Origin: Romeriopsis navalis LEGE 11480
GTDB taxonomy: Bacteria; Cyanobacteriota; Cyanobacteriia; Leptolyngbyales; Leptolyngbyaceae
DNA: 64,000 nucleotides
Assembly (NCBI RefSeq): GCF_015207035.1
Contig: NZ_JADEXQ010000006.1
Location: forward strand, 43,590 to 107,589
Direction: 5' to 3'
Shown here: in pieces, positions 1 through 64,000 of the stretch
Numbering within the stretch: position 1 is the first letter of the stretch
How the letters are laid out: each line of letters begins with the position of its first letter
The notes under the pieces: generated by a model
Seen by the model: the letters and a program-made list of their open reading frames with translations, nothing else
Database searches by the model: none
What the model was told of the DNA's origin: nothing
Made by a program: the position numbers and the translations under genes

Positions 1-391
1 CCTTGCTGGTGAGTTTCTTCTCGAGATCAAAGGAGTAAACGGTGTTCTGAATATTCAATAACACCGGCAGTTTGCGGGGGGAGATGAGACTGACGAATTG
101 GGCGGCCAAATTGCCGTGAAACATCCAGCCTTGAATCACATCTGGCTTTAATTTCCGGATTGTCTGGAGTAGTTTCCAGATAATCCCCGGTGTGGGCACC
201 GCTCCGGGTGCCATGTCCAGCGTGTAGATCGGCACGTCTAACGCCTGAATCGGGGCGCTCCACTGATCATGGCCCATTAATGAGATCACAACGGGGCTAA
301 AACGCTGACGATCGAGCTTAGAAAGCAGCTTATACAGCATAATTTCCGCGCCGCCAGTGGAAAGTCCAGTGATCAGAAATGCAATTTTCAT
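1..391 (-). CDS. GT4-family glycosyltransferase, N-terminal part (cut by window edge)
   Basis: The reverse strand from an ATG at 389-391 reads MKIAFLITGLSTGGAEIMLY and then continues through a Rossmann-like GT-B N-terminal domain to the window edge, so only about 130 residues are visible. The early GLSTGGAE segment matches the G-G-A-E nucleotide-sugar/acceptor loop of GT4 glycosyltransferases, and the same loop occurs in the two other glycosyltransferases of this cluster. Family members transfer a sugar from a nucleotide sugar to a growing lipid-linked or exported polysaccharide on the cytoplasmic face of the membrane. The gene lies downstream of the O-antigen ligase-like gene on the same strand and probably belongs to the same exopolysaccharide unit. 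The specific sugar cannot be told, and the C-terminal donor-binding domain is outside the window. Confidence 0.85.
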   Translation of the reverse strand, partial: MKIAFLITGLSTGGAEIMLYKLLSKLDRQRFSPVVISLMGHDQWSAPIQALDVPIYTLDMAPGAVPTPGIIWKLLQTIRKLKPDVIQGWMFHGNLAAQFVSLISPRKLPVLLNIQNTVYSFDLEKKLTSK

Positions 392-536
392 GATTGATGC
401 TCGATTAAATGAGAAAGTACAGGATTGTCGGTTAGGGGCTTGACCGAATCAAATGGTGTTTGATCGCGGCAAACCTGGTGTGTTTGAAATCTAGGGCGCA
501 AATTTTCGTTCGATGTCGCGCCGTCCAGCCTGTGAA

Positions 537-1844
537 TTACGATCGCAACGATCGATTTTGCGCTGTCATTGCCATTGGCGGTGCGGCCAGCTCAGGACTG
601 GGTCGACCGCGCGCTGATTGTGCCTGGTCGGTGGCTTTCATGGCGGCCATTAAGGCAAAGCTGATCAGGATATAGCGATCGTCGGTTAGGGTATGGGCAA
701 AACAACCCCAGAGGCTGACGATCACCACGAAAATTATCCCCAATCGTCGATATTTCCCCTGCATCCCCCCACCGCTGGAATAGATGAGGCTAGGCACCAG
801 TGCCGCACCGAATAAGCCATGATCTGCCATGAAATATAAGTAGGTGTTGTGCGTGGAAATCTTGGTGCTTAAATCTAGGGTGGAGCCAATGCCATGCCCC
901 AGAAAAGGTCGTTCGAGAAACATCTGAATGGCTGCCCCCGCAACTTCCATCCGCGAATCCGCCGATCCCTCTTTGGCCAGTGGATTTTTAAACCATTCCA
1001 AACGGCCTAACATATCATCGGTGAGAATTCCGGCGGCATTGAGTTGGTAGATATCAATCACGCCGCTGGCAATCAGTACGGTGAGGCAGGCGATTGTGCC
1101 GAGTCCCCAGTACAGGATGCTTTTGCCCTCAATCACGCCGGTAAAGCTATAAAAGGTCAATAGCACGAGCCAACAGAAAATTGCGCCCCGTGAAAACGTG
1201 ACGAAAATGATCATGCCGACGATCAAGATAAATGGAATGCGGAACTTTTTGGGTAACAGATGAATGCAAAAAATCAAACCGAGGACAAGCGCAAAGGCCG
1301 TTTTATTCGGATCGATATAGAGTCCGGCGGGGCGATCGGCATAACGTAATGTGCCAACGGGGCGATCGACAAAATCGATCACGGCAAATGTGAGTGGATT
1401 GAATAGTTCAATGATCACATTCACACCGCTAATCACCATTGCGATAAATACCGCTCGCCTGGCCCATAACTGCACGACCGCTGGGCCAGAGAAAATGACC
1501 GCCATGGTCAAGACAAAAAAGATGGTCATCATCCGTCGCGTCGATTCTTCGACGGCGACATCTGAGAAGCGGGAGAGCCCCGATGACAAATTGGATAGCA
1601 CAAAAAAGCAACAGAGCCAAACCACTAGCGGTAGAAAGAACCGGAGACGATCGCGCACAAAGACATACCAGATCGGCAGCGAAGCGCCGAAAAAGAGTGG
1701 GATAAATTTCGTGGGTGGTGGCAGTAATTCAGTCTTGAAGAAAAAGAAATCGGCATTGGTGAAAAATGCCAATACTGCACACATCGCTAAAATGCACTGA
1801 TACACCAGCAAGATTTGGCTGTTTTTTGAATGTCCTTGTTGCAT
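537..1844 (-). CDS. O-antigen ligase / Wzy-like polymerase family membrane protein
   Basis: A 435-residue protein dominated by hydrophobic segments, with about ten predictable membrane helices. A large loop near residues 320-345 carries HNTYLYFMADHGLFG, which resembles the conserved H-N-x-Y/L motif of the O-antigen ligase (Wzy_C/WaaL) domain. The family joins or polymerises undecaprenyl-linked glycan units at the periplasmic face. The gene sits between glycosyltransferases and upstream of flippase, dehydratase and Wzc-like genes on the same strand, which supports a role as polymerase of the exopolysaccharide made here. Ligase and polymerase cannot be separated from sequence alone. The ATG at 1842-1844 is the natural start. 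The last residues are polar and cytoplasmic. Confidence 0.8.
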   Translation of the reverse strand: MQQGHSKNSQILLVYQCILAMCAVLAFFTNADFFFFKTELLPPPTKFIPLFFGASLPIWYVFVRDRLRFFLPLVVWLCCFFVLSNLSSGLSRFSDVAVEESTRRMMTIFFVLTMAVIFSGPAVVQLWARRAVFIAMVISGVNVIIELFNPLTFAVIDFVDRPVGTLRYADRPAGLYIDPNKTAFALVLGLIFCIHLLPKKFRIPFILIVGMIIFVTFSRGAIFCWLVLLTFYSFTGVIEGKSILYWGLGTIACLTVLIASGVIDIYQLNAAGILTDDMLGRLEWFKNPLAKEGSADSRMEVAGAAIQMFLERPFLGHGIGSTLDLSTKISTHNTYLYFMADHGLFGAALVPSLIYSSGGGMQGKYRRLGIIFVVIVSLWGCFAHTLTDDRYILISFALMAAMKATDQAQSARGRPSPELAAPPMAMTAQNRSLRS

Positions 1845-1908
1845 GGATAAGCGCCCACCATAGCAGTGGTTGATGTGCCGTCAATGACGATATTCAGCGG
1901 GGCAAAAT

Positions 1909-3000
1909 TTAGATGTTGTTGAACAACGATAAATAGTTTTGGGTCGAGGTCTGGACTGAGAAGTCGAGCGATCGCGCTTGCAGTTGTGCTCGATCTTGCG
2001 GTGACGTCAATACCTGTGCCATCGAGTTGGCTAACGCGGCCACATTGCCGACGGGCACTAAAGCACCGTATTTCCCAGCGGCTAAGATTTCTTGGGGGCC
2101 AAACGGACAGTCGGTCGCGACGACCGGGCAACCACAGGCCATGGCTTCAATCAGCACCGTGGGCAAGGCTTCCCACCGCGAGGATAAGACAAAGGCACTG
2201 GCCCGGTGCATATAGGCATAGGGGTTATCCACAAAACCCGGTAATGCGACAGCTTCGGTCAGTCCGAGGCGCTGAATTTCGGCTTCTAGAGCTGGGCGGT
2301 CTTCCCCTTCGCCCAAAATCATCAGCCGGGCCGACTTGTGTTTTCTTAACCGTGCAAAGGCTTGAATCAGTGTGATAAATCGCTTTTGTTCGGTTAAGCG
2401 ACCCACCGATAGGAAGACAGGTGGTTCACCTGTTTGAAACCAAGGGTGGGTGATGTCAGCCTGAGCCTTGGCGAGCAGCGTTTCATCGACGACGGGATTG
2501 TAAATTGTGCTAACTTGTCCTTCGGCAAAATTGATTTGGGCTTGTAAATCTTGGGCAATCCCCTGGGACACGCTGACGATCGCCGTGGCTTGGGGGTACA
2601 GAAATTTCATAAATAACGGGACAAGGCGACCGCGTAGTACTTTGGGGGTACTGGCCGACGGATTTTCATGTTCTACTAGGACAACGCGGGTGTTCGTTCC
2701 AGAGAGTTTCGCGGCTAAAACAGCGGCGACATTGGCATGTTCCAAATGGGCAATCAGCACATCGGGCTGTGATTGACGCAAATATTTAGCTAAGGGTGAT
2801 ACGGCGCGCATGACGCCGGTTTGGGCCAAGTCGATGATGCGGACAGTGGGGGGAACTTCTTGGAGATACGGTCCCTCGGATTTGGCGAGGACTAAATCTA
2901 AGGCTAACTCATGTTCGGATAGACCTTTGAGTAAGTTCACCGCGACGCGCTCGGCGCCACCACCATGGAGATTGGGGAGGAAAAAGGCAACTCTTTTCAT
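1909..3000 (-). CDS. GT4-family glycosyltransferase
   Basis: A 363-residue GT-B protein starting MKRVAFFLPNLHGGGAERVA. The N-terminal domain has the GGGAERV loop. The C-terminal domain has FLSVGRLTEQKRF (around residue 195) and the EALPTVLIEAMACGCPVVATD block (around residues 280-300). The two glutamates of this block form the EX7E signature of retaining GT4 enzymes, which bind the nucleotide-sugar donor. It presumably adds one sugar of the exopolysaccharide repeat unit. Length and domain order are normal for the family. It lies 64 bp upstream of the O-antigen ligase-like gene and downstream of another GT4 on the same strand, consistent with an operon. Donor and acceptor are not predictable. 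Confidence 0.88.
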   Translation of the reverse strand: MKRVAFFLPNLHGGGAERVAVNLLKGLSEHELALDLVLAKSEGPYLQEVPPTVRIIDLAQTGVMRAVSPLAKYLRQSQPDVLIAHLEHANVAAVLAAKLSGTNTRVVLVEHENPSASTPKVLRGRLVPLFMKFLYPQATAIVSVSQGIAQDLQAQINFAEGQVSTIYNPVVDETLLAKAQADITHPWFQTGEPPVFLSVGRLTEQKRFITLIQAFARLRKHKSARLMILGEGEDRPALEAEIQRLGLTEAVALPGFVDNPYAYMHRASAFVLSSRWEALPTVLIEAMACGCPVVATDCPFGPQEILAAGKYGALVPVGNVAALANSMAQVLTSPQDRAQLQARSLDFSVQTSTQNYLSLFNNI

Positions 3001-3063
3001 AAATTAGGTAAAAGCTAAGGAGCAGGGGCATGGCGATCGTCAATCCCATGTTGAATCGGATGA

Positions 3064-4197
3064 CTAGCCGGAATGGGATAGCGCAATAGTTTGCTGGCGT
3101 TCATCTAAGACGGTGGTAATGAGGCTTTCCCACATTTGCATCACGGTTTCGATGCCAAAGCGTTCAGTTACCTCCGGGGCGCGGGCCGCCAGCTTTTGAC
3201 GTGCTGTTTCGTCGGTCATTAGCTGTTCCATTGCCGCCGTTAAGGCGGTGACATTTTCCGGTGGTACCAAGAGGCCATCGACTCGATCACGAATAATCTC
3301 ACGGGGGCCACTGAGGCAGTCCGCCGAGATGACGGGTAAGCCCGATGCCATTGCTTCACATAAAGCATTGGGGAATCCTTCAAACCGCGAAGACATCACG
3401 AAAATGTCGGCTTGCTGGAGAAAGTCGTTGGGATTTTTGACCGCCCCGATGAAATGGACGCGATCGTTCAGCCCCAACTGGTCACGTTGTGCTTCGAGCT
3501 CTGCGCGTAATTCGCCTTCACCAAGTACTGTTAAGTTCCAGTCGGGATGACGATCACGCAACGGCGCAAAGGCATCGAGCAGCAGATCGAATCCCTTTTG
3601 GGGATTCAGCCGCCCCACGGCGATTAAGGATGGCCCCGTGAGGAGTTTTTCCGCTGGTTTTTCGGCTAAGTTGACCGCCATGGCCGGATTGGGAATCACA
3701 CAGCCACGGGCTTGGACTGCTGGAGAGAAGTAATTCAAGGCCCGTTCCGTGATGGCGACGACACGATCGGCTTTGGGATACATCCACTGGCGCAGCAATT
3801 CCCAACTACGATTTGCGCGGCACATTGCCGGATGATTTTGTTCATCCACAATGATTGGGAAAGGCAAGTTGCGGGTTGCGAGTAAGGTCGTCACATTCGT
3901 TGTATCTAAGAAGCTGATCACAACGTCGGGGCGGCTATCAATGATCGCCGATCGCAGGGTTTGAACGCGTTTAAAATTATTACTAATTGCTGCGAATAAG
4001 TTCGGTGAATCGCGTTCCATATCGAGTGGGATATGTCGCACTCGCTGATCAAGTTCATAAAAGGGTGGAACGGTGCCATCATCAAAGGTCAAGAAGGTCA
4101 GTGACCAGCCTTTGGCGGCCCACTGGTTGGCCATAATCGATAAGACTCGTTCAGCACCGCCAGAAGTGAGCGCATGAATAATTAGTGTTGCTCGCAT
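3064..4197 (-). CDS. GT4-family glycosyltransferase
   Basis: I chose the ATG at 4195-4197 (377 residues, MRATLIIHALTSGGAERVLS) because the GT-B fold begins there. The frame stays open to 4266, but the extra 23 residues look unlike the family. Motifs in order: SGGAERV near the N-terminus, LIAVGRLNPQKGFDLLL around residue 190, and FEGFPNALCEAMASGLPVISAD around residue 285 with the EX7E pair. It is a retaining glycosyltransferase of the GlgA/WcaL-like GT4 group acting in the cytoplasm on lipid-linked saccharides. The preceding intergenic stretch (4198-4410) is AT-rich and may hold a promoter, separating this gene from the flippase gene. The sugar specificity is unknown. Confidence 0.87.
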   Translation of the reverse strand: MRATLIIHALTSGGAERVLSIMANQWAAKGWSLTFLTFDDGTVPPFYELDQRVRHIPLDMERDSPNLFAAISNNFKRVQTLRSAIIDSRPDVVISFLDTTNVTTLLATRNLPFPIIVDEQNHPAMCRANRSWELLRQWMYPKADRVVAITERALNYFSPAVQARGCVIPNPAMAVNLAEKPAEKLLTGPSLIAVGRLNPQKGFDLLLDAFAPLRDRHPDWNLTVLGEGELRAELEAQRDQLGLNDRVHFIGAVKNPNDFLQQADIFVMSSRFEGFPNALCEAMASGLPVISADCLSGPREIIRDRVDGLLVPPENVTALTAAMEQLMTDETARQKLAARAPEVTERFGIETVMQMWESLITTVLDERQQTIALSHSG

Positions 4198-4410
4198 TGT
4201 ACAAAATCTCAATGACTTGAATAAGGAGTCTGACATCATTAACTGGTATATGTCATGGTATTTCATCCATCTGTAGAAGTACTTCTATATTAGCTATTTT
4301 GATTGACTCCTATGCAATCGCATTTTGCTTGTTAAGCAGTCAAAATTTAATAGATTTATGTAAGCAGTCTAAAGTGAAAATTAAGCTAAATCTGATGTCT
4401 GAATTATGTT

Positions 4411-5775
4411 TTAATCAGCGATTTTTTCCAGCTTGTGTTGCATGAATGAAAACGTTGCTAAAAATGTTAGCAAGTAGATGCAGCTAGTTGATAGGGCGAT
4501 GCCCTTGATGCCAAAGTAGCTGACGAACAGGTAGTTGAAGATGATATTCAGTAAGGGCGAAAATCCAGATGTCCACAGCAGAATCTGATTCAGTCGCATC
4601 GAAGAAATTAGCCGAACGACTAGAATATTTGCCACATAAAAGGGGATTTGTAAGGCAAAGCAGATTTGAATTTGTGCGACTAGATCGGTGTCACTGGCGA
4701 TAAATGCACCACGTTGAAATAGCAGTCGAATGATTAGTTCGGAGCCGATCAGCAAGATCCCAGTCAGCGGAATGGTGATGGCGAAAATCAGTCCGAGATA
4801 TTGGCGTAATGTGTGGCGGACACCACGCCAATTTTCATGGGCAATCATCTTCGAGAAATAAGGAATTACGGCGGCGCTAATTGCAGTTGTCGATAGCCCA
4901 ACGAGTACAGCAGTTAAGCGATTGCCATAATTGAGGGCGGCGACACTTCCTGGCAACATCATTGCGGCCATAGTTTGATCGATAAAGTTCGCGCTACTGA
5001 ACAATAAGGCCCCGGCAACCATCGGCAGATATTGGCCGATGACTTGGCGCAGATTTTGATCGAGGCCATGCCAGCTTGGGTAAAGCGATAATTCCTGGCG
5101 CCGCAAAGCCGTACCTAAAAACACAACCTCTAGCAGTTCGCCAAGGACAACACCCGCCGCAAATGCAAAAATTCCCCATTGTGGAAATGCGATCATCATA
5201 AAAATGCTCATGATCGGGGTGAGCACCGGGCACAGTGCCGCTAATACAAACCGTTCGCCAGCATTCAAAACGGCACTCCATAGGGTGATGATGCCACTCA
5301 GTAATACCGATGGTGTAATCACCCACAATAACTGCAATGTCATTTGCAGTTTTGCCGGTTCAAAGCCTTGGGCAATCCAGCCGAGATAGATTGGGGCGGT
5401 GGCGACCATGCCAATTGAAGTGAGTACGAGTAGCCCAATTCCCCAAATCATAGCGCTGGAAAATAGCTGTTGGGCAGCGACTTTTCCTTGTTGTTCGCGG
5501 ACTTGGATGTAAGTTGGAATGAGCGCAGCATTCAATGATTCTGAAATCACTGTAATGATGAAGGCTGGGACTAATAAGGCAATTAGGAAAGCATCTAACT
5601 CATTCCCGGTACCAAACCGCCAAGCGACAACAGCGTCTTTGATAAAGGCTGCAAACTTGACTAAAACCGTGGATAAACCAACGATGACGATCGCCCCAAA
5701 AATTTGGCGACTGACCGAACCACTCGTGAGCTGTTTCCAGCGGCTATAGAATTGCTGCATTTTGTTCGTTTGCAC
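4411..5775 (-). CDS. MurJ/MviN-type lipid-linked oligosaccharide flippase (MOP superfamily)
   Basis: A 454-residue polytopic membrane protein with roughly twelve to fourteen hydrophobic helices. The N-terminal region KFAAFIKDAVVAWRFGTGNELDAFLIALLVPAF closely resembles the start of MurJ/MviN proteins, where the A-x-x-F-G segment is characteristic. Such proteins flip undecaprenyl-linked precursors across the plasma membrane. MurJ itself handles lipid II, but cyanobacterial genomes often carry extra copies inside polysaccharide clusters, where they replace Wzx. The position between glycosyltransferases and the nucleotide-sugar dehydratase suggests the latter role here. The ATG at 5773-5775 is used; a second ATG five codons in is also possible. 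Orientation and spacing fit the minus-strand cluster. Confidence 0.82.
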   Translation of the reverse strand: MQTNKMQQFYSRWKQLTSGSVSRQIFGAIVIVGLSTVLVKFAAFIKDAVVAWRFGTGNELDAFLIALLVPAFIITVISESLNAALIPTYIQVREQQGKVAAQQLFSSAMIWGIGLLVLTSIGMVATAPIYLGWIAQGFEPAKLQMTLQLLWVITPSVLLSGIITLWSAVLNAGERFVLAALCPVLTPIMSIFMMIAFPQWGIFAFAAGVVLGELLEVVFLGTALRRQELSLYPSWHGLDQNLRQVIGQYLPMVAGALLFSSANFIDQTMAAMMLPGSVAALNYGNRLTAVLVGLSTTAISAAVIPYFSKMIAHENWRGVRHTLRQYLGLIFAITIPLTGILLIGSELIIRLLFQRGAFIASDTDLVAQIQICFALQIPFYVANILVVRLISSMRLNQILLWTSGFSPLLNIIFNYLFVSYFGIKGIALSTSCIYLLTFLATFSFMQHKLEKIAD

Positions 5776-5878
5776 AAGACACCTAAATTAGCGCACTCGG
5801 TAAATGGGGGTGAATAGACAATCAAATGATTTATTGATATCCTGCGTTGCCCTTTAAGTTGGCAAGATTCGGAATTAA

Positions 5879-5898
5879 AGCCCACAATGCTGTGGGCT
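5879..5898 (-). terminator. Hairpin downstream of the dehydratase gene, possible terminator
   Basis: An 8-bp perfect inverted repeat, AGCCCACA and TGTGGGCT, is separated by ATGC. On the minus strand it is followed by TTTAATT, a weak U-tract. It sits 64 bp after the stop of the dehydratase gene and before the flippase gene, so it may partly end the upstream transcript. Confidence 0.4.
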
Positions 5899-5961
5899 CT
5901 AGGGGCAACTCAAAATTGCATCATGACTTAAACATGATTTTTTTGAATCATATTCGTGGGC

Positions 5962-7905
5962 CTAAGCCGCACGATCGTGTGCTTGTCTTGCTAAGGACTG
6001 GCTTGGGGTATATTCCGGAACCAATTGCTGGAGCAGATGGCGAATCTGATAAATGTCTTGCTGAAATGCCGCTTTTGCCAGGACAATCACTTGCTCCAGT
6101 AAGGTTTCAGGTAAATTATGACTGGCATTGCGCACCATCAAAATCTTGTCGTGGTCGGTGCGTTCGTAGGATTCACCCTGGATGAATAATTCCTCGTAGA
6201 GCTTCTCGCCGGGGCGCAAGCCCGAGAAGTTGATTTTGATCTCACGGCCAACTTGATAACCCGATAAGCGGATTAAATCCTCGGCCAAAGTGACAATCTT
6301 AATCGGCTGTCCCATATCAAGCATTAGCACCTCACCACCGCGGCCTAAAACTGCGGCTTGTAATACTAGCTGCACGGCTTCTGGAATTGTCATAAAGTAG
6401 CGGCAAATTTCGGGATGTGTCACCGTAATTGGTCCACCTTGCTCAATTTGCCGTTTGAACGTTGGAATCACGCTGCCACGGCTGCCCAACACATTGCCAA
6501 ATCGGACAACAACGTAAGATAAACCGGTACGTTTTGCGGTACTCAGGACAATCATTTCAGCGACGCGCTTACTGGCTCCCATCACATTGGTCGGATTAAC
6601 TGCTTTATCGGTAGAAATCATCACAAAGTGCTGGACGCCATATTTGGTTGCTGTATTGACCAGATTTTGGGTACCCAAAATATTATTGGTAATCGCCTCT
6701 GGGGGATTAGTTTCCATCAGCGGTACATGCTTGTGGGCGGCGGCATGGAAAATCATATTGGGCTGAAACTGCTCAAAAATGGCCGACATCCGCTCACGCG
6801 ATCGAATGTCGGCAATAAAGACTTGCAGGTCGGGGGTTGCTTCACCCCGATCGCGCATCTCGTTCATGACTTGGAGCAATTCCTGGTGAATCACAAATAC
6901 GGAGTTCTCACCTTTCCCTAATAAGGCAATCGCCGTTGGTTGACTTTGGAGCAGTTGGCGGCAGAGTTCACTGCCGATCGAGCCACCGGCCCCAGTAATC
7001 AAAATTCGTTTGGCGGCCATTAGCTGTTTAACTGGCTGTGTATCTGTTTGAATCGGTTCACGGCGTAGGAGATCTTCAATTCGCAGCTCACGGACGTCAC
7101 TCAGATGGGCCCGGTTACTGAGAATTTCTTCAATGCTGGGGAGGGTATAGGTGGAAATTCCGGTGCTTTGACAGATCTCCGCAAGCTCGCGCACAACGGT
7201 GCCAGAAGCAGTCGGAATTGCAATAATGATACGTTCAACTTGCAGGGCACAAATCACTTCCGGAATTCGGTGGCGATTGCCAACGACGGAGATCCCGTGA
7301 ATTTGCAGTTTGAATTTGCTCTGATCGTCATCAATATAGGCGATCGGATGGATATTTAAACTGGGATTGCGCTGGGCCTCTTGGACAAAGCTGGTGCCGG
7401 CCATCCCGGCCCCGATAATCAAGGTGGGGATACCGGTTTCGGTCGTCTGTTGTTTCTGCGTGGTTTGGATTTTACGGAGACTAAAGCGACTGATGCCGAC
7501 TAAGATGGCACAAAATAAGCCATCGAGAAATGGGAGAGAACGCGGTAATCCCGGCGGCATGATGGTCATCATATTGCCAGATAGCAAAAAGACGAAACTT
7601 TGGAGTGCAATGATTACGCCCGCAATTTGGGCTAAGGCACTTAATTCATGGATGCTGGCATAACTCCAGTCGTGGCGATAAAAGCCGAACAGTCGGAGGA
7701 CGATTAATTTCAGGAGTAGAAATATGCCGGTTCCGATCAAGAGTGGGAGGCCGTAAACCGACCAAGATACTTGACCATCGAGCCGAATCCATAGTGCTAA
7801 AGCCGGAGTGATTAGAAACGCTAAGATATCGAGAATCAAGAAAACGCGATTTTGTTTTTTCGCCAGGGGGAGGCGGAGGGAATTCAACATGGTAAAAGGA
7901 TGCAT
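5962..7905 (-). CDS. Membrane-bound nucleotide-sugar 4,6-dehydratase/epimerase (CapD/FlaA1/WbpM family)
   Basis: A 647-residue long-form SDR protein. Four or five hydrophobic helices occupy about residues 25-130, followed by a CoA-binding-like NAD domain (LIIGAGMAGTSF) and then the catalytic Rossmann domain starting ITGAGGSIGSE near residue 300. The catalytic stretch MISTDKAVNPTNVMGASK (about 428-445) has Met where classical SDRs have Tyr, the hallmark of the WbpM/PglF type. These enzymes convert UDP-HexNAc to 4-keto-6-deoxy sugars, the first step to QuiNAc, FucNAc or bacillosamine, often for the first sugar of a repeat unit. A second ATG at 7890 is an alternative start. The gene is next to the Wzc-like gene, as usual in exopolysaccharide loci. 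Confidence 0.9.
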   Translation of the reverse strand: MHPFTMLNSLRLPLAKKQNRVFLILDILAFLITPALALWIRLDGQVSWSVYGLPLLIGTGIFLLLKLIVLRLFGFYRHDWSYASIHELSALAQIAGVIIALQSFVFLLSGNMMTIMPPGLPRSLPFLDGLFCAILVGISRFSLRKIQTTQKQQTTETGIPTLIIGAGMAGTSFVQEAQRNPSLNIHPIAYIDDDQSKFKLQIHGISVVGNRHRIPEVICALQVERIIIAIPTASGTVVRELAEICQSTGISTYTLPSIEEILSNRAHLSDVRELRIEDLLRREPIQTDTQPVKQLMAAKRILITGAGGSIGSELCRQLLQSQPTAIALLGKGENSVFVIHQELLQVMNEMRDRGEATPDLQVFIADIRSRERMSAIFEQFQPNMIFHAAAHKHVPLMETNPPEAITNNILGTQNLVNTATKYGVQHFVMISTDKAVNPTNVMGASKRVAEMIVLSTAKRTGLSYVVVRFGNVLGSRGSVIPTFKRQIEQGGPITVTHPEICRYFMTIPEAVQLVLQAAVLGRGGEVLMLDMGQPIKIVTLAEDLIRLSGYQVGREIKINFSGLRPGEKLYEELFIQGESYERTDHDKILMVRNASHNLPETLLEQVIVLAKAAFQQDIYQIRHLLQQLVPEYTPSQSLARQAHDRAA

Positions 7906-7975
7906 GATGTAAAATCAGGGGATGCGTTGGGATCGCTTAAATCGGGTGAATAAATCTTTCTCGCAGTCGTCCAGC

Positions 7976-10138
7976 CTAGGCGGCTGGGCGGGAGACAGTC
8001 GGCGTCTCCTCGGCATCGTGATGGTAATAGCTCTGGGTTTCTGACTTGCCAATGATGCCGTTGACGACTTGGCCAATGACATATTGCTCCGATTGGCTGA
8101 GGCGCTCCTTGGCAAATTCAATACATTCAAATGTGGCAAAGCCGGGGCGTAGGATAAATAAAACACCATCGCTGAGTTTGCCCATGACGAGGGCATCATT
8201 GCCCACTTTCAGGGAAGGCGTATCAATTAGCACAATGTCATAGCGAGCTTGAAACTGCTCCATCAGTTTTTGCATGCGCTGTGAGTCGAGGATTGCAATG
8301 GAGTTGGGGGGGACGACCCCAGCGGGGAGCACATCGAGTTGGTCGGTCACGGACTGAACGGCATTCTGAGGGCGCAACTGCTCGACGAGCATATTACTCA
8401 ACCCTTGATTGTTCGACAGTTTCCAAATCCGATGTTGGGTTGGCCGATAGAAATCGGCATCAATAATCAGCACACGTTTGCCGGCTTGGGTAAAGGCCAT
8501 GGCTAAGTTGGCGGTCACCAGTGATTTCCCTTCCTTTGGGACACTACTCGTTACTGTCAGCGCTTGGATTGGCCGATCGGGGCTAGCGAACTTTAAGTTC
8601 GACTGCAACATGCGATAGGCTGCGCCCATGAGCGAGGTGGCTTCCAACTCAATTGAGACATCTTCAATTGGCTCATCGCTCGGTGGAATGCCGACAAAAT
8701 TGCGTTTACGTTTACCATTCCATGGAATCACCCCAAGCGAGGTATACCCCACCCATTGTTTGGCTTGATCGACGGTTTTGATGGTGCGATCACGTTTTTC
8801 GAGGATGGCGATCGTGCCAGCACTCAGCAATAGACCTAATATCCCTAGGCCGAGATACGGGGCTGATGCGACGGGTTCATCTGGCACAACGGCGGGGGAT
8901 AAGATGCGAGCGTTACCAATCTGTTGCTGTTCGACGACTTTTAACTCATTGCTCTTTTGGAGCAAGCGGGCGTAGGTGGTTTGATCGGCTTCGAGTTTGC
9001 GAGCCAGTTGACGTTGCTCTTCCTCTAAGCGGGGTAATCCTAAAGCGCGGGAGCGTTGGGCACTCTGTTCACGCAGCAGCCGGGATAATTTTTGCCCGAG
9101 CCCCAACCAATTGTTTTCGGTGTTCACCAGCTCGCGTGTCAGTGTTTGTTGGAGATTGCCCGCTTGTAAATTCCGACTGGGAATTGGGCGATTACCGGTG
9201 ACATTTTGGAGTCGGTTTTGCAGCATGTTGGCCAGCGATTGCCGTTGGGCCATGAGCTTTTGCATGCGAGGATGCTGATTGCGATATTGTTTCGACTGTA
9301 AGGCAATGGTTTGATCAAATTTTTGGAGTTCTTGCAGGGCCGTTTGGATACCGCTATTTTGACTAATCTCGGTGAGCATGACCGCACCGCGACTGTTGTT
9401 GCCGACTTGTTGGCGGAGGGCGCGAGCCTGCGACGCCAGGCTGGACATTTCCGCCTGAATGGCAGTGATTTCCTGTCGTAGATCTTTTTGTAAATTGATG
9501 CTGACGGTGCGGTCTTCGGCGATCGCCGTCACTTGATTTTTTTCTTTAAACTGACGCAGTGCGGCTTCGCTGGCAACGACGGCGGCTTTGCTTTGGGGCA
9601 GTTGTTTCTCGATGAAGCGGCGGGCGCTCCGGACCTGCTCACGGGTTTTCTCGACTTTGTCTGCGAGGTACAGCTCCATGAGTTTGTTGACCACGCGTGC
9701 TGTCAGTTTGGCATCGGAATCTTGATAGGCGACCTTTAACGTGTCCGTGCCTCGGACTTCTGAAACCTTGAGTTTTTTCAGTAAATCACGGCGCTTGAGC
9801 GGTTGATTTGCATCATCACGTAAATTGAGTTGATCAATCGTTGTTTGGGTCAAATTGACCGATCGTAGGACTTCTGCTTCGGTGCTGAGCGGGCTGTTTT
9901 GATCATTGGACGACTTGAGTTCGCCGAGTTCCTCACCCAGCTCTGTCAGAATTGGAGTTGAAGATTGGCGTTGAAACTCAAGCTGGGCTTCGGCCAAATA
10001 GGTTGGTTGACGGCGTGCTATTGCACTGACTCCCAGAATACAAGTGCCAGCGAGTACGAGCGTTGCCGGTAGCCATCGCCGTTTGATTGCAGGAATAATT
10101 TGGTTGGGTTGTGCTTTCAATGCGGATGGCGAACTCAT
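7976..10138 (-). CDS. Wzc-like polysaccharide copolymerase with BY-kinase domain
   Basis: A 720-residue protein. It has an N-terminal Wzz-type chain-length domain (membrane helix near residues 25-45, long coiled-coil region about 150-420, second helix near 440) and a cytoplasmic ATPase domain with Walker A SVPKEGKS (about 530), Walker A' LIIDADFYRPTQH and Walker B IVLIDTPSL (about 635). Fused BY-kinases of this type autophosphorylate a C-terminal tyrosine cluster and regulate export and chain length with Wza/Wzy. Here the tail is short and has only a YY pair (SYYHHDAEETPTVSRP), so tyrosine cycling may be reduced. It is the first gene of the minus-strand cluster. A long upstream non-coding region (10139-10960) probably carries its promoter and control elements. 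Confidence 0.9.
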   Translation of the reverse strand: MSSPSALKAQPNQIIPAIKRRWLPATLVLAGTCILGVSAIARRQPTYLAEAQLEFQRQSSTPILTELGEELGELKSSNDQNSPLSTEAEVLRSVNLTQTTIDQLNLRDDANQPLKRRDLLKKLKVSEVRGTDTLKVAYQDSDAKLTARVVNKLMELYLADKVEKTREQVRSARRFIEKQLPQSKAAVVASEAALRQFKEKNQVTAIAEDRTVSINLQKDLRQEITAIQAEMSSLASQARALRQQVGNNSRGAVMLTEISQNSGIQTALQELQKFDQTIALQSKQYRNQHPRMQKLMAQRQSLANMLQNRLQNVTGNRPIPSRNLQAGNLQQTLTRELVNTENNWLGLGQKLSRLLREQSAQRSRALGLPRLEEEQRQLARKLEADQTTYARLLQKSNELKVVEQQQIGNARILSPAVVPDEPVASAPYLGLGILGLLLSAGTIAILEKRDRTIKTVDQAKQWVGYTSLGVIPWNGKRKRNFVGIPPSDEPIEDVSIELEATSLMGAAYRMLQSNLKFASPDRPIQALTVTSSVPKEGKSLVTANLAMAFTQAGKRVLIIDADFYRPTQHRIWKLSNNQGLSNMLVEQLRPQNAVQSVTDQLDVLPAGVVPPNSIAILDSQRMQKLMEQFQARYDIVLIDTPSLKVGNDALVMGKLSDGVLFILRPGFATFECIEFAKERLSQSEQYVIGQVVNGIIGKSETQSYYHHDAEETPTVSRPAA

Positions 10139-10960
10139 AAGTAGGACCTGTGAACGTTGCGAAATGCCGATCAGTTGATGCTTGGCATTTCGGGTATGGT
10201 TTGGAATTAACGGCGTTGAGCGGATGATGCCGGTGATGAATTTACACGGCGATCGACGTCAATTAACGGTGACAGGCTTGTGCTAGATCGAACCTGTCAC
10301 CCCGGAATCGATAACGATAAGGTGGAATTTGCGGTATGTGTCAGCTAACGACTAATCAGACTGGCGTTGATTGCATTGCGGCAAGTCTGAGAAATATCGT
10401 GTTTTGCTGCACGTTTTATTTATAGCGAAATTGTCGACAGGACATTCTGAAGTATATATAAAATTTCTTTTTTATGTTTCTTGCTGTATTTGATTTCTAG
10501 TTTTATAAAATTTTGAAATAGTTTTTGGTAATTGGTTGTGGCGTTTTTGGTGGCTAGTTTTGGTCGTGATTTATGGCTGGATTTATAATTTTTTAGAGTT
10601 GCTTTTTGTGATGTCGAAAGAAGTACTTTATAAGTGTGATGTTGCAGATAGTCTCTCTGCATTACGGCGTATCCTTAGCTGGATTTTTGGATATTTTTCT
10701 ATGCCTCGGAATATATAGTGGGTTAGATTGAGGTGTGCGGTTGTACGCTCAACTAACCGGAATCGCTGACTGGCAGTCTATCCTGCCGCGCTTTGTCGCA
10801 TTATGAAGCTGGGCGTGATGGCCTGCTGCTCGCGGCCAGGTATGATGCCGCTACGTTGAGTAAATTCAGGTGGGCATCCGTCTTGAGGATGACCTTTATG
10901 GGGATGTGGCAATCACGCTAGATGTTGCTGTATGGAACTTTCGGATCGAGCTTCTGACTT
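10139..10960. other. 822-bp intergenic region between divergent genes, with AT-rich island
   Basis: No convincing gene is seen. It separates the divergent Wzc-like and alpha/beta hydrolase genes. Positions about 10410-10720 are clearly richer in A and T than the neighbours and hold only short low-complexity open frames on both strands, which I do not accept as genes. A 9-bp inverted repeat lies at 10268-10301 on the Wzc side. The part at 10740-10960 has normal composition and shows nothing I recognise. Confidence 0.5.
10268..10301. promoter_or_regulatory. Inverted repeat upstream of the Wzc-like gene
   Basis: GGTGACAGG (10268-10276) and CCTGTCACC (10293-10301) form a perfect 9-bp inverted repeat with a 16-nt centre, 130 bp upstream of the Wzc-like start codon. 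It could be a regulator site or an RNA hairpin in a long 5' leader of the exopolysaccharide transcript. There is no U-tract, so a plain terminator is unlikely. Confidence 0.35.
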
Positions 10961-11947
10961 ATGCTTTGGATGATGCAGCTGCTAGTGATACTGCTTGGAG
11001 CGATTTCGCAGGGTGTTGGCTGTTGGCGTGAAGATCGTCAGGCGCAACTCGGTCAATTCGTGGATGTGAATGGCCGTCAATTGCATTTAGTTGTGCGGGG
11101 TCACGCTGATCCAATGCAGCCAACGATCGTGCTTGACCATAGCCTGGGTGGGGTTGAAGGATATTTTTTAATCGATCAATTGTCCCGGCTCAGCCGCACT
11201 TGTATTAGCGATCGGGCCGGTTATGGCTGGAGTCAACGGTCGGCGAAAAGGCGCACCAGTGCTCAGATTGTCCAAGAACTCGATACGGCCTTGACCGAGG
11301 CCGGTCTAGAGCCGCCCTATTTACTGATTGGTGATTCCTTCGGCAGCTACAACATGCGGCTGTATGCCCACACATTTCCTGACAAGGTCTGTGGCCTGAT
11401 TTTGACGGATGGGCTGCATGAATCAGGCATGTTAAATATGTCACCCCTGCTGCGGGGTTTACAGGCATTCTTTATCTCTGGGTTTCTCGTGGCGATTCTC
11501 GGCAGCACGATCGGGGCCATCCGTTTGCTGCGCTGGCTCGGGTTGTTTTACTGGCTGAAACCGGAGTTGCGCCAGTTTCCCCAATGGGCCTTTGATGCAG
11601 CGACGCGATCGTTCTGTCGACCGCAGCATTGGTGGACCATGACCCAGGAATTATTCTGGATGGACCAAAGTGGCCAAGAACTTGCCGACGCGAATGACTT
11701 GGGTGACTTGCCGATCGTCGATATCCCCGCCGCATCGTTTTTTATCCCTGCCTGGTGGACACGTTTAATTCCGTTAGGCCGGGCCAATGCCCTGCGTGAC
11801 CAAATGCATGAAAAACTGATGCAGCTTTCCACCAATTGCAAGCAGATTGCGGCTCCTGAGAGTGGTCATTTTGTCTGGATTGACCAACCGGCAGTGATGC
11901 TGGAGGCAGTGAAGTGGGTGTTGGAACAGCAGAATCAACGTGATTAG
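10961..11947 (+). CDS. Alpha/beta hydrolase, unusual nucleophile elbow
   Basis: A 328-residue alpha/beta-hydrolase-fold protein. A short hydrophobic N-terminus (residues 1-20) could be a signal anchor. The core has IVLDHSLGG (oxyanion strand region), an elbow LLIGDSFGSYNMRLYA with Ser as expected nucleophile, and a C-terminal ESGHFVWIDQP containing the probable catalytic His. The elbow has Asp and Ser where most relatives have G-H-S-x-G-G, so substrate range may differ. It probably hydrolyses an ester, amide or epoxide; the substrate is unknown. It stands alone, convergent with the GTPase gene. No strong ribosome-binding site precedes the ATG, and the start is taken from the longest frame. 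Confidence 0.75.
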   Translation: MLWMMQLLVILLGAISQGVGCWREDRQAQLGQFVDVNGRQLHLVVRGHADPMQPTIVLDHSLGGVEGYFLIDQLSRLSRTCISDRAGYGWSQRSAKRRTSAQIVQELDTALTEAGLEPPYLLIGDSFGSYNMRLYAHTFPDKVCGLILTDGLHESGMLNMSPLLRGLQAFFISGFLVAILGSTIGAIRLLRWLGLFYWLKPELRQFPQWAFDAATRSFCRPQHWWTMTQELFWMDQSGQELADANDLGDLPIVDIPAASFFIPAWWTRLIPLGRANALRDQMHEKLMQLSTNCKQIAAPESGHFVWIDQPAVMLEAVKWVLEQQNQRD

Positions 11948-12055
11948 GCTTGCTTGAACAAGTTGTTTAGTTGCATAGGTTGTTTAGTTGCACAGATGCT
12001 TACTTGAATAACCAATCCACTGGCCATAAATGGAACTGAGTCAGGCAATGGGAGA

Positions 12056-13567
12056 TTATTCCGCTTCTTCTTGTTTGCCCTGTTTTTGCCAGTCGATTTT
12101 CGATCGTAGCTCCCCTTTAATCCGACTCAGGATGGAGTCTTCATCGAGAGTCTCCAGAATATTACTCACAACTTCCTTTGGCCCCCCTGGTCCCCAGGAG
12201 GCCCCATTGGCGAGATAGACTTTGGCGACTTGGCCAATTCCATAGGAGGCCACCCCCGCGACGCCCGCTTGGGTAATTGCGACTGAAATATACGGCACTA
12301 GCGATAATCCACCCGTGGCGGGGGCACTGACTCCCAATAAGCCTTTGAGTGAACCTAAACCAAAGGTGGCAATCAACTCCCCAGCGGTCATCCCCCCCAT
12401 GGCGAGACCGATACTTTTCAGTAGATCCGTTGCGCCTTTTTGGGTCATTTCGATCCCGTAGAGCTTGGAGAGGGTGACGATCATCGCCACATCGATCGCC
12501 GCACTACTGACCAAATCGAGCACACTGATGGGATTCACGGCAACGGCGATCGCTTTGGTCATCACCGCGTTCCAGATCGTCTTATTCGCTTGCTCCTCAC
12601 GGATGGACATCTTGCGTTTGACGACCTGCTCATTCACGTCATCGGCATATAGCATCGAGTTGAGCGCGACGAGGGACTTGCCTTCACGATGTAGAATCTC
12701 CAAAATCTTGAGTTTCAGATCGTCAATCTGCGGCACGCCCGGAATCATCTTGACGGTAATCCGGCCATCGGGCTGGCGAGTGGCTTGGGGACTCAGCGGC
12801 GCAGCGGAAGCCATCACCACTTCATCGGGGGACACAAGTTCTTTGACTCGCTCATCGCGAATTTTTAAGTAAACGCTTTCACGATCGGCATCCGGGTACT
12901 GATCAATTTTGTTAAATACCAAGACGATCGGCTTGCCGATATCGCGCAACTGGGCCAAGGCTTTATATTCCACTTTCGTAATATCACCGGAAACGATAAA
13001 CAGCAGCAGGTCTGATTGCTCCGCCACTTCTTTAGCTAACAATTCCCGTGCTTCCCCACCGACTTCATCAATTCCCGGTGTATCAATCAGCTGAATCGTG
13101 CTTTTCTCCGCACTGGGGAGCGCCGCTTGGAGAATGGGATGGTTGGGGTCAGTAAATTCCTGCGGATCGATTTCCCAGTTGGCCACATGGTAAGAACGCG
13201 TCACCCCATGCACCGCACCGGCTTCAAACACCTTTTGGCCCAGCAACGCATTTAGCAGGGAAGACTTACCTCGACCCACCATGCCAAAGGCGGCAATGTG
13301 GATCACCGATTCTTCCAGCTTGCGCTGCATTGCCTCCAGGCCAGTGATCGCCCCTTCAAGACCGTCGCGCTCCCGCGGACTCAAATCCAACTTGGCGATC
13401 ATGTCGCGAATACTGCTTTGGGCCTGACGGTAGTTGAGTTCTTCCTGGATCTCGTCAAAGTCCATCAGCGCTTCGTCAAAGCTATCGAAGAGCGCCCGAG
13501 TTTCGGCGGAAAGAGCGTTGGTTTGATCGCTAGACTGATCGTGCGGTTCCGGCATGGTGAGCGGCAT
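12056..13567 (-). CDS. Dynamin/Era-like GTPase with C-terminal membrane domain (DUF697-like)
   Basis: A 503-residue protein. The G domain has G1 GMVGRGKSSLLNAL (about residue 94), a switch region with Thr, G3 LIDTPGIDEVGG (about 160) and G4 VFNKIDQY (about 217). The C-terminal 200 residues hold several hydrophobic Gly/Ala-rich segments typical of DUF697-like domains found in cyanobacterial GTPases. The N-terminal acidic helical segment is probably regulatory. Such proteins are membrane-associated GTP-binding proteins of poorly known function. A second in-frame ATG four codons in is possible. It is divergently oriented to the SDR gene with a 330-bp gap carrying nested inverted repeats. No operon partner is visible. 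Confidence 0.85.
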   Translation of the reverse strand: MPLTMPEPHDQSSDQTNALSAETRALFDSFDEALMDFDEIQEELNYRQAQSSIRDMIAKLDLSPRERDGLEGAITGLEAMQRKLEESVIHIAAFGMVGRGKSSLLNALLGQKVFEAGAVHGVTRSYHVANWEIDPQEFTDPNHPILQAALPSAEKSTIQLIDTPGIDEVGGEARELLAKEVAEQSDLLLFIVSGDITKVEYKALAQLRDIGKPIVLVFNKIDQYPDADRESVYLKIRDERVKELVSPDEVVMASAAPLSPQATRQPDGRITVKMIPGVPQIDDLKLKILEILHREGKSLVALNSMLYADDVNEQVVKRKMSIREEQANKTIWNAVMTKAIAVAVNPISVLDLVSSAAIDVAMIVTLSKLYGIEMTQKGATDLLKSIGLAMGGMTAGELIATFGLGSLKGLLGVSAPATGGLSLVPYISVAITQAGVAGVASYGIGQVAKVYLANGASWGPGGPKEVVSNILETLDEDSILSRIKGELRSKIDWQKQGKQEEAE

Positions 13568-13898
13568 TGGGAAGAATTGCCTTCAGCATAGCCCAAGGGT
13601 TGGGACCTGCAAAGTAAAGATTGCCGTCATAGCCGGATGGGTGAATCGTCGCAGGGCCTAACCGTAACAACATCTTGTCTTACAGGTGTGATCTATCCGG
13701 TCGATTGCCAAGAGCCTTGAGCAGGACCAAATGCGGATTGATATAACGTTATGTATCAACTCGTAATCCGCTATTGCTACCACGGCTGTAACGTCACTAA
13801 ACCCGCCTGCGAGTGGCGTTGTTTGCATACGTCCAGCCAACTGTCTGAGCTGAAGGAGTTTGGCGGTTGGGGTCATTTCTGATCACTCTCCATTTTTT
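13568..13898. other. Intergenic region between divergent GTPase and SDR genes
   Basis: About 330 bp without a gene. It must hold the promoters of the GTPase gene (minus) and of the SDR-led cluster (plus). The notable element is the nested inverted repeat at 13733-13771, listed separately. Otherwise I see nothing. Confidence 0.5.
13733..13771. promoter_or_regulatory. Nested inverted repeat, operator-like
   Basis: GCGGATT (13733-13739) and AATCCGC (13765-13771) are perfect inverted arms. Inside them lies a perfect 10-bp palindrome ATAACGTTAT (13743-13752). It is positioned midway between the divergent GTPase and SDR genes and could bind a dimeric regulator of the carbohydrate cluster. No U-tract follows. 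Confidence 0.4.
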
Positions 13899-14702
13899 AT
13901 GATTAATAAACTGCAAAATCAAGTGGCTTTGGTTACTGGGGCAAGTTCCGGGATTGGTGCGGGTGTGGCGGTGGCCCTGGGTGCCGCTGGGGCTAAAGTG
14001 GTGGTGAATTATGCCCGCAGCTCGAAAGGAGCCGATGCGGTAGTCAGCGAGATCCAAGCGAATGGGGGCGAGGCGATCGCCGTGCAAGCCGATGTGAGTC
14101 AGGAAGAGCAAGTCCTGAGACTATTTGAGCAGATGTATGCGGCTTATGGCACGATCGACATCCTGGTAAATAATGCCGGACTCCAAAAAGATGCTGCCTT
14201 TGTCGAGATGACTCTGGCGGACTGGAATAAAGTGATTGAGGTGAATCTGACGGGGCAATTTCTCTGTGCCCGTGAAGCAGCAAAGGAGTTTCTGCGGCGT
14301 GGTGTGGTGCCCGAAAAATCCTGCTCGGCGGGCAAGATTATTTGTATGAGTTCGGTGCATGAAGTCATTCCCTGGGCCAAACATGCCAACTATGCGGCCT
14401 CTAAAGGTGGTGTGATGCTATTGATGCAGACCATGGCTCAAGAACTGGCTCCGGCAAAAATTCGGGTCAATAATATCGGGCCAGGGGCGATCAAAACGCC
14501 GATCAACACTGATGCCTGGGCAACGCCGGAAGCGGAAGCCGAACTACTCGAACTAATTCCTTATAACCGAGTGGGACTGCCAGTCGATATCGGCAAAGCG
14601 GCAGTATGGCTAGCATCCGATGACTCGGAGTATGTGACCGGAACAACCCTATTTGTCGATGGGGGCATGACCCTGTATCCCGGCTTTGCCACTGGTGGTT
14701 AG
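13899..14702 (+). CDS. SDR-family dehydrogenase, glucose 1-dehydrogenase-like
   Basis: A 267-residue classical short-chain dehydrogenase. The ATG at 13899 gives the normal family N-terminus (MINKLQNQVALVTGASSGIGAGVAV) with the TGxxxGxG cofactor motif. NNAGLQ occurs near residue 90, a catalytic Ser lies in ICMSSVHEVIP, and YAASKGG provides the Tyr/Lys pair. The VNYARSSKGAD segment after beta-2 suggests NADP(H) preference. The closest remembered family is glucose 1-dehydrogenase (glucose to gluconolactone), but sugar SDRs are hard to separate. It starts a plus-strand run of carbohydrate-active genes, being 72 bp before the GH13 gene, which supports a sugar substrate. Confidence 0.85.
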   Translation: MINKLQNQVALVTGASSGIGAGVAVALGAAGAKVVVNYARSSKGADAVVSEIQANGGEAIAVQADVSQEEQVLRLFEQMYAAYGTIDILVNNAGLQKDAAFVEMTLADWNKVIEVNLTGQFLCAREAAKEFLRRGVVPEKSCSAGKIICMSSVHEVIPWAKHANYAASKGGVMLLMQTMAQELAPAKIRVNNIGPGAIKTPINTDAWATPEAEAELLELIPYNRVGLPVDIGKAAVWLASDDSEYVTGTTLFVDGGMTLYPGFATGG

Positions 14703-14774
14703 GGGTTCGGCCAAGGCATTGATGAGCCGAATTAATTCATCAGCATACAGCATTCACCTTGTGGGAGTTTTCAT

Positions 14775-16481
14775 ATGTCTAGCGATATCGCCCCAGTCCC
14801 AGAGCAAGTCCCAGGGCAAATCTCAGAGCACTGGTGGAAAAGTGGCGTCATTTATCAGATTTATCCGCTGACTTTTGCAGATGGCAACGGGGATGGAACG
14901 GGAGACTTGCCAGGAATTATTCAACGCTTGGATTATTTGAATGATGGCAATCCTGATAGCCAAACCAGCTTAGGCGTTGATGCAATTTGGCTATCGCCGA
15001 TTAACAAATCACCCATGGTCGACAATGGCTATGACATCAGTGACTACAAAAGTATCTACCCCACGTTTGGGACATTAGATGACTTCGACACCCTCATGTC
15101 CAAAGCCCACCAGCGCGGCATCAAAGTCATCTTGGACTTGGTGGTGAACCATACCTCCAATCAACATAACTGGTTTACCGAGTCGCGCTCCAGCCAGGAT
15201 AATCCCAAAGCCGATTGGTATTTATGGCAAGATCCACCCACCGATCGTGACCTACCAAATAATTGGTTATCGTACTTTGGTGGGACGGGTTGGACCTATT
15301 GCCCAAGGCGTCAGCAGTATTACTTCCACACCTTTAATGAAAACCAACCCGATCTAAACTGGCAAAATCCAGCGGTCCGAGCTGCCATTTATGACATTGT
15401 GCGATTTTGGCTCGATCGTGGCGTCGATGGATTTCGGTTGGATGCCTCGAGTGTATACAGCAAAGATCCCGACTTTCGCGACAATCCGATGAAGTATGGC
15501 GCGTCGGATAAAAATGCCTATAACAATTACCACCATCTGTACGACAAAAACCTCCCCGAGAACCATCAAATTATCAAAGAAATTCGGGCCGTGATGGATG
15601 AATATGGCGATCGGGTGTTAATTGGCGAAACCTTTATTGACAGTCGGCTCTATGATTCAACAATTTTTCATGGCGTCAATAATGATGAGTTGCATCTGCC
15701 ATTGACCTTTGAGTTTCCCTTTAGCCCTTGGTATCCCGGCTATATCCAACGCGAAATCGAGAAGAAAGAATTCACCACACCCCAGCAAGCCTGGCCGATC
15801 TACTTTTTAGACAATCACGATATTCCGCGCCACTTGTCCCGTTGGATTGCCTGTAGTTTATGTACAGATTCGACCAAAGTAGCGAAAGCGGCGGCGACCT
15901 TATTACTCACCCTGCGCGGCACGCCAGTGCTTTACTACGGCCAGGAATTGGGCATGGTCGATAATGTCGATATTCCGATCGATAAGCTACAAGATAAAGC
16001 CGTTGTCGCCAGTGAGACGGAGGAAACACCACCGGCCCGTGATGGTGCCCGCACGCCAATGCAGTGGGACCGTTCGGCCCATGCGGGATTTAGCTTTGGG
16101 CAGGAGGTTGAGCCGTGGCTCCCCGTCCACCAAAACTATGGGGAGCTGAATGTGGAATCAGCCCTCGCAGACAACAGATCAATCTTGAATTTTCATCGTC
16201 AGTTGATCAAAGTTCGGAATCAACATGAGGCATTGCGAATTGGGCAATGGCGATCGCTAATCCATTATCCCCACGAACACCTCGTCTACGTGCGCGAAAC
16301 TGCGACAGAAACGATCTTGGTGTTGATTAATTTCGGCCATGAGCAGGCTTGTACGATCGATGTGGCAATTGCCCCAGAAGATTGGACCGTATTGCTATCG
16401 ACCGTCCATCAAACTGGGGAATGCATGACCTTACCGGATGTGCTGCAAGCATTTGAAATTTCGATTCTGAAGCAGGCGTAA
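14775..16481 (+). CDS. GH13 alpha-glucosidase / oligo-1,6-glucosidase-like enzyme
   Basis: A 568-residue GH13 protein. Conserved regions in order: VIYQIYPLTFAD at the first barrel strand; DLVVNHTS (region I); GFRLDAS (region II, catalytic Asp about 222); IGETF (region III, acid/base Glu about 284); and FLDNHD (region IV, transition-state Asp about 349). The layout matches the oligo-1,6-glucosidase/alpha-glucosidase/trehalose-hydrolase subfamilies. It cleaves or transfers alpha-glucosyl units, probably in the cytoplasm since no signal peptide is seen. GGGAG sits seven bases before the ATG. The short Pro/Gln-rich N-terminus (VPEQVPGQ) is unusual. The next gene starts three bases after the stop, so the two are probably translated together. 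Confidence 0.87.
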   Translation: MSSDIAPVPEQVPGQISEHWWKSGVIYQIYPLTFADGNGDGTGDLPGIIQRLDYLNDGNPDSQTSLGVDAIWLSPINKSPMVDNGYDISDYKSIYPTFGTLDDFDTLMSKAHQRGIKVILDLVVNHTSNQHNWFTESRSSQDNPKADWYLWQDPPTDRDLPNNWLSYFGGTGWTYCPRRQQYYFHTFNENQPDLNWQNPAVRAAIYDIVRFWLDRGVDGFRLDASSVYSKDPDFRDNPMKYGASDKNAYNNYHHLYDKNLPENHQIIKEIRAVMDEYGDRVLIGETFIDSRLYDSTIFHGVNNDELHLPLTFEFPFSPWYPGYIQREIEKKEFTTPQQAWPIYFLDNHDIPRHLSRWIACSLCTDSTKVAKAAATLLLTLRGTPVLYYGQELGMVDNVDIPIDKLQDKAVVASETEETPPARDGARTPMQWDRSAHAGFSFGQEVEPWLPVHQNYGELNVESALADNRSILNFHRQLIKVRNQHEALRIGQWRSLIHYPHEHLVYVRETATETILVLINFGHEQACTIDVAIAPEDWTVLLSTVHQTGECMTLPDVLQAFEISILKQA

Positions 16482-16484
16482 ATT

Positions 16485-17483
16485 ATGAACATATCACCAC
16501 TCGAACTACGTCGCTATGCGGGTTGGAGTAATGCTGTTTGGGTGATCGGTCATGGCGCACTGCAATTAGTGTTGGTGCCAGAGGTGGGCGGGCGAATTAT
16601 GGGCATTCGCTGGCAAGATCAAGATCTGACTTGGGTCAATCCGGCACTCGCAGGTCAACCATTAGACATCAGCGAACTAGAGCATCCCGCTACAGATAAG
16701 GTGTCACTAGGTTTCCCACTCTGGGGTGGGGATAAAACATGGCTGGCTCCACAAGATCGCTGGAATAATCAACTGCCATTTATTGATTTAGATAGTGGGG
16801 CCTATGAGTTCGTTGTGCTAGAACAATCACCGGCCCAAATCACCGTGCAAATGATCAGTCCCATTTGCCGCGAAACCGGTATCCAGATCACACGGACGCT
16901 GCATGTCGGAACGATCGACCAGGGATGGAGCGTGATTCACAAAATCGAAAATTGCACTGATCAGTCAGTGGAATGGGGGATCTGGGGTAATAGTATGATG
17001 CGTCGTCCAGCGACGGTGTTTTTACCAATTCGGGCTGATTCCAGTTTTCCGCAAGGGGTGAAAACCTTTGAATCAGAAGGTGAGGCAATAGGGGCGCGAT
17101 CGCAAGTCGTTGAGCCGCTCGATGGGTTTGCCGCTATTCGCTGTGAAGCACCCCTGAAATTCAAATATGGCGTTGATAGTGATGAGGGATTAATCCTGGC
17201 AGTTTTTCCCGATCAGGATAATCAGTACGTGGCGCATCTAAAGCAATTTCTGACGTTTCATCCGCAGCCCTATGGGCATGGCTGTGTCGCGGAGGTGTTT
17301 AATGCCGAAGCCTATGACTATCTAGAATTGGAAATCCACGGGCCAGTGCAACGGCTCCAACCACAGGAAAGTGTTGAATTGTTGGAGGAGAATCGCCTGA
17401 TAAATTTATCGACAATGCCCACGACGGCGACAGAAGTGCAGCAAGTACTTAGCCAAATGCATTCAATGGCAAGCCGGTTATGA
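16485..17483 (+). CDS. DUF4380-like protein, galactose-mutarotase-type fold
   Basis: A 332-residue protein with beta-rich composition. The opening (LVLVPEVGGRIMGIRW, then VSLGFPLWGGDKTWLAPQDRWN) resembles DUF4380 and other aldose-epimerase-like, supersandwich-fold proteins that bind sugars. There is no signal peptide. It follows the GH13 stop by three bases, arguing for a linked function such as anomer interconversion or recognition of the released sugar. Catalytic His and Glu cannot be assigned with confidence. The function is inferred only from fold and neighbours; the DUF4380 assignment is from memory of the motif pattern. Confidence 0.65.
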   Translation: MNISPLELRRYAGWSNAVWVIGHGALQLVLVPEVGGRIMGIRWQDQDLTWVNPALAGQPLDISELEHPATDKVSLGFPLWGGDKTWLAPQDRWNNQLPFIDLDSGAYEFVVLEQSPAQITVQMISPICRETGIQITRTLHVGTIDQGWSVIHKIENCTDQSVEWGIWGNSMMRRPATVFLPIRADSSFPQGVKTFESEGEAIGARSQVVEPLDGFAAIRCEAPLKFKYGVDSDEGLILAVFPDQDNQYVAHLKQFLTFHPQPYGHGCVAEVFNAEAYDYLELEIHGPVQRLQPQESVELLEENRLINLSTMPTTATEVQQVLSQMHSMASRL

Positions 17484-17605
17484 CACACCCAGTTTTACGG
17501 ATACCGACATGACCATTCCAGCAGTGAAAACGGCCTCTAAATTCAACGATAGACTGCCCTTTAATAACCCCATTATCATATGCTGTCAACGGCAAGGATA
17601 ACCCC

Positions 17606-19603
17606 ATGACGATTCAATTTGGCCGCGAAATCTGTGGCGATTTAGCGATCGCCCAAAGCCGGGAATGGCTGGTCGCAAATGGAATTGGTGGTTATGCCTC
17701 AGGGACAGTCGCGGGTGGCCTTAACCGGCGATATCACGGCTTATTGGTTGGGGCGTTACAGCCGCCCTTAGGCCGGACATTACTTGTGAGCAAACTCGAT
17801 GCGATCGTGGAATATGCCGATCGCATCTACCCCCTATCGACCAATCATTGGTCAACGGGGATAACCGAACCTCACGGCTATCGACATATTGAGCAATTCC
17901 GCTTAGCAGGCAGCGTGCCGGTTTGGACCTATGCCCTGGGTGATGCACAGTTGTCAAAACGGATTTGGATGCAGCCAAAAGCCAATACGACCTATGTACA
18001 ATATCAACTGCAACGGGCCAGCCAACCGATTTACTTATCGCTCAAGGCGTTGGTAAATTATCGGGATTACCATAGCCAGACCCAAGCCTCGGATTGGCAA
18101 ATGCAAGTGACCGCGTTGAAGCAAGGCATCTGTGTCCAAGCATTTCCCACCGCCACGCCAATTTATTTATTCAGCGATCGCGGCCAATTTCAGCCGCAAC
18201 ATGACTGGTATCAGGGGTTTGATTTGCTGATGGAGCGTTATCGCGGTTTGCCGGACCAGGATGATCATCTCTATGCTGCGGATTTAACGGTCGAGCTAGC
18301 GCCGGGAGAGTCGCTGCTGATTGCCGCCAGTACCGAGGCTCATCCAGTGTTAGATGGTGCAGTGGCTTGGTCGGATTACCAGCGTAGCGAACAGCAACTG
18401 CGAGAGCATTCTCTAAATCTATCGTCACAACATCGTCAAACCGAACCGGAGTGGATTCAGCAGTTGGTTTTGGCAGCGGCACAGTTTATCGTCGATCGCC
18501 CCTTAACCCATGTCCCAGACGGTAAAACCATCATCGCAGGCTACCCTTGGTTTGGCGACTGGGGGCGCGACACGATGATTAGTTTGCCAGGATTGACGAT
18601 CGCTGCCGGTCGCCCAGAAATTGCCCGCACAATCATTCGGACATTTGCCCGCTACCTTGATCAAGGGATGCTGCCGAATCTGTTTCCAGATGCGGGGGAA
18701 ACACCAGAATATAACACCGTTGATGCAATTCTCTGGTACTTTGAGGCGATTCGGGCTTACAATGCCGCCACTGGCGATGATGACTTATTACAGGCGATTT
18801 GGCCTGCTTTAAATGAAGTGATTGACTGGCATCGCCGGGGCACCCGATACAACATTCATTTGGATACAGATGGCCTGATTTATGCCGGGGAGACTGGGGC
18901 ACAGCTCACCTGGATGGATGCCAAAGTCGGCGATTGGGTCGTGACACCCCGCATTGGCAAGCCGATCGAGATTAGTGCCCTCTGGTATAACGCACTCCGG
19001 AGCATGGCCCAGTTTGCCCAACAGTTAGGCAAACCGGCAGATGATTACCAGCGATTAGCCGCCCAAACCCGCTTGGGATTCCAGCGATTTTGGCAGGCGG
19101 AGCAAGGCTACTGCTACGACGTATTAGATGGCCCAGAAGGTAATGATGATGCTCTCCGACCGAATCAGATTTTTGCGGTGTCGTTACCGTTTGCCGTTGG
19201 TCGCGTGGCATTATTCAATCCCACCCAACAGCAATCGATCGTTGATATTTGTGCTCGATCGCTGCTGACCTCCCACGGCTTACGATCGCTTAGCCCCGAG
19301 CATCCCCAATACGTTGGGCAGTATGGGGGCAATCCACTGCAACGTGATGGTGCCTATCATCAGGGCACAACTTGGGGCTGGCTGATTGGCCCCTACGTGC
19401 AAGCGCATTGGCACGTCTATGGTGATGCCGCCTACGGGAAAACGGTATTACAAACGCTGGCCCAACATTTACAGGCGGGTTGTGTGGGCAGTTTAAGTGA
19501 AGTTTTTGATGGCGATCCACCGTTCACACCACGGGGCTGTTTTGCCCAGGCTTGGACTGTGGCTGAGGTGTTGCGGGTTTGGCGGTTGTTAGCTGATCGT
19601 TAG
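17606..19603 (+). CDS. GH133 amylo-alpha-1,6-glucosidase (glycogen debranching enzyme type)
   Basis: A 665-residue protein with the two-part layout of bacterial/archaeal debranching enzymes. The N-terminal beta-sandwich begins EWLVANGIGGYASGTVAGGLNRRYHGLLVGA, a very characteristic motif. The C-terminal (alpha/alpha)6 barrel contains IIAGYPWFGDWGRDTMISL (about residue 310), EYNTVDAILWYFEA and TWMDAKVGDWVVTPRIGKPIEI (about 435-455). The Asp and Glu residues in these blocks are the expected catalytic groups. It removes alpha-1,6 branches from glycogen-like oligosaccharides. A 120-bp gap separates it from the DUF4380-like gene. It extends the glucan-degrading group of this locus. Confidence 0.9.
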   Translation: MTIQFGREICGDLAIAQSREWLVANGIGGYASGTVAGGLNRRYHGLLVGALQPPLGRTLLVSKLDAIVEYADRIYPLSTNHWSTGITEPHGYRHIEQFRLAGSVPVWTYALGDAQLSKRIWMQPKANTTYVQYQLQRASQPIYLSLKALVNYRDYHSQTQASDWQMQVTALKQGICVQAFPTATPIYLFSDRGQFQPQHDWYQGFDLLMERYRGLPDQDDHLYAADLTVELAPGESLLIAASTEAHPVLDGAVAWSDYQRSEQQLREHSLNLSSQHRQTEPEWIQQLVLAAAQFIVDRPLTHVPDGKTIIAGYPWFGDWGRDTMISLPGLTIAAGRPEIARTIIRTFARYLDQGMLPNLFPDAGETPEYNTVDAILWYFEAIRAYNAATGDDDLLQAIWPALNEVIDWHRRGTRYNIHLDTDGLIYAGETGAQLTWMDAKVGDWVVTPRIGKPIEISALWYNALRSMAQFAQQLGKPADDYQRLAAQTRLGFQRFWQAEQGYCYDVLDGPEGNDDALRPNQIFAVSLPFAVGRVALFNPTQQQSIVDICARSLLTSHGLRSLSPEHPQYVGQYGGNPLQRDGAYHQGTTWGWLIGPYVQAHWHVYGDAAYGKTVLQTLAQHLQAGCVGSLSEVFDGDPPFTPRGCFAQAWTVAEVLRVWRLLADR

Positions 19604-19748
19604 TCGATCGTGATGGGAGGCCCAGAATTAATTTAAATCCATAACCGACTTGAGCGTTATAGCAGCTTATAGGACAGGCCAGATAGGACAAGCCCGATGA
19701 CTCGCAGTTTGGTCGAATGCAGGCTCCTCAGCAGTGAAGGATAACCGG

Positions 19749-22436
19749 ATGAATTTAGAATCACAGCGATTAGCGGCAGCCCGCGATCAGCAAGTTCCCT
19801 GGAAACGGTGGGGGCCGTACCTGAGTGAACGCCAATGGGGGACGGTGCGTGAGGATTATAGTGCGGGGGGCACGGCTTGGGATGATTTTCCCCATGAGCA
19901 ATCGCGATCGCGGGCCTATCGTTGGGGCGAAGATGGCATTCTCGGGATTTCCGATGCTCAGCAGCAACTCTGTTTTGCGATCGCCCTATGGAACGGCAAA
20001 GATCCAATTCTGAAAGAACGAATATTTGGCCTCACTGGCAATCAAGGCAATCACGGCGAAGATGTCAAAGAGTATTATTTCTACCTCGACAGTACGCCGA
20101 CCCATTCCTACATGAAGGGACTGTACAAATACCCCCAAGCTACTTTTCCCTACGCCTGGCTCAAACAGGAAAATCAACAGCGTGGACGAGCCGGGATGGA
20201 GTTCGAGTTGCTCGACACTGGCGTCTTTGATCAGCAGCGTTACTATGATGTCCAGGTCGAATATGCAAAGGCCACCAGCGATGATATTTTAATTCGCATT
20301 AGCGTTACTAATCACGGGCCGGAAACCCAAACATTACAGCTCTTACCAACGCTCTGGTTGCGGAATACTTGGGCTTGGGGCGATTCGGTACAGAAGCCGA
20401 ATCTTCAGTCAATTAGTCATCCATCCGGTTTGCCAGTGGTGCAAATCAAGCAAGCTGACTTGGGCGATCGCTGGCTTTACTGTGATGGGACGGCACCGCT
20501 ACTTTTTACAGATAACGAAACCAATTTCCAGCAGGCATTCGGTAGCCCAGCCCCAGCCCCAAATGCGACACCCTATGTCAAAGATGGAATTAACCAATAC
20601 GTGGTCCATCAGAACAATAGCGCAGTCAATCCGCATCAAACGGGTACGAAAGTCGCCGCACAGTATGTTTTAGAAGTTGCATCCGGGGCAACCCGAGTTG
20701 TGCAACTCCGGCTTAGCGATCGACCAAATCTTACAACCCCATTTGATTCAGAATTCACCCAGGTCTTTCAGCAACGCATGACTGAAGCCGATGAATTTTA
20801 TGCCACGCTCCAACCAGCGAATGTGAATGCTGATCTGGCAAATATTCAGCGGCAAGCCTTTGCTGGCATGCTCTGGAGCAAGCAATATTATCACTACAAT
20901 GTGGCAACCTGGCTCCAAGGCGATGCCCATCAGCCAGCGCCACCGGCGGGCCGCGATCAAGGTCGCAATCGCCAATGGCGTCACTTAGAAGCGGCGGAGA
21001 TTATCTCGATGCCGGACAAGTGGGAATATCCTTGGTTTGCCGCCTGGGATTTGGCATTTCATGCGTTGCCGCTAGCGTTGGTGGATGCGGAGTTTGCCAA
21101 GCATCAGCTCGATATCATGACGCGGGAATGGTATATGCATCCCAACGGTCAGCTCCCGGCCTATGAATGGGCTTTTGGTGATGTCAATCCACCCGTGCAT
21201 GCCTGGGCCACCTGGCGGGTGTATCAAATTGAGAAAAAGCAGCGGGGTAAGGGCGATCGGCAATTCCTAGAGCGCGTATTCCAAAAGCTCCTACTCAACT
21301 TTACTTGGTGGGTAAATCGCAAAGATGCCGGTGGCAACAATGTGTTTGAAGGCGGGTTTCTGGGGTTAGACAATATTGGGGTGTTCGATCGCAGTGCGCC
21401 ATTACCCACCGGGGGACATATCGAGCAAGCCGATGGCACCAGCTGGATGGCGATGTATAGCCTGAATATGCTGACGATCGCCCTGGAGTTAGCTCAAGCG
21501 AACCCCGTCTACGAAGATATGGCGACAAAGTTCTTTGAGCATTTTCTCTATATCGCCGATGCAATGAATCATATTGGCGATGATCAAGCCCAACTGTGGG
21601 ATGAGGGCGATGGATTCTTCTACGATGTGTTGCAATTCCCGAATGGCGATCGACAACGGCTGAAGGTGCGATCGATGGTGGGCTTAATTCCACTGTTTGC
21701 CGTCACAACATTAGAGCCAGAATTACTGCGCAAATTGCCACAGTTTCAGGAACGGTTAGAGTGGTTTATTGCGAATCGCACTGAGCTAAAACGCAATGTT
21801 GCCTGTATGGAAACGCGGGGCGTCGGCGCGCGGCGGATGCTGGCACTGTGCTATGTCACGCCCGATCGATGGGTGGAAGCCGATAAGCTGCGATTGATTT
21901 TAGCAAAGCTGCTGGACGAAACTGAATTTCTTAGTGACTATGGCATCCGTGCCCTATCGCGCTACCACGCGGAGCATCCTTATATTTTCGAGGTGAATGG
22001 TCAGCCGCATCGAGTTGACTACGCTCCCGCCGAATCCAATAGTGCCCTCTTTGGTGGCAACTCTAATTGGCGGGGACCGATTTGGTTCCCTGTGAATTAT
22101 CTGCTGATCGAATCACTGCAAAAGTTTCATCATTACTTGGGCGATGACTTCCAAGTGGAATGTCCCACGGGGTCTGGCCACATGATGCATCTCGGGGAAG
22201 TGGCAGCGGAGATTTCGCGGCGGCTGATGAAAATCTTTATGCAAGATGCCACGGCAAAGCGACCGCTATACGGGGGGATTGAGGCATTTCAAACCGATAC
22301 CCATTGGCAAGACTTGATTCTGTTTCACGAATATTTCCACGGTGATAACGGTGCGGGCATTGGGGCCAATCACCAAACGGGCTGGACGGGACTCATCGCG
22401 AAGTTAATTCAGCAAAGCGGCGAATCGATGTCCTAA
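19749..22436 (+). CDS. GH63-like alpha-glucosidase (MGH1-type glycoside hydrolase)
   Basis: An 895-residue protein. I use the ATG at 19749, preceded by AAGG at suitable distance; a GTG five codons upstream is the alternative. The N-terminal sandwich includes [31 protein letters not shown]. The C-terminal (alpha/alpha)6 barrel has [17 protein letters not shown] (catalytic Asp region, about 425) and, near the end, [21 protein letters not shown] (about 765). This matches the large cyanobacterial and actinobacterial glucosidase group related to GH63 mannosyl-oligosaccharide glucosidase and to enzymes on glucosylglycerate or mannosylglycerate. No signal peptide is present. In this cluster a compatible-solute or glucan glucosidase role is plausible, but the substrate is not decided by sequence. 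Confidence 0.82.
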
Positions 22437-22508
22437 TCGCCATAGTTTCTAGCATCAAACCATCAGCATCAAAATTCGGTTGCCATTCATCGCTTAAGGG
22501 ACAACACT

Positions 22509-23324
22509 ATGCAGTCAGTAAAGTGGCTAAATTATTTAATTGAGGCTTTAGGCCTCGGCACATTTATGGTGTCAGCGGGATTGTTTGGCACGCTATTGTA
22601 TGCGCCGGCATCGCCTGTGTTTAGCTTGATTAGCAATGATCTCACAAGAGGCATTCTTATGGGCCTGGCGATGGGCTTGACAGCGATCGCCATTATCTAC
22701 TCACCGCCCGGAAAACGATCGGGCGCGCATATTAATCCTGCCGTGACGCTGACGTTTCACTATCTGAAAAAAATTCAGACGATCGACGCGATCTTTTACA
22801 TCATTGCGCAGTTCATTGGCGGTTTGGCTGGGGTTTGGCTGGTGGCGGGATTGTTGGGTCCGGTGTTTACGACACCGCCAGTCAACTACGTCGTAACTTT
22901 ACCCGGTAGCAATGGTGTATTCACCGCATTTTGGGTCGAATTTATGTTGTCGTTTGGCTTGATGGCCATGATTCTCATCACGAGCAATATTAAATCCTTA
23001 TCGAATCTGACGGGCCTATTTTCCGGGGTGATGTTGTCCTTTTATATTCCCTTTGCCGTACCGCTTTCGGGGATGAGTATTAACCCTGCTCGGACCTTAG
23101 CTTCGGCTTGGCCAGCCCAACAATGGACAAGTCTTTGGATTTACTTCGTGGCACCCCCCTTAGCGATGCTCTGCGTCGCGATGCTTTATCGTCACTGCTC
23201 ATCGCTCAACACCCGAGAAATGTGCTGCAAACTCTGTCCCAACTCAACCACTCCCTGCATTAGTCATCGCTGCTGCCAACACTGTGGCGATCGCCTCAGT
23301 AATGATTTGCTCAGTCTTGACTAA
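22509..23324 (+). CDS. MIP-family aquaporin/glycerol facilitator with Cys-rich C-terminal tail
   Basis: A 271-residue membrane channel. Two half-helix motifs are visible: HINPAVTL (about residue 76) and SINPARTL (about 193). Both keep the NPA box, and the six helices are at normal spacing. It lets water or small uncharged solutes cross the plasma membrane. The final 45 residues are odd: after the sixth helix comes a Cys/His-rich tail with CCKLC, CISHRCC and QHCGD, resembling a small zinc ribbon, which aquaporins normally lack. The gene lies in a run with glycosidases and a mechanosensitive channel, fitting osmotic adjustment. Confidence 0.85.
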   Translation: MQSVKWLNYLIEALGLGTFMVSAGLFGTLLYAPASPVFSLISNDLTRGILMGLAMGLTAIAIIYSPPGKRSGAHINPAVTLTFHYLKKIQTIDAIFYIIAQFIGGLAGVWLVAGLLGPVFTTPPVNYVVTLPGSNGVFTAFWVEFMLSFGLMAMILITSNIKSLSNLTGLFSGVMLSFYIPFAVPLSGMSINPARTLASAWPAQQWTSLWIYFVAPPLAMLCVAMLYRHCSSLNTREMCCKLCPNSTTPCISHRCCQHCGDRLSNDLLSLD

Positions 23325-23348
23325 CCCAACAATTCCAAGGAAATAACG

Positions 23349-24890
23349 ATGGCAGAGCATTACGACATTATTATCATCGGTACTGGTGCAGGTGGCGGCA
23401 CCTTAGCCCATCGGCTGGCCCCCAGTGGCAAGAAAATCTTGGTGCTAGAACGTGGTGATTTCCTGCCCCGAGAGCGGGAGAATTGGGATTCCCATGAGGT
23501 CTTTGTGAATCGTCGCTATGCCGCCGATGACACCTGGTACGACTCACAAAATCAACCCTTTAAACCAGGAACGCATTACTACGTTGGGGGAAATACAAAA
23601 TTTTATGGGGCAGCGCTATTTCGTCTACGCGAATCGGACTTTGGTGAAGTCAAACATGTGGATGGCATCTCTCCCGCTTGGCCATTGAGTTATAACGATT
23701 TTGAGCCTTATTACAGTGAAGCGGAGACGCTATATCACGTACATGGGCAGCGGGGCCAAGATCCGACCGAGCCACCCAGCGCTACGCCCTATCCCTATCA
23801 GCCAGTGCCCCATGAGCCGCGTATTCAAACCCTGAATGATGACCTAGAAAAACTCGGTTTTCAGCCATTCTATTTACCCTTAGGGGTGCGATTAGCCGAT
23901 GACCCGGCTTATCCGCAAGCCCCGGTTTGTCTGAGTTACTTTGATGGGTTTCCCGATCCGACAGAGTCCAAAGCTGATGCCCATGTAATCGCGATGAAAC
24001 CGGCGCTGACGCATCCGAATCTGACATTGCTGACCCAGCGTTATGTGGAGCGACTGGAAACAAGCAGCAGTGGTAATCGGGTCGATCGGGTAATTGTTGA
24101 TCACAACGGGGCCGAGGAATCCTATACGGGGAATATCGTGGTTTGCGCTTGCGGGGCGGTCAACTCCGCGGCACTGTTACTGCGATCGGCCAACGATCAA
24201 CACCCCCAAGGACTGGCGAATCGCTCCGATCAGGTGGGCCGGAACTATATGGCCCATAACAACTCCAGCTTGGTCGCAATTTCGGTCACGCCGAATCCCT
24301 CGCAGTTTCAGAAAACCCTGGGTCTAGCTGACTTTTATCATCGAAGTGATGACTGGGAATACCCGCTTGGCTTGATTCAAATGCTAGGCAAGATTGATGC
24401 AGAAATGATCTTGTCCGAGGCTCCCCCACTCACACCCAACTTTGCGGCACAGCAGGTTGCGGGCCATTCCCTCGATTTTTTCTTAACCACTGAAGATCTT
24501 CCCCTCAGCCAAAATCGCGTCACGCTGAGAGCGGATAACCAAATCCAACTGAGCTACACCGAAACGAATATGGCCAGTCATCTGCGACTGATTGCCAAGC
24601 TAAAAGATATGCTGCGACATTTGGGCTGCAACCACGACATGCTGCACAATCCGATTTACTTCGGCAAGAAAATCCCGATCGCCGGTGTAGCGCACCAATC
24701 AGGCACCCTACGCTTTGGCACTGACCCACTGACATCGGTGCTAGATGTGAATTGCAAAGCCCATGATCTCAACAACCTATACGTAGTGGATAGCAGTTTC
24801 CTCCCCTCCAGCAGCGCGGTCAATCCATCCCTGACGATCATGGCTAATGCGTTGCGAGTGGGTGATCACTTGTTGCAGCGGTTGTCGTAG
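23349..24890 (+). CDS. GMC-family FAD-dependent oxidoreductase (copy 1)
   Basis: A 513-residue GMC oxidoreductase. The N-terminal dinucleotide fold IIIIGTGAGGGTLAHRL binds FAD. YYVGGNTKFYGAALFRLRE is the family's FAD-covering block (about residue 80). The C-terminal block ends with SSAVNPSLTIMANALR, holding the catalytic Asn/His environment. The family oxidises alcohol groups of sugars, choline or related polyols. AAGGA precedes the ATG. A similar GMC gene lies 1.2 kb downstream with one VOC gene between them. No signal peptide is present. The substrate is unknown; in this locus a sugar or polyol released by the glycosidases is the obvious guess. Confidence 0.88.
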   Translation: MAEHYDIIIIGTGAGGGTLAHRLAPSGKKILVLERGDFLPRERENWDSHEVFVNRRYAADDTWYDSQNQPFKPGTHYYVGGNTKFYGAALFRLRESDFGEVKHVDGISPAWPLSYNDFEPYYSEAETLYHVHGQRGQDPTEPPSATPYPYQPVPHEPRIQTLNDDLEKLGFQPFYLPLGVRLADDPAYPQAPVCLSYFDGFPDPTESKADAHVIAMKPALTHPNLTLLTQRYVERLETSSSGNRVDRVIVDHNGAEESYTGNIVVCACGAVNSAALLLRSANDQHPQGLANRSDQVGRNYMAHNNSSLVAISVTPNPSQFQKTLGLADFYHRSDDWEYPLGLIQMLGKIDAEMILSEAPPLTPNFAAQQVAGHSLDFFLTTEDLPLSQNRVTLRADNQIQLSYTETNMASHLRLIAKLKDMLRHLGCNHDMLHNPIYFGKKIPIAGVAHQSGTLRFGTDPLTSVLDVNCKAHDLNNLYVVDSSFLPSSSAVNPSLTIMANALRVGDHLLQRLS

Positions 24891-24925
24891 TTTGCGTTGC
24901 TGAAATCATTCTCCTTGGAGTTACT

Positions 24926-26074
24926 ATGCGGATTAAAAAATCACTGTTTCACACAGCCTTATTTTTAGCGGGCTTGCTGAGCAGTCAGGCGGCACTGCTG
25001 ACTGTGCCAGAGCGAAGTCCAGCATTTGAGCCGCCAGCCTCGGCAGAAATCATCACCCCAGCGATATTTGCACCCGAAATACTGGGGCCAAGGCCACTAT
25101 CGGCGCAGCCCATTGCAGCGGCGATCACGGCCCAGGCGAATCTGCAAGCCGTGGTGAATGTCAGTATTCCCGTATCGGATATGGCCGAGGCGCTGGCATT
25201 CTACACCAAAGTTTTACCCTTTGAGAAGATCTCCGATGTCGAAGTTTTTGGCACCGACTACGAACGCTTACAGGGCTTATTCGGCATTCGGATGCGGGTG
25301 GTCCAGTTGCGGTTGGGGAGCGAAACGATCGAGCTAATCGATTACCTGACACCCGGTGGTCGGCCAATTCCCGTGGACTCCAAAAGTAACGATCGCTGGT
25401 TTCAGCATATTGCGATCGTTTTAAACGATATGGCCCAAGCCTACCAGCATCTCCGTCAGCATAATGTCCAACATGCTTCCACTGGTCCCCAACGCTTACC
25501 CGACTATATTCCAGCCGCAGCCGGGATTGAAGCCTTTTATTTTCAAGACCCCGATGGTCACAATTTAGAAATTATCTTCTTCCCACCCGGCAAAGGCGAT
25601 CCGCGTTGGCAGCAACCAACGACTCAACGCTTTCTCGGCATCGACCATACGGCGATCGCCATTGCCAATACCCAAGCCAGTCAGCAGTTTTATGAAAACC
25701 TATTGGGCTTGAAGTTGGCCGGTCAAAGCGAGAACTATGGCACAGAGCAGGAGCATCTGAATAACGTGTTTGGTGCCAGGTTGTTGATTAGTGGCCTCAC
25801 GCCGCCTACGGGACCAGCGATCGAGTTTCTGGAATACCTCGCACCCGCTGGTGGACGCCCGATGCCCGCCGATACCAAAGCCGATGATCTATGGCATTGG
25901 CAAACCACAATTTCGGTCAAAGATATCAACCTCGCGGCCAAGCGTTTACGACAGGGCGGGGCGCAGTTTATTTCACCCGGCGTTGTCACCTTACCAACCT
26001 CAAAACTGGGGTTTAAAGCTGGCTTCTTGGTCAAAGACCCGGATGGGCATGTGCTGCGGATTATTCAGCGGTGA
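24926..26074 (+). CDS. Exported protein with two VOC (glyoxalase-fold) domains
   Basis: A 382-residue protein. An N-terminal hydrophobic segment (residues 8-25) after a basic start looks like a signal peptide, followed by a Pro/Ala-rich linker to about residue 70. Two VOC domains follow, each with the metal-ligand-like ends PDGHNLEIIFF (about 212) and PDGHVLRIIQR (C-terminus) and the starts VNVSIPVSDMAEALAFYTKVL and GIDHTAIAIANTQASQQFYENLLGL. VOC proteins act as lyases, dioxygenases, epimerases or binding proteins. GGAG precedes the ATG at good spacing. It lies between two GMC oxidoreductase genes, suggesting action on the same compound, probably in the periplasm while the GMC proteins show no signal peptides. 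Confidence 0.8.
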   Translation: MRIKKSLFHTALFLAGLLSSQAALLTVPERSPAFEPPASAEIITPAIFAPEILGPRPLSAQPIAAAITAQANLQAVVNVSIPVSDMAEALAFYTKVLPFEKISDVEVFGTDYERLQGLFGIRMRVVQLRLGSETIELIDYLTPGGRPIPVDSKSNDRWFQHIAIVLNDMAQAYQHLRQHNVQHASTGPQRLPDYIPAAAGIEAFYFQDPDGHNLEIIFFPPGKGDPRWQQPTTQRFLGIDHTAIAIANTQASQQFYENLLGLKLAGQSENYGTEQEHLNNVFGARLLISGLTPPTGPAIEFLEYLAPAGGRPMPADTKADDLWHWQTTISVKDINLAAKRLRQGGAQFISPGVVTLPTSKLGFKAGFLVKDPDGHVLRIIQR

Positions 26075-26134
26075 TGGCCGCAGCGTTCACTGGCATTTTG
26101 ATTAACTGATTATTCATTGGAGCACTTCCGCGCT

Positions 26135-27682
26135 ATGACACAGCATTACGACGTGATTATCATTGGGACTGGTGCAGGTGGCGGCACGATGGCGCGGGCC
26201 TTAGCGCCGACTGGCAAACGGATTTTGATTCTGGAAAAGGGGGGCTTTGTCCCACGGGAATATGCGAATTTTGATCCCCACACCAACTGGGTGGAGAAAC
26301 GCTATACGCCGGATGATACTTGGTACCACAAGGGGGAGCCATTCCGTCCGAGTCATCCCCACTACTATGTTGGCGGCAATACCAAGTTCTATGGGGCGGC
26401 GTTGTTTCGCTTGCGGGAGCGAGATTTTGAAGCGGTGGAACATCCGGATGGGATGTCGCCTGCTTGGCCGATTAGCTATGCCGACTTAGAACCCTACTAT
26501 GCGATCGGCGAGCAATGGTACTACGTACATGGAGCCGCTGGAGCCGACCCAACAGAAGCCGATCGCAGTGCGCCCTACCCCTATGCGCCATTGCAGCATG
26601 AGCCGCGTATCCAAAAACTGAATGATGATTTGGCGGCAACCGGGTTGCATCCTTTTCCGATTCCGATGGGTTTACGCTTGGGCCGCGACAATGAACCCGG
26701 CGCGACCAGCAGTTTAGATCTATGGCCCCAATTCGATGGCTACCCGGACCCCTATGAAATCAAAGCTGACTCGCATATTGTCGGTGTGCGACCCGCTTTA
26801 GAATACGAGAATGTGACGCTAAAAACCCACAGCCCCGTTGAACGCCTAGAGGTGGATGCATCGGGCCGTAAAGTCGATCGAGTAGTGGTCAAATCAGACG
26901 CCGGTGAAATCACAACCTACTCAGCCGATTTGGTCGTGGTGGCAGCGGGGGCTTTGAGTTCGGCGTTGCTGTTCCTGCGATCGGCCCAAGATAAACATCC
27001 CAACGGCTTGGCAAACTCAACCGATCTCGTTGGCCGGAACTTTATGGGTCATAACAACGCCACCTTGATGGCAATTAGTAAAACCCCGAATGATGCGACG
27101 TTCGAAAAAACCTTAGCACTGGCCGACTACTACTGGGGAGACGCATCCTATCCCTACCCGATGGGCCTGATTCAAATGCTAGGCAACTTTAACGAAGCCT
27201 TAATGCAACTCGAAATGGAGCAGCCGTTGCCCGGGATGACCCATGCCGAAATGGCGGCGCATTCCCTTGATTTTTGGCTGCAAAGTGAGGATTTGCCTGA
27301 GCCCACTAACCGGATTGCTTACAATACTCAAGGCGATGTAGTGTTTGACTATACGGCAAATAATGTGGAGTCAGCCAATCAGCTACGGCAGCGGTTAACG
27401 GACTTTCTTGATTGTGCCGGTTGTCATCCCGGTACGCATAATGTGGATTTCTATCTGGGTGGGATGGTCGGCATTCCCTTAGGGCACACGATGGGGACGA
27501 TGAAAATGGGGACGGATATTAATACTTCTGTGCTTGATCCCTACTGCCGACCCCATGAATTGGATAATGTATTCGTGACGGATGGAAGTTTCTTTGTCTC
27601 GGCGGGTGCAGTCAATCCAACTTTGACGATTATTGCGCAAACCCTCCGCGTGGCGGACTACATCAAGACCGAATGGTTCTAA
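26135..27682 (+). CDS. GMC-family FAD-dependent oxidoreductase (copy 2)
   Basis: A 515-residue protein paralogous to the GMC enzyme encoded 1.2 kb upstream. Shared blocks include IIIGTGAGGGTMARALAP, YYVGGNTKFYGAALFRLRE, the HEPRIQKLNDDL segment and a C-terminal GAVNPTLTIIAQTLRV. The C-terminal LGHTMGTMKMGTD stretch contains the likely catalytic His and matches the canonical form better than copy 1. The ATG at 26135 is chosen because it aligns with copy 1; GGAG lies 12 bases upstream and a TTG six codons earlier is less likely. Likely reaction: FAD-linked oxidation of a hydroxyl group. Duplication followed by divergence around the VOC gene is inferred. Confidence 0.87.
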   Translation: MTQHYDVIIIGTGAGGGTMARALAPTGKRILILEKGGFVPREYANFDPHTNWVEKRYTPDDTWYHKGEPFRPSHPHYYVGGNTKFYGAALFRLRERDFEAVEHPDGMSPAWPISYADLEPYYAIGEQWYYVHGAAGADPTEADRSAPYPYAPLQHEPRIQKLNDDLAATGLHPFPIPMGLRLGRDNEPGATSSLDLWPQFDGYPDPYEIKADSHIVGVRPALEYENVTLKTHSPVERLEVDASGRKVDRVVVKSDAGEITTYSADLVVVAAGALSSALLFLRSAQDKHPNGLANSTDLVGRNFMGHNNATLMAISKTPNDATFEKTLALADYYWGDASYPYPMGLIQMLGNFNEALMQLEMEQPLPGMTHAEMAAHSLDFWLQSEDLPEPTNRIAYNTQGDVVFDYTANNVESANQLRQRLTDFLDCAGCHPGTHNVDFYLGGMVGIPLGHTMGTMKMGTDINTSVLDPYCRPHELDNVFVTDGSFFVSAGAVNPTLTIIAQTLRVADYIKTEWF

Positions 27683-27746
27683 TTCAGTTGGGACTGATCG
27701 TCGCCAACGGATAATGGAGCACTCAATCTTATCGTTGGAGGCTATC

Positions 27747-29669
27747 GTGCCAAAGTCGCTCATGACTCGGTTGGCTGGGCTGCGGGGAGTAATGATCTTT
27801 TGCCTCGCCGGTCTGTTGGTTTTTAACCTGGTACTGCAACCCGTGGCCGCTGAGTTAGCCAGTCCACCGCCCCAAGCTGGTGTGGTGGTGGATGGCCGAA
27901 TTCTATTTAAGCTGGGTGACATTGATGGGTTTACGGCGGAAAGCCGGGCCAATTTAGCCAATAATCTGCTGCAACAAGCGATCCAGGATGCGGATGTTGA
28001 TCAGCCAATTCCGGTGACGATCGTGCAGCGTGACGAATTGACGACGATTCGGATCAAAAATCGGCATCTGCTGACCGTCACCAAGGGCGAGGTCATGATG
28101 GGCGTGACGGCATCGGAGCAGGCGGAGGAGTGGGTTGCAGTTTTGCGCAAGTCGCTGCGGCAGGCCCAGCAAGAGCGACGGCCAAATTATTACCGGGAGG
28201 TGATGGGCAAAGCCTTAATCGCTTTGTCGGTGACAATTGCCTTGATTACCGCGATGCAATGGCTGCGTCGCTGGTGGTCACGACAATGGACGCGGCGATT
28301 TGGGCAATTGTCTTACCGTCGCCGATTGCTGTTGTTGCTATTGCTCTGTTTGCAGTATGGTCTGGGGTTGGCCTGTTTATTTTATATCTGTGAGCTGTTT
28401 CCACGGGCGCGGATTGGCCGCTATCGCGTCTTTTGGTTTCTCGGTGAAATCTTTAGTAATCCCTTGTTGACGGTGGGTGGGTCGGCCTATTCGCTGTTGG
28501 ATGTGACGAAGTTGATCTTGTTGACTGGGGCGCTAGTGCTGGCGTCACGGAGTCTGACAGCGATCGTTAAGTCGCGGGTGTTGCAAACCTTGGTGCCCGA
28601 TCGGGGTATGCAAGATGCGATCGCCACGGTGATGCAGTTTGGCTTAACGGGGTTGGGGCTGTTTATTTTGTTGCAGGCTTGGGGGATTGACCTGCGCGCC
28701 TTGGCCATTTTTGCGAGTGTGTTGGGCGTCGGCCTGGGGTTTGGCTTACAGAATATCGCCAACAACTTTATCAGTGGTTGGATTTTGTTAATCGAACGGC
28801 CGGTGCAGGTGGGTGATTTTATTAAGTTAGGAGACTTGATGGGTACGGTGGAGCGGATTGGGCCACGCAGTACCGAAATTCGAACCCCCGATCGTGTATC
28901 GATTATCGTTCCTAACGCGGAGTTAGTTGAAAGTCGGGTGGTGAACTGGAGCCATCACCATCCAGTTTCCCGCTTACATCTGCCGTTGGGTGTGGCCTAT
29001 GGTTCATCGATCGAATTGGTTCACAAAGCGGTGATTGAAGCGGCGCAGGCGCATCCCGAAGTCTTACGTCATCCCCAGCCACGCCTCCGCTTTTTGGGCT
29101 TCGGTGATAGTTCCCTCGACTTCGACCTGATGGTTTGGTTACGTGATCCCCGTCACCAGTTTGATCTCAAAAGCGATGTTTACTATCTCCTCGAAGCGAA
29201 TCTCAATCGCTATCAGATCGAAATTCCCTTTCCTCAGCGCGATCTGAATCTGCGGACGCCGGAGTTGCAGTCGATGATGGCGAATTTACCAGTGGTCGAT
29301 CGGCCGGTCGCTGAGTCTGTCGTTGAGCCAACACACAAAAATCTACTGGCGGATGTGAGGCACTATTCTGCGATTTTGCAAACGCCCAAGAGTGTGACGG
29401 AAGACGAAATTGGACAGTTGATTCAGCAAATGCGTGGTCCTGAAGGGGTATCAATTCAAGATCGGCGATTCCGGTTGACAGTACATCCGAAATGCTTTGT
29501 GGGGAGTGAAGCCGTGACTTGGATTGTGGATACGCAAAAAGCGACGCGGGAAGCCGCCGTCCAGATTGGGCAACTTTTAGTTGAATTGGGGATTGTGCAT
29601 CACGTTACCGATGAACATGCCTTTCGAGACGAGTATTTGTTCTATCGGTTTTACGATGATGAAATGTAA
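27747..29669 (+). CDS. MscS-type mechanosensitive channel fused to a C-terminal DEP domain
   Basis: I choose a GTG at 27747, preceded by TTGGAGG at five bases (640 residues); an ATG at 27714 is in frame. A signal-like hydrophobic segment and an extracytoplasmic region of about 150 residues are followed by helices near residues 155-175, 190-215 and 240-330. The pore-lining helix and beta domain follow, with GLGFGLQNIANNFISGWILLIERPVQVGDFI (about 325-355), the MscS signature. After the cytoplasmic vestibule comes a DEP-like domain (from EIGQLIQQMRGPEGVSIQDRRF to FYRFYDDEM, about 555-640). The channel releases solutes on hypo-osmotic shock. The DEP tail is a protein/membrane interaction module and may recruit or gate the channel. 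Confidence 0.85.
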   Translation: MPKSLMTRLAGLRGVMIFCLAGLLVFNLVLQPVAAELASPPPQAGVVVDGRILFKLGDIDGFTAESRANLANNLLQQAIQDADVDQPIPVTIVQRDELTTIRIKNRHLLTVTKGEVMMGVTASEQAEEWVAVLRKSLRQAQQERRPNYYREVMGKALIALSVTIALITAMQWLRRWWSRQWTRRFGQLSYRRRLLLLLLLCLQYGLGLACLFYICELFPRARIGRYRVFWFLGEIFSNPLLTVGGSAYSLLDVTKLILLTGALVLASRSLTAIVKSRVLQTLVPDRGMQDAIATVMQFGLTGLGLFILLQAWGIDLRALAIFASVLGVGLGFGLQNIANNFISGWILLIERPVQVGDFIKLGDLMGTVERIGPRSTEIRTPDRVSIIVPNAELVESRVVNWSHHHPVSRLHLPLGVAYGSSIELVHKAVIEAAQAHPEVLRHPQPRLRFLGFGDSSLDFDLMVWLRDPRHQFDLKSDVYYLLEANLNRYQIEIPFPQRDLNLRTPELQSMMANLPVVDRPVAESVVEPTHKNLLADVRHYSAILQTPKSVTEDEIGQLIQQMRGPEGVSIQDRRFRLTVHPKCFVGSEAVTWIVDTQKATREAAVQIGQLLVELGIVHHVTDEHAFRDEYLFYRFYDDEM

Positions 29670-29855
29670 GATTTGGCGGTGGTATTTTACCTGCTTCACG
29701 CGCCAATGCCGATGATTGTCTGGGTGAAGCGGAAACTTTGGTGACTAAAACTTCTGTGATTAATTATGATGCCAACTTCAGATCGAGCGGACTTGAATTC
29801 AGGATTTAATGACTTAACCGTTCAGGGGGCCGGGATGTGACGATTTTGAGGCAAT

Positions 29856-30308
29856 TTATCGATTACGACAAGCAACCATTTTCGGGACGTAGCTTGAACG
29901 TAACGTGTTAAATACAAAGAACACCAGTAAGAGCGCATATCCAGCTAAGAAAAATCGTAGCTCGGATACCCTTAACCAAGGTTCACAGCTCGAACCTTGC
30001 GTCACCACTTTCTGCAAGAAATTGCTACTACAGCTCTCGCGATAGATGCTGACATTCAGTAATAGCGTCGCGGTTTGGAGCAATAGGATCAGGCTTACCA
30101 AGGGGCGGGCAAACCGAATCTTCCGAGCCTGAATCTTATGCCGCACCGCACTAGTACCGGTCAGCATATTGCAGGCGAAATAGAATAAACCAAAAAAAAT
30201 GAAGTAGTAAATACCACTATATCCACTGGAAGTAACCGTAAATAGCAGCCAGCTAGTAATGCTATACACAAGGAAACCAAACAAGAACACGCGCGGGGAT
30301 ACCAGCAT
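29856..30308 (-). CDS. Hypothetical four-helix membrane protein
   Basis: A 150-residue protein with four hydrophobic stretches (about residues 5-25, 27-48, 72-92 and 118-138) and short polar loops. It has one Cys-containing loop, ESCSSNFLQKVVTQGSSCEPW, written here as the region between helices three and four. No family is recognised. It stands alone on the minus strand, convergent with the mechanosensitive channel gene and upstream of nothing obvious. The ATG at 30306-30308 is preceded by GGAGGC-like sequence on the minus strand, supporting translation. The function is unknown. Confidence 0.6.
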   Translation of the reverse strand: MLVSPRVFLFGFLVYSITSWLLFTVTSSGYSGIYYFIFFGLFYFACNMLTGTSAVRHKIQARKIRFARPLVSLILLLQTATLLLNVSIYRESCSSNFLQKVVTQGSSCEPWLRVSELRFFLAGYALLLVFFVFNTLRSSYVPKMVACRNR

Positions 30309-30464
30309 CGCTGTTGCCTCCAGGGCTTGACGACGATCTTATCTAAACAGGGGTTTTATGGAGGCAGCGAGAATAGTGTGACAATGATTTTACTGTCACT
30401 CGATCGTGGTCAGCCCAGTTTGAGCATGCTTAGTTACAGGACTCTAATCGGAGAATATTTTTAA

Positions 30465-31052
30465 TTACTCAACTAAGGTGGTTTGGATATATCGCTCAAT
30501 CACCATTTGCTGCTGCTCAAGAGACAAGTGGTTTTGCTGAATTAGGTGATCGAGGCTGATGCCATTGGCGATCGCCAGTAAAGCATTGGCTTCAATTGCA
30601 GGCTGAATACCCGATCGAATTAATTTTCCGGCTTGTAATGCTGTAAGTTCTTGAATGAGCACTTCCCGCAGCTGTGCGGCACTCTGACGATGCTGTTCCA
30701 TTAGGGCAGCGCGGCCCACGGCATAGCCTAAAAAGGCCACCCATACTTTGACGATAGCTTGGCGTTCTGGATCAAATGGTAGAAATGCGGATAGCAATAC
30801 GACCAGCCGTTGGGTGCCGGTGGTGCCTTCGAGCGACGCTTGCATAATCTTTTGCAGGCGCTCCGTCACTTGATGGAGCGCAAATAAGATGAGTTCCTCT
30901 TTATTCCGGAAATAATGGGTGACAACGCCGGTTGTGCAAGCCATTTCCTGGGCGATCGCCCGCATACTGGTGCGATCTAAACCCTCACGCACAATCACGC
31001 GCCAAGCCGCTTCCGATACTTCGAGACGACGGTCTTGTGACGATAACGACAT
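30465..31052 (-). CDS. TetR-family transcriptional regulator (BetI/AcrR-like)
   Basis: A 195-residue protein. Residues 8-55 form a TetR-type helix-turn-helix (TSMRAIAQEMACTTGVVTHYFRNKEELI), and the rest is a helical ligand-binding and dimerisation domain. Such repressors release DNA on binding small hydrophobic ligands. It is divergent from a small membrane-protein operon. The 125-bp intergenic region contains a striking double inverted repeat at 31126-31166, so autoregulation and repression of the divergent genes are likely. The ligand is unknown. The length is normal for the family. Confidence 0.9.
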   Translation of the reverse strand: MSLSSQDRRLEVSEAAWRVIVREGLDRTSMRAIAQEMACTTGVVTHYFRNKEELILFALHQVTERLQKIMQASLEGTTGTQRLVVLLSAFLPFDPERQAIVKVWVAFLGYAVGRAALMEQHRQSAAQLREVLIQELTALQAGKLIRSGIQPAIEANALLAIANGISLDHLIQQNHLSLEQQQMVIERYIQTTLVE

Positions 31053-31125
31053 GCGTGGAGTCCAATTAACGACGACAACTTAACGACGACAGCCAAGAAA
31101 CGACTGGCGGCATATTGACAGATTA

Positions 31126-31166
31126 TCATAACAGTTGTTATCTTATGTGCATAACAACTGTTATGA
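31126..31166. promoter_or_regulatory. Double operator for the divergent TetR regulator
   Basis: Two 16-bp arms, TCATAACAGTTGTTAT (31126-31141) and ATAACAACTGTTATGA (31151-31166), are perfect reverse complements separated by 9 bp. Each arm is itself an imperfect palindrome of the form ATAACA-NN-TGTTAT, as expected for one TetR dimer site. Two dimers could therefore bind side by side, blocking both divergent promoters. The right arm ends 10 bp before the start codon at 31177. Confidence 0.8.
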
Positions 31167-31176
31167 GGTTTGCGTG

Positions 31177-31773
31177 ATGAGTATGCAAATACCTGGGCCA
31201 AAACCGCGAACTGGTCTTCTGGGATCGCTCGATCGCTTTATTGGTCCTGGTGCTACGACCGCCGAACTTGTTTTGCAGCTAATTCCGCCAGTGGTGGCGG
31301 CGATCGTGGCACCGGCTTATGCGATGACGTTATCAATTCCCTGGACGCCGGTGCAGTTAGGGTTGATTGCGATTTTGGGCTTTGATTTGTTGGGCGGCGT
31401 GCTGACGAATGCGACTGCGGCCGGTAAGCGCTGGTATCACCGATCGGGTCAGGGTTGGCGGCAGCATTTGGGGTTCACCGCGATACATCTGCTGCATATT
31501 CTGTTGGTGTCGCTGTTTTTGCGTGGCGGTGATGTCGCCTTCTTTGCGGGTGTTTCGCTGTATCTGTTGAGTGCGGCGGCAATGATTATTTGGGCGCCGC
31601 TATATCTCCAGCGACCTGTGGCGCTTGGCTTGTATGGCTTGGCACTATTGGGTGATCGCTATTGGTTTGTGCCGACGCCAGGGCTGGAATGGTTTTTGTC
31701 TTTCTTCTTCCTTAAATTATTGATCGGCCATTTGCTCCACGAAACGCCCTATCTTCCGGGAGAAAAACGTTAG
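31177..31773 (+). CDS. Hypothetical membrane protein, TetR-controlled
   Basis: A 198-residue protein starting MSMQIPGPKPRTGLLGSLDR, with about five hydrophobic helices (first near residues 27-48, last near 170-190). The frame is open 14 codons further upstream, but those codons overlap the operator, so the ATG at 31177 is preferred. No family is recognised. The adjacent TetR gene and operator indicate inducible expression. It is followed 43 bp later by another membrane-protein gene on the same strand, probably the same transcript. A role in transport or membrane modification is only a guess. Confidence 0.7.
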   Translation: MSMQIPGPKPRTGLLGSLDRFIGPGATTAELVLQLIPPVVAAIVAPAYAMTLSIPWTPVQLGLIAILGFDLLGGVLTNATAAGKRWYHRSGQGWRQHLGFTAIHLLHILLVSLFLRGGDVAFFAGVSLYLLSAAAMIIWAPLYLQRPVALGLYGLALLGDRYWFVPTPGLEWFLSFFFLKLLIGHLLHETPYLPGEKR

Positions 31774-31815
31774 TTCGATATTCACGATTAAACTTTTCAT
31801 CATGAGGTCATTATC

Positions 31816-32364
31816 ATGGTTGCGACTAAGGATGGGGTTGCAGGATTGTTGGGACTGTCATCTCTGTTGTTGACTGTATTGGTTCCGGGAGGACCGATCG
31901 AAACGCGTAGTTTTGCGCATATTAATCCGCTGATTCTCGGAGGATTTAATACGTTCCTGACAACGCTGAGTATTGTGAGCTTGGTATTGGTTTACTTTGT
32001 GGTGCAGCGGTACGTTTGGGCCTTCGTTGCCGCTGCTGTTTGTGGTATGTCCTACTTTCTGGTTTATGTGCTGGATTTGGCGCATATTTTCCCGGTGTCG
32101 CCAGATATGATGCCATCGGCATTGTTTGTCATTGAACTGTTGGGGACGATCGTATCCGTTCCCTTAATGATCGTCGCAGTTCAGGCTGTTCTGGATCATC
32201 GGCCAGATCAGCATAATGCAGAAGCGCTGAAACCACGACGAAATGGCGCCATGACAATCGATGGTGCGGGCATCAGTCAGCGATTTATCTACATCGCCCT
32301 AGCGTTAGTCGGCGTTGGATTCGGCATCATTACATTTGCGACGCATGCAGCAATGGGTTTGTGA
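31816..32364 (+). CDS. Hypothetical membrane protein, second gene of TetR-linked unit
   Basis: A 182-residue protein with five probable helices (about residues 8-25, 33-57, 66-90, 96-122 and 157-177). GAGGT precedes the ATG by suitable distance. No recognised domain. The spacing of 42 bp from the preceding membrane-protein gene suggests co-transcription under the TetR double operator. The two proteins may form a complex, but the sequence does not show this directly. Confidence 0.7.
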   Translation: MVATKDGVAGLLGLSSLLLTVLVPGGPIETRSFAHINPLILGGFNTFLTTLSIVSLVLVYFVVQRYVWAFVAAAVCGMSYFLVYVLDLAHIFPVSPDMMPSALFVIELLGTIVSVPLMIVAVQAVLDHRPDQHNAEALKPRRNGAMTIDGAGISQRFIYIALALVGVGFGIITFATHAAMGL

Positions 32365-32614
32365 TGGGCTGAACCGGTTGAGCCGTCTCGGATAACTTAA
32401 TCCGGTTACTGCTTAACTACCAGTTGTCAGCATGAAGCTAGACGATCGCTGCCTCGTAAGAGGCGTTTAGTGCAATATATTTCAGCCCGACAGATCTAAA
32501 CCGATCGATACGGCGTATACCCATGCAGAAAGTCAATCCGATTTTCCTGGATCAGCTAGCTGCCATGTGCGACTTCGGAAGCGCTTTCTACGCAGTTATA
32601 TGTCGAGGTACAAC

Positions 32615-33166
32615 ATGTTAAGTTCGACTCCTAATACGAATTTTGCGATCGGTAATTTCCGCTGCTCTACTGGACGACGATCGGCGCTTTGCGCTGGACT
32701 CTTAGCGATCTTCCTCGTGCCGAGTTTTGCTTTCAGTGCATCGGCAAAAGGCACATTAAAAAATGGCATTCTGACAATTTGCCCGGATGAAACCTATTCT
32801 ATTGACCTCAGCCGAAAAGTCACAACGCAAATCACGGGACACAGTGCGAAATCTAGTAAAATCTTGATTGCCCAAGCGAAGACGGTGAGAAACCGCCAAA
32901 ATCATGTAATTCTCAAAATCACTGCCGGCAAGAACGAGCAAAAGAAGAATTTGATTGCGGATATTGATGTGGCGGTACAGACTGGGTTTATTCCGACGGG
33001 TATTCAACGCCGAAATCCCCAAAACAAGCGGCGGGTCGTTAATCGTCGTATCAAAACCCAAAAGGGGAGTGCCGGCAAAATCAAGGTGGTCGTTTTGCCC
33101 CAGAGTCATCCCAAGTGTAAAAAACGAGTGAAACAAACTCCCAAGCCGAAATTACGTTTATTTTGA
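32615..33166 (+). CDS. Hypothetical secreted protein with strongly basic C-terminus
   Basis: A 183-residue protein. I use the ATG at 32615 because GAGG lies six bases before it; an ATG at 32600 is also in frame. Residues about 22-44 (RRSALCAGLLAIFLVPSFAFSASA) look like a signal peptide with an Ala-x-Ala-type cleavage site. The mature part is rich in Lys, Arg, Asn and Gln and ends with a highly basic stretch after residue 125. No known domain. It lies 102 bp from the leader-distal end of the CRISPR array and shows no link to it. It could bind an acidic envelope polymer, but this is speculation. Confidence 0.6.
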   Translation: MLSSTPNTNFAIGNFRCSTGRRSALCAGLLAIFLVPSFAFSASAKGTLKNGILTICPDETYSIDLSRKVTTQITGHSAKSSKILIAQAKTVRNRQNHVILKITAGKNEQKKNLIADIDVAVQTGFIPTGIQRRNPQNKRRVVNRRIKTQKGSAGKIKVVVLPQSHPKCKKRVKQTPKPKLRLF

Positions 33167-33268
33167 GGATTTACGCCGGTTGCTTGCTAACCGCTATTGT
33201 AAGTTCATTTGATGAAAGAAAGGTTTTGGGCACAGCATTGGTTGAGCTAAGGGTGTTATCTCTGAAAG

Positions 33269-36200
33269 ATGCTCAACGCCTTACGGCATCGATGGTTTTG
33301 GCACACACCCTCGAACACAATCCCGGTTGGCATAACAGGGTGCTCAACGCCTTACGGCATCAATGGTTGCGGCACGATAAAATGGCTGAGGCTAAGCGCT
33401 TCATCCTCGGGGTGCTCAACGCCTTACGGCATCAATGGTTGCGGCACCCATTTTTGAGCGCATGCCACGCAAGGATTTTGTTGTGCTCAACGCCTTACGG
33501 CATCAATGGTTGCGGCACCCGCCGCCGATCGTCTGGATTGCTTTTCCGCCTCCGTGCTCAACGCCTTACGGCATCAATGGTTGCGGCACGAACCATGGCG
33601 TAAGCTGCTGGCTGAGCCAGCATGTGCTCAACGCCTTACGGCATCAATGGTTGCGGCACGATCGGACACTATCGAACACTTCCCAAGGCGTAAGTGCTCA
33701 ACGCCTTACGGCATCAATGGTTGCGGCACCTTGGGGCCGAGTTATATCGCCCCGACTCAGCCTAGTGCTCAACGCCTTACGGCATCAATGGTTGCGGCAC
33801 GTTCCGTAGGGGTGAGTTCTGCCCTCGTGCGTTTACGTGCTCAACGCCTTACGGCATCAATGGTTGCGGCACTGACGATACCGAGTGAGACGGTCAGCTC
33901 CTCACCGTGCTCAACGCCTTACGGCATCAATGGTTGCGGCACAAACTTATCATCACTGACTATGATGATCTCGAAGCAGTGCTCAACGCCTTACGGCATC
34001 AATGGTTGCGGCACCCATCAATGTATGGATAGAAAACTGTCCCAGAATGTGCTCAACGCCTTACGGCATCAATGGTTGCGGCACATTTTGTACCATTACG
34101 CGGCCCTCCCAAGTGCCGTTAGTGCTCAACGCCTTACGGCATCAATGGTTGCGGCACGTCAAACAGTTGCCCCCCTTTCCCGTAATAGTTGCTGTGCTCA
34201 ACGCCTTACGGCATCAATGGTTGCGGCACGCCTCCACCTGTATGACTGTAATTTTTCCTTTAATGTGCTCAACGCCTTACGGCATCAATGGTTGCGGCAC
34301 CGCCAAAGTGCCCGCGCCACACCACCCCCTGACATGTGCTCAACGCCTTACGGCATCAATGGTTGCGGCACTATTTTCATGTTGGCGGAAAGCGACAACA
34401 CAATAAGTGCTCAACGCCTTACGGCATCAATGGTTGCGGCACCGTCCCCGGATAGAGGCAAGTTTCGGTTATTTGTGTGCTCAACGCCTTACGGCATCAA
34501 TGGTTGCGGCACCCTTGAATGGGGCCACACTGTTGGCCGGTACAAGCAGTGCTCAACGCCTTACGGCATCAATGGTTGCGGCACTCAAACGGATCACCCG
34601 ATTTGCGAGCGTGAATCAGTGCTCAACGCCTTACGGCATCAATGGTTGCGGCACTAGGTTGAGCGGTTTAAAGAATTGCACTAGGTATCGTGCTCAACGC
34701 CTTACGGCATCAATGGTTGCGGCACGATCGGCAGCCTGACACGAAGAAATCCCGTGCTAGTGCTCAACGCCTTACGGCATCAATGGTTGCGGCACGGTTG
34801 TAAGGATTGACGCCAGAAGGACGAATCTCGTGCTCAACGCCTTACGGCATCAATGGTTGCGGCACAAAAAGTCTTCGATCGCGAATTCGCGGTTGCCCTG
34901 TGCTCAACGCCTTACGGCATCAATGGTTGCGGCACACTGCAAAGCTGTCTACGCTGTTATACGACCTCAAGTGCTCAACGCCTTACGGCATCAATGGTTG
35001 CGGCACAACAATTTGAGCATTTTTCATAGTCTAGTGGAATCGTGCTCAACGCCTTACGGCATCAATGGTTGCGGCACAGGCCCACCACTGTTCACCTGCC
35101 TCAAACCCCAATAGTGCTCAACGCCTTACGGCATCAATGGTTGCGGCACGGTGATGCGTCGGGAGATTAACATCAATGTCTGAGTTGTGCTCAACGCCTT
35201 ACGGCATCAATGGTTGCGGCACAATTATGTTTGTGGGCATCGGGAAAACTTCCCTGAGTGCTCAACGCCTTACGGCATCAATGGTTGCGGCACACAACGG
35301 CCCCGGCAGTATGGCGACTGACTCAAGAGTGCTCAACGCCTTACGGCATCAATGGTTGCGGCACGACGGCAAACTGCTGATTACAGGCACGGGGACAGAC
35401 GTGCTCAACGCCTTACGGCATCAATGGTTGCGGCACATTAAAAGCACCGAGTAACAAGCTGCAAACACTGTCGTGCTCAACGCCTTACGGCATCAATGGT
35501 TGCGGCACCGCCAATCACTTTGCCGCGAAACTTATCAGCAATGTCATCGTGCTCAACGCCTTACGGCATCAATGGTTGCGGCACCGTAACGACTGCAATT
35601 CGGCCAACATTGCTTTTTGGTGCTCAACGCCTTACGGCATCAATGGTTGCGGCACCGACGCCCACCCGCAGGGCATTCAACGACTCAGCGTGCTCAACGC
35701 CTTACGGCATCAATGGTTGCGGCACCCTTCCCTTTTCGTTACTGAGGGAAGGCGTTTTGTTATCGTGCTCAACGCCTTACGGCATCAATGGTTGCGGCAC
35801 TCTCTAACCCGTGCTCATGCCAAGCATCCAAGGTGTGTGCTCAACGCCTTACGGCATCAATGGTTGCGGCACTCTAAATGCTCAGACCATGGAAGGTTCA
35901 ATCTTGCGTGCTCAACGCCTTACGGCATCAATGGTTGCGGCACCAGGACTCACGCACCCAGAAGCATTGCCCCGCGACTGGTGCTCAACGCCTTACGGCA
36001 TCAATGGTTGCGGCACCCGGAATTGACCGCACGTATTCACCACCACTGCGTTGTGCTCAACGCCTTACGGCATCAATGGTTGCGGCACGACCCTGGAATA
36101 GAATCCCCGGTACCAGGGAAGGGTGCTCAACGCCTTACGGCATCAATGGTTGCGGCACAAAACTAACCAACACACAAAGGATAATTATGGAAAGTGCTCA

Positions 36201-36941
36201 ACGCCTTACGGCATCAATGGTTGCGGCACTTGACGGTAGGGAAAGGTATTGCTATAGTGGATAGTGCTCAACGCCTTACGGCATCAATGGTTGCGGCACA
36301 CGACGAGCACTGCCACGACGGCCACCCACACGGTGTGCTCAACGCCTTACGGCATCAATGGTTGCGGCACAGTGTTCTCTATGACCTCGTTACTTGTAGA
36401 GGCTTGTGCTCAACGCCTTACGGCATCAATGGTTGCGGCACACCAGTGGTTCACTCGGTAGGAGTAGCTGATCAAAGTGTGCTCAACGCCTTACGGCATC
36501 AATGGTTGCGGCACAATCCGAGAACAACCTACAGAAGCGATTCCGGGAGTGCTCAACGCCTTACGGCATCAATGGTTGCGGCACGCCTCCCGCCTGAATC
36601 TCCTCTGACTCGAATTGCTGTGCTCAACGCCTTACGGCATCAATGGTTGCGGCACAGGGGGGTTAAGTTTATGTCACCATTACTACTCTGTGCTCAACGC
36701 CTTACGGCATCAATGGTTGCGGCACGTGATCGTCGTCGGTGCCAGCATATTCGTGATCGGCTTGTGCTCAACGCCTTACGGCATCAATGGTTGCGGCACT
36801 ACCCTGCCGCTCGTTCATGTGATTCGGATTCCATTGTGCTCAACGCCTTACGGCATCAATGGTTGCGGCACCTTTGTAAGGCGTGCAAGTTGCGCCACAG
36901 CAACACGTGCTCAACGCCTTACGGCATCAATGGTTGCGGCA
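33269..36941 (-). CRISPR. CRISPR array, 52 repeats and 51 spacers
   Basis: Counted by hand: 52 copies of a 36-bp repeat which on the minus strand starts GTGCCGCAACC, contains GATGCCGTAAGGCGTT (GCC/GGC mini-stem) and ends GGCGTTGAGCAC. Spacers are mostly 34-37 bp, with outliers of 38, 39 and 40. All repeats read as identical except the lowest-coordinate copy (33269-33304), which has four changes. That decay, the cas2-side leader and the co-directional cas genes all indicate minus-strand transcription with the leader at the high-coordinate end. The expected crRNA 5' handle is TTGAGCAC. Cas6 encoded at 45 kb should process it. The near-total repeat identity suggests an active array. Confidence 0.99.
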
Positions 36942-37204
36942 CGGCGTGCTCTCAAAGCCCCATATCAAAGAGTTTGTCAGATAGTTTTGCAAGGACCGAC
37001 TTGTACACAAGCTGGTTATCTCGTAAATAGCCTGAAAACACATGACATCGATTTCCAAGATCTAACTGGTAACCTTCACCTCAAAGGCATCATAGCAAAT
37101 TTGCAAGCATCGATCCCTAGGATCGTACATCCCATAACCCTTATTACTAAACCTTTATAGACTCTTCGTCACATAGCCTATGCTCACACAAGCCTTGATC
37201 CTTG
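36942..37204 (-). promoter_or_regulatory. CRISPR leader
   Basis: The 263 bp between cas2 and the first (leader-proximal) repeat contain no gene and should hold the array promoter and integration signals. Visible elements are a CGATCC-CTA-GGATCG palindrome at 37111-37125, and directly beside the last repeat a GTGCTCTCAAAG stretch resembling the repeat's plus-strand start (GTGCTCAACG). Confidence 0.75.
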
Positions 37205-37498
37205 CTAAATCACTCGAAAACTAGCTTGAGGCTCCTCCCAAACCCCTTCACTGTTGTACTGTGGTACCCGTTCGCAACAACGATGACACAATCCAACCAA
37301 CAATAAATCATCCTCTGGCGTTAGGATCTTCGCCAACTCCCAGCGTAATTTTTCTCGATCACGCTGACTCAAATTCACCCGAAAAATCGATAACTGTACC
37401 GTGCCCCCATACCCCTTCAGGAGCCTAAATGCACGCCGCCACCGCTTCGGACAGCGAATGTCATAACAAATCAGATACTCATGCTTCAACTGCGCCAT
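37205..37498 (-). CDS. cas2: CRISPR-associated endonuclease Cas2
   Basis: A 97-residue protein of normal Cas2 length. It begins with a ferredoxin-like beta strand containing the conserved Asp (YLICYDIRCPKRWRR). Cas2 dimerises between two Cas1 dimers and helps insert new spacers at the leader end. It starts four bases after the cas4-cas1 stop, so the two are surely co-transcribed. It is the last cas gene before the leader. The pair CHRCC near residue 72 is a small unusual feature. Confidence 0.95.
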   Translation of the reverse strand: MAQLKHEYLICYDIRCPKRWRRAFRLLKGYGGTVQLSIFRVNLSQRDREKLRWELAKILTPEDDLLLVGLCHRCCERVPQYNSEGVWEEPQASFRVI

Positions 37499-37502
37499 CT
37501 TC

Positions 37503-39161
37503 CTACCTCACTACCAAACGACCAAATAAACCCGCTTCCCCCATCCATTCCTTTTCCAAAAGCCGCACCTCCAACTCCAGTAAACGCCGATACGTCAGCG
37601 AATAATCTAACGTCGGATGCTTCCACGATTCTGCCTTCCGCTCCTCATATAGCTTGACAAACTTACGACGGCCCAAATTGCTCAGCCATACCTGTTGGCC
37701 TCTAATCACAAAATCTGTGCTCACATCCCACATACCGCGATTAATCGAACTCACCACAATCATGTCCACCAAAGGCACCCGAAAAATTTCCATCAAATCT
37801 AAAGCCAGCGGTGGCGCTTGCGTACGAGGCTGATGATAAAATCCCAACGCCGGTTCTAAGCCCACTGCCAACACTGCATTCATCACATCCTTCAACAACA
37901 TCGCATAGCCAAAACTCAACATTGCATTTACTCGGTCCTTCGGTGGTCGGCGATTACGATGACTAAATCGCAATTCATCAGGTACATCCTTCAATAGTCG
38001 ATCGAGCACATCAAAATATAACCGGGCCAAATTACCTTCAATTCCTAACAGAGAAGCGATCGACCCCGCTTTCCCAACCTGCTTTAGCACTGCCTTCATC
38101 TGTGCAATCGCTTTAGCTAACTCTGGGACATCACGACCTCTGACAGCACGCATCAGGAACTTTCGCTGACTCCGCCCTCGACAAAGAACTAACTGCCGTG
38201 CCAATTCCAGACATACTTCCGGCTGCACCAATGCCTCATACTGACGAATCCGGCGTTGAATGCTACCCTGCCGGGTATCAAAACTACCTAAATATCGGCC
38301 GCCGCCCGACACCAGATGCACACCAATCTCCTGGTCAGAGCAAAAATGCAACGCCTGGGTTGAAATCTGTGAAAAACTATGGAGCACGACTTGCCCCACC
38401 TGGCGTGCGGGAATCACCTCTGGTTTTTCATTGCGGCGCACAATCTTGATTTGCTCTCCTGTACGCCCGACCCTAGTTCCAGGTTCCAACACATGCACCA
38501 CCTGCCGCGTATCATCTTCGGGAAATAACCGTACGGGTTGCCACGATCGATCATTTGCTAACCGGGCTTCTTCTGGCAAACAAACCGGTACGAGTGAACA
38601 ACGGGTACATAATCGTTCGTTCTCTGTTACAGGTGGGCGACAGGTCGAACTTTGAATCTTTCTGGCTGCCGCAATTTTCTCTCTGACCCAAGCACGCCCT
38701 TTATCATCCAAAGGCACGTGCACCAGCACATTATCGGAATGATAACGGACTCTACCTTCGACGATCGTCACACCCAATGCCGATTCCAATAAGCAAGCAT
38801 AAGCCAAAATTTGGAGGCGATCGCTCTCCCATGCTTGCGGCTGTTTATGCTCATCGCGATGAGCTCGACCCCGTTTATGTTCGTAAGGAATGATCTGACC
38901 ATCGCGCTTACGCAGGGCATCAACGCGGCCCCGCAAACCTAACTCAACGCTTTCAAGAAACAGATCTTCCCACTCGCCCGTTTCCTGCTCATCGATATCT
39001 TCGTGTAGAGTCCGACCCGCAAATACAGCAGCATCTTGGGTATAGAGTGCCTCTACTTCTTCTAAGTAAAACAAACGTGGGCAATAGGCAAAAGCATGCA
39101 GTGCAGATACTTTTAACGTTGGAGATAATGTTGTTTGGGGTAACGTTGCAGTTGCATTCAT
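37503..39161 (-). CDS. cas4-cas1: Cas4-Cas1 fusion, spacer acquisition nuclease/integrase
   Basis: A 552-residue fusion. The Cas4 part (about residues 1-210) has FAYCPRLFYLE (first cluster Cys), the RecB nuclease motif IIPYEHKRG and the C-terminal cluster CTRCSLVPVC, so it should bind a 4Fe-4S cluster. The Cas1 part follows, with EGNLARLYF (metal-binding Glu), GFYHQ (His) and LALDLMEIFR (Asp/Glu). Cas1 integrates prespacers, and Cas4 trims them and checks the PAM. Fusions of this kind occur in subtypes I-G and MYXAN-like loci. It is separated from cas5 by 185 bp containing a strong terminator, so the adaptation genes probably have their own promoter. Confidence 0.95.
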   Translation of the reverse strand: MNATATLPQTTLSPTLKVSALHAFAYCPRLFYLEEVEALYTQDAAVFAGRTLHEDIDEQETGEWEDLFLESVELGLRGRVDALRKRDGQIIPYEHKRGRAHRDEHKQPQAWESDRLQILAYACLLESALGVTIVEGRVRYHSDNVLVHVPLDDKGRAWVREKIAAARKIQSSTCRPPVTENERLCTRCSLVPVCLPEEARLANDRSWQPVRLFPEDDTRQVVHVLEPGTRVGRTGEQIKIVRRNEKPEVIPARQVGQVVLHSFSQISTQALHFCSDQEIGVHLVSGGGRYLGSFDTRQGSIQRRIRQYEALVQPEVCLELARQLVLCRGRSQRKFLMRAVRGRDVPELAKAIAQMKAVLKQVGKAGSIASLLGIEGNLARLYFDVLDRLLKDVPDELRFSHRNRRPPKDRVNAMLSFGYAMLLKDVMNAVLAVGLEPALGFYHQPRTQAPPLALDLMEIFRVPLVDMIVVSSINRGMWDVSTDFVIRGQQVWLSNLGRRKFVKLYEERKAESWKHPTLDYSLTYRRLLELEVRLLEKEWMGEAGLFGRLVVR

Positions 39162-39280
39162 AATGAATCATGCTCTAGAGTTCAACCCCTACAACATGAC
39201 TGATAACCCCGGAAAAAACTGATCCGTGTACGAAATTACTATTTTTGATGGCAATTGGAATATTTATCTTAAAAGTGTTG

Positions 39281-39314
39281 AAATAAAAAAAGAGTAGAGA
39301 ATGATCTCTACTCT
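39281..39314 (-). terminator. Rho-independent terminator after cas5
   Basis: On the minus strand a perfect 10-bp stem (AGAGTAGAGA / TCTCTACTCT, 39291-39314) with a four-base loop is followed by TTTTTTATTT (39290-39281). It lies 33 bp after the cas5 stop and before the cas4-cas1 start, so it should separate the interference operon from the adaptation genes. Confidence 0.88.
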
Positions 39315-39346
39315 TCAGTTTAGCGTAGGCCAGATATAGAGACGAT

Positions 39347-40093
39347 TTATTGAGCAACTTCCACTGTTTCTGGCATTCTGGGGGTCCATGTCCAAGCTAA
39401 TTCCGGGGGGGAATGTACAGCATTTTCCATTGGCGCATACAGAAAACTACTAGTTTTACTATTATCTGCACGATTAATGCCTACAGTCAGGCGATACGAA
39501 CCTCGTCTCGGACGATCGTCTGGCTGCATTCGTAAATACCAACGAGTCAAAGGCGGTTCATCCATGATGTCAATTTGGTCAAACAGGAAACTGTTATCCC
39601 CAGCGAATGGCAACCCATATCGGGATTCATTGAGCTGGCCCTTGAGCCCCAGTTGAACCCGTTCTAAGATTTCTTGCTCTGCCTGAACACCCAAAATCAT
39701 ATCTAATCCAACTAAAACTTCACGCCTTACCGGAGTAATCCAATATTTGGCTCCATGCGTACGCAACTTCAATTCTTTTCCCGATGCACCGACGGGATAA
39801 CTATGTAATTGCTGATAAAGCGTGGAAACAGCACTTTCCGTTACTGGGATTACTTCATCACTCTCGGTTTCATAGCAAGGAGTACCAATAGCTAAGTTCA
39901 AACAAGGTAGATCCTGACGAATTAACGTTGTTACACCAGGAGTAGAATCGCGCATCTCTATGCTGGCTAAATTCAAAACTAACCCAAATGCTGCGGACGG
40001 GGGCATGATAGGGCTTGTAGAACGATAAACACCGGCTTGAAAAGCACGAAAGGCGGCAAAAGGTGCCCGAATGCGTAACCATAGATATTCCAT
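39347..40093 (-). CDS. cas5: Cas5 (Cmx5/DevS-like) Cascade subunit
   Basis: A 248-residue RAMP protein. The N-terminal strand and helix WLRIRAPFAAFRAFQAGVYRSTSPIMPPSAAFGLVLNL matches the Cas5 N-terminus, with the glycine-containing thumb and the P-P-S-A segment. Cas5 binds the crRNA 5' handle and contacts the large subunit and Cas7 backbone in Cascade. The ATG directly follows the cas7 stop with no spacer, indicating translational coupling. Relationship to the DevS/Cmx5 group is suggested by the partner genes. Nuclease activity is not expected because a separate Cas6 is present. Confidence 0.87.
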   Translation of the reverse strand: MEYLWLRIRAPFAAFRAFQAGVYRSTSPIMPPSAAFGLVLNLASIEMRDSTPGVTTLIRQDLPCLNLAIGTPCYETESDEVIPVTESAVSTLYQQLHSYPVGASGKELKLRTHGAKYWITPVRREVLVGLDMILGVQAEQEILERVQLGLKGQLNESRYGLPFAGDNSFLFDQIDIMDEPPLTRWYLRMQPDDRPRRGSYRLTVGINRADNSKTSSFLYAPMENAVHSPPELAWTWTPRMPETVEVAQ

Positions 40094-40984
40094 TTACTTC
40101 TCCCCAGACTCCAAAAACTCATTTGCCAATGCTGCTAGAAGCCCTTGTGGATTGTCGTAAAAGTGAACACCAACCTTAGTTAAGCGTTCTTTTTCGTTCG
40201 GTTCCATATTTCGAGCAAGCTCCCCGCCAATCCAGAACTCTTCTCCCGGCAAATCATCTGACTTGATCCGAGATAGTTCCTTAAAACCACCTTCTTCATT
40301 AAATCCATAGGTGTCGTATCCCGCAATCAGACTAGGAGTCAACCGTGCCACAATACTTTTAGGAGCCATTTCGTAGTAGCTTCGAGCATGTCCCCCAGCG
40401 ACATCTGACAGTTGCGAGATCGCACTAATTAATGCTTTTGTCCACTCTGGTTTAGGCTGACAATCTGAATGTGCCAATGCAAAAGGATATTGATAAGCTG
40501 TATGCGCTACCTCACGGTGTAGTAATGCTGAGGTAGAGGCATTTTTCCAAGGGCTAGTACCCGCATTTAAAGGTGATTGATGGAAAGTTGCATCAAAACG
40601 ATAGGGCGTAAGTGCGACAGCCATATTCATCCGCAAAACACTATCCCGCTTTGGTGGCAAGCCTTTATTTTTCTTGATCGCATTATTGTCAGCCACCATA
40701 AAGCCCAATAAAAAATCATCGGCAAATTTCTCAGCATTGGGAAATTCTTGAAACTCAACGGCAAGTTGTTCCTGATCATGTAACCGTTTTCGATTACATG
40801 GCAAGCCTGTCTTGATTAGCATTTCCCGTAGTGCATTACGCATAGATTCCGGGCTAATAACAGTATATTCTTGTTTCCCCTTAGCAATCTTTTGCAGAAC
40901 TGTGCGATTTTCCTCACTCTCACCCCTGTAGTTTGAACTAGGCGCAGGATAGGTCAGAATACTGGCAAATAGATTCTTAGTCAT
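40094..40984 (-). CDS. cas7: Cas7 (DevR-like) Cascade backbone subunit
   Basis: A 296-residue protein of the DevR/Cst2 Cas7 group. It starts NLFASILTYPAPSSNYRGE, has the VISPESMRNALREMLI motif near residue 45, typical of DevR-type Cas7, and a central TSPWKNASTSALLHREVAHTAYQYPFAL block. Several copies coat the crRNA spacer and create the six-nucleotide periodicity of type I R-loops. That periodicity is relevant to the mini-CRISPR near 46.2 kb. It is 32 bp downstream of cas8 and directly upstream of cas5. Confidence 0.9.
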   Translation of the reverse strand: MTKNLFASILTYPAPSSNYRGESEENRTVLQKIAKGKQEYTVISPESMRNALREMLIKTGLPCNRKRLHDQEQLAVEFQEFPNAEKFADDFLLGFMVADNNAIKKNKGLPPKRDSVLRMNMAVALTPYRFDATFHQSPLNAGTSPWKNASTSALLHREVAHTAYQYPFALAHSDCQPKPEWTKALISAISQLSDVAGGHARSYYEMAPKSIVARLTPSLIAGYDTYGFNEEGGFKELSRIKSDDLPGEEFWIGGELARNMEPNEKERLTKVGVHFYDNPQGLLAALANEFLESGEK

Positions 40985-41016
40985 GATTTAAGTCTCCACA
41001 TAAGATAGATCAAAAA

Positions 41017-42684
41017 TTAGCTATTGGCGGAAAGTGCCAACAACGTCAGTGTCCGGACTTTTTCGGTATCTTGATACAAGGCTTGGGTCAGTGCTACGAA
41101 TGCTTCAGGCTTCATATTCTGAGGAACAGAACAGAGCGTTGAGACGAAATAGTTGATGAAGTCTTCTTGCTCTGTACGACTACGGATATCTAAAAATGCG
41201 GACTTCGCAATTTTTGTTTTTTTGTCTGAATAATCTTTGTAACCCGGCTGAGCTGATAATTCATCAGACTTTAATTTGGACCAGTTTTTTTCCCATTCCA
41301 AGCTATATTTACCTTTTAGCTTACGATTAACGTAATTCTTAACAAGCTGGAAAATCATCGGCTCAATACTAACGTTGGGGTCAGAATCAGTCATCTGTTG
41401 TGTTTCCTTAATCATGTCCTCAAGTTTTATACGTACATCTCGCTTAAAATACTCGTCTTTCAAACTTCGCTCATAGGAAAGCGTGCAGAGCAAAGCATCA
41501 AATCCCTCATACCAAGGCGAATGGTTCACCAAATTCAGTAGGCACTGTCGTCGGAATAGCGGACTCCAAAAACCCTGACGAATCTGAGTATATTCATCAT
41601 TCATCAGATCATCAGGATCGAGTCGAGCCATACTCAGTAGACGGACATTATTTCCTTGTTTTTCTGTATGGATAACATCTATCCCAAAAACGGCATCAGC
41701 AGTTGATTGGTCGCCGCTGGCAAGCGATAATCGCTCCCCTAGGCGCTTCATCATATCGAGTGCACTTTCTAGTGCAAGATCAACGACTGCTTCACGTGGC
41801 CGATATCCTGAGGGTTGCGGTGAGCGGTCTCGCATAAGCATTGGCAATTCATCACAGAACCACTCTAATCTCGCAATGTCAGGAATCGCGATCGCGTATC
41901 CAACAAAGTTACGTTTACCTTCGTTATCAACAACGGCAGGCACATAAATTTGGGCCGCAAATAACCAGAAATGGAGCAAAAATTGGAATCTTGCTCGATC
42001 CTTAAAACCTATATTCTCCGCGTTATATGCCTGTGCCCCTAAGAAATAAGTGCTTGGCAGATCTACAGTAAAGTCGTCTGGCTTTAGCAATTGCTTCCAT
42101 ACAGAGACTGCATCATCAGCTGGCAACCCATCAGCTCTTAGCTGAAATGGTTTGCGGGTCGCGGGCACGCCCCTCAGGATACTCCAGACCATATCACGCC
42201 ATAACTTTACCCAAAGACCATTTTTACCATCTGAGCTTTGATCGAAGGATGCATCAGCGAGGAAAGAGCCACGTGGAACATCGACTGGATAGATATAGGC
42301 TTTCTTCTTCTTCGTTTTCCCTTTTGCATCTACCTCGTCATATTCTTCTTCGCGTAATGGAGGGATAATCTCTTTTTGCTTATTCTTGAGCGGCTGGTTT
42401 CGTCTTTGCTCCTCTTTAGTGGCCGCATAAATTTCATCAAATAGGCAAGCAACTCCATCTTGATTCAGCTCAATTGCCGCACCATCATCATCAAACTGCA
42501 GTAACTTACAAATCATCCCGTCTTTAACCTTCTGCTGAAAAGCATTTTGACGTTTTAACCATTGCATGACGAGTATTAAACCGGCCAAGCCTGCTCGATG
42601 CTGTGATGAAGGTAATTCAGCCAGGCGATACTTCAGTGTTAACTGAGTAACTTCTTGTTTCTGTTTTATTTTTGTCTTAGCCAA
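41017..42684 (-). CDS. cas8: Cas8, Cmx8-like large subunit (I-MYXAN type)
   Basis: I use a TTG start at 42682-42684: GGAGG lies six bases upstream and the frame then begins (M)AKTKIKQKQEVTQLTLKYRL. A GTG at 42720 opens the same frame but lacks support. The 555-residue protein has the early segment LTLKYRLAELPSSQHRAGLAGLILVMQWL, which I associate with the Cmx8 family of MYXAN loci (placed among Cas8b variants in some schemes). A Lys/Glu-rich linker lies around residues 95-130. The large subunit recognises the PAM and positions Cas3. Its start overlaps the cas3 stop by eight bases. The subtype name is from memory of family patterns. Confidence 0.82.
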   Translation of the reverse strand: MAKTKIKQKQEVTQLTLKYRLAELPSSQHRAGLAGLILVMQWLKRQNAFQQKVKDGMICKLLQFDDDGAAIELNQDGVACLFDEIYAATKEEQRRNQPLKNKQKEIIPPLREEEYDEVDAKGKTKKKKAYIYPVDVPRGSFLADASFDQSSDGKNGLWVKLWRDMVWSILRGVPATRKPFQLRADGLPADDAVSVWKQLLKPDDFTVDLPSTYFLGAQAYNAENIGFKDRARFQFLLHFWLFAAQIYVPAVVDNEGKRNFVGYAIAIPDIARLEWFCDELPMLMRDRSPQPSGYRPREAVVDLALESALDMMKRLGERLSLASGDQSTADAVFGIDVIHTEKQGNNVRLLSMARLDPDDLMNDEYTQIRQGFWSPLFRRQCLLNLVNHSPWYEGFDALLCTLSYERSLKDEYFKRDVRIKLEDMIKETQQMTDSDPNVSIEPMIFQLVKNYVNRKLKGKYSLEWEKNWSKLKSDELSAQPGYKDYSDKKTKIAKSAFLDIRSRTEQEDFINYFVSTLCSVPQNMKPEAFVALTQALYQDTEKVRTLTLLALSANS

Positions 42685-45076
42685 GATCCACCTCCTCTGG
42701 TGCTTTAGCAATAAATCCACGTTCAGGGTTCTCGTAATGCCCCGTAGCTAGAGCCACACCTAAATATTTTGGAAGCCAGGTATGATGTTCCGTTTCCATA
42801 TTGGCGAATTTCTTCGGAACATTAATAATGAACTCTTCTTTTTTGTACTTTACGTCTGAGTTCCATACCGCCTCAAACGCATCCAAATCACAATCTAAAA
42901 TGCAGGGAACGGAAAAGTCATCCGTTTCGCGAAAGCTGCCGGGTATTGCGTAGTAACCACTATCTAAAAACCGGGAATTACCATCGGAAGCTCGTTCATC
43001 TTGGGAATAACGTTCTAATGCAGCTGCTAACTCATACTGGCTGACTGAATTATGGCTTAGCGCCTGAATAAAGTAGTTTGCGACCTTTAAATCTTCTTTG
43101 GTATAAGGCTTGATGCTACCTTTGGGAGGAGCATATGTATGAATTTTGGCTCGAAATTCAGCACCTCTTGCTAAATGACGATTTGCCCTCCCAAACCGTT
43201 GCACTAGTGATGGTACAGGTGCCAGTTCTGTAATTAATACATCTGCATCTAAGTCAAGACTCATTTCACAGACTTGAGTTGTCACGGCGATGATCGGTTT
43301 CCGTTCACCCTGGTCTTTTTCATACGCAAACGCGGCAATCGTATTTTTATGGACCCTCTGGCGATCCTTTAATCGAAACCGACTGTGATAAGTCAACACA
43401 TTGATTTTGAGTTGGCTCTCCATTTTTTCCGCAATAGCAATGCAGCGATCGACTGTATTGACAACCCAAAGAACTCTTTCGCCTGCCTCATAAGCCGTAA
43501 ACGCTTTCTCAAATGCATCATGGAAATTCTCAACAGGTTCTAAATCATAGCGAGGGTGTTCCTCTTTCTTTTGAAGATCCTCTAAGGTTTGTCGATCGCT
43601 CTCAGTTGGGAAAACCTTTAACCCTGCATCAATGAGTTGTTGCTTCCTGCCATTGGGCAATGTTGCTGTCATACATAAAACCGGGAGATTAAAATGCTTT
43701 AAAAAGCTGATGAGAGTATCAAACATCCGCTGATCAAAGCTATGAACTTCATCAATAATGACGGCACTGTCCGCCAAAACCGGTAACAAGCAAAGGCTCG
43801 GATAGCTATGCTCCATGAATCCTAGAAATTGATCGACTGTGGCACTAAAGTAGCGACGCGACCAAAACCCCAAGGAATATAGTCGTTCATCCGCTTGAAA
43901 ATCTTTACCCTTAATCGAGTCACTAGGGTTTTCTTGCATTGCCTCCAACTCATATCTAGCTGTCCCTGTCATGAGTGCAGCATCTGTTTCTGGAGCCCAT
44001 CCTACGTAATCTCGAAAGCCTTCAGTCGCAGTTCCGCGAGTTGGATAAAGGAAAATCACTTTACCAAGGTTATAACGCTTGATCTGCGACTCAGCCCACA
44101 TCCAAGCACCCAAAGTTTTGCCAGCGCCACAAGCAGCTAGAAGTAGCGATCGATCGCTTTGTTGGGCAATCTGAATTTGAAAACTGTGCGGTTTGAATGG
44201 CTTCCCAGTGAGTTCTTCAATCTGCTTGGCCCGAGGTTGAAGAATAGAATTGACAATATCAACTGGTGCGATTGCTCTTGAATGAACTACATCGTCAATC
44301 CAAGATGCAATGTCTTTCTCATTACGCACCAACCCTGAAGCCGCAGAGTCCGCGACTATGAGTCCAGCTTTTACCGCGACAAGCAATTGTTTTCTTGCCT
44401 GGTCTTTCTTAATCTCTCGACTAAAATACCTCCCATTACTCTTACCGCTTCTATAGGCCTTTTCCCAAATTGAACCGTTGCTCCAAGGGGCATTGGGCAA
44501 ATTGGGAATACCAGATAACTTCGCAATGTCGGCAATCCGTTCCAGTGTTGCCTTGATTTCATGATGCTGGAAATATAGCTCAACTAAGTTCCTTGTCGAT
44601 TGAGGTTGACACCAGCGGTAAGCCTTAAATTTTTCGGTTGATTCATCGCTCTGTTGTACTGCAGTTTCCTTCTCAGAGGCTTTCAAATGATGCGATAAAA
44701 CGGCTGCTGTAATTACCTCAATATCTAAAGCCTGATTTGAGGCTAACCATTGCCGAATCTCTGGTAAGCATAAAGCCAAAGCACTAAGATGTTCATGTCT
44801 CAGTGTTTGAGCTAGGAAACCAGGAGTGGTGACTGCGGCATAGAAGTCAGCATTTGCTTTACCGATGTCATGGAACAATGCTGCAACTCGTAAATTGAGC
44901 AAAAATATTTCCTTTTCAGTGTCGCCATCTAGCTGAAAAAACCGGCACCAATTTTGGCCCCATCGACCATCCAACCGAAAAATTAAAGTTGCAGCAGATT
45001 CAGCATCAAGCAAGTGTTGCTTTAAGCTCAAGCGTGGTTTACTCTTAGCCAATAGTACTTCAGGAGCTTCAGACAT
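42677..45076 (-). CDS. cas3: Cas3 helicase-nuclease (HD and DExH domains)
   Basis: A 799-residue protein from the ATG at 45074-45076, which has GGAGGT seven bases upstream; a longer frame to 45178 is out of keeping with the family. The N-terminal HD nuclease has ALFHDIGKAN (about residue 66) and further His residues. The helicase has Walker A AACGAGKT (about 315), DEVH in VIIDEVHSFD (about 440), TATLP (motif III) and QRFGRANRH (motif VI). Both activities therefore look intact, so the system should degrade DNA and is not a nuclease-dead relic. It is recruited by Cascade after R-loop formation. It overlaps cas6 and cas8 by eight bases each. Confidence 0.95.
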   Translation of the reverse strand: MSEAPEVLLAKSKPRLSLKQHLLDAESAATLIFRLDGRWGQNWCRFFQLDGDTEKEIFLLNLRVAALFHDIGKANADFYAAVTTPGFLAQTLRHEHLSALALCLPEIRQWLASNQALDIEVITAAVLSHHLKASEKETAVQQSDESTEKFKAYRWCQPQSTRNLVELYFQHHEIKATLERIADIAKLSGIPNLPNAPWSNGSIWEKAYRSGKSNGRYFSREIKKDQARKQLLVAVKAGLIVADSAASGLVRNEKDIASWIDDVVHSRAIAPVDIVNSILQPRAKQIEELTGKPFKPHSFQIQIAQQSDRSLLLAACGAGKTLGAWMWAESQIKRYNLGKVIFLYPTRGTATEGFRDYVGWAPETDAALMTGTARYELEAMQENPSDSIKGKDFQADERLYSLGFWSRRYFSATVDQFLGFMEHSYPSLCLLPVLADSAVIIDEVHSFDQRMFDTLISFLKHFNLPVLCMTATLPNGRKQQLIDAGLKVFPTESDRQTLEDLQKKEEHPRYDLEPVENFHDAFEKAFTAYEAGERVLWVVNTVDRCIAIAEKMESQLKINVLTYHSRFRLKDRQRVHKNTIAAFAYEKDQGERKPIIAVTTQVCEMSLDLDADVLITELAPVPSLVQRFGRANRHLARGAEFRAKIHTYAPPKGSIKPYTKEDLKVANYFIQALSHNSVSQYELAAALERYSQDERASDGNSRFLDSGYYAIPGSFRETDDFSVPCILDCDLDAFEAVWNSDVKYKKEEFIINVPKKFANMETEHHTWLPKYLGVALATGHYENPERGFIAKAPEEVDLG

Positions 45077-45743
45077 CTTTGAACCTCCATGCACCAGGAA
45101 AGGGAGAAAATACGCCACACCCCATGCGGCGCTTTCCACCAAGACCCCATGCTTGCAATTTGAGAGAGTGTTCATCACTCAGTTCAGTAATTGCAACGCT
45201 GAATCCCACAACTGAATATTTTTTAATTTTGATTGCTTTACGCAATGGGTTCCCGTCTATATCTAAAGGGATATAAACATTGCCGATGATCTCTAATGCA
45301 TCCATTTGCCGCTTTACTGCGTCTAAAAATGGTTCTGGGTCTTGAAACTTTTTAATTGTGACAATTCGCGATCGTAATTTGTCAAAAGGGCGTAATGGAA
45401 AAATTTGCGGGATACCTAGCTGGATTTCATGAGTTCCAATTCTTAGTGTTTGCCCAGCCAGTGGCAAAATCTGAGCTATTTGATTGGCATCGTAGGGCAG
45501 TCGAATTCTCAACTGCGCTCCTTTAGATAGATGGATCTTGCCTTGATAATCACGCTCGCCAGCAATTGTTGAGATACTAATTCCATCTTGTTCATGAACA
45601 GTTGGGCAACGACGTGCGATAGCGCTGTATAAACCGTACCCATGATCTGATGGCAAAGTTTGGCCAATGATTTCAAAACTTAGTTCGACAAATGTAATCT
45701 GACGATCAGTATTCTGATCGTCTTGTATTTCCGTACAAAACAT
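45069..45743 (-). CDS. cas6: Cas6 (Cmx6-like) crRNA endonuclease
   Basis: A 224-residue RAMP protein. A Gly-rich loop near the C-terminus (WGLGGKRRMGCGVFSPF, about residues 198-214) is characteristic of Cas6. His residues near position 52-60 (CPTVHEQDG) are candidates for the catalytic site. It should cut pre-crRNA within the repeat, leaving an 8-nt 5' handle. Similarity in length and C-terminus to the MYXAN Cas6/Cmx6 family is noted. It starts the compact interference operon with cas3 (8-bp overlap). A 149-bp gap separates it from a small coiled-coil ORF upstream. AGGTGATT precedes the ATG. Confidence 0.85.
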   Translation of the reverse strand: MFCTEIQDDQNTDRQITFVELSFEIIGQTLPSDHGYGLYSAIARRCPTVHEQDGISISTIAGERDYQGKIHLSKGAQLRIRLPYDANQIAQILPLAGQTLRIGTHEIQLGIPQIFPLRPFDKLRSRIVTIKKFQDPEPFLDAVKRQMDALEIIGNVYIPLDIDGNPLRKAIKIKKYSVVGFSVAITELSDEHSLKLQAWGLGGKRRMGCGVFSPFPGAWRFKDV

Positions 45744-45892
45744 GAATCACCTACAAAAACTTGAAATTAGAACGCAATTTCTGATTAGGATTTGAACATA
45801 GATGACTTCAACACCCGCATATGAAGATTGATCAGCACCTAACGGTATCGATTTGGGAATAGAGAATTAAGGATGGGTGTCGCCAAGCTAAT

Positions 45893-46111
45893 TTATAAAT
45901 CGCTATCCATATCGTAGCGTTGGCGTAGTTCTTCGACTTCGTGAGTGAGGGGATCTAGGCGAAACTCGATTTGCTCACGCAATCGGTCAGCCTGATCTTG
46001 CAAAATTACAAGCATTTCTTGGATATTGGCTAGAGAAAGACGAAGCGTTTCAAGTTCGGACCAGCGATCAAACATAGACAATGAAGGGATGACGATTGTT
46101 ATGCCTCCCAT
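45893..46111 (-). CDS. Small coiled-coil protein, candidate first gene of the cas operon
   Basis: A 72-residue frame from an ATG at 46109-46111; a 60-residue form from the ATG at 46073-46075 (MFDRWSELETLRLSLANIQE) fits a candidate promoter better. The shorter form is almost wholly helical with heptad-like spacing of Leu/Ile (LETLRLSLANIQEMLVILQD, then DRLREQIEFRLDP) and is acidic at the end. No family is recognised and no strong ribosome-binding site precedes either start. It lies between the mini-CRISPR and cas6 on the same strand. It may be a Cascade-linked accessory protein, a product kept repressed by the mini-CRISPR, or not expressed. Confidence 0.5.
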   Translation of the reverse strand: MGGITIVIPSLSMFDRWSELETLRLSLANIQEMLVILQDQADRLREQIEFRLDPLTHEVEELRQRYDMDSDL

Positions 46112-46138
46112 AGTAATGCAGTCTTTTTGAAAAAACAA
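46110..46138 (-). promoter_or_regulatory. Candidate promoter for the cas interference operon
   Basis: On the minus strand TTGTTT (46138-46133) and TACTAT (46115-46110) are 17 bases apart, each a moderate match to sigma70-type -35 and -10 boxes. A transcript would start near 46103, just before the ATG at 46075. The mini-CRISPR target and its PAM-like triplet lie directly upstream of the -35 box. Confidence 0.35.
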
Positions 46139-46140
46139 GT

Positions 46141-46160
46141 ATGAAGAGAATACGACCTTA
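46141..46160 (+). promoter_or_regulatory. Putative target (PAM plus seed) of the mini-CRISPR guide
   Basis: ATG (46141-46143) is followed by AAGAGAATACGACCTTA (46144-46160). The mini-CRISPR spacer begins AAGAGGATACGTCCTTA. Fifteen of 17 bases agree; the two mismatches are at positions 6 and 12, and position 18 mismatches too. Beyond it the agreement falls to background (3 of 10). The site is 2 bp from the candidate -35 box. Confidence 0.75.
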
Positions 46161-46181
46161 AGAACTATTGGCTTGCGAAGC

Positions 46182-46283
46182 GATAAAATCGCCTTTCGGC
46201 ATCAATGGATTTCGAGAACCAGCACATTGTGTAAGGACGTATCCTCTTGTGCTCAACGCCAATGGCATCAGTGAGCATGTGTC
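46182..46283 (-). CRISPR. Degenerate two-repeat mini-CRISPR, CreR/CreA-like guide
   Basis: Minus-strand order: a degenerate repeat (46283-46249) ending with GGCGTTGAGCAC, identical to the last 12 bases of the array repeat and so carrying the full TTGAGCAC handle; a spacer of about 31 nt (46248-46218); and a second degenerate repeat (46217-46182) whose core CCATTGATGCCGAAAGGCG (46208-46190) matches 18 of 19 array-repeat bases. Both copies keep a GCC/GGC mini-stem, while the flanks have decayed. This is what selection for one processed crRNA-like RNA, with loss of recombination or adaptation competence, would leave. It sits between the WYL regulator and the cas operon. Confidence 0.82.
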
Positions 46284-46312
46284 TATCATAGTTCCTTTGC
46301 CTGCTACTAAGG

Positions 46313-47293
46313 TCATACATTCCCCTCCTGATAAAACACATTCATGCCAGATAACTCAGCTCTTACCATCTCCACCAGCGCTGGTGGCCCTAGCACCCTA
46401 GCCCCCGCGCCATAAAACAGCACCCATCGCTTCACCTCATTCAGCCCCGGCACCTCTATTCGTAGCGTCACTGCACCATCAGTATGTTTTTCGATCGTCT
46501 GTGACTGATGCCAGCGTCGTTCCACAATGTAAGGAGCCGTTGCCGCATCAAACCAAATCTCCACCAACTTTGGCTCACCCCCGACCTCATGCTGAAACAT
46601 CCGCTCAAAATGTGCTTTCCGATCGAACGTCGCACTCACCTCAAACTTTTGCTTCAGAACCTTCAACTTCCGAATCCGATCAACCCGAAAATCCCGCACC
46701 ATTTGCCGTGAATGGCACCAGCCTGTTACATAAGGGTTATTGCGCGAAATGTGCAATACGTATACATCAAACTCGCGCTCTGACTCCGGTTTTCCGGGTG
46801 TTCCATAGCGCATCCAAACTCGTCGCTTGGTTTGACAAGCCTGTTCTAACCGCTGCCAAATCACTGGATTCAAATCCAATTCTGCACCCACGCGAAACAT
46901 CACATTTTCCTGGGCTAACTGTTGTAAATCCACCTCCATCGGCACAGGTAGACGCTCCGCTAGACGTGAGACTGCACTGCGAAGCTCCTCGCGGTAGGCT
47001 GACCCAGCATAAGCATTCAGCATCTGTGCCCCCAGTGTTAGTGCAAACAATTCACCCTGAGTTAAAGGAATTGATGGTAGTCGCCAAGTTTCATCGGTGT
47101 AGTAGTAGCCCTGACTCTTGCTAGACGTAATCGGTGCTTCATACCGATTGCGCATAAACTCAATGTCACTTCGTATCGTCCGCTCATTCACCTCTAGCTT
47201 TTCTGCCATCATTGGTGCGGTTGCCCGCATCGACGATCGCAGCATGGCATCAATTTCGAGAAAACGCTCTAAACGAATTGGCGTCATCTTCAT
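46313..47293 (-). CDS. WYL-domain transcriptional regulator next to cas genes
   Basis: A 326-residue protein from the ATG at 47291-47293, with GGGAG eight bases upstream; a TTG seven codons earlier is less likely. Residues 1-60 hold a winged helix-turn-helix (MMAEKLEVNERTIRSDIEFMRNRY). Residues about 155-230 form a WYL-like domain (KRRVWMRYGTPGKPESEREFDVYVLHISRNNPYVTGWC), followed by a WCX-like C-terminus. WYL proteins sense nucleic acids or nucleotides and often control CRISPR or other defence loci. It is upstream of the mini-CRISPR and cas operon on the same strand. Its stop is 30 bp before the mini-CRISPR, which could therefore lie in its 3' untranslated region. Confidence 0.88.
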   Translation of the reverse strand: MKMTPIRLERFLEIDAMLRSSMRATAPMMAEKLEVNERTIRSDIEFMRNRYEAPITSSKSQGYYYTDETWRLPSIPLTQGELFALTLGAQMLNAYAGSAYREELRSAVSRLAERLPVPMEVDLQQLAQENVMFRVGAELDLNPVIWQRLEQACQTKRRVWMRYGTPGKPESEREFDVYVLHISRNNPYVTGWCHSRQMVRDFRVDRIRKLKVLKQKFEVSATFDRKAHFERMFQHEVGGEPKLVEIWFDAATAPYIVERRWHQSQTIEKHTDGAVTLRIEVPGLNEVKRWVLFYGAGARVLGPPALVEMVRAELSGMNVFYQEGNV

Positions 47294-47596
47294 AAGCACG
47301 TCTCCCAAATCCAATTGCCCATAGCCTAAGCCACCAACCCGGAAAAAAACGATCCGGGTTAACTGATATGAGTAAATATTTTGTGATTACGATCGAGAAA
47401 CACACATATCCCACACTCAGATTCTAAGATTGAGTCTAAAAATCAGCATAGGAACAATAATCTTAAGGCTTAAGACATCAAACATTGGTTTTCTTTTAAA
47501 TAAAATCACTTTTTCAGCGAAATTCGAGAATTAAGCCGATATCACCCTGTTCTGAACTAGCGTTTAGTGAGGATGCTTGAGTCTTTGTCTCACCAA
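47294..47596. other. AT-rich intergenic region upstream of the WYL gene
   Basis: About 300 bp between the WYL gene and the end of the pseudogene, both on the minus strand. It is AT-rich in 47340-47530 and should carry the WYL promoter. No repeat, RNA gene or clear operator was found. Confidence 0.4.
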
Positions 47597-48163
47597 CTAT
47601 GACTGTTCTAAAGGACTCCGATTTTGTGTAGCTGCCGCGATCGCCTGCTCGATTCGCTTCAGTCTTGTGGCATCTCGTTTCGCTGTCTCAATCCAGTAGA
47701 CAATATTTTGGGTTTTGGCGTTGCTGAAGTGATCAAAATTGACTTTGGCCGTGGGATGACTTGCGAGAGCAGTCGCTAAGTCATCGGGTACAAACAGCGC
47801 TTCAGCATCATCGAGAAAAGTCTAAGAGCCATCTTGCTTTGCGGCTGCGATTTTGGCCATACCCGCTTCAGTCATCAAGCCTGCGGCAATCAGTTATTCA
47901 ACATATTGTTTATTGACCTTCGACCAAATGCTCTCCGGCTTGCGCGGGGTCATAACCTGCCTCTTCGTCGATCGACTGGGTTTTCCTGTCAATCCAGCCA
48001 AAGCAAAGGCATTCTTGAACAACTTTCTCGTAGCGAATGCTGGGTTTACTGCTTTTGATCTTGTAACAGACCAGCTAAATATCTTGGGAAGTCTTGTGAT
48101 TGCCGGTTAACCACTGTCACCAAGTGGCCTGATCTGCTTGAGCTGCGCTTCAAACTTGCTCAT
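47597..48163 (-). pseudogene. Decayed YdeI/OmpD-associated family gene
   Basis: The minus strand from an ATG at 48161-48163 reads MSKFEAQLKQ, then meets a stop and several frameshifts. It recovers as TPRKPESIWSKVNKQYVE, stop, LIAAGLMTEAGMAKIAAAKQ, stop, TFLDDAEALFVPDDLATALA, and ends NRSPLEQS. The same protein is intact at 54920-55513, where the corresponding stretches are ITPRKPGSVWSKVNKQYIEE and LIAAGLMTDAGLAKITAAKQ. At least three in-frame stops plus frame changes make it non-functional. It is therefore a dead paralogue of the downstream gene. Confidence 0.9.
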
Positions 48164-48340
48164 CTTAGACTGTCGTATTCGAAAAGAAATTCTACATGAT
48201 TAAACAATATCCGAGAAACCTTCACCCCATATCATTAGTGCTTTTACGGGATTGTTGACAAATGTAACGCGAATTGGGTCAGGTCATGATGATTTGGGCA
48301 TTCTGGAGCAACGGTCTAACGCTGAGGAAGATGCTGGCCA

Positions 48341-49372
48341 ATGATGCCTCTCAAGAGTTTGCTGCGATCACGAATGGTTCGGTTACGAGGTTCTGTGTTT
48401 ATTTTGGCCATATGCGGCCTACTTTGTTTTGGTTTATCGTCTTTACTCTCGGCGTCAGCTCTAGATGAAGCAACTTCGACTAATGTCGTCACGACTGAGC
48501 CGATTGAGCCAATCCCCCAAACAATTGCGCTGAACTCGGAGAAAGTTGAACTGGGTAACCAGCTATTTCATGATCCGCAACTCTCAGGTAACGGTAAGGT
48601 CTCCTGTGCGAGTTGTCATAAGCTCTCCCTGGCTGGTGCTGATCAGCTGCCTAAGTCAATTGGTACGGGCATGGGTTTTGTGAATGCGCCGACCGTTTTC
48701 AACAGTGGCTTAAATATTAAACAGTTCTGGGATGGTCGGGCCGATACCCTAGAGACCCAAATTGATGGGCCGATGACCAGTGACCATGAGATGAACTCAA
48801 ATTGGCCTGATGTGGTGAATAAACTGACGAATTCGGCCGCTTATAAAGCCGAGTTTGCCAAGCTCTACCCCAACGGCATCAACCCAGACAACATCAAAGA
48901 TGCGATCGCCACATTCGAACGATCGCTCTACACCCCCAATTCCCGGTTTGACCAATATCTGCGGGGAAATCAGGCCATTCTCACTAGTAGCGAAAAAGCT
49001 GGCTATCAAAAATTCAAAGACTTTGGCTGTGTTGCCTGCCATCAGGGTGCCGGGGTCGGCGGCAATATGTTCCAGAAGTTCGGTGTCTTTGGCGATTATT
49101 TCAAAGACCGGGGCAATATTACCAAGGAAGATTTAGGCCGCTACAACGTCACCCAAGATGAGGCCGATCGCTACGCCTTTAAAGTGCCAAGTCTCCGGAA
49201 TGTGGTCCTGACTGCACCATACTTCCATGATGGTTCGGTCGAGACCGTGGATGAAGCGGTCAAAGTCATGATCAAGTATCAGCTAGGTCGTCCAGCCGAT
49301 CAAACCGATATCGACCAGATTGTTCAGTTCCTTAATACCCTGACTGCTAACGTCGCAGGAGATCAATCATGA
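48341..49372 (+). CDS. Di-heme cytochrome c peroxidase-like protein (MauG/CcpA family)
   Basis: A 343-residue exported protein. Residues about 10-40 form a signal peptide. Two c-type heme sites follow: CASCHKLSL (about residue 90) and CVACHQGAG (about 228). The family reduces hydrogen peroxide or carries out long-range oxidations in the periplasm. The FHDGSVETVDEAVKVMIKYQLGR block near the C-terminus is typical. The start is uncertain because no strong ribosome-binding site is visible; an ATG 11 codons downstream is also possible. It overlaps the kinase gene start by four bases (ATGA), so peroxidase and sensor kinase are produced together. Confidence 0.9.
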   Translation: MMPLKSLLRSRMVRLRGSVFILAICGLLCFGLSSLLSASALDEATSTNVVTTEPIEPIPQTIALNSEKVELGNQLFHDPQLSGNGKVSCASCHKLSLAGADQLPKSIGTGMGFVNAPTVFNSGLNIKQFWDGRADTLETQIDGPMTSDHEMNSNWPDVVNKLTNSAAYKAEFAKLYPNGINPDNIKDAIATFERSLYTPNSRFDQYLRGNQAILTSSEKAGYQKFKDFGCVACHQGAGVGGNMFQKFGVFGDYFKDRGNITKEDLGRYNVTQDEADRYAFKVPSLRNVVLTAPYFHDGSVETVDEAVKVMIKYQLGRPADQTDIDQIVQFLNTLTANVAGDQS

Positions 49373-52185
49373 AGCGTAAAACTATCCTGACGGCGGCGGC
49401 CGCTGGTTCACTGCTAGTGCTGCTGGGCTTGGTGACGAAAGGTCGCGCAATCAACATCGATCGCCATTTATCCTATCGCGATCGGTTGACTGCACAACTC
49501 CAAAACGATCTCACCGCCAATCAAAATGTGCTGAAAGCACGTTACTCACTGCATACATCCTACGATTCGCTAACTCGGGAATTGCAGCAGGCACAGGCGT
49601 TGCAAAAGGAACTTAGCAAAGTTCCAGAATTTCTCGGTAATCAAGGGACGCAACGGCTAGAAACTCAACTGGCAACTGCAAGCGAAACGCTAAAGCAGAA
49701 ACGTGAGTTGTCGGAACGGTTTAAATCGCAAAATGCATTGCTGAAGAACTCACTCTCCTATTTGCCCGCTTTGATCGATCAAATGCAGCAAAAAGGGGGT
49801 GGCCAAATTGATCAATCCCTCAGTGAACTGCTGGATGAAATTCTGCTCTATACGCTATCGGCGGATGAGACATTAGTCCCCAAAATCCAGCGTCAAATTG
49901 AGCAAATTCAGTCATCTCTTGGTAGTGGCGGGGCGAAGAGCGATACCAATATTGCGCTCTCCCATGCCAAGATCATTCTGAAAAATAAACCTCAGGTTGA
50001 TCAGCTAACCCAAGAATTATTAGACTTACCGACGACAGCGCAAATTCGTGACTTATCGAAAGCCTACGAGCAAGAATATCAAACGGCAGTGGGACAAGCC
50101 CGATTGTTTCAACTGGGTGCCTATGCCTGGTTTATTGGTTTACTGGGGGGCGCCGCTTATCTGTTCTTCACGATGACGCAACTGCGCAAAGCGGAGCAGC
50201 AGGCCAGCCATCTGTTTGAGAGTATTACCGATGCGTTTGTCGGCATCGATAATCAATGGATGATTACCTACGTCAATGCCCAGGCCGCAACGACCTTAGA
50301 GCAGCAGTCAGAAACCTTAGTGGGGCAATCTTTCTGGGCGGCGTTCCCCCAAGATTTGGGTCAACAGGCCAAACAGTACTATAACCAAGCGATCGCGGAA
50401 CAATCCGTCGTTACGTTTGAAACCCAGTATGAGGCAAAGCAATGCTGGTTAGAGTTCCATCTTTATCCCAGTGCAGATGGGCTTTCCGTGTTTTGGCAGG
50501 ATATCAGCGATCGTAAGCAGGCGGAGGCGAAGCTCTCGGAAAGTCTGTATGCGACGGAAAAAGCTAAGGAAAAAGCTGAAGCCGAGCGGATTAAGGCCGA
50601 GGAGGCGAATAAATCTAAGAGTGATTTCCTGGCCAATATGAGCCATGAATTGCGCACACCACTGAATGCGATTATCGGCTACAGCGAAATTCTTGAAGAA
50701 GATGCGGAGGATATTGGTCAGGATGACTTTATTCCCGATCTCCAAAAAATTCGCAATTCGGGTAAGCACCTCTTGGGCTTGATTAATGATGTGCTTGACT
50801 TGTCCAAGATCGAAGCTGGACAAATGGAGCTATACCTTGAAAACTTCGAGTTGATGCCATTGCTGCGAGATGTGACATCGACGATTCAGCCGCTGATCGA
50901 ACAGAAAAGTAATGAACTGATCTTGCAATGTCCGGAAGATATTGGCACATTCTATGCCGATCAAGTTAAGGTCCGCCAGATTCTCTTTAACCTGCTAAGT
51001 AATGCGAGTAAGTTTACTGAAAACGGCAAAATCACCCTTAGCGTTTCTCGGACGAGTGCGAGTGATGGCACATGGTTCAATTTCCAGGTGAAAGATACCG
51101 GGATCGGGATGCGACCGGACCAGCTCGAAAAAATCTTTAACGCTTTTACCCAGGCCGATGCTTCGACCACCCGGAAATATGGCGGTACGGGGCTTGGGTT
51201 AACCATTACCAAGAGCTTTACCAAGATGATGGGAGGTGAAGTCCAGGTCGAGAGCGAATACGAACAGGGTACAACCTTTAATATTCGGATTCCCCAGGCA
51301 ATCTCGACAGCCCCCGCACATTCGCCCAGTGATGTATCAGCGAATGGCACAGGGTCGACGCCCGTTGCTGATCCGAGTATGGCTGAAGTGCCTGCCCTTG
51401 GTGGCCCTTGCTTGGGCACAATCCTGGTAATTGACGACGATCGTGCTGCTTGCGAAATGGTGCAACGATCGCTGAGCCACCATAACTACCGCGTGGTGTA
51501 TGCCCACACAGGCGCACAGGGACTCGAAATTGCGGCCCAACTCCGGCCCGATGCGATCGTGCTTGACGTAATCATGCCGGAAATGGATGGATGGCAGGTG
51601 CTCAACGCGCTCAAAGAGAATCCAGAGCTGGCCGACATCCCGGTAATTCTGTCGACGATGGTGACGGATGAGGCCATGGGTTATTCGCTGGGTGCCTCGG
51701 CCTATCTGCCCAAGCCCGTCGATCGTGAACGTCTGTTGACCGTGCTCGAAAAATATCGCCCGGCCCAGCAGCAAGATGCTTGGGTACTGGTGGTCGAAGA
51801 TGATGCTGATTCGCGCAATATGTTGCAACGCTCCGTTGCCCGTGAAGGATGGCAAACGCAAACGGCGGAAAATGGCCGTCAGGCGTTAGCCCAAATCGAA
51901 CAAGCCGAATCATTTCCGAGCTTAATCTTGCTTGATCTAATGATGCCGGAGATGGATGGGTTTGACTTTATCGAAACCTTGAAACAACAAGAAGCCGGTC
52001 GATCTGTGCCAATCATCGTGCTGACTGCCAAAGATTTGACCGCTGCCGATCGCGTTGCCCTAGGTGATGCGGTGCAAGCGGTGCATCAAAAGCGCGGCTT
52101 CGATCGTCAGTATTTCCTCGACGAGATTCAGGAATTTATTGAACTGCAAACTAATTCTCTAGCAACAACCGAAGGAGTGGCTTAA
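49369..52185 (+). CDS. Membrane-bound hybrid histidine kinase with PAS and two receiver domains
   Basis: A 938-residue protein. A helix near residues 8-25 and another near 245-265 enclose a helical extracytoplasmic sensor (possibly DAHL-like). Then come a PAS domain (about 280-385), a coiled coil, HisKA with NMSHELRTPLNA (phospho-accepting His about 426), and HATPase_c with the N, G1 and G2 boxes (KDTGIGM, GGTGLGL). Two receiver domains have Asp about 733 and about 856, both in the form D-x-M-M/I-P-E-M-D-G. It probably senses an envelope redox or oxidative signal, given its partner genes. It overlaps the upstream gene by four bases, and the Rieske gene starts three bases after its stop. Confidence 0.92.
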   Translation: MKRKTILTAAAAGSLLVLLGLVTKGRAINIDRHLSYRDRLTAQLQNDLTANQNVLKARYSLHTSYDSLTRELQQAQALQKELSKVPEFLGNQGTQRLETQLATASETLKQKRELSERFKSQNALLKNSLSYLPALIDQMQQKGGGQIDQSLSELLDEILLYTLSADETLVPKIQRQIEQIQSSLGSGGAKSDTNIALSHAKIILKNKPQVDQLTQELLDLPTTAQIRDLSKAYEQEYQTAVGQARLFQLGAYAWFIGLLGGAAYLFFTMTQLRKAEQQASHLFESITDAFVGIDNQWMITYVNAQAATTLEQQSETLVGQSFWAAFPQDLGQQAKQYYNQAIAEQSVVTFETQYEAKQCWLEFHLYPSADGLSVFWQDISDRKQAEAKLSESLYATEKAKEKAEAERIKAEEANKSKSDFLANMSHELRTPLNAIIGYSEILEEDAEDIGQDDFIPDLQKIRNSGKHLLGLINDVLDLSKIEAGQMELYLENFELMPLLRDVTSTIQPLIEQKSNELILQCPEDIGTFYADQVKVRQILFNLLSNASKFTENGKITLSVSRTSASDGTWFNFQVKDTGIGMRPDQLEKIFNAFTQADASTTRKYGGTGLGLTITKSFTKMMGGEVQVESEYEQGTTFNIRIPQAISTAPAHSPSDVSANGTGSTPVADPSMAEVPALGGPCLGTILVIDDDRAACEMVQRSLSHHNYRVVYAHTGAQGLEIAAQLRPDAIVLDVIMPEMDGWQVLNALKENPELADIPVILSTMVTDEAMGYSLGASAYLPKPVDRERLLTVLEKYRPAQQQDAWVLVVEDDADSRNMLQRSVAREGWQTQTAENGRQALAQIEQAESFPSLILLDLMMPEMDGFDFIETLKQQEAGRSVPIIVLTAKDLTAADRVALGDAVQAVHQKRGFDRQYFLDEIQEFIELQTNSLATTEGVA

Positions 52186-52188
52186 CCT

Positions 52189-52659
52189 ATGGACCGTCGT
52201 TTATTTATCAAATTGGCTGGCGTGAGCACGATCGCCACTTCCTTACCGGCGACCCTCACGGCCTGTAATGGGGCAAAAAGCAATGAGTCAAGCAATGCGC
52301 TTGAGGCGAAAGCCCCCCCAACGAGTCAGGCTCCGGCGCGTAGCGATGGATTTACGGATATTGGCAGTGTGGCCGACTTAGCTGAGAGTGGTAGCCTGCG
52401 TTATCAAGATGCGAAAGGGAATGGCATTTTGGTGGTGCAACAGTCCGATACCCCAGAAGATGTCCAAGCATTCTCATCGGTTTGTACCCATCAGGGCTGT
52501 AACGTCTCCTGGAAAGCCAAGGATAAAGATATTTTCTGTGCCTGCCACGGTTCGCGGTTTGCGACCGATGGAAAAGTCACTGAGGGGCCAGCCGAAACGC
52601 CCCTGCAACAATATCTGACTAAGGTTGAGGACAACCGTATTTTGATCAAGATGGTCTAG
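52189..52659 (+). CDS. Rieske [2Fe-2S] lipoprotein-like protein
   Basis: A 156-residue protein. The N-terminus MDRRLFIKLAGVSTIATSLP has a twin Arg followed by a hydrophobic stretch and a lipobox-like LTAC at residue about 25, suggesting Tat export and lipid anchoring. The Rieske domain carries CTHQGCNVSW and CACHGSRFATDG, the full Cys-His/Cys-His ligand set. It transfers single electrons. It is one of four genes in a tight run, between the hybrid kinase and the receiver protein, and may be an electron-transfer partner of the di-heme protein or a redox sensor component. It is not the cytochrome b6f PetC type, which lacks this lipobox. Confidence 0.9.
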   Translation: MDRRLFIKLAGVSTIATSLPATLTACNGAKSNESSNALEAKAPPTSQAPARSDGFTDIGSVADLAESGSLRYQDAKGNGILVVQQSDTPEDVQAFSSVCTHQGCNVSWKAKDKDIFCACHGSRFATDGKVTEGPAETPLQQYLTKVEDNRILIKMV

Positions 52660-52709
52660 TTGATTTTGCAATCAACAATTTCAGCAACGTTTTTAGATTG
52701 GTTTACATC

Positions 52710-54896
52710 ATGGCGAAGATTCTTCTGGTAGAGGACAACGAGTTTAATCGAGATATGCTGAGCCGTCGCCTCAAGCGGCGTGGCCATGAGGTGCTGATCG
52801 CCGTGGATGGGCTTGAGGGAATCAATCTCGCCTTATCCGCCATGCCCGATCTGATTTTGATGGATATGAGCCTGCCGGAAATTGATGGATGGGAAGCAAC
52901 TCGCCGGTTGAAAGCCGATGCCGTTACCGCGGGGATTCCGATTATCGCCTTGACTGCCCATGCGATGGTTGGCGATCGTGATCGTGCCCTCGCCGCTGGT
53001 TGTGATGAGTACGATACAAAACCGGTTGAGCTACCACGCTTGCTGGGCAAAATGCAGCAATTACTGGAAGCCGATCGGCCAGCTCCCGCAGTTGAATCTA
53101 CAGTTAAGTCTTTTCCTAGCAACGCTGTCATTACAGATGATAGACAGGATGCCCTAACGCCAGCAGCGATTGTACAAGATCGCGCTCAGCCAGATAGCAT
53201 TCAGCCAGCCAGTCCTAAACTCGATAGCTTTACAGATAGCACTAAGCCAAATGGTCAAGCGACCGTTGTGGATAACCCAGCGGTAATGACACCGCCAATT
53301 CAAGTTGAAATAGCTGCCGCAACTCAAACTGAGTCTAGTCAAACTGAGCTAACGACTGCTGCAACTCAAACTGAGCCTAGTCAAATTGATTCTACTCAGA
53401 CTGAGCCAACGACTTCTGCAACTCAAACTGAGTCTAGCCAAACTGAGCTAACGATCGCTAAAAGCATTGAACCACTAGAGCATTCTGCTGCAACAACTGG
53501 CCCAAGCACATTGCTAGTTGTTGATGATAATGAAAATAACCGTGACATGCTGGGTCGCCGACTTGAGCGTCAGGGATATCAAGTCATTTTGGCTGATAGT
53601 GGGGAGGTAGCCTTGGCCACACTGAAGGCCGAACCATCGATCGACTTAGTCTTGCTCGATATTATGATGCCTGGGATGGATGGTCTGGAAACCTTATCGC
53701 ACATTCGCCAAATGTACGAGTCCCACGAGCTGCCGGTGATTATGGCGACGGCAAAAAGCCAAATGGAAGATATGGTGCAGGCGTTTAAAGGCGGCGCCAA
53801 CGACTATATTACGAAGCCGATCGACTTTCCCGCAGCCCAAGTCCGAATCAAAACACAGCTCCAGCAAATGCAGGCAATGCGGCAGCCACAGATCCAGGTC
53901 ATGGAAGCTGTATCCCAGCCGATCGCCTCGCCACCTTTGATGCCCACGCCTGTTGCGAATGCATCTGTTGCCCCGGCGGCGGCACCGTCAGTTGAGGTGT
54001 CAGTTAATTCGGCGGAAACTGCGGCTTTACCAGCATTATCTACGTCAACTAATCCAACCTTATTCTTCCAAGACCGCTATCGGTTGATTCGGCAATTAGC
54101 AGAAGATTCTTTGGGTTGCACAATGCTGGTTGAAGATCAGCAAACGCTGACTCCAACCAAACGAATTGTGGAATGGATTAAGTTCAGCGCATTGCTCCAG
54201 CAGGACAGTCAACGGCGCGATTTGCGAACTAATCTCACTGCAGAGAAAGCCCGGCTCGAAGCAATTCGGCAGGCGGGATATGCGGTGCCATTGCAGGAAA
54301 TCGCCGAATTGAATGGCGATGTCTATTTGACCAATATGTGGTTTCAAGGACAATCGCTGCAAGAGCAAATGCTGAGTCGTCCACCGGCAAAATCGGCCGT
54401 TGAGTGTTTAAGATTCATTGAAACATTGCTCCGTCTGCTGATTCCTCTGCACCAGCATCAGGTGATTCATGGGAATCTACAGCCACAGCATATTTTCCAA
54501 ATGCCAAATACCCAGGTGTTTATTCTGACGAACTGGGGGAGTCGCCAGCGGTTACTGACTGGCTTACTCCCGGATCTCTGGGAGCAAATTCCGTTGAGCG
54601 ATCGTCCCTACTATGCGCCGGAACTCAAACAAGATAACCTCTGCCTTGCCAGTGATATTTATAGTGTCGGTATCCTGGGACTAGAAGCGCTCACTGGCAA
54701 AAGTGCCAGCCAGCTACCGATGGATGCGAATGGCCATGTATTCTGGGAAGGGCTTTTAGGTGCATATCCGGCCGTCGCTGATGTCTTTGAGCGGTTGTTG
54801 TCGCCGGATTTGGAAAAGCGGTTTAGCTCGATCGCTGAAGCCAAAAATGAGATTCTGGCCAGTTGGTATAAACTCCAGCAGCTCCAACCCGCTTAG
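52710..54896 (+). CDS. Double-receiver response regulator with C-terminal pseudokinase domain
   Basis: A 728-residue protein from the ATG at 52710. REC1 (about residues 1-120) has phospho-acceptor Asp at about 52 (MDMSLPEIDGW). A Thr/Gln/Ser/Glu-rich linker with TQTE repeats spans about 200-250. REC2 (about 265-385) has Asp at about 317 (LDIMMPGMDG). A protein-kinase-like fold (about 453-725) starts DRYRLIRQL. Its catalytic loop reads HGNLQPQHI instead of HRDLKPxN, and the DFG position is TNWGS, so it lacks the catalytic Asp and is likely a pseudokinase scaffold. It follows the Rieske gene by 50 bp and is the likely phosphorelay partner of the hybrid kinase. Confidence 0.88.
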   Translation: MAKILLVEDNEFNRDMLSRRLKRRGHEVLIAVDGLEGINLALSAMPDLILMDMSLPEIDGWEATRRLKADAVTAGIPIIALTAHAMVGDRDRALAAGCDEYDTKPVELPRLLGKMQQLLEADRPAPAVESTVKSFPSNAVITDDRQDALTPAAIVQDRAQPDSIQPASPKLDSFTDSTKPNGQATVVDNPAVMTPPIQVEIAAATQTESSQTELTTAATQTEPSQIDSTQTEPTTSATQTESSQTELTIAKSIEPLEHSAATTGPSTLLVVDDNENNRDMLGRRLERQGYQVILADSGEVALATLKAEPSIDLVLLDIMMPGMDGLETLSHIRQMYESHELPVIMATAKSQMEDMVQAFKGGANDYITKPIDFPAAQVRIKTQLQQMQAMRQPQIQVMEAVSQPIASPPLMPTPVANASVAPAAAPSVEVSVNSAETAALPALSTSTNPTLFFQDRYRLIRQLAEDSLGCTMLVEDQQTLTPTKRIVEWIKFSALLQQDSQRRDLRTNLTAEKARLEAIRQAGYAVPLQEIAELNGDVYLTNMWFQGQSLQEQMLSRPPAKSAVECLRFIETLLRLLIPLHQHQVIHGNLQPQHIFQMPNTQVFILTNWGSRQRLLTGLLPDLWEQIPLSDRPYYAPELKQDNLCLASDIYSVGILGLEALTGKSASQLPMDANGHVFWEGLLGAYPAVADVFERLLSPDLEKRFSSIAEAKNEILASWYKLQQLQPA
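53319..53459 (+). repeat. Imperfect direct repeats encoding TQTE-rich linker
   Basis: Three imperfect copies of a 42-57-bp unit beginning GCAACTCAAACTGAG encode ATQTE-type peptides in the linker between the two receiver domains of the pseudokinase-containing response regulator. Copy number could vary between strains. Confidence 0.75.
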
Positions 54897-54919
54897 CCTG
54901 GTTGAATTGGTAGCTTCAT

Positions 54920-55513
54920 TTAATTGGATCGTTTTTCCAAGGGGCTCCGACCCTGCGCGGCGGAGTCCACGGTCTGTTCAATGCGTTTCAGTCTTGTGGT
55001 GGCTCGCTTGGCCGTCGCAATCCAGTAGAGGATATTTTTCTGATTGGTATTGCTAAAGTTATCGAAGTTTGTTTTGGCCGTACGATTACTTGAAAGAGCG
55101 ACTGCCAAATCCTCTGGCACAATCAGCGCTTCAATGTCATCAAGAAAGGTCCAAGAACCATCTTGTTTTGCCGCAGTAATTTTGGCTAACCCAGCATCGG
55201 TCATCAAACCGGCGGCGATTAGTTCTTCAATATACTGCTTATTGACCTTTGACCAGACGCTACCAGGTTTGCGCGGTGTGATAATTTGACGATAACGTTC
55301 AGCGTCGATTGACTGGGTTTTACTGTCAATCCAGCCAAAACAAAGGCATTCCTGGACAACTTCTTCGTAACGAATACTGGACTTACCGCTCTTGATTTTG
55401 TAGTAGACCAGCCAGACGCCTGGAGAAGTCGTATGGTTGTTGACCAACCACTGCCGCCAAGCTGCGCGATCGACCGCATAAACTTCCGTTAACTGATCGT
55501 CAAACTTTCCCAT
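54920..55513 (-). CDS. YdeI/OmpD-associated family protein
   Basis: A 197-residue protein. The pattern VWLVYYKIKSGKSSIRYEEVVQECLCFGWIDSK, then ITPRKPGSVWSKVNKQYIEELIAAGLM and a C-terminal YWIATAKRATTRLKRIEQTV, fits the YdeI/OmpD-associated family (sometimes called bacteriocin-protection proteins). The biochemical function is unclear. It is convergent with the receiver gene and starts four bases downstream of the alpha/beta hydrolase stop, so the two are probably one transcript. A decayed paralogue is at 47597-48163. Confidence 0.87.
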   Translation of the reverse strand: MGKFDDQLTEVYAVDRAAWRQWLVNNHTTSPGVWLVYYKIKSGKSSIRYEEVVQECLCFGWIDSKTQSIDAERYRQIITPRKPGSVWSKVNKQYIEELIAAGLMTDAGLAKITAAKQDGSWTFLDDIEALIVPEDLAVALSSNRTAKTNFDNFSNTNQKNILYWIATAKRATTRLKRIEQTVDSAAQGRSPLEKRSN

Positions 55514-55517
55514 AGTC

Positions 55518-56402
55518 TTAGATTGTGGCCATCCACGATCGAATCAAATCATTCACTGCCTTTGGGTCATCATCGTGGGGACAATGTCCGGCATTAATAT
55601 AGGCTTCCGTGGCAGTTGGATAAAACTGCATAAACTTCGCGCCCCGCTTGCGTGCATCCCCAATCCACGGGTCTTTCTCACCCCAAATAATCAGCAAGGG
55701 ATTTGTCAGTTTTTTCAGCAACGTATCCGCTGGTTCTCCCTTGGGCGATCGAAACAACCGGGCAAAGGTGCGCGCCGAACCCGGATCGCAGGAGGGCCGA
55801 TAAATATCTTCGATTAATTCATCGGTGACTTCGGCTTGATTCACATACACTTTTTGCAGTGTCTTGCGAATGTACTTCTTGTTCTGTACAGATTTAAAGA
55901 TTAGCCAACTGACCCAATCCTGGTTCAGTAAGAACTTCATCGTATTGCCCATGGTCTTCTGCATCGCCGTGGGTTCCGGCGGCGGCACATCACTAAAGCC
56001 ACCGACAGGATTAAGCAAAATGCCGCCCGCCGTCACTTCCGGAAACAGCGCATTTGTGGCTAGGGCGGAATACCCCCCGATCGAATTTCCCGCAATCACC
56101 GCCGGACGCTTGATTATTTGATTGATAAAGTCATTGAGCTGATTGCACCAGAGGTCAGCGCTATACTGAGTATCCGCCTTTGTCGATCGACCAAAGCCTA
56201 ATAAATCGATCGCCCACACTTCAAACTCGGTCTGCAATGCGGCAATATTCTTCTTCCAATGATCCGTCGATGCGCCAAACCCATGCACCAACAATAACGG
56301 TGGCTTATCCGGATTCTGCCCCGCTTGGACGTAATATATCTGGTAGTCTCGCCAAGACCAATACTGACCAGTAGATTGAGACGGTGCGGCAGTGGTGGTC
56401 AT
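55518..56402 (-). CDS. Alpha/beta hydrolase
   Basis: A 294-residue alpha/beta-fold hydrolase common in cyanobacteria and plastids. LLLVHGFGASTDHWKKN forms the oxyanion region, VIAGNSIGGYSALA the nucleophile elbow (Ser about 122), and INAGHCPHDDDP carries the catalytic His near residue 273. An acidic member is expected in IIWGEKDPW. No signal peptide. Likely substrate: an ester such as a pheophytin- or lipid-like ester, but this is not decided by sequence. It is followed at once by the YdeI-family gene. Confidence 0.88.
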   Translation of the reverse strand: MTTTAAPSQSTGQYWSWRDYQIYYVQAGQNPDKPPLLLVHGFGASTDHWKKNIAALQTEFEVWAIDLLGFGRSTKADTQYSADLWCNQLNDFINQIIKRPAVIAGNSIGGYSALATNALFPEVTAGGILLNPVGGFSDVPPPEPTAMQKTMGNTMKFLLNQDWVSWLIFKSVQNKKYIRKTLQKVYVNQAEVTDELIEDIYRPSCDPGSARTFARLFRSPKGEPADTLLKKLTNPLLIIWGEKDPWIGDARKRGAKFMQFYPTATEAYINAGHCPHDDDPKAVNDLIRSWMATI

Positions 56403-56630
56403 GATTACGAAATATTAAGCAACTTCTATATTCATTGTAGGAGTTTTGCCACCTTAGGGTAAGCGTCCCGACAAAAATACTTCCAAATGCAAACATCCTG
56501 CAACGGCTCGAAACATTGTCAGGAAAGGCTAAACAACATTTGTAAGCAGGTTTTATTTTTTATTAGTGCGTTAATAGGGCAGATGAAAATCTCCATAGGA
56601 TTAAATCAATGATTTTCTACTACATGCCCT

Positions 56631-57713
56631 ATGAACAAGCGGAAGCGGATTGCCATTCTAACTAGCGGTGGTGATTGTTCAGGACTGAACGCGGCAATTC
56701 GTGCTGCCACCCTGCGTGCCATCAATCACTATGGCTGGGAAGTGCTGGGTGTACAGCGAGCCACTCAGGGCTTGATGAATCACCCGCCGGACGTGGTTGA
56801 ACTGACCGTTGAAAAAGTGAATTCCATTCTGACGATGGGCGGTACCTTCCTGGGCACCGCCAACCAGGGCAATCCCTTTGCCTTTAAGTTGCCCGATGGT
56901 TCGATCGAAAACCGATCGGCCGCGATCGGTGAAGCCTACCGCACCCTGGGACTCGATGCGCTGATCGGAATCGGCGGCGACGGCAGTATTTCGATCTTAG
57001 AAAAACTGGCTGAGGAGCATGGGATTAACCTCGTCACGATTCCCAAGACCATTGACAATGACGTGGACGTGACGGAATGGGCCGTCGGTTTCCACACAGC
57101 GGTCAATATTGCCACGGAAGCCCTCGATCGCTTGCACTTTACCGCCGCCAGTCATTCCCGGGTAATGATTCTCGAAGTTATGGGCCGGGATGCGGGCCAC
57201 ATTGCCATTAGTGCGGGCATTGCCGGTGGGGCTGATGTGATCTTGATTCCGGAGATTCCCTACTCAATGGATCACATTTGCGAGAAGATTGCCCAACAGC
57301 AGCGCCAAGGCAAAAACTACTGCCTGATCATCGTCTCGGAGGCGGTGAAGACCGAGGAAGGTGAACCAATCACCTGTTCCAATGCTTCCGAGAAAGCCCG
57401 CTATGGTGGCATTGGCAATTATTTGGCTGATCGCATCGCCGAATGCAACGGAGCCGAGACAAGGGTGATGGTCTTGGGGCACTTGCAGCGGGGAGGAATT
57501 CCTTCGCCGATGGATCGCCTGATTGCCTCGGCCTTTGGCGTTGCGGCGGTGGATTTGATTGCTCAGGAGAAGTTCAACCGTATGGTGGCTTGGCAAAACC
57601 GGCAGGTGATTGACATCCCGATTTTAGATGCAATTCGCCAGTATCGGCCCGTCGATCGTGAGGGCACCGTGGCCAAAACTGCTAGAGGACTGGGCATTTA
57701 CCTCGGAGATTGA
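56631..57713 (+). CDS. pfkA: 6-phosphofructokinase
   Basis: A 360-residue PfkA-type enzyme with TSGGDCSGLNAAIRA near the start, IGIGGDGS (about residue 107), PKTIDNDVDVT (about 132), EVMGRDAGHIA and LGHLQRGG. It phosphorylates fructose 6-phosphate to the bisphosphate in glycolysis. GGDGS has the Gly associated with nucleotide use, while PKTIDND has the Lys found in PPi-dependent and some mixed enzymes. Phosphoryl-donor choice is therefore ambiguous. The gene precedes the rhomboid gene by 39 bp containing an inverted repeat. A 230-bp upstream region should hold its promoter. Confidence 0.95.
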   Translation: MNKRKRIAILTSGGDCSGLNAAIRAATLRAINHYGWEVLGVQRATQGLMNHPPDVVELTVEKVNSILTMGGTFLGTANQGNPFAFKLPDGSIENRSAAIGEAYRTLGLDALIGIGGDGSISILEKLAEEHGINLVTIPKTIDNDVDVTEWAVGFHTAVNIATEALDRLHFTAASHSRVMILEVMGRDAGHIAISAGIAGGADVILIPEIPYSMDHICEKIAQQQRQGKNYCLIIVSEAVKTEEGEPITCSNASEKARYGGIGNYLADRIAECNGAETRVMVLGHLQRGGIPSPMDRLIASAFGVAAVDLIAQEKFNRMVAWQNRQVIDIPILDAIRQYRPVDREGTVAKTARGLGIYLGD

Positions 57714-57720
57714 GTACGCT

Positions 57721-57749
57721 AGGAGGATATTATTCCAAGATCTCCTCCT
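57721..57749 (+). promoter_or_regulatory. Inverted repeat between pfkA and rhomboid gene
   Basis: AGGAGGA (57721-57727) and TCCTCCT (57743-57749) are perfectly complementary with a 15-nt centre, ending three bases before the rhomboid ATG. The first arm is a Shine-Dalgarno-like sequence, so pairing could hide it and tune rhomboid translation. There is no U-tract, so it is not a typical terminator. Confidence 0.4.
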
Positions 57750-57752
57750 GCC

Positions 57753-58343
57753 ATGACTAATTCTGCAAGCGAGTCCCAAGCCCTGAAACGGATCTTTACC
57801 ACCCAAGCAGTTATCTTGGGTGGTTTAGTTGCGGTGATGTGGGGACTGGAAATTCTCGATATTGGCATGGGTGGACGGCTCGATTACCTCGGCATCTGGC
57901 CGCGCCAAAGCCGGGGGCTGACGGGTATCTTAGTCGCACCCCTCCTGCACGGTGGCTTTCGTCACTTGATCAGTAATACCTTTCCGTTCCTAGTCTTAGG
58001 CTGGCTGATTATGGCCGCTGATTTGGGCGAGTGGGTGGTGGTATCAGCCGTGGCGGGCCTTGTGAGTGGTCTGGGCACCTGGATTTTTGGCTCAAATGGC
58101 GTGCATATTGGCGCGAGTGGCGTAATTTTTGGCTACTTCGGCTTTCTGCTAGCTCGTGCTTTCTTCGAGCGCACCATGGGTTCATTCCTGGTGGCGTTTA
58201 TTGTGCTGGCCATGTTTGGCGGTATGATCTGGGGGATTTTGCCGATTCGAGTGGGGATCTCCTGGGAAGGCCATTTGTTTGGTCTAGTCGGCGGGATTGC
58301 TGCGGCTTGGTTAATCGGCTGGATCAAAAAGAAGACGAACTAG
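57753..58343 (+). CDS. Rhomboid-family intramembrane serine protease
   Basis: A 196-residue membrane protein with about six helices. The catalytic Ser lies in HIGASGVIFGYFG (about residue 118) and the His in WEGHLFGLVGG (about 175). HGGFRHLISNTFPF (about 70) is the N/H-containing loop typical of rhomboids. It cleaves membrane-anchored substrates within the bilayer; targets are unknown. Its ATG has no free Shine-Dalgarno sequence, since the only such sequence is inside the upstream inverted repeat. The SurE gene starts eight bases after its stop. Confidence 0.92.
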   Translation: MTNSASESQALKRIFTTQAVILGGLVAVMWGLEILDIGMGGRLDYLGIWPRQSRGLTGILVAPLLHGGFRHLISNTFPFLVLGWLIMAADLGEWVVVSAVAGLVSGLGTWIFGSNGVHIGASGVIFGYFGFLLARAFFERTMGSFLVAFIVLAMFGGMIWGILPIRVGISWEGHLFGLVGGIAAAWLIGWIKKKTN

Positions 58344-58350
58344 GGCAGCG

Positions 58351-59061
58351 ATGATTATTCTGACGAATGACGATGGAATTGGTGCGCCAGGGATTGTCGC
58401 ATTAGAAGCGGCGATCGGACAAGCACTCGCAACCCAGTCCGACATTGCCGCGAATGACGTAGCGATCGTTGCGCCTGCCGAGCAGCAGTCGGGGTGTGGG
58501 CATCAGGTCACAACCTTTGCACCGATTGGTCTAGAACAGTCGCAGGAATACGCCTGGGCGGTCTCAGGGACTCCAGCCGACTGTACGCGAGTCGCGCTAT
58601 GGCACCTCTATCCCGAGCAAGTCCAGTGGGTTCTGTCTGGTATCAATGCCGGGGGCAATATGGGGAGTGATGTTTATATTTCGGGGACGGTGGCGGCTGT
58701 GCGCGAAGCGGCATTGCACCGAATTCCGGCGATCGCGTTTTCCCATTACCGCCAGGATAAGCAGGCTTTTAACTGGGACAAAGCGAGTGAGTGGACCACG
58801 CAGCTCTTGCTCGACCTGATGGCACGGCCCTACGAGCCAGGTACTTACTGGAATATTAATTTGCCACATCTGGCTCCCGATGCACCGAATCCCGAGATTG
58901 TCTTTTGTCAGCCTTGTACGCAGCCGTTGCCCGTGGGGTTTCAGGTTGACGGCTCGCAACTCACCTATGCGGCGAAATATGGCGATCGCTGTCGGGATGG
59001 CGGGTCCGATGTTGAAACATGTTTGGGGGGAAAGATTGCCGTAACGCAGTTGCGGGTTTGA
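58351..59061 (+). CDS. surE: 5'/3'-nucleotidase SurE
   Basis: A 236-residue SurE phosphatase. ILTNDDGIGAPGI at the N-terminus has the metal-binding Asp pair. VAPAEQQSGCGH, VSGTPADCTRVAL and SGINAGGNMGSDVYISGTVAAVREA follow, all signatures of the family. It removes phosphate from nucleoside monophosphates and acts in nucleotide and stress metabolism. The length is slightly short of 250 but complete. It is closely spaced with the rhomboid gene, suggesting one transcript with pfkA and rhomboid. Confidence 0.94.
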   Translation: MIILTNDDGIGAPGIVALEAAIGQALATQSDIAANDVAIVAPAEQQSGCGHQVTTFAPIGLEQSQEYAWAVSGTPADCTRVALWHLYPEQVQWVLSGINAGGNMGSDVYISGTVAAVREAALHRIPAIAFSHYRQDKQAFNWDKASEWTTQLLLDLMARPYEPGTYWNINLPHLAPDAPNPEIVFCQPCTQPLPVGFQVDGSQLTYAAKYGDRCRDGGSDVETCLGGKIAVTQLRV

Positions 59062-59097
59062 TCGCTGTAATCGCCATCCGGCTGTTAGGTGAAGGAT

Positions 59098-59412
59098 TCA
59101 CGTTGATTGATCTAATCCGCGAATCCGAAATAGGAGGAAGGAATTGGCTTGCTGTTGGCGGAAGTTATTGCCGCTGATAATCAGCAGACTTTGTGAATCA
59201 TCTGCTAGTTTCGGGCCGAAAATTACCGCCTCCGAGTTGTCGAGCGGTATGCCTAGGTCTTTGAGTTTGAGCTGCAGGTGTTTGCGGACCGGAGGGATTT
59301 CCGTCTCGGTAATCATTGGTTGTGCGGAAAGTTTTGTTGCGCCATCCAGTGTTAGCTGAAATAGCTTTAAGGTAAATCCATTGTGCCCATAGGAATGCTC
59401 GAGGCTGAGCAT
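59098..59412 (-). pseudogene. C-terminal fragment of an esterase-like/phytase-like protein
   Basis: A 104-residue frame (MLSLEHSYGHNGFTLKLFQL, then PLDNSEAVIFGPKLADDSQSLLIISGNNF and FLLFRI at the end). It matches only the last part of the esterase-like activity of phytase family, as judged by the SLL-S-x-NNF and FLLF ending. Full-length members have over 300 residues and a signal peptide. The fragment lies in the same frame as the PhoX-like gene and follows its TAG stop after only five codons. It may be a truncated remnant or a short translated protein; I favour remnant. Confidence 0.6.
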
Positions 59413-59427
59413 TCGCTGCTTCCAGAT

Positions 59428-61566
59428 CTATGCTTCTGTGAGCATTTTGTTATTGTCTTTAACGATCGCGACGACGCTAGGCTTTGGTGGTTGATTGACT
59501 TGATTGCTTGGGAAGTTCGAACCCAGCGGTAATTGACGTTGTTGTTTAAACTGTTTTCCATCCGGTGTTGATATTGTAAACTCGGCTGTTGTTATTGCCA
59601 TGTTCTTGCGTGTACCGTGTTTTTCGCCGGGATGTTGCACAGATAGAAAAAGTGTTTTTTGATCTTGGCTCATAAATGGGCCAGTCACTTCACATTCCAT
59701 GGGGCCTAAGGCGAATAAATGCGCCTTGCCTTGCCCTGGCCCCTGGCTCGGAATCATCCAGACGCCATCATTGCCAAAGAACCGATGGGAAGAACCCATA
59801 TCTGTCACGACCCAAATATTACTGTCACGATCGACCAGTAGATTATCAGGATTGCTAAATCCGGCACCGCCCTTAGCTGGATCCCCACCCAAAGCCAGCA
59901 TTTCCCATTTAAATGTCATCGCATCCGGTGCATTCTCAGCTTCCGTCAAGTGCATGATAAAGCCATAGAAGTACGGGACTTCACCCTTGGGACCTTGGAA
60001 AATTTGTTGATTTGGCCCGTCCCCATTTTTACTCGCTGTGCCAGCGGTAAAGGCGATATAGAGTGACCCATCCGGTGCCACTTCGGTATCTTCTGGCCGC
60101 GCCGTACAGGTTCCACCGCAGGCATTTGCCGCATAGTGGGCATCGATCAAAATGGCGCCTTGTTTTTCGTCGGCATTGCCAACATAGAGATCGCCTAGTG
60201 TTTTATATTTTTGGGCAAACGCCTTGGCTTGAGCATCGCTGTCAATTACAACTGAACCGCCGTTGGGGCGATTCGGCAGCATAACTTTACCCCCAATATT
60301 CTGACTCGGTAGTACGGGCGCGACGGGCGTATCCGGCTGCAGCGGAATCCATTTGCCTGTGCCATCGGGATTAAACTGCGCGACATATAACATGCCATCG
60401 GTAAGTAGCTGGGAATTGGCTTTGTCTTGGGGATTTTTTACCTTGCCTTGGCTGACAAACTTATAGACATGGCCACCCTTACGATCGCAGCCCGAATAAA
60501 AGGCGATCGGCTGACCGGCACTCACGCGCACACCAACTGCTTCATGGCGATAACGTCCCAGCCAAGTATGCTTTGTGCCGTAGTCTTGGGGGTTGGCGGG
60601 GTCCACTTCCATAATCCACCCGTACTTATTGCCGGCTAGGCCGAAGACGTTGCCTTGACCACTAATCCGGTATGGGCGAATACTGGCCGGTCTTGTCTTG
60701 GGTGCAAATGCCGTACCATCGGCATAAACCGGCTCCGGTACTTGACTTTGAAAGTTCTCTTCAGCAGTGAGTACCGTCCCCCAAGGTGTTGTGCCGCCAG
60801 CGCAATTACCAAAGGTGCCAATGATTTTGTCGCCCAGTTTGTCGATGTAACCCTGGCCCGATTTTTTTCGAAATATATGGCGGGCCGGGCCACTACATTT
60901 TGCATAACGCCCATCTTTCAGGCCAGAAACGCCGGTAATACGGCGATCAGCGGTGGAATTTGTCCGTTCCCATTGGCCATTAGCATTGCGTTGGATGCTG
61001 ATAATGCCTAGCCCCTGGTCAATTAGCGCCGCCTCACAAATTGTGGCGATTTGCTGTTTGAGGGGGATATCCGGCGGCAGCGCAAATGCATCAACTGCTT
61101 GCTGACCAACTTGCTGCAAAATTTCTTCTAATGGCAGCTTTGAGCCAATTATTTGTTCGTAGGTTTGAAGCCATACCCCGGTGCTGACGTATTCAAAGTT
61201 GATCGATAGAAAGCCTTTATTCGGGCTGGTTTCGACGAAGGATAGATAATCATTGTTATAGCCAAATCGGGAGTCACCGATTTTATCGCCCCAACTGCCG
61301 ATGATTTGGTACGAATAACCTTCTGGCACCAGCAGATCATCCGGGGCAACATATTGCGCCAGTTGTTTTACCTGTTGTGCGATTTCGACTGCGCTGGTTT
61401 CTAAGGGGAGTGGTCCTTGAACTGGGTTAAAGCCCACGCCGGATTTTGTGGTCGTTGCGGTGGCGATTTGCCCGCTGTGGGATCGTAAAGTACGACAGGC
61501 GGGTAGCGCAGCGGTACTGCAGGCTGCACCCATAAACATCAAAAACTCGCGCCGTTTCAGACTCAT
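59428..61566 (-). CDS. PhoX-family (DUF839) phosphatase, Tat/lipoprotein export signal
   Basis: A 712-residue protein. The start MSLKRREFLMFMGAACSTAALPAC has a twin Arg, a hydrophobic core and a lipobox, so Tat-dependent export and lipid anchoring are likely. The body carries DUF839 features: WGDKIGDSRFGYNNDYLSF, NFEYVSTGVW, NCAGGTTPWGTVLTAEENF, GRYRHEAVGVRVSAGQP and the C-terminal NPDNLLVDRDSNIWVVTD. PhoX phosphatases are Ca/Fe enzymes that release phosphate from organic esters outside the cell. The ending NQVNQPPKPSVVAI is the usual PhoX C-terminus, so the protein is complete. A phytase-like fragment follows directly. Confidence 0.9.
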   Translation of the reverse strand: MSLKRREFLMFMGAACSTAALPACRTLRSHSGQIATATTTKSGVGFNPVQGPLPLETSAVEIAQQVKQLAQYVAPDDLLVPEGYSYQIIGSWGDKIGDSRFGYNNDYLSFVETSPNKGFLSINFEYVSTGVWLQTYEQIIGSKLPLEEILQQVGQQAVDAFALPPDIPLKQQIATICEAALIDQGLGIISIQRNANGQWERTNSTADRRITGVSGLKDGRYAKCSGPARHIFRKKSGQGYIDKLGDKIIGTFGNCAGGTTPWGTVLTAEENFQSQVPEPVYADGTAFAPKTRPASIRPYRISGQGNVFGLAGNKYGWIMEVDPANPQDYGTKHTWLGRYRHEAVGVRVSAGQPIAFYSGCDRKGGHVYKFVSQGKVKNPQDKANSQLLTDGMLYVAQFNPDGTGKWIPLQPDTPVAPVLPSQNIGGKVMLPNRPNGGSVVIDSDAQAKAFAQKYKTLGDLYVGNADEKQGAILIDAHYAANACGGTCTARPEDTEVAPDGSLYIAFTAGTASKNGDGPNQQIFQGPKGEVPYFYGFIMHLTEAENAPDAMTFKWEMLALGGDPAKGGAGFSNPDNLLVDRDSNIWVVTDMGSSHRFFGNDGVWMIPSQGPGQGKAHLFALGPMECEVTGPFMSQDQKTLFLSVQHPGEKHGTRKNMAITTAEFTISTPDGKQFKQQRQLPLGSNFPSNQVNQPPKPSVVAIVKDNNKMLTEA

Positions 61567-61776
61567 AGATTGTTGCCGGTTTACTGCTTTAAAGACGAGT
61601 GGACAGTCAAGTCTATATTTGAGAGATAGAGAAATTTCAAAACTACGACTTTGCTGGCGGTTCGAAAAATCTCTATGCCCAACTTCACACCTGACGTTGC
61701 ATTGGTGTGGAACTTGCCAGGGAAAGTTTAAGGATAACTGCCTCAGGTAATCATTGCGTTAAGACTAATTTGAATG

Positions 61777-62775
61777 TTATTGCATTGATGGAATTCTCGC
61801 TTGAATTTCCGGACTTAAGTAAGGCTGTAGCTTTTGTGCAAAGCCAAACTGGTGAATGCTTTCCGGCAGGTCGTTCATAGCTTCTTCGATCGCTAAAAAC
61901 ACGCTATCCGCCACATTGTAGATAGCGTTTTGATGATACTTTTGAGTTAGAACCGTCATGAGTTCGATTGCGTAGTCCGGCAGATTAAATAAATCAGCGA
62001 TACAGGCGACTTTTAGTAAGCTTTCCGCTGTTTGAGTCCACTCTGGAGCATGCGTTTGGAGCGGATCACGGAGATAGAGTGCATCAGCCCACAGGAGCTG
62101 ACCCGGCTGGTTCTCTGCAAATATTTCGGCACGAGGTTTGCGCTGTGGTTCGAGAAAACTGAATAAGGTAAACCCCTTATGGCGCAGATATTGATCGATG
62201 TCGGCAAATAGTGCCTGTTGGTGATAGAGCGGGGAAAATTCGCTCTCAACTTGAATTGCAAATACACTGCGATCGAGCAGATCACTAGCGCCTTTGAGCA
62301 CATCGAGATTTGCACCTTGGACGTCAATTTGCAAGAAGTCGATGCTTTCGATCTCCTCATCCATGCAGACGGCGTCTAATGTTGTTGTTTCAAGCGTGAC
62401 TTGGTCTTTAACCTGGAAGAAATGTCCAAAATTAATGAATCGATTCAAGAATTCTTGCTTGGGTTCATAGAGCGAAATGCAGCCGGGATACTCTGTGATG
62501 TGCAGGGTTGCTGGTCCCGATTGATGACTGAGAGCATAGGGTAAATGAGCCTCGACCCAACTTGCGGCTTTGTGCTCAAAGTCTGAGTTTGCTGCTTCAC
62601 AGGCTTCAGGATCGGCATCAAAGCCAAGAATCATCAGATTTGGGGCAAAGATTTTCCAACCGGCATCGGCATAGTCATCAACCTCGCGGATTTTGCGGGA
62701 GCCAATATTACACACGGTCATATAAACGTTATCGAGTGTGCCGTCGGCTTTTAGCTGGGAGAGAAAAAGAGGCAT
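61777..62775 (-). CDS. FkbM-family SAM-dependent methyltransferase
   Basis: A 332-residue protein. ILGFDADPEACEAANSDF near residue 50 is the SAM-binding acidic loop. The FkbM signature IESIDFLQIDVQGANLDVLKGASDLL lies around residues 143-168. The C-terminal 100 residues are helical and resemble a TPR-like tail. FkbM enzymes O-methylate sugars or natural products. A sugar target would suit a cyanobacterial envelope, but no partner genes adjoin. It stands alone on the minus strand, with about 210 bp of apparently empty sequence before the PhoX gene. Confidence 0.85.
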   Translation of the reverse strand: MPLFLSQLKADGTLDNVYMTVCNIGSRKIREVDDYADAGWKIFAPNLMILGFDADPEACEAANSDFEHKAASWVEAHLPYALSHQSGPATLHITEYPGCISLYEPKQEFLNRFINFGHFFQVKDQVTLETTTLDAVCMDEEIESIDFLQIDVQGANLDVLKGASDLLDRSVFAIQVESEFSPLYHQQALFADIDQYLRHKGFTLFSFLEPQRKPRAEIFAENQPGQLLWADALYLRDPLQTHAPEWTQTAESLLKVACIADLFNLPDYAIELMTVLTQKYHQNAIYNVADSVFLAIEEAMNDLPESIHQFGFAQKLQPYLSPEIQARIPSMQ

Positions 62776-62899
62776 GAGAAATTCTAATTGCTGGTAGCAG
62801 TGAAATTAGCCGGGAATGGCACTTTAGCGTAAATTCATTATAGGTAGGCGCAATCAATAGCGACACAATTCTGTGTGATTACGATGAGGTGGTTTTGAG

Positions 62900-63184
62900 A
62901 TGGATCAGCTAGCAACTTTTATTCAAACGGTCTTCGATAATCCACCTGTTGCTTATAACCCCGTGAATCAAACCCTTAAGGGTTGGGCACTCTACTGTCT
63001 GCGCGATCGCGGACTCAAAGTCGATACAGTGGTGAATAATGCCGATTTTGAAGTGCAATCAAAGGTTGGCTCAATGCGGTTTAAGGTGGCCAAGTCGGGT
63101 GACGCGTTGGACCCGGATGTGGCTTGGATTGTGCTTGATGCAAATGGTCAGCAGGCAAAAATAGTGCCAGCTGCATCAAAATAG
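62900..63184 (+). CDS. Small conserved-looking hypothetical protein
   Basis: A 94-residue soluble protein beginning MDQLATFIQTVFDNPPVAYN. There are no membrane segments. Beta-rich later half (FEVQSKVGSMRFKVAKSG, AWIVLDANGQQAKIVPAA). No domain is recognised. GAG lies close before the ATG, and the gene has its own 120-bp upstream region. The function is unknown. Confidence 0.6.
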   Translation: MDQLATFIQTVFDNPPVAYNPVNQTLKGWALYCLRDRGLKVDTVVNNADFEVQSKVGSMRFKVAKSGDALDPDVAWIVLDANGQQAKIVPAASK

Positions 63185-63326
63185 TACCGCTTAACACTAA
63201 ATGTGATGAGTGACGTAACAACTTCCTAAATCTTGGGATTGTGGGCTGACAATGACTTGTCGCCTATGCGACAATTTTGGTAGGTGAGGAGTTTCATAAA
63301 TTGCGCCGTAACTTTTCGAGTGCCTT

Positions 63327-63707
63327 ATGGAATTCAATCAATCAACTTTTGTCCAACCACATCGTTTAACGCCGCTATCGAAAAATTGGGCTCATCAAAT
63401 TGGGTTGGCTATGATTTTGCTGCCGGTCGTTTTGATTGCCAAACCGGCGATCGCTAACCCCTCTACCAGTTCACTGGTCGGTATGGCGGCGCAAACTGCT
63501 GCAGAAAAGCCAATTGCTACGGATGAGTCGGTCCAAAAAATTGCCCTAAATCAGCCAGCTGCAACGGATGAGTCGTTGACTCGGCGGGCAACGTCGCATT
63601 TTCGCTTATTAGGCTATGGTCTGTTTCTATTGCACATTGGATTGATTCCCCTAAAGCTATCCAAGGGACATTTGATGCAGGTCGAGGATGTGCGATCGCC
63701 GCGTTAG
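63327..63707 (+). CDS. Hypothetical membrane protein
   Basis: A 126-residue protein with two hydrophobic helices, about residues 25-42 (IGLAMILLPVVLIAKPAIA, signal-peptide-like) and 93-110 (LLGYGLFLLHIGLIPL), joined by an Ala/Thr-rich linker with a duplicated PxATDES motif. The topology fits a periplasmic loop between two anchors or a cleaved N-terminus. No family is recognised. Confidence 0.55.
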   Translation: MEFNQSTFVQPHRLTPLSKNWAHQIGLAMILLPVVLIAKPAIANPSTSSLVGMAAQTAAEKPIATDESVQKIALNQPAATDESLTRRATSHFRLLGYGLFLLHIGLIPLKLSKGHLMQVEDVRSPR

Positions 63708-64000
63708 CCGTTTTGCTAGCGCTTGCCTGAGTCGCTCGAATGCTAGCTTGTTTCTCAATATGAACAATCCCATGGCGTAGAGAGCAACTTGCTTTCTGCA
63801 CCATCGGATTGATGGCCTGAATCATTGAGTCTAACTAGTCGTCCCTGAAAAACCTCTAGAGTCTTGATAGGATTCTTGAGCCTATCTGAGGGTGTTCCAA
63901 ATTGCCAGATATGTGCCTCTAAAGCCTCTAAAGCTGGCAAAATAGAGGGCAGAATTTGAGCGATTTGCCGACTCACCTTCAAGCTGCAAATGTCTGAGCT
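63708..64000. other. Window end; no supported gene
   Basis: About 290 bp. Two minus-strand frames (63982-63755 and 63825-63517) contain short helical peptides that do not match a family I recognise, and they may be parts of one broken frame extending past the window. I do not assign a gene. Confidence 0.3.

Follow-up and report, generated by a model that had tools for sequence, protein, structure and literature searches.

A mini-CRISPR of two degenerate repeats stands before the type I-B cas operon of this cyanobacterial genome, and the guide between its repeats matches a PAM-flanked site lying on the way to the cas genes. The guide follows the handle of the array repeats, its pairing skips every sixth base, guide and target co-vary among relatives, and in many of these the target holds a fixed place by promoter-like sequence. 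Judged from these patterns in the DNA, the mini-CRISPR is very probably a CreR-type guide, with which the cell's own type I-B (Cmx8) Cascade would sit on the site and likely repress the operon. CreR is known for I-B systems, and the element described here would add a member to that kind. Throughout, the window denotes the whole 64,000-nucleotide stretch of DNA that was analysed.

Read along the minus strand, the locus opens with a WYL regulator gene and continues through a gap of about 240 bp that contains the mini-CRISPR, followed by a 60-aa ORF, cas6, cas3, cas8b, cas7, cas5, cas4-cas1 and cas2. The cas operon in the window is complete:

46313..47314, minus strand: WYL/WCX-domain regulator (PF13280, PF25583), upstream of the mini-CRISPR
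45069..45743, minus strand: cas6 (Cmx6), predicted processing nuclease (TIGR02807, 227.3 bits)
42677..45178, minus strand: cas3, start codon uncertain (TIGR01587, 163.9 bits)
41017..42720, minus strand: cas8b (Cmx8), Cascade large subunit (TIGR04413, 703.7 bits)
40094..40984, minus strand: cas7, assigned by position and an E of 8e-18, under the NCBIfam cut-off
39347..40093, minus strand: cas5 (Cmx5) (TIGR02586, 113.5 bits, cut-off 111.5)
37205..39161, minus strand: cas4-cas1 fusion and cas2, annotated at the Pfam/NCBIfam level
33269..36942, minus strand: CRISPR array, 51 exact 36-nt repeats (33340-36942) and a degenerate terminal copy at 33269

The degenerate terminal repeat at 33269 places the array leader toward the cas genes, and the array was therefore taken as read on the minus strand. 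By NCBIfam naming the system is type I-MYXAN, and the closest solved relatives of its Cas8 are PDB entries 8h67 (E 3e-117) and 8ip0 (E 3.7e-117), both of which are the type I-B Cascade of Synechocystis sp. PCC 6714. An Rfam search of the window gave no match. The word GCGATCGC, which we take to be a cyanobacterial marker, occurs 27 times in the window against about one occurrence predicted from base composition. Elsewhere in the window, 47606-48134 is 72-78% alike to 54935-55471, which is 7.3 kb away and lies within a 197-aa ORF; the former looks like a decayed copy of the latter.

The mini-CRISPR and its target comprise the following parts:

46285..46290, minus strand: candidate -10 box TATGAT of the guide RNA gene, with an identical TATGATA in the same place in the related locus L038
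46249..46283, minus strand: psiR1, degenerate upstream repeat, whose last 12 bases, GGCGTTGAGCAC, are the exact end of the array repeat
46249..46256, minus strand: predicted 5' handle of 8 nt, TTGAGCAC, the same 8 nt with which all 51 exact array repeats end
46232..46248, minus strand: guide positions 17 to 1, AAGAGGATACGTCCTTA, the first part of the 31-nt spacer 46218-46248
46182..46217, minus strand: psiR2, degenerate downstream repeat, a 22/36 ungapped match to the array repeat
46144..46160, plus strand: target (protospacer) AAGAGAATACGACCTTA, which up to position 17 mismatches the guide at 6 and 12 only
46141..46143, plus strand: PAM ATG, as read in the sequence

The original prediction had described two decayed repeat copies around one 31-nt spacer, with an upstream copy that retains the exact last 12 bases of the array repeat, and this is what the minus strand holds from 46283 to 46182. 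The upstream copy, psiR1, keeps the hairpin AUGCC-AUU-GGCGU, matches the covariance model with 20.9 bits (E 0.0024 in 129 kb; L001 2678-2712) and folds at -12.1 kcal/mol (z -2.7). In psiR2 the stem GATGCC-GAAA-GGCG is kept and the handle is lost; its repeat-profile score is 26.6, its covariance-model score 9.6 bits (E 2, filters off), and its RNA fold is no better than that of shuffles (z -0.3). Before the guides of relatives the handle is kept exactly or nearly.

Guide and target agree at 15 of 17 positions, positions 18-20 differ and the remainder is at background, so that the predicted match of the spacer start to 46144-46160, failing at 6, 12 and 18, can be read directly off the sequence. 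The accompanying claim that the match exceeds chance also held. With up to two mismatches allowed, the target at 46144-46160 is the sole site for the guide in the 6.47-Mb assembly, and in the 64-kb window a single ATG-flanked site has at least 10 of the 15 fixed positions, this one having all 15. When 1146 array spacers, preceded by the same handle as the mini-CRISPR guide, were run as decoy guides against their own cas upstream regions, no site reached 13/17 and two sites reached 12. One distance needs correction: the 22 bp said to separate site and guide span from the target only as far as the edge of psiR2 (46182), and the 17th base of the guide lies 71 bp off. An ordinary self-targeting array spacer is disfavoured, given a match that stops at 17 of 31 positions, degenerate repeats and 0 of 1146 array spacers with such a site. 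Two features of CreR are found here: a guide gene bearing CRISPR-repeat-like sequences outside an array, and a guide partly complementary to a PAM-flanked site before the cas operon.

Several better-studied systems indicate how such a guide could act. For the I-B Cascade of Synechocystis 6714, the available part of the source gives 5'-AYG-3' as the best PAM and describes a crRNA bound in a 5+1 pattern, every sixth base being flipped out (PMC11096372), which documents, for a Cmx8-type Cascade, both the ATG PAM and the base flipping named in the original prediction. The seed-only pairing of CreA guides has its counterpart in a two-segment seed: mutational tests of haloarchaeal CreA showed that segments 1-5 and 7-11 must pair and that positions 6 and 12 are dispensable, and repression requires Cascade, not Cas3 (PMC8501985, in the text available). 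In Parageobacillus I-B, guides of at most 26 nt are described to repress without cutting (PMC10551041, likewise in part). Taken together, the CreA seed rules and short-guide repression in I-B lead one to expect that a 17-position guide binds and represses. CreR guides are described as acting on cas promoters in I-B, I-E and V-A systems (PMC13131331, in the portion available), with release of the block by crRNA or anti-CRISPR proteins (PMC12737573, likewise).

By analogy we infer for this genome a chain from CreR pairing through repression to release. A promoter directly before psiR1 would transcribe the mini-CRISPR, and cleavage by Cas6 at both repeats would leave the 8-nt handle TTGAGCAC; the predicted guide RNA would start UUGAGCAC at 46256. 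Loaded with this guide, Cascade would read the ATG PAM and the segments 1-5, 7-11 and 13-17, with the sixth bases flipped out. Cas3 would not be expected to cut the target, because pairing ends after position 17. Bound Cascade would block the promoter or read-through, and free crRNA or anti-CRISPR proteins occupying Cascade would lift this block, so that the Cas level would follow demand.

Can the same pattern be found in relatives? A cas6-based locus search matched 70 of the 388 genomes of the class, the window's genome included, at 72 places; the 71 other places and one Chamaesiphon MAG contig brought the first set to 73 loci. A usable upstream region was present in 67 of them, two being too short and four occupied by array. 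These 67 regions were scanned for guide-target pairs regardless of the handle, with a threshold of 14-15 of 15 positions (6 and 12 masked), which yielded 313 pairs. Only 18 of these follow a handle, and 17 of the 18 have an ATG, the remaining TTG pair being an extra pair in L051; among the 295 pairs without handle the flanks are scattered. The element is present in 19 of the 67 loci, with ATG as PAM in 18 and TTG in the last (L049). No two of the 19 guides are identical, even the closest pair differing at 4 of 17 positions, and every guide fits the target in its own locus.

Position by position, guide and target are identical in 19, 19, 19, 19 and 18 of the 19 elements at positions 1-5, in 19, 19, 14, 18 and 18 at 7-11, and in 19, 18, 17, 17 and 14 at 13-17, high values that are partly by construction as the 15-position mask was taken from the original prediction. 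Identity is 5/19 at position 6, 4/19 at position 12, 3/19 at position 18 and 2 to 7 of 19 at positions 19 to 31, the positions from 18 onward never having been selected on. A mask-free test removes the bias: combining 98 handle sites with ATG sites gave 4589 pairs, of which 21 had at least 13/17, and dropping 6 and 12 was the best of all 136 two-position masks (16 pairs; next 11). The mismatches at 6, 12 and from 18 on are those that the 5+1 geometry of Cascade predicts. Within the second segment, guide position 9 is less conserved than the rest (14/19, and 8/12 in the second set described below).

The element of L038 is homologous to that of the window, its flanks and ORF aligning (in an alignment with shifted columns at the target). 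Between the two, positions 7, 11, 14 and 16 have changed in guide and target alike, while position 17 is broken in L038. Together with the per-position identities, these compensations bear out the expectation that guide and target co-vary in relatives with mismatches at every sixth base. Independent drift of the two would have spoken against the proposal; the opposite is seen, with self-matching in 19 of 67 loci and 12 of 28 in a second set, and co-evolution of guide and target, our own yardstick, is what these loci display.

This second set comes from a single family, of which the first set had three loci (L053, L055, L067). It takes in 28 of 45 family matches, three of the others being already in the first set and 14 left out. 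Under the same rules the element was found in 12 of the 28 loci, with identity at positions 6, 12 and 18 in 3, 2 and 2 of the 12. In both sets together the real handle leads to a match at an ATG site in 30 of 95 loci, whereas 193 shuffled handles gave a mean of 1.07 and a maximum of 5. In L142 the counted pair places the target some 390 bp upstream of the guide, probably a chance match, and inspection by eye showed a better target with two segments. L136, L138 and L142 pair through about 12-14 positions only; L136 and L138 were not counted, and the targets of all three were placed by hand for the promoter and distance counts. Weaker pairs of handle and target, also uncounted, are found in L057 (12/15), L063 (12/15) and L067 (11/15). 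By the criteria used the element is absent from 48 of the 67 first-set and 16 of the 28 second-set loci. Further searches of the family gave no new places, L124-L128 being repeats of known ones. In L065 one guide matches two ATG-flanked sites (14/15 and 13/15), which lie at -620 and -56 from cas6; a small unnamed ORF follows one of them, and cas6 comes directly after the other.

The resulting 31 guide-target pairs, one of them doubtful, amount to a natural mutagenesis of Cascade: positions 1-5, 7-11 and 13-17 are needed, and 6, 12 and 18 onward are ignored. They also provide a search rule for use elsewhere, namely an array handle together with a PAM-flanked, sixth-base-tolerant match before cas genes. 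If the proposed regulation is true, many of these cyanobacterial I-B loci control themselves via a guide recognizable in the sequence itself, and Cas dosage, anti-CRISPR sensing and the avoidance of self-cutting become testable in tractable cyanobacteria.

In a CreR system the target would lie at the cas promoter. The window offers one candidate:

46110..46138, minus strand: weak promoter-like pair TTGTTT-17-TACTAT, candidate cas promoter beside the PAM

This pair has 7 of 12 matches to the sigma-70 consensus, and 82% of shuffles are as good; on the sense strand of the window's cas upstream region the scan found no promoter at its threshold. The proposed -35 box by the site is too weak to stand alone. 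Since the window's own promoter is poor, the position of the promoter rests on the relatives, many of which do carry a candidate by the target. Of the 28 same-strand targets, three of which were placed by hand, 17 have a TTGAC box that starts 38-43 bp ahead of the PAM and 11 have none there, and this spacing puts the predicted transcription start near the start of the target. Promoter-like pairs with at least 10/12 occur near the target in 6 of 19 first-set elements against 0.4 expected, and in 8 of 14 second-set targets against 0.64 expected. The window's orientation is shared by 5 of the 19 elements. Among these, L038 and L051 have a -35-like box in contact with the PAM or overlapping it, the window and L037 have one at a distance of 2-3 bp, and L043 has no such box by its PAM. 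The pairs in the same placement read TTGCCG-17-TATGAT in L038 and TTGACA-17-TATCAT in L051, the latter overlapping the PAM.

The likeness to CreR is set by review descriptions, as far as these are available: a crRNA-like guide, a partial match to the cas promoter and an effector that represses its own operon (PMC13131331, PMC12737573). What differs here is the effector, a Myxan-kind I-B complex with Cmx8 (window) or Cas8a1/Cmx1 (relatives), and the ATG PAM. Our literature search found no paper on the guide element or on the hairpin psiR3 (see below) in cyanobacteria; as it retrieved no primary CreR paper, a cyanobacterial CreR may already be in print. The I-B CRISPR-associated transposons, in which guides direct homing, have a related Cas8: the solved structure nearest to the Cas8 of L055 is 8fcj, which we take to belong to one of these transposons. 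In contrast to these transposons, the window has cas3, cas1 and cas2, and the target lies beside the guide before the cas genes. CRISPR repeats outside arrays are also known from Racr, the solitary phage repeats that act as RNA anti-CRISPRs (PMC10651486, in the part available), whereas the repeats here are in a cas locus, around a guide with a matching site.

A parallel in anatomy is haloarchaeal I-B CreA, with two degenerate repeats and an 8-nt 5' handle in psiR1 that is lost in psiR2 (PMC9458426, in the portion available) and with a seed at 1-5 and 7-11 to which 6 and 12 are dispensable (PMC8501985, likewise). This raises the alternative that the guide silences a toxin, as in CreTA or CrePA, and not the cas genes, the toxin being freed when Cascade fails. 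Its candidate would be the small frame behind the target:

45896..46075, minus strand: 60-aa ORF (MFDRWSELETL...), the first likely frame after the target, stop at 45893-45895, coiled-coil-like by eye

The ORF belongs to a conserved family. A protein search, made without genomic context, found eight homologues among JGI/ENA proteins, six of which start MFDRW or MFDSW while the others have MFDRW within 12 residues; the family pattern is MFDRWS-L-LRLSL...EVEELRQRYD, and the homologue in L038 is 52.5% identical over 59 residues. The longer 81-codon frame of the ORF has no Pfam or NCBIfam match. Besides the window, 8 of the other 18 elements have a frame of 53-68 codons after the target, mostly coiled-coil-like by eye, and CreA is known to pair in the same manner through 1-5 and 7-11 (PMC8501985, in the text available). 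Seed pairing with 6 and 12 free is indeed found here, yet it concerns mechanism and does not decide membership in CreTA. What argues for the cas genes is distance: in 6 of the 19 elements the gap between target and cas6 is only 8-149 bp, which leaves cas6 as the sole gene in reach, and in 10 of 14 second-set targets it is 119-218 bp (a count of distances only). CreA silences an RNA toxin, whereas the site in the window stands before cas genes, and the 60-aa ORF is presumably unlike the short CreT RNAs. Most guides here also have a third paired segment, 13-17, in contrast to CreA, with L136, L138 and L142 looking two-segmented. We regard control of a toxin as unlikely. The two readings are compatible, since the ORF could be the leading gene of the cas operon; alternatively, it may be the gene under control.

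Control of the cas operon by the guide has also to be set against simple decay, that is, an old self-targeting spacer or array stump that survived by chance. Both repeats are degenerate, and in the window psiR2 has no handle and folds no better than shuffles, as a dead remnant would. Yet matching is retained at the paired positions, with 6, 12 and 18 onward at background level, the changes between the window and L038 are compensated, which is not expected from drift, and a handle lost in psiR2 and kept in psiR1 is what has been reported for haloarchaeal creA genes (PMC9458426, in the portion available). A remnant is therefore very improbable.

An RNA hairpin or attenuator, in which inverted guide and target let a read-through transcript fold on itself, could apply to the window and to L037, L038, L043 and L051, where the two lie on opposite strands, but they lie on the same strand in 14 of 19 first-set and 12 of 12 second-set elements, where such self-pairing of a transcript is impossible, and the ATG by the target, the mismatches at 6 and 12 and the handle by the guide would go unexplained, which makes this idea scarcely credible. 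Just as hard to believe are operator repeats of a DNA-binding protein such as the adjoining WYL regulator, fallen by chance inside a decayed repeat: the matched words vary between genomes and start exactly after the CRISPR handle, and the search found no same-strand WYL gene upstream in 8 of the 19 loci that carry the element.

Across the 73 loci the element is found in 6 of 17 with Cmx8, in 10 of 48 nearer Cas8a1/Cmx1 (many of them distant), in 3 of 6 with an early contig end and in neither of two unclassified ones, the Cas8 classes being those of tblastn with an NCBIfam/Pfam check on part of the proteins. Where the WYL gene abuts cas6 there is no room for the element, and it occurs in 0 of 27 loci; of the loci with a more distant WYL gene 11 of 19 have it, as do 8 of the 27 in which none was found on the same strand, distances being those of best tblastn hits, some of them partial. 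In L008, L009 and the cas6 hits of G198, G239 and G250, cas6 and the stretch upstream share one frame of 547-554 codons, split by a single TAG, which is probably WYL and cas6 in the same frame.

A third repeat-like structure lies in the leader of cas6:

45829..45848, minus strand: psiR3, hairpin (GATACCGTTAGGTGCTGATC) in the cas6 leader, 8.2 bits, E 5 (L001 2258-2277), weak alone

Hairpins of this type, GAT-CC-loop-GG, stand about 50-200 nt before cas6 and are found in the cas6 leaders of L037, L043, L049-L051, L055, L029, L131, L132, L135, L141 and L149-L152; the covariance model scores best in L021 (15.1 bits, E 0.05). The motif, which was defined once examples had been inspected, is present in sense orientation in 16 of the 27 loci that bear the element and have room for the hairpin, compared with 5 of 65 other loci; in antisense orientation the counts are 0 of 27 and 2 of 65. 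Three of the five motif-bearing others (L057, L067, L138) may be missed elements. Against an in-gene control that itself contains array pieces, 9 of 16 repeat profiles, L065 included, exceed the 95th percentile (10.8), and one exceeds the 99th, that of L065, where the hit is its psiR2. A search for a second guide after psiR3 gave no pair that reached 12/15. From its sequence, psiR3 is a possible Cas6 site in the enzyme's own mRNA, which suggests a loop at the level of Cas6. More tentatively, there might be two RNA-guided loops, one in which guide-led Cascade would shut the cas promoter and another in which Cas6 would bind or cut psiR3 in its own leader. If so, effector and processing enzyme would each sense their own excess.

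A final observation concerns the origin of the repeats in one relative. In L070 those of the mini-CRISPR (psiR2 GACGCC...GGCG) are unlike the repeat of its own array (GACTCC...GGAG), as if they had been taken from another system.
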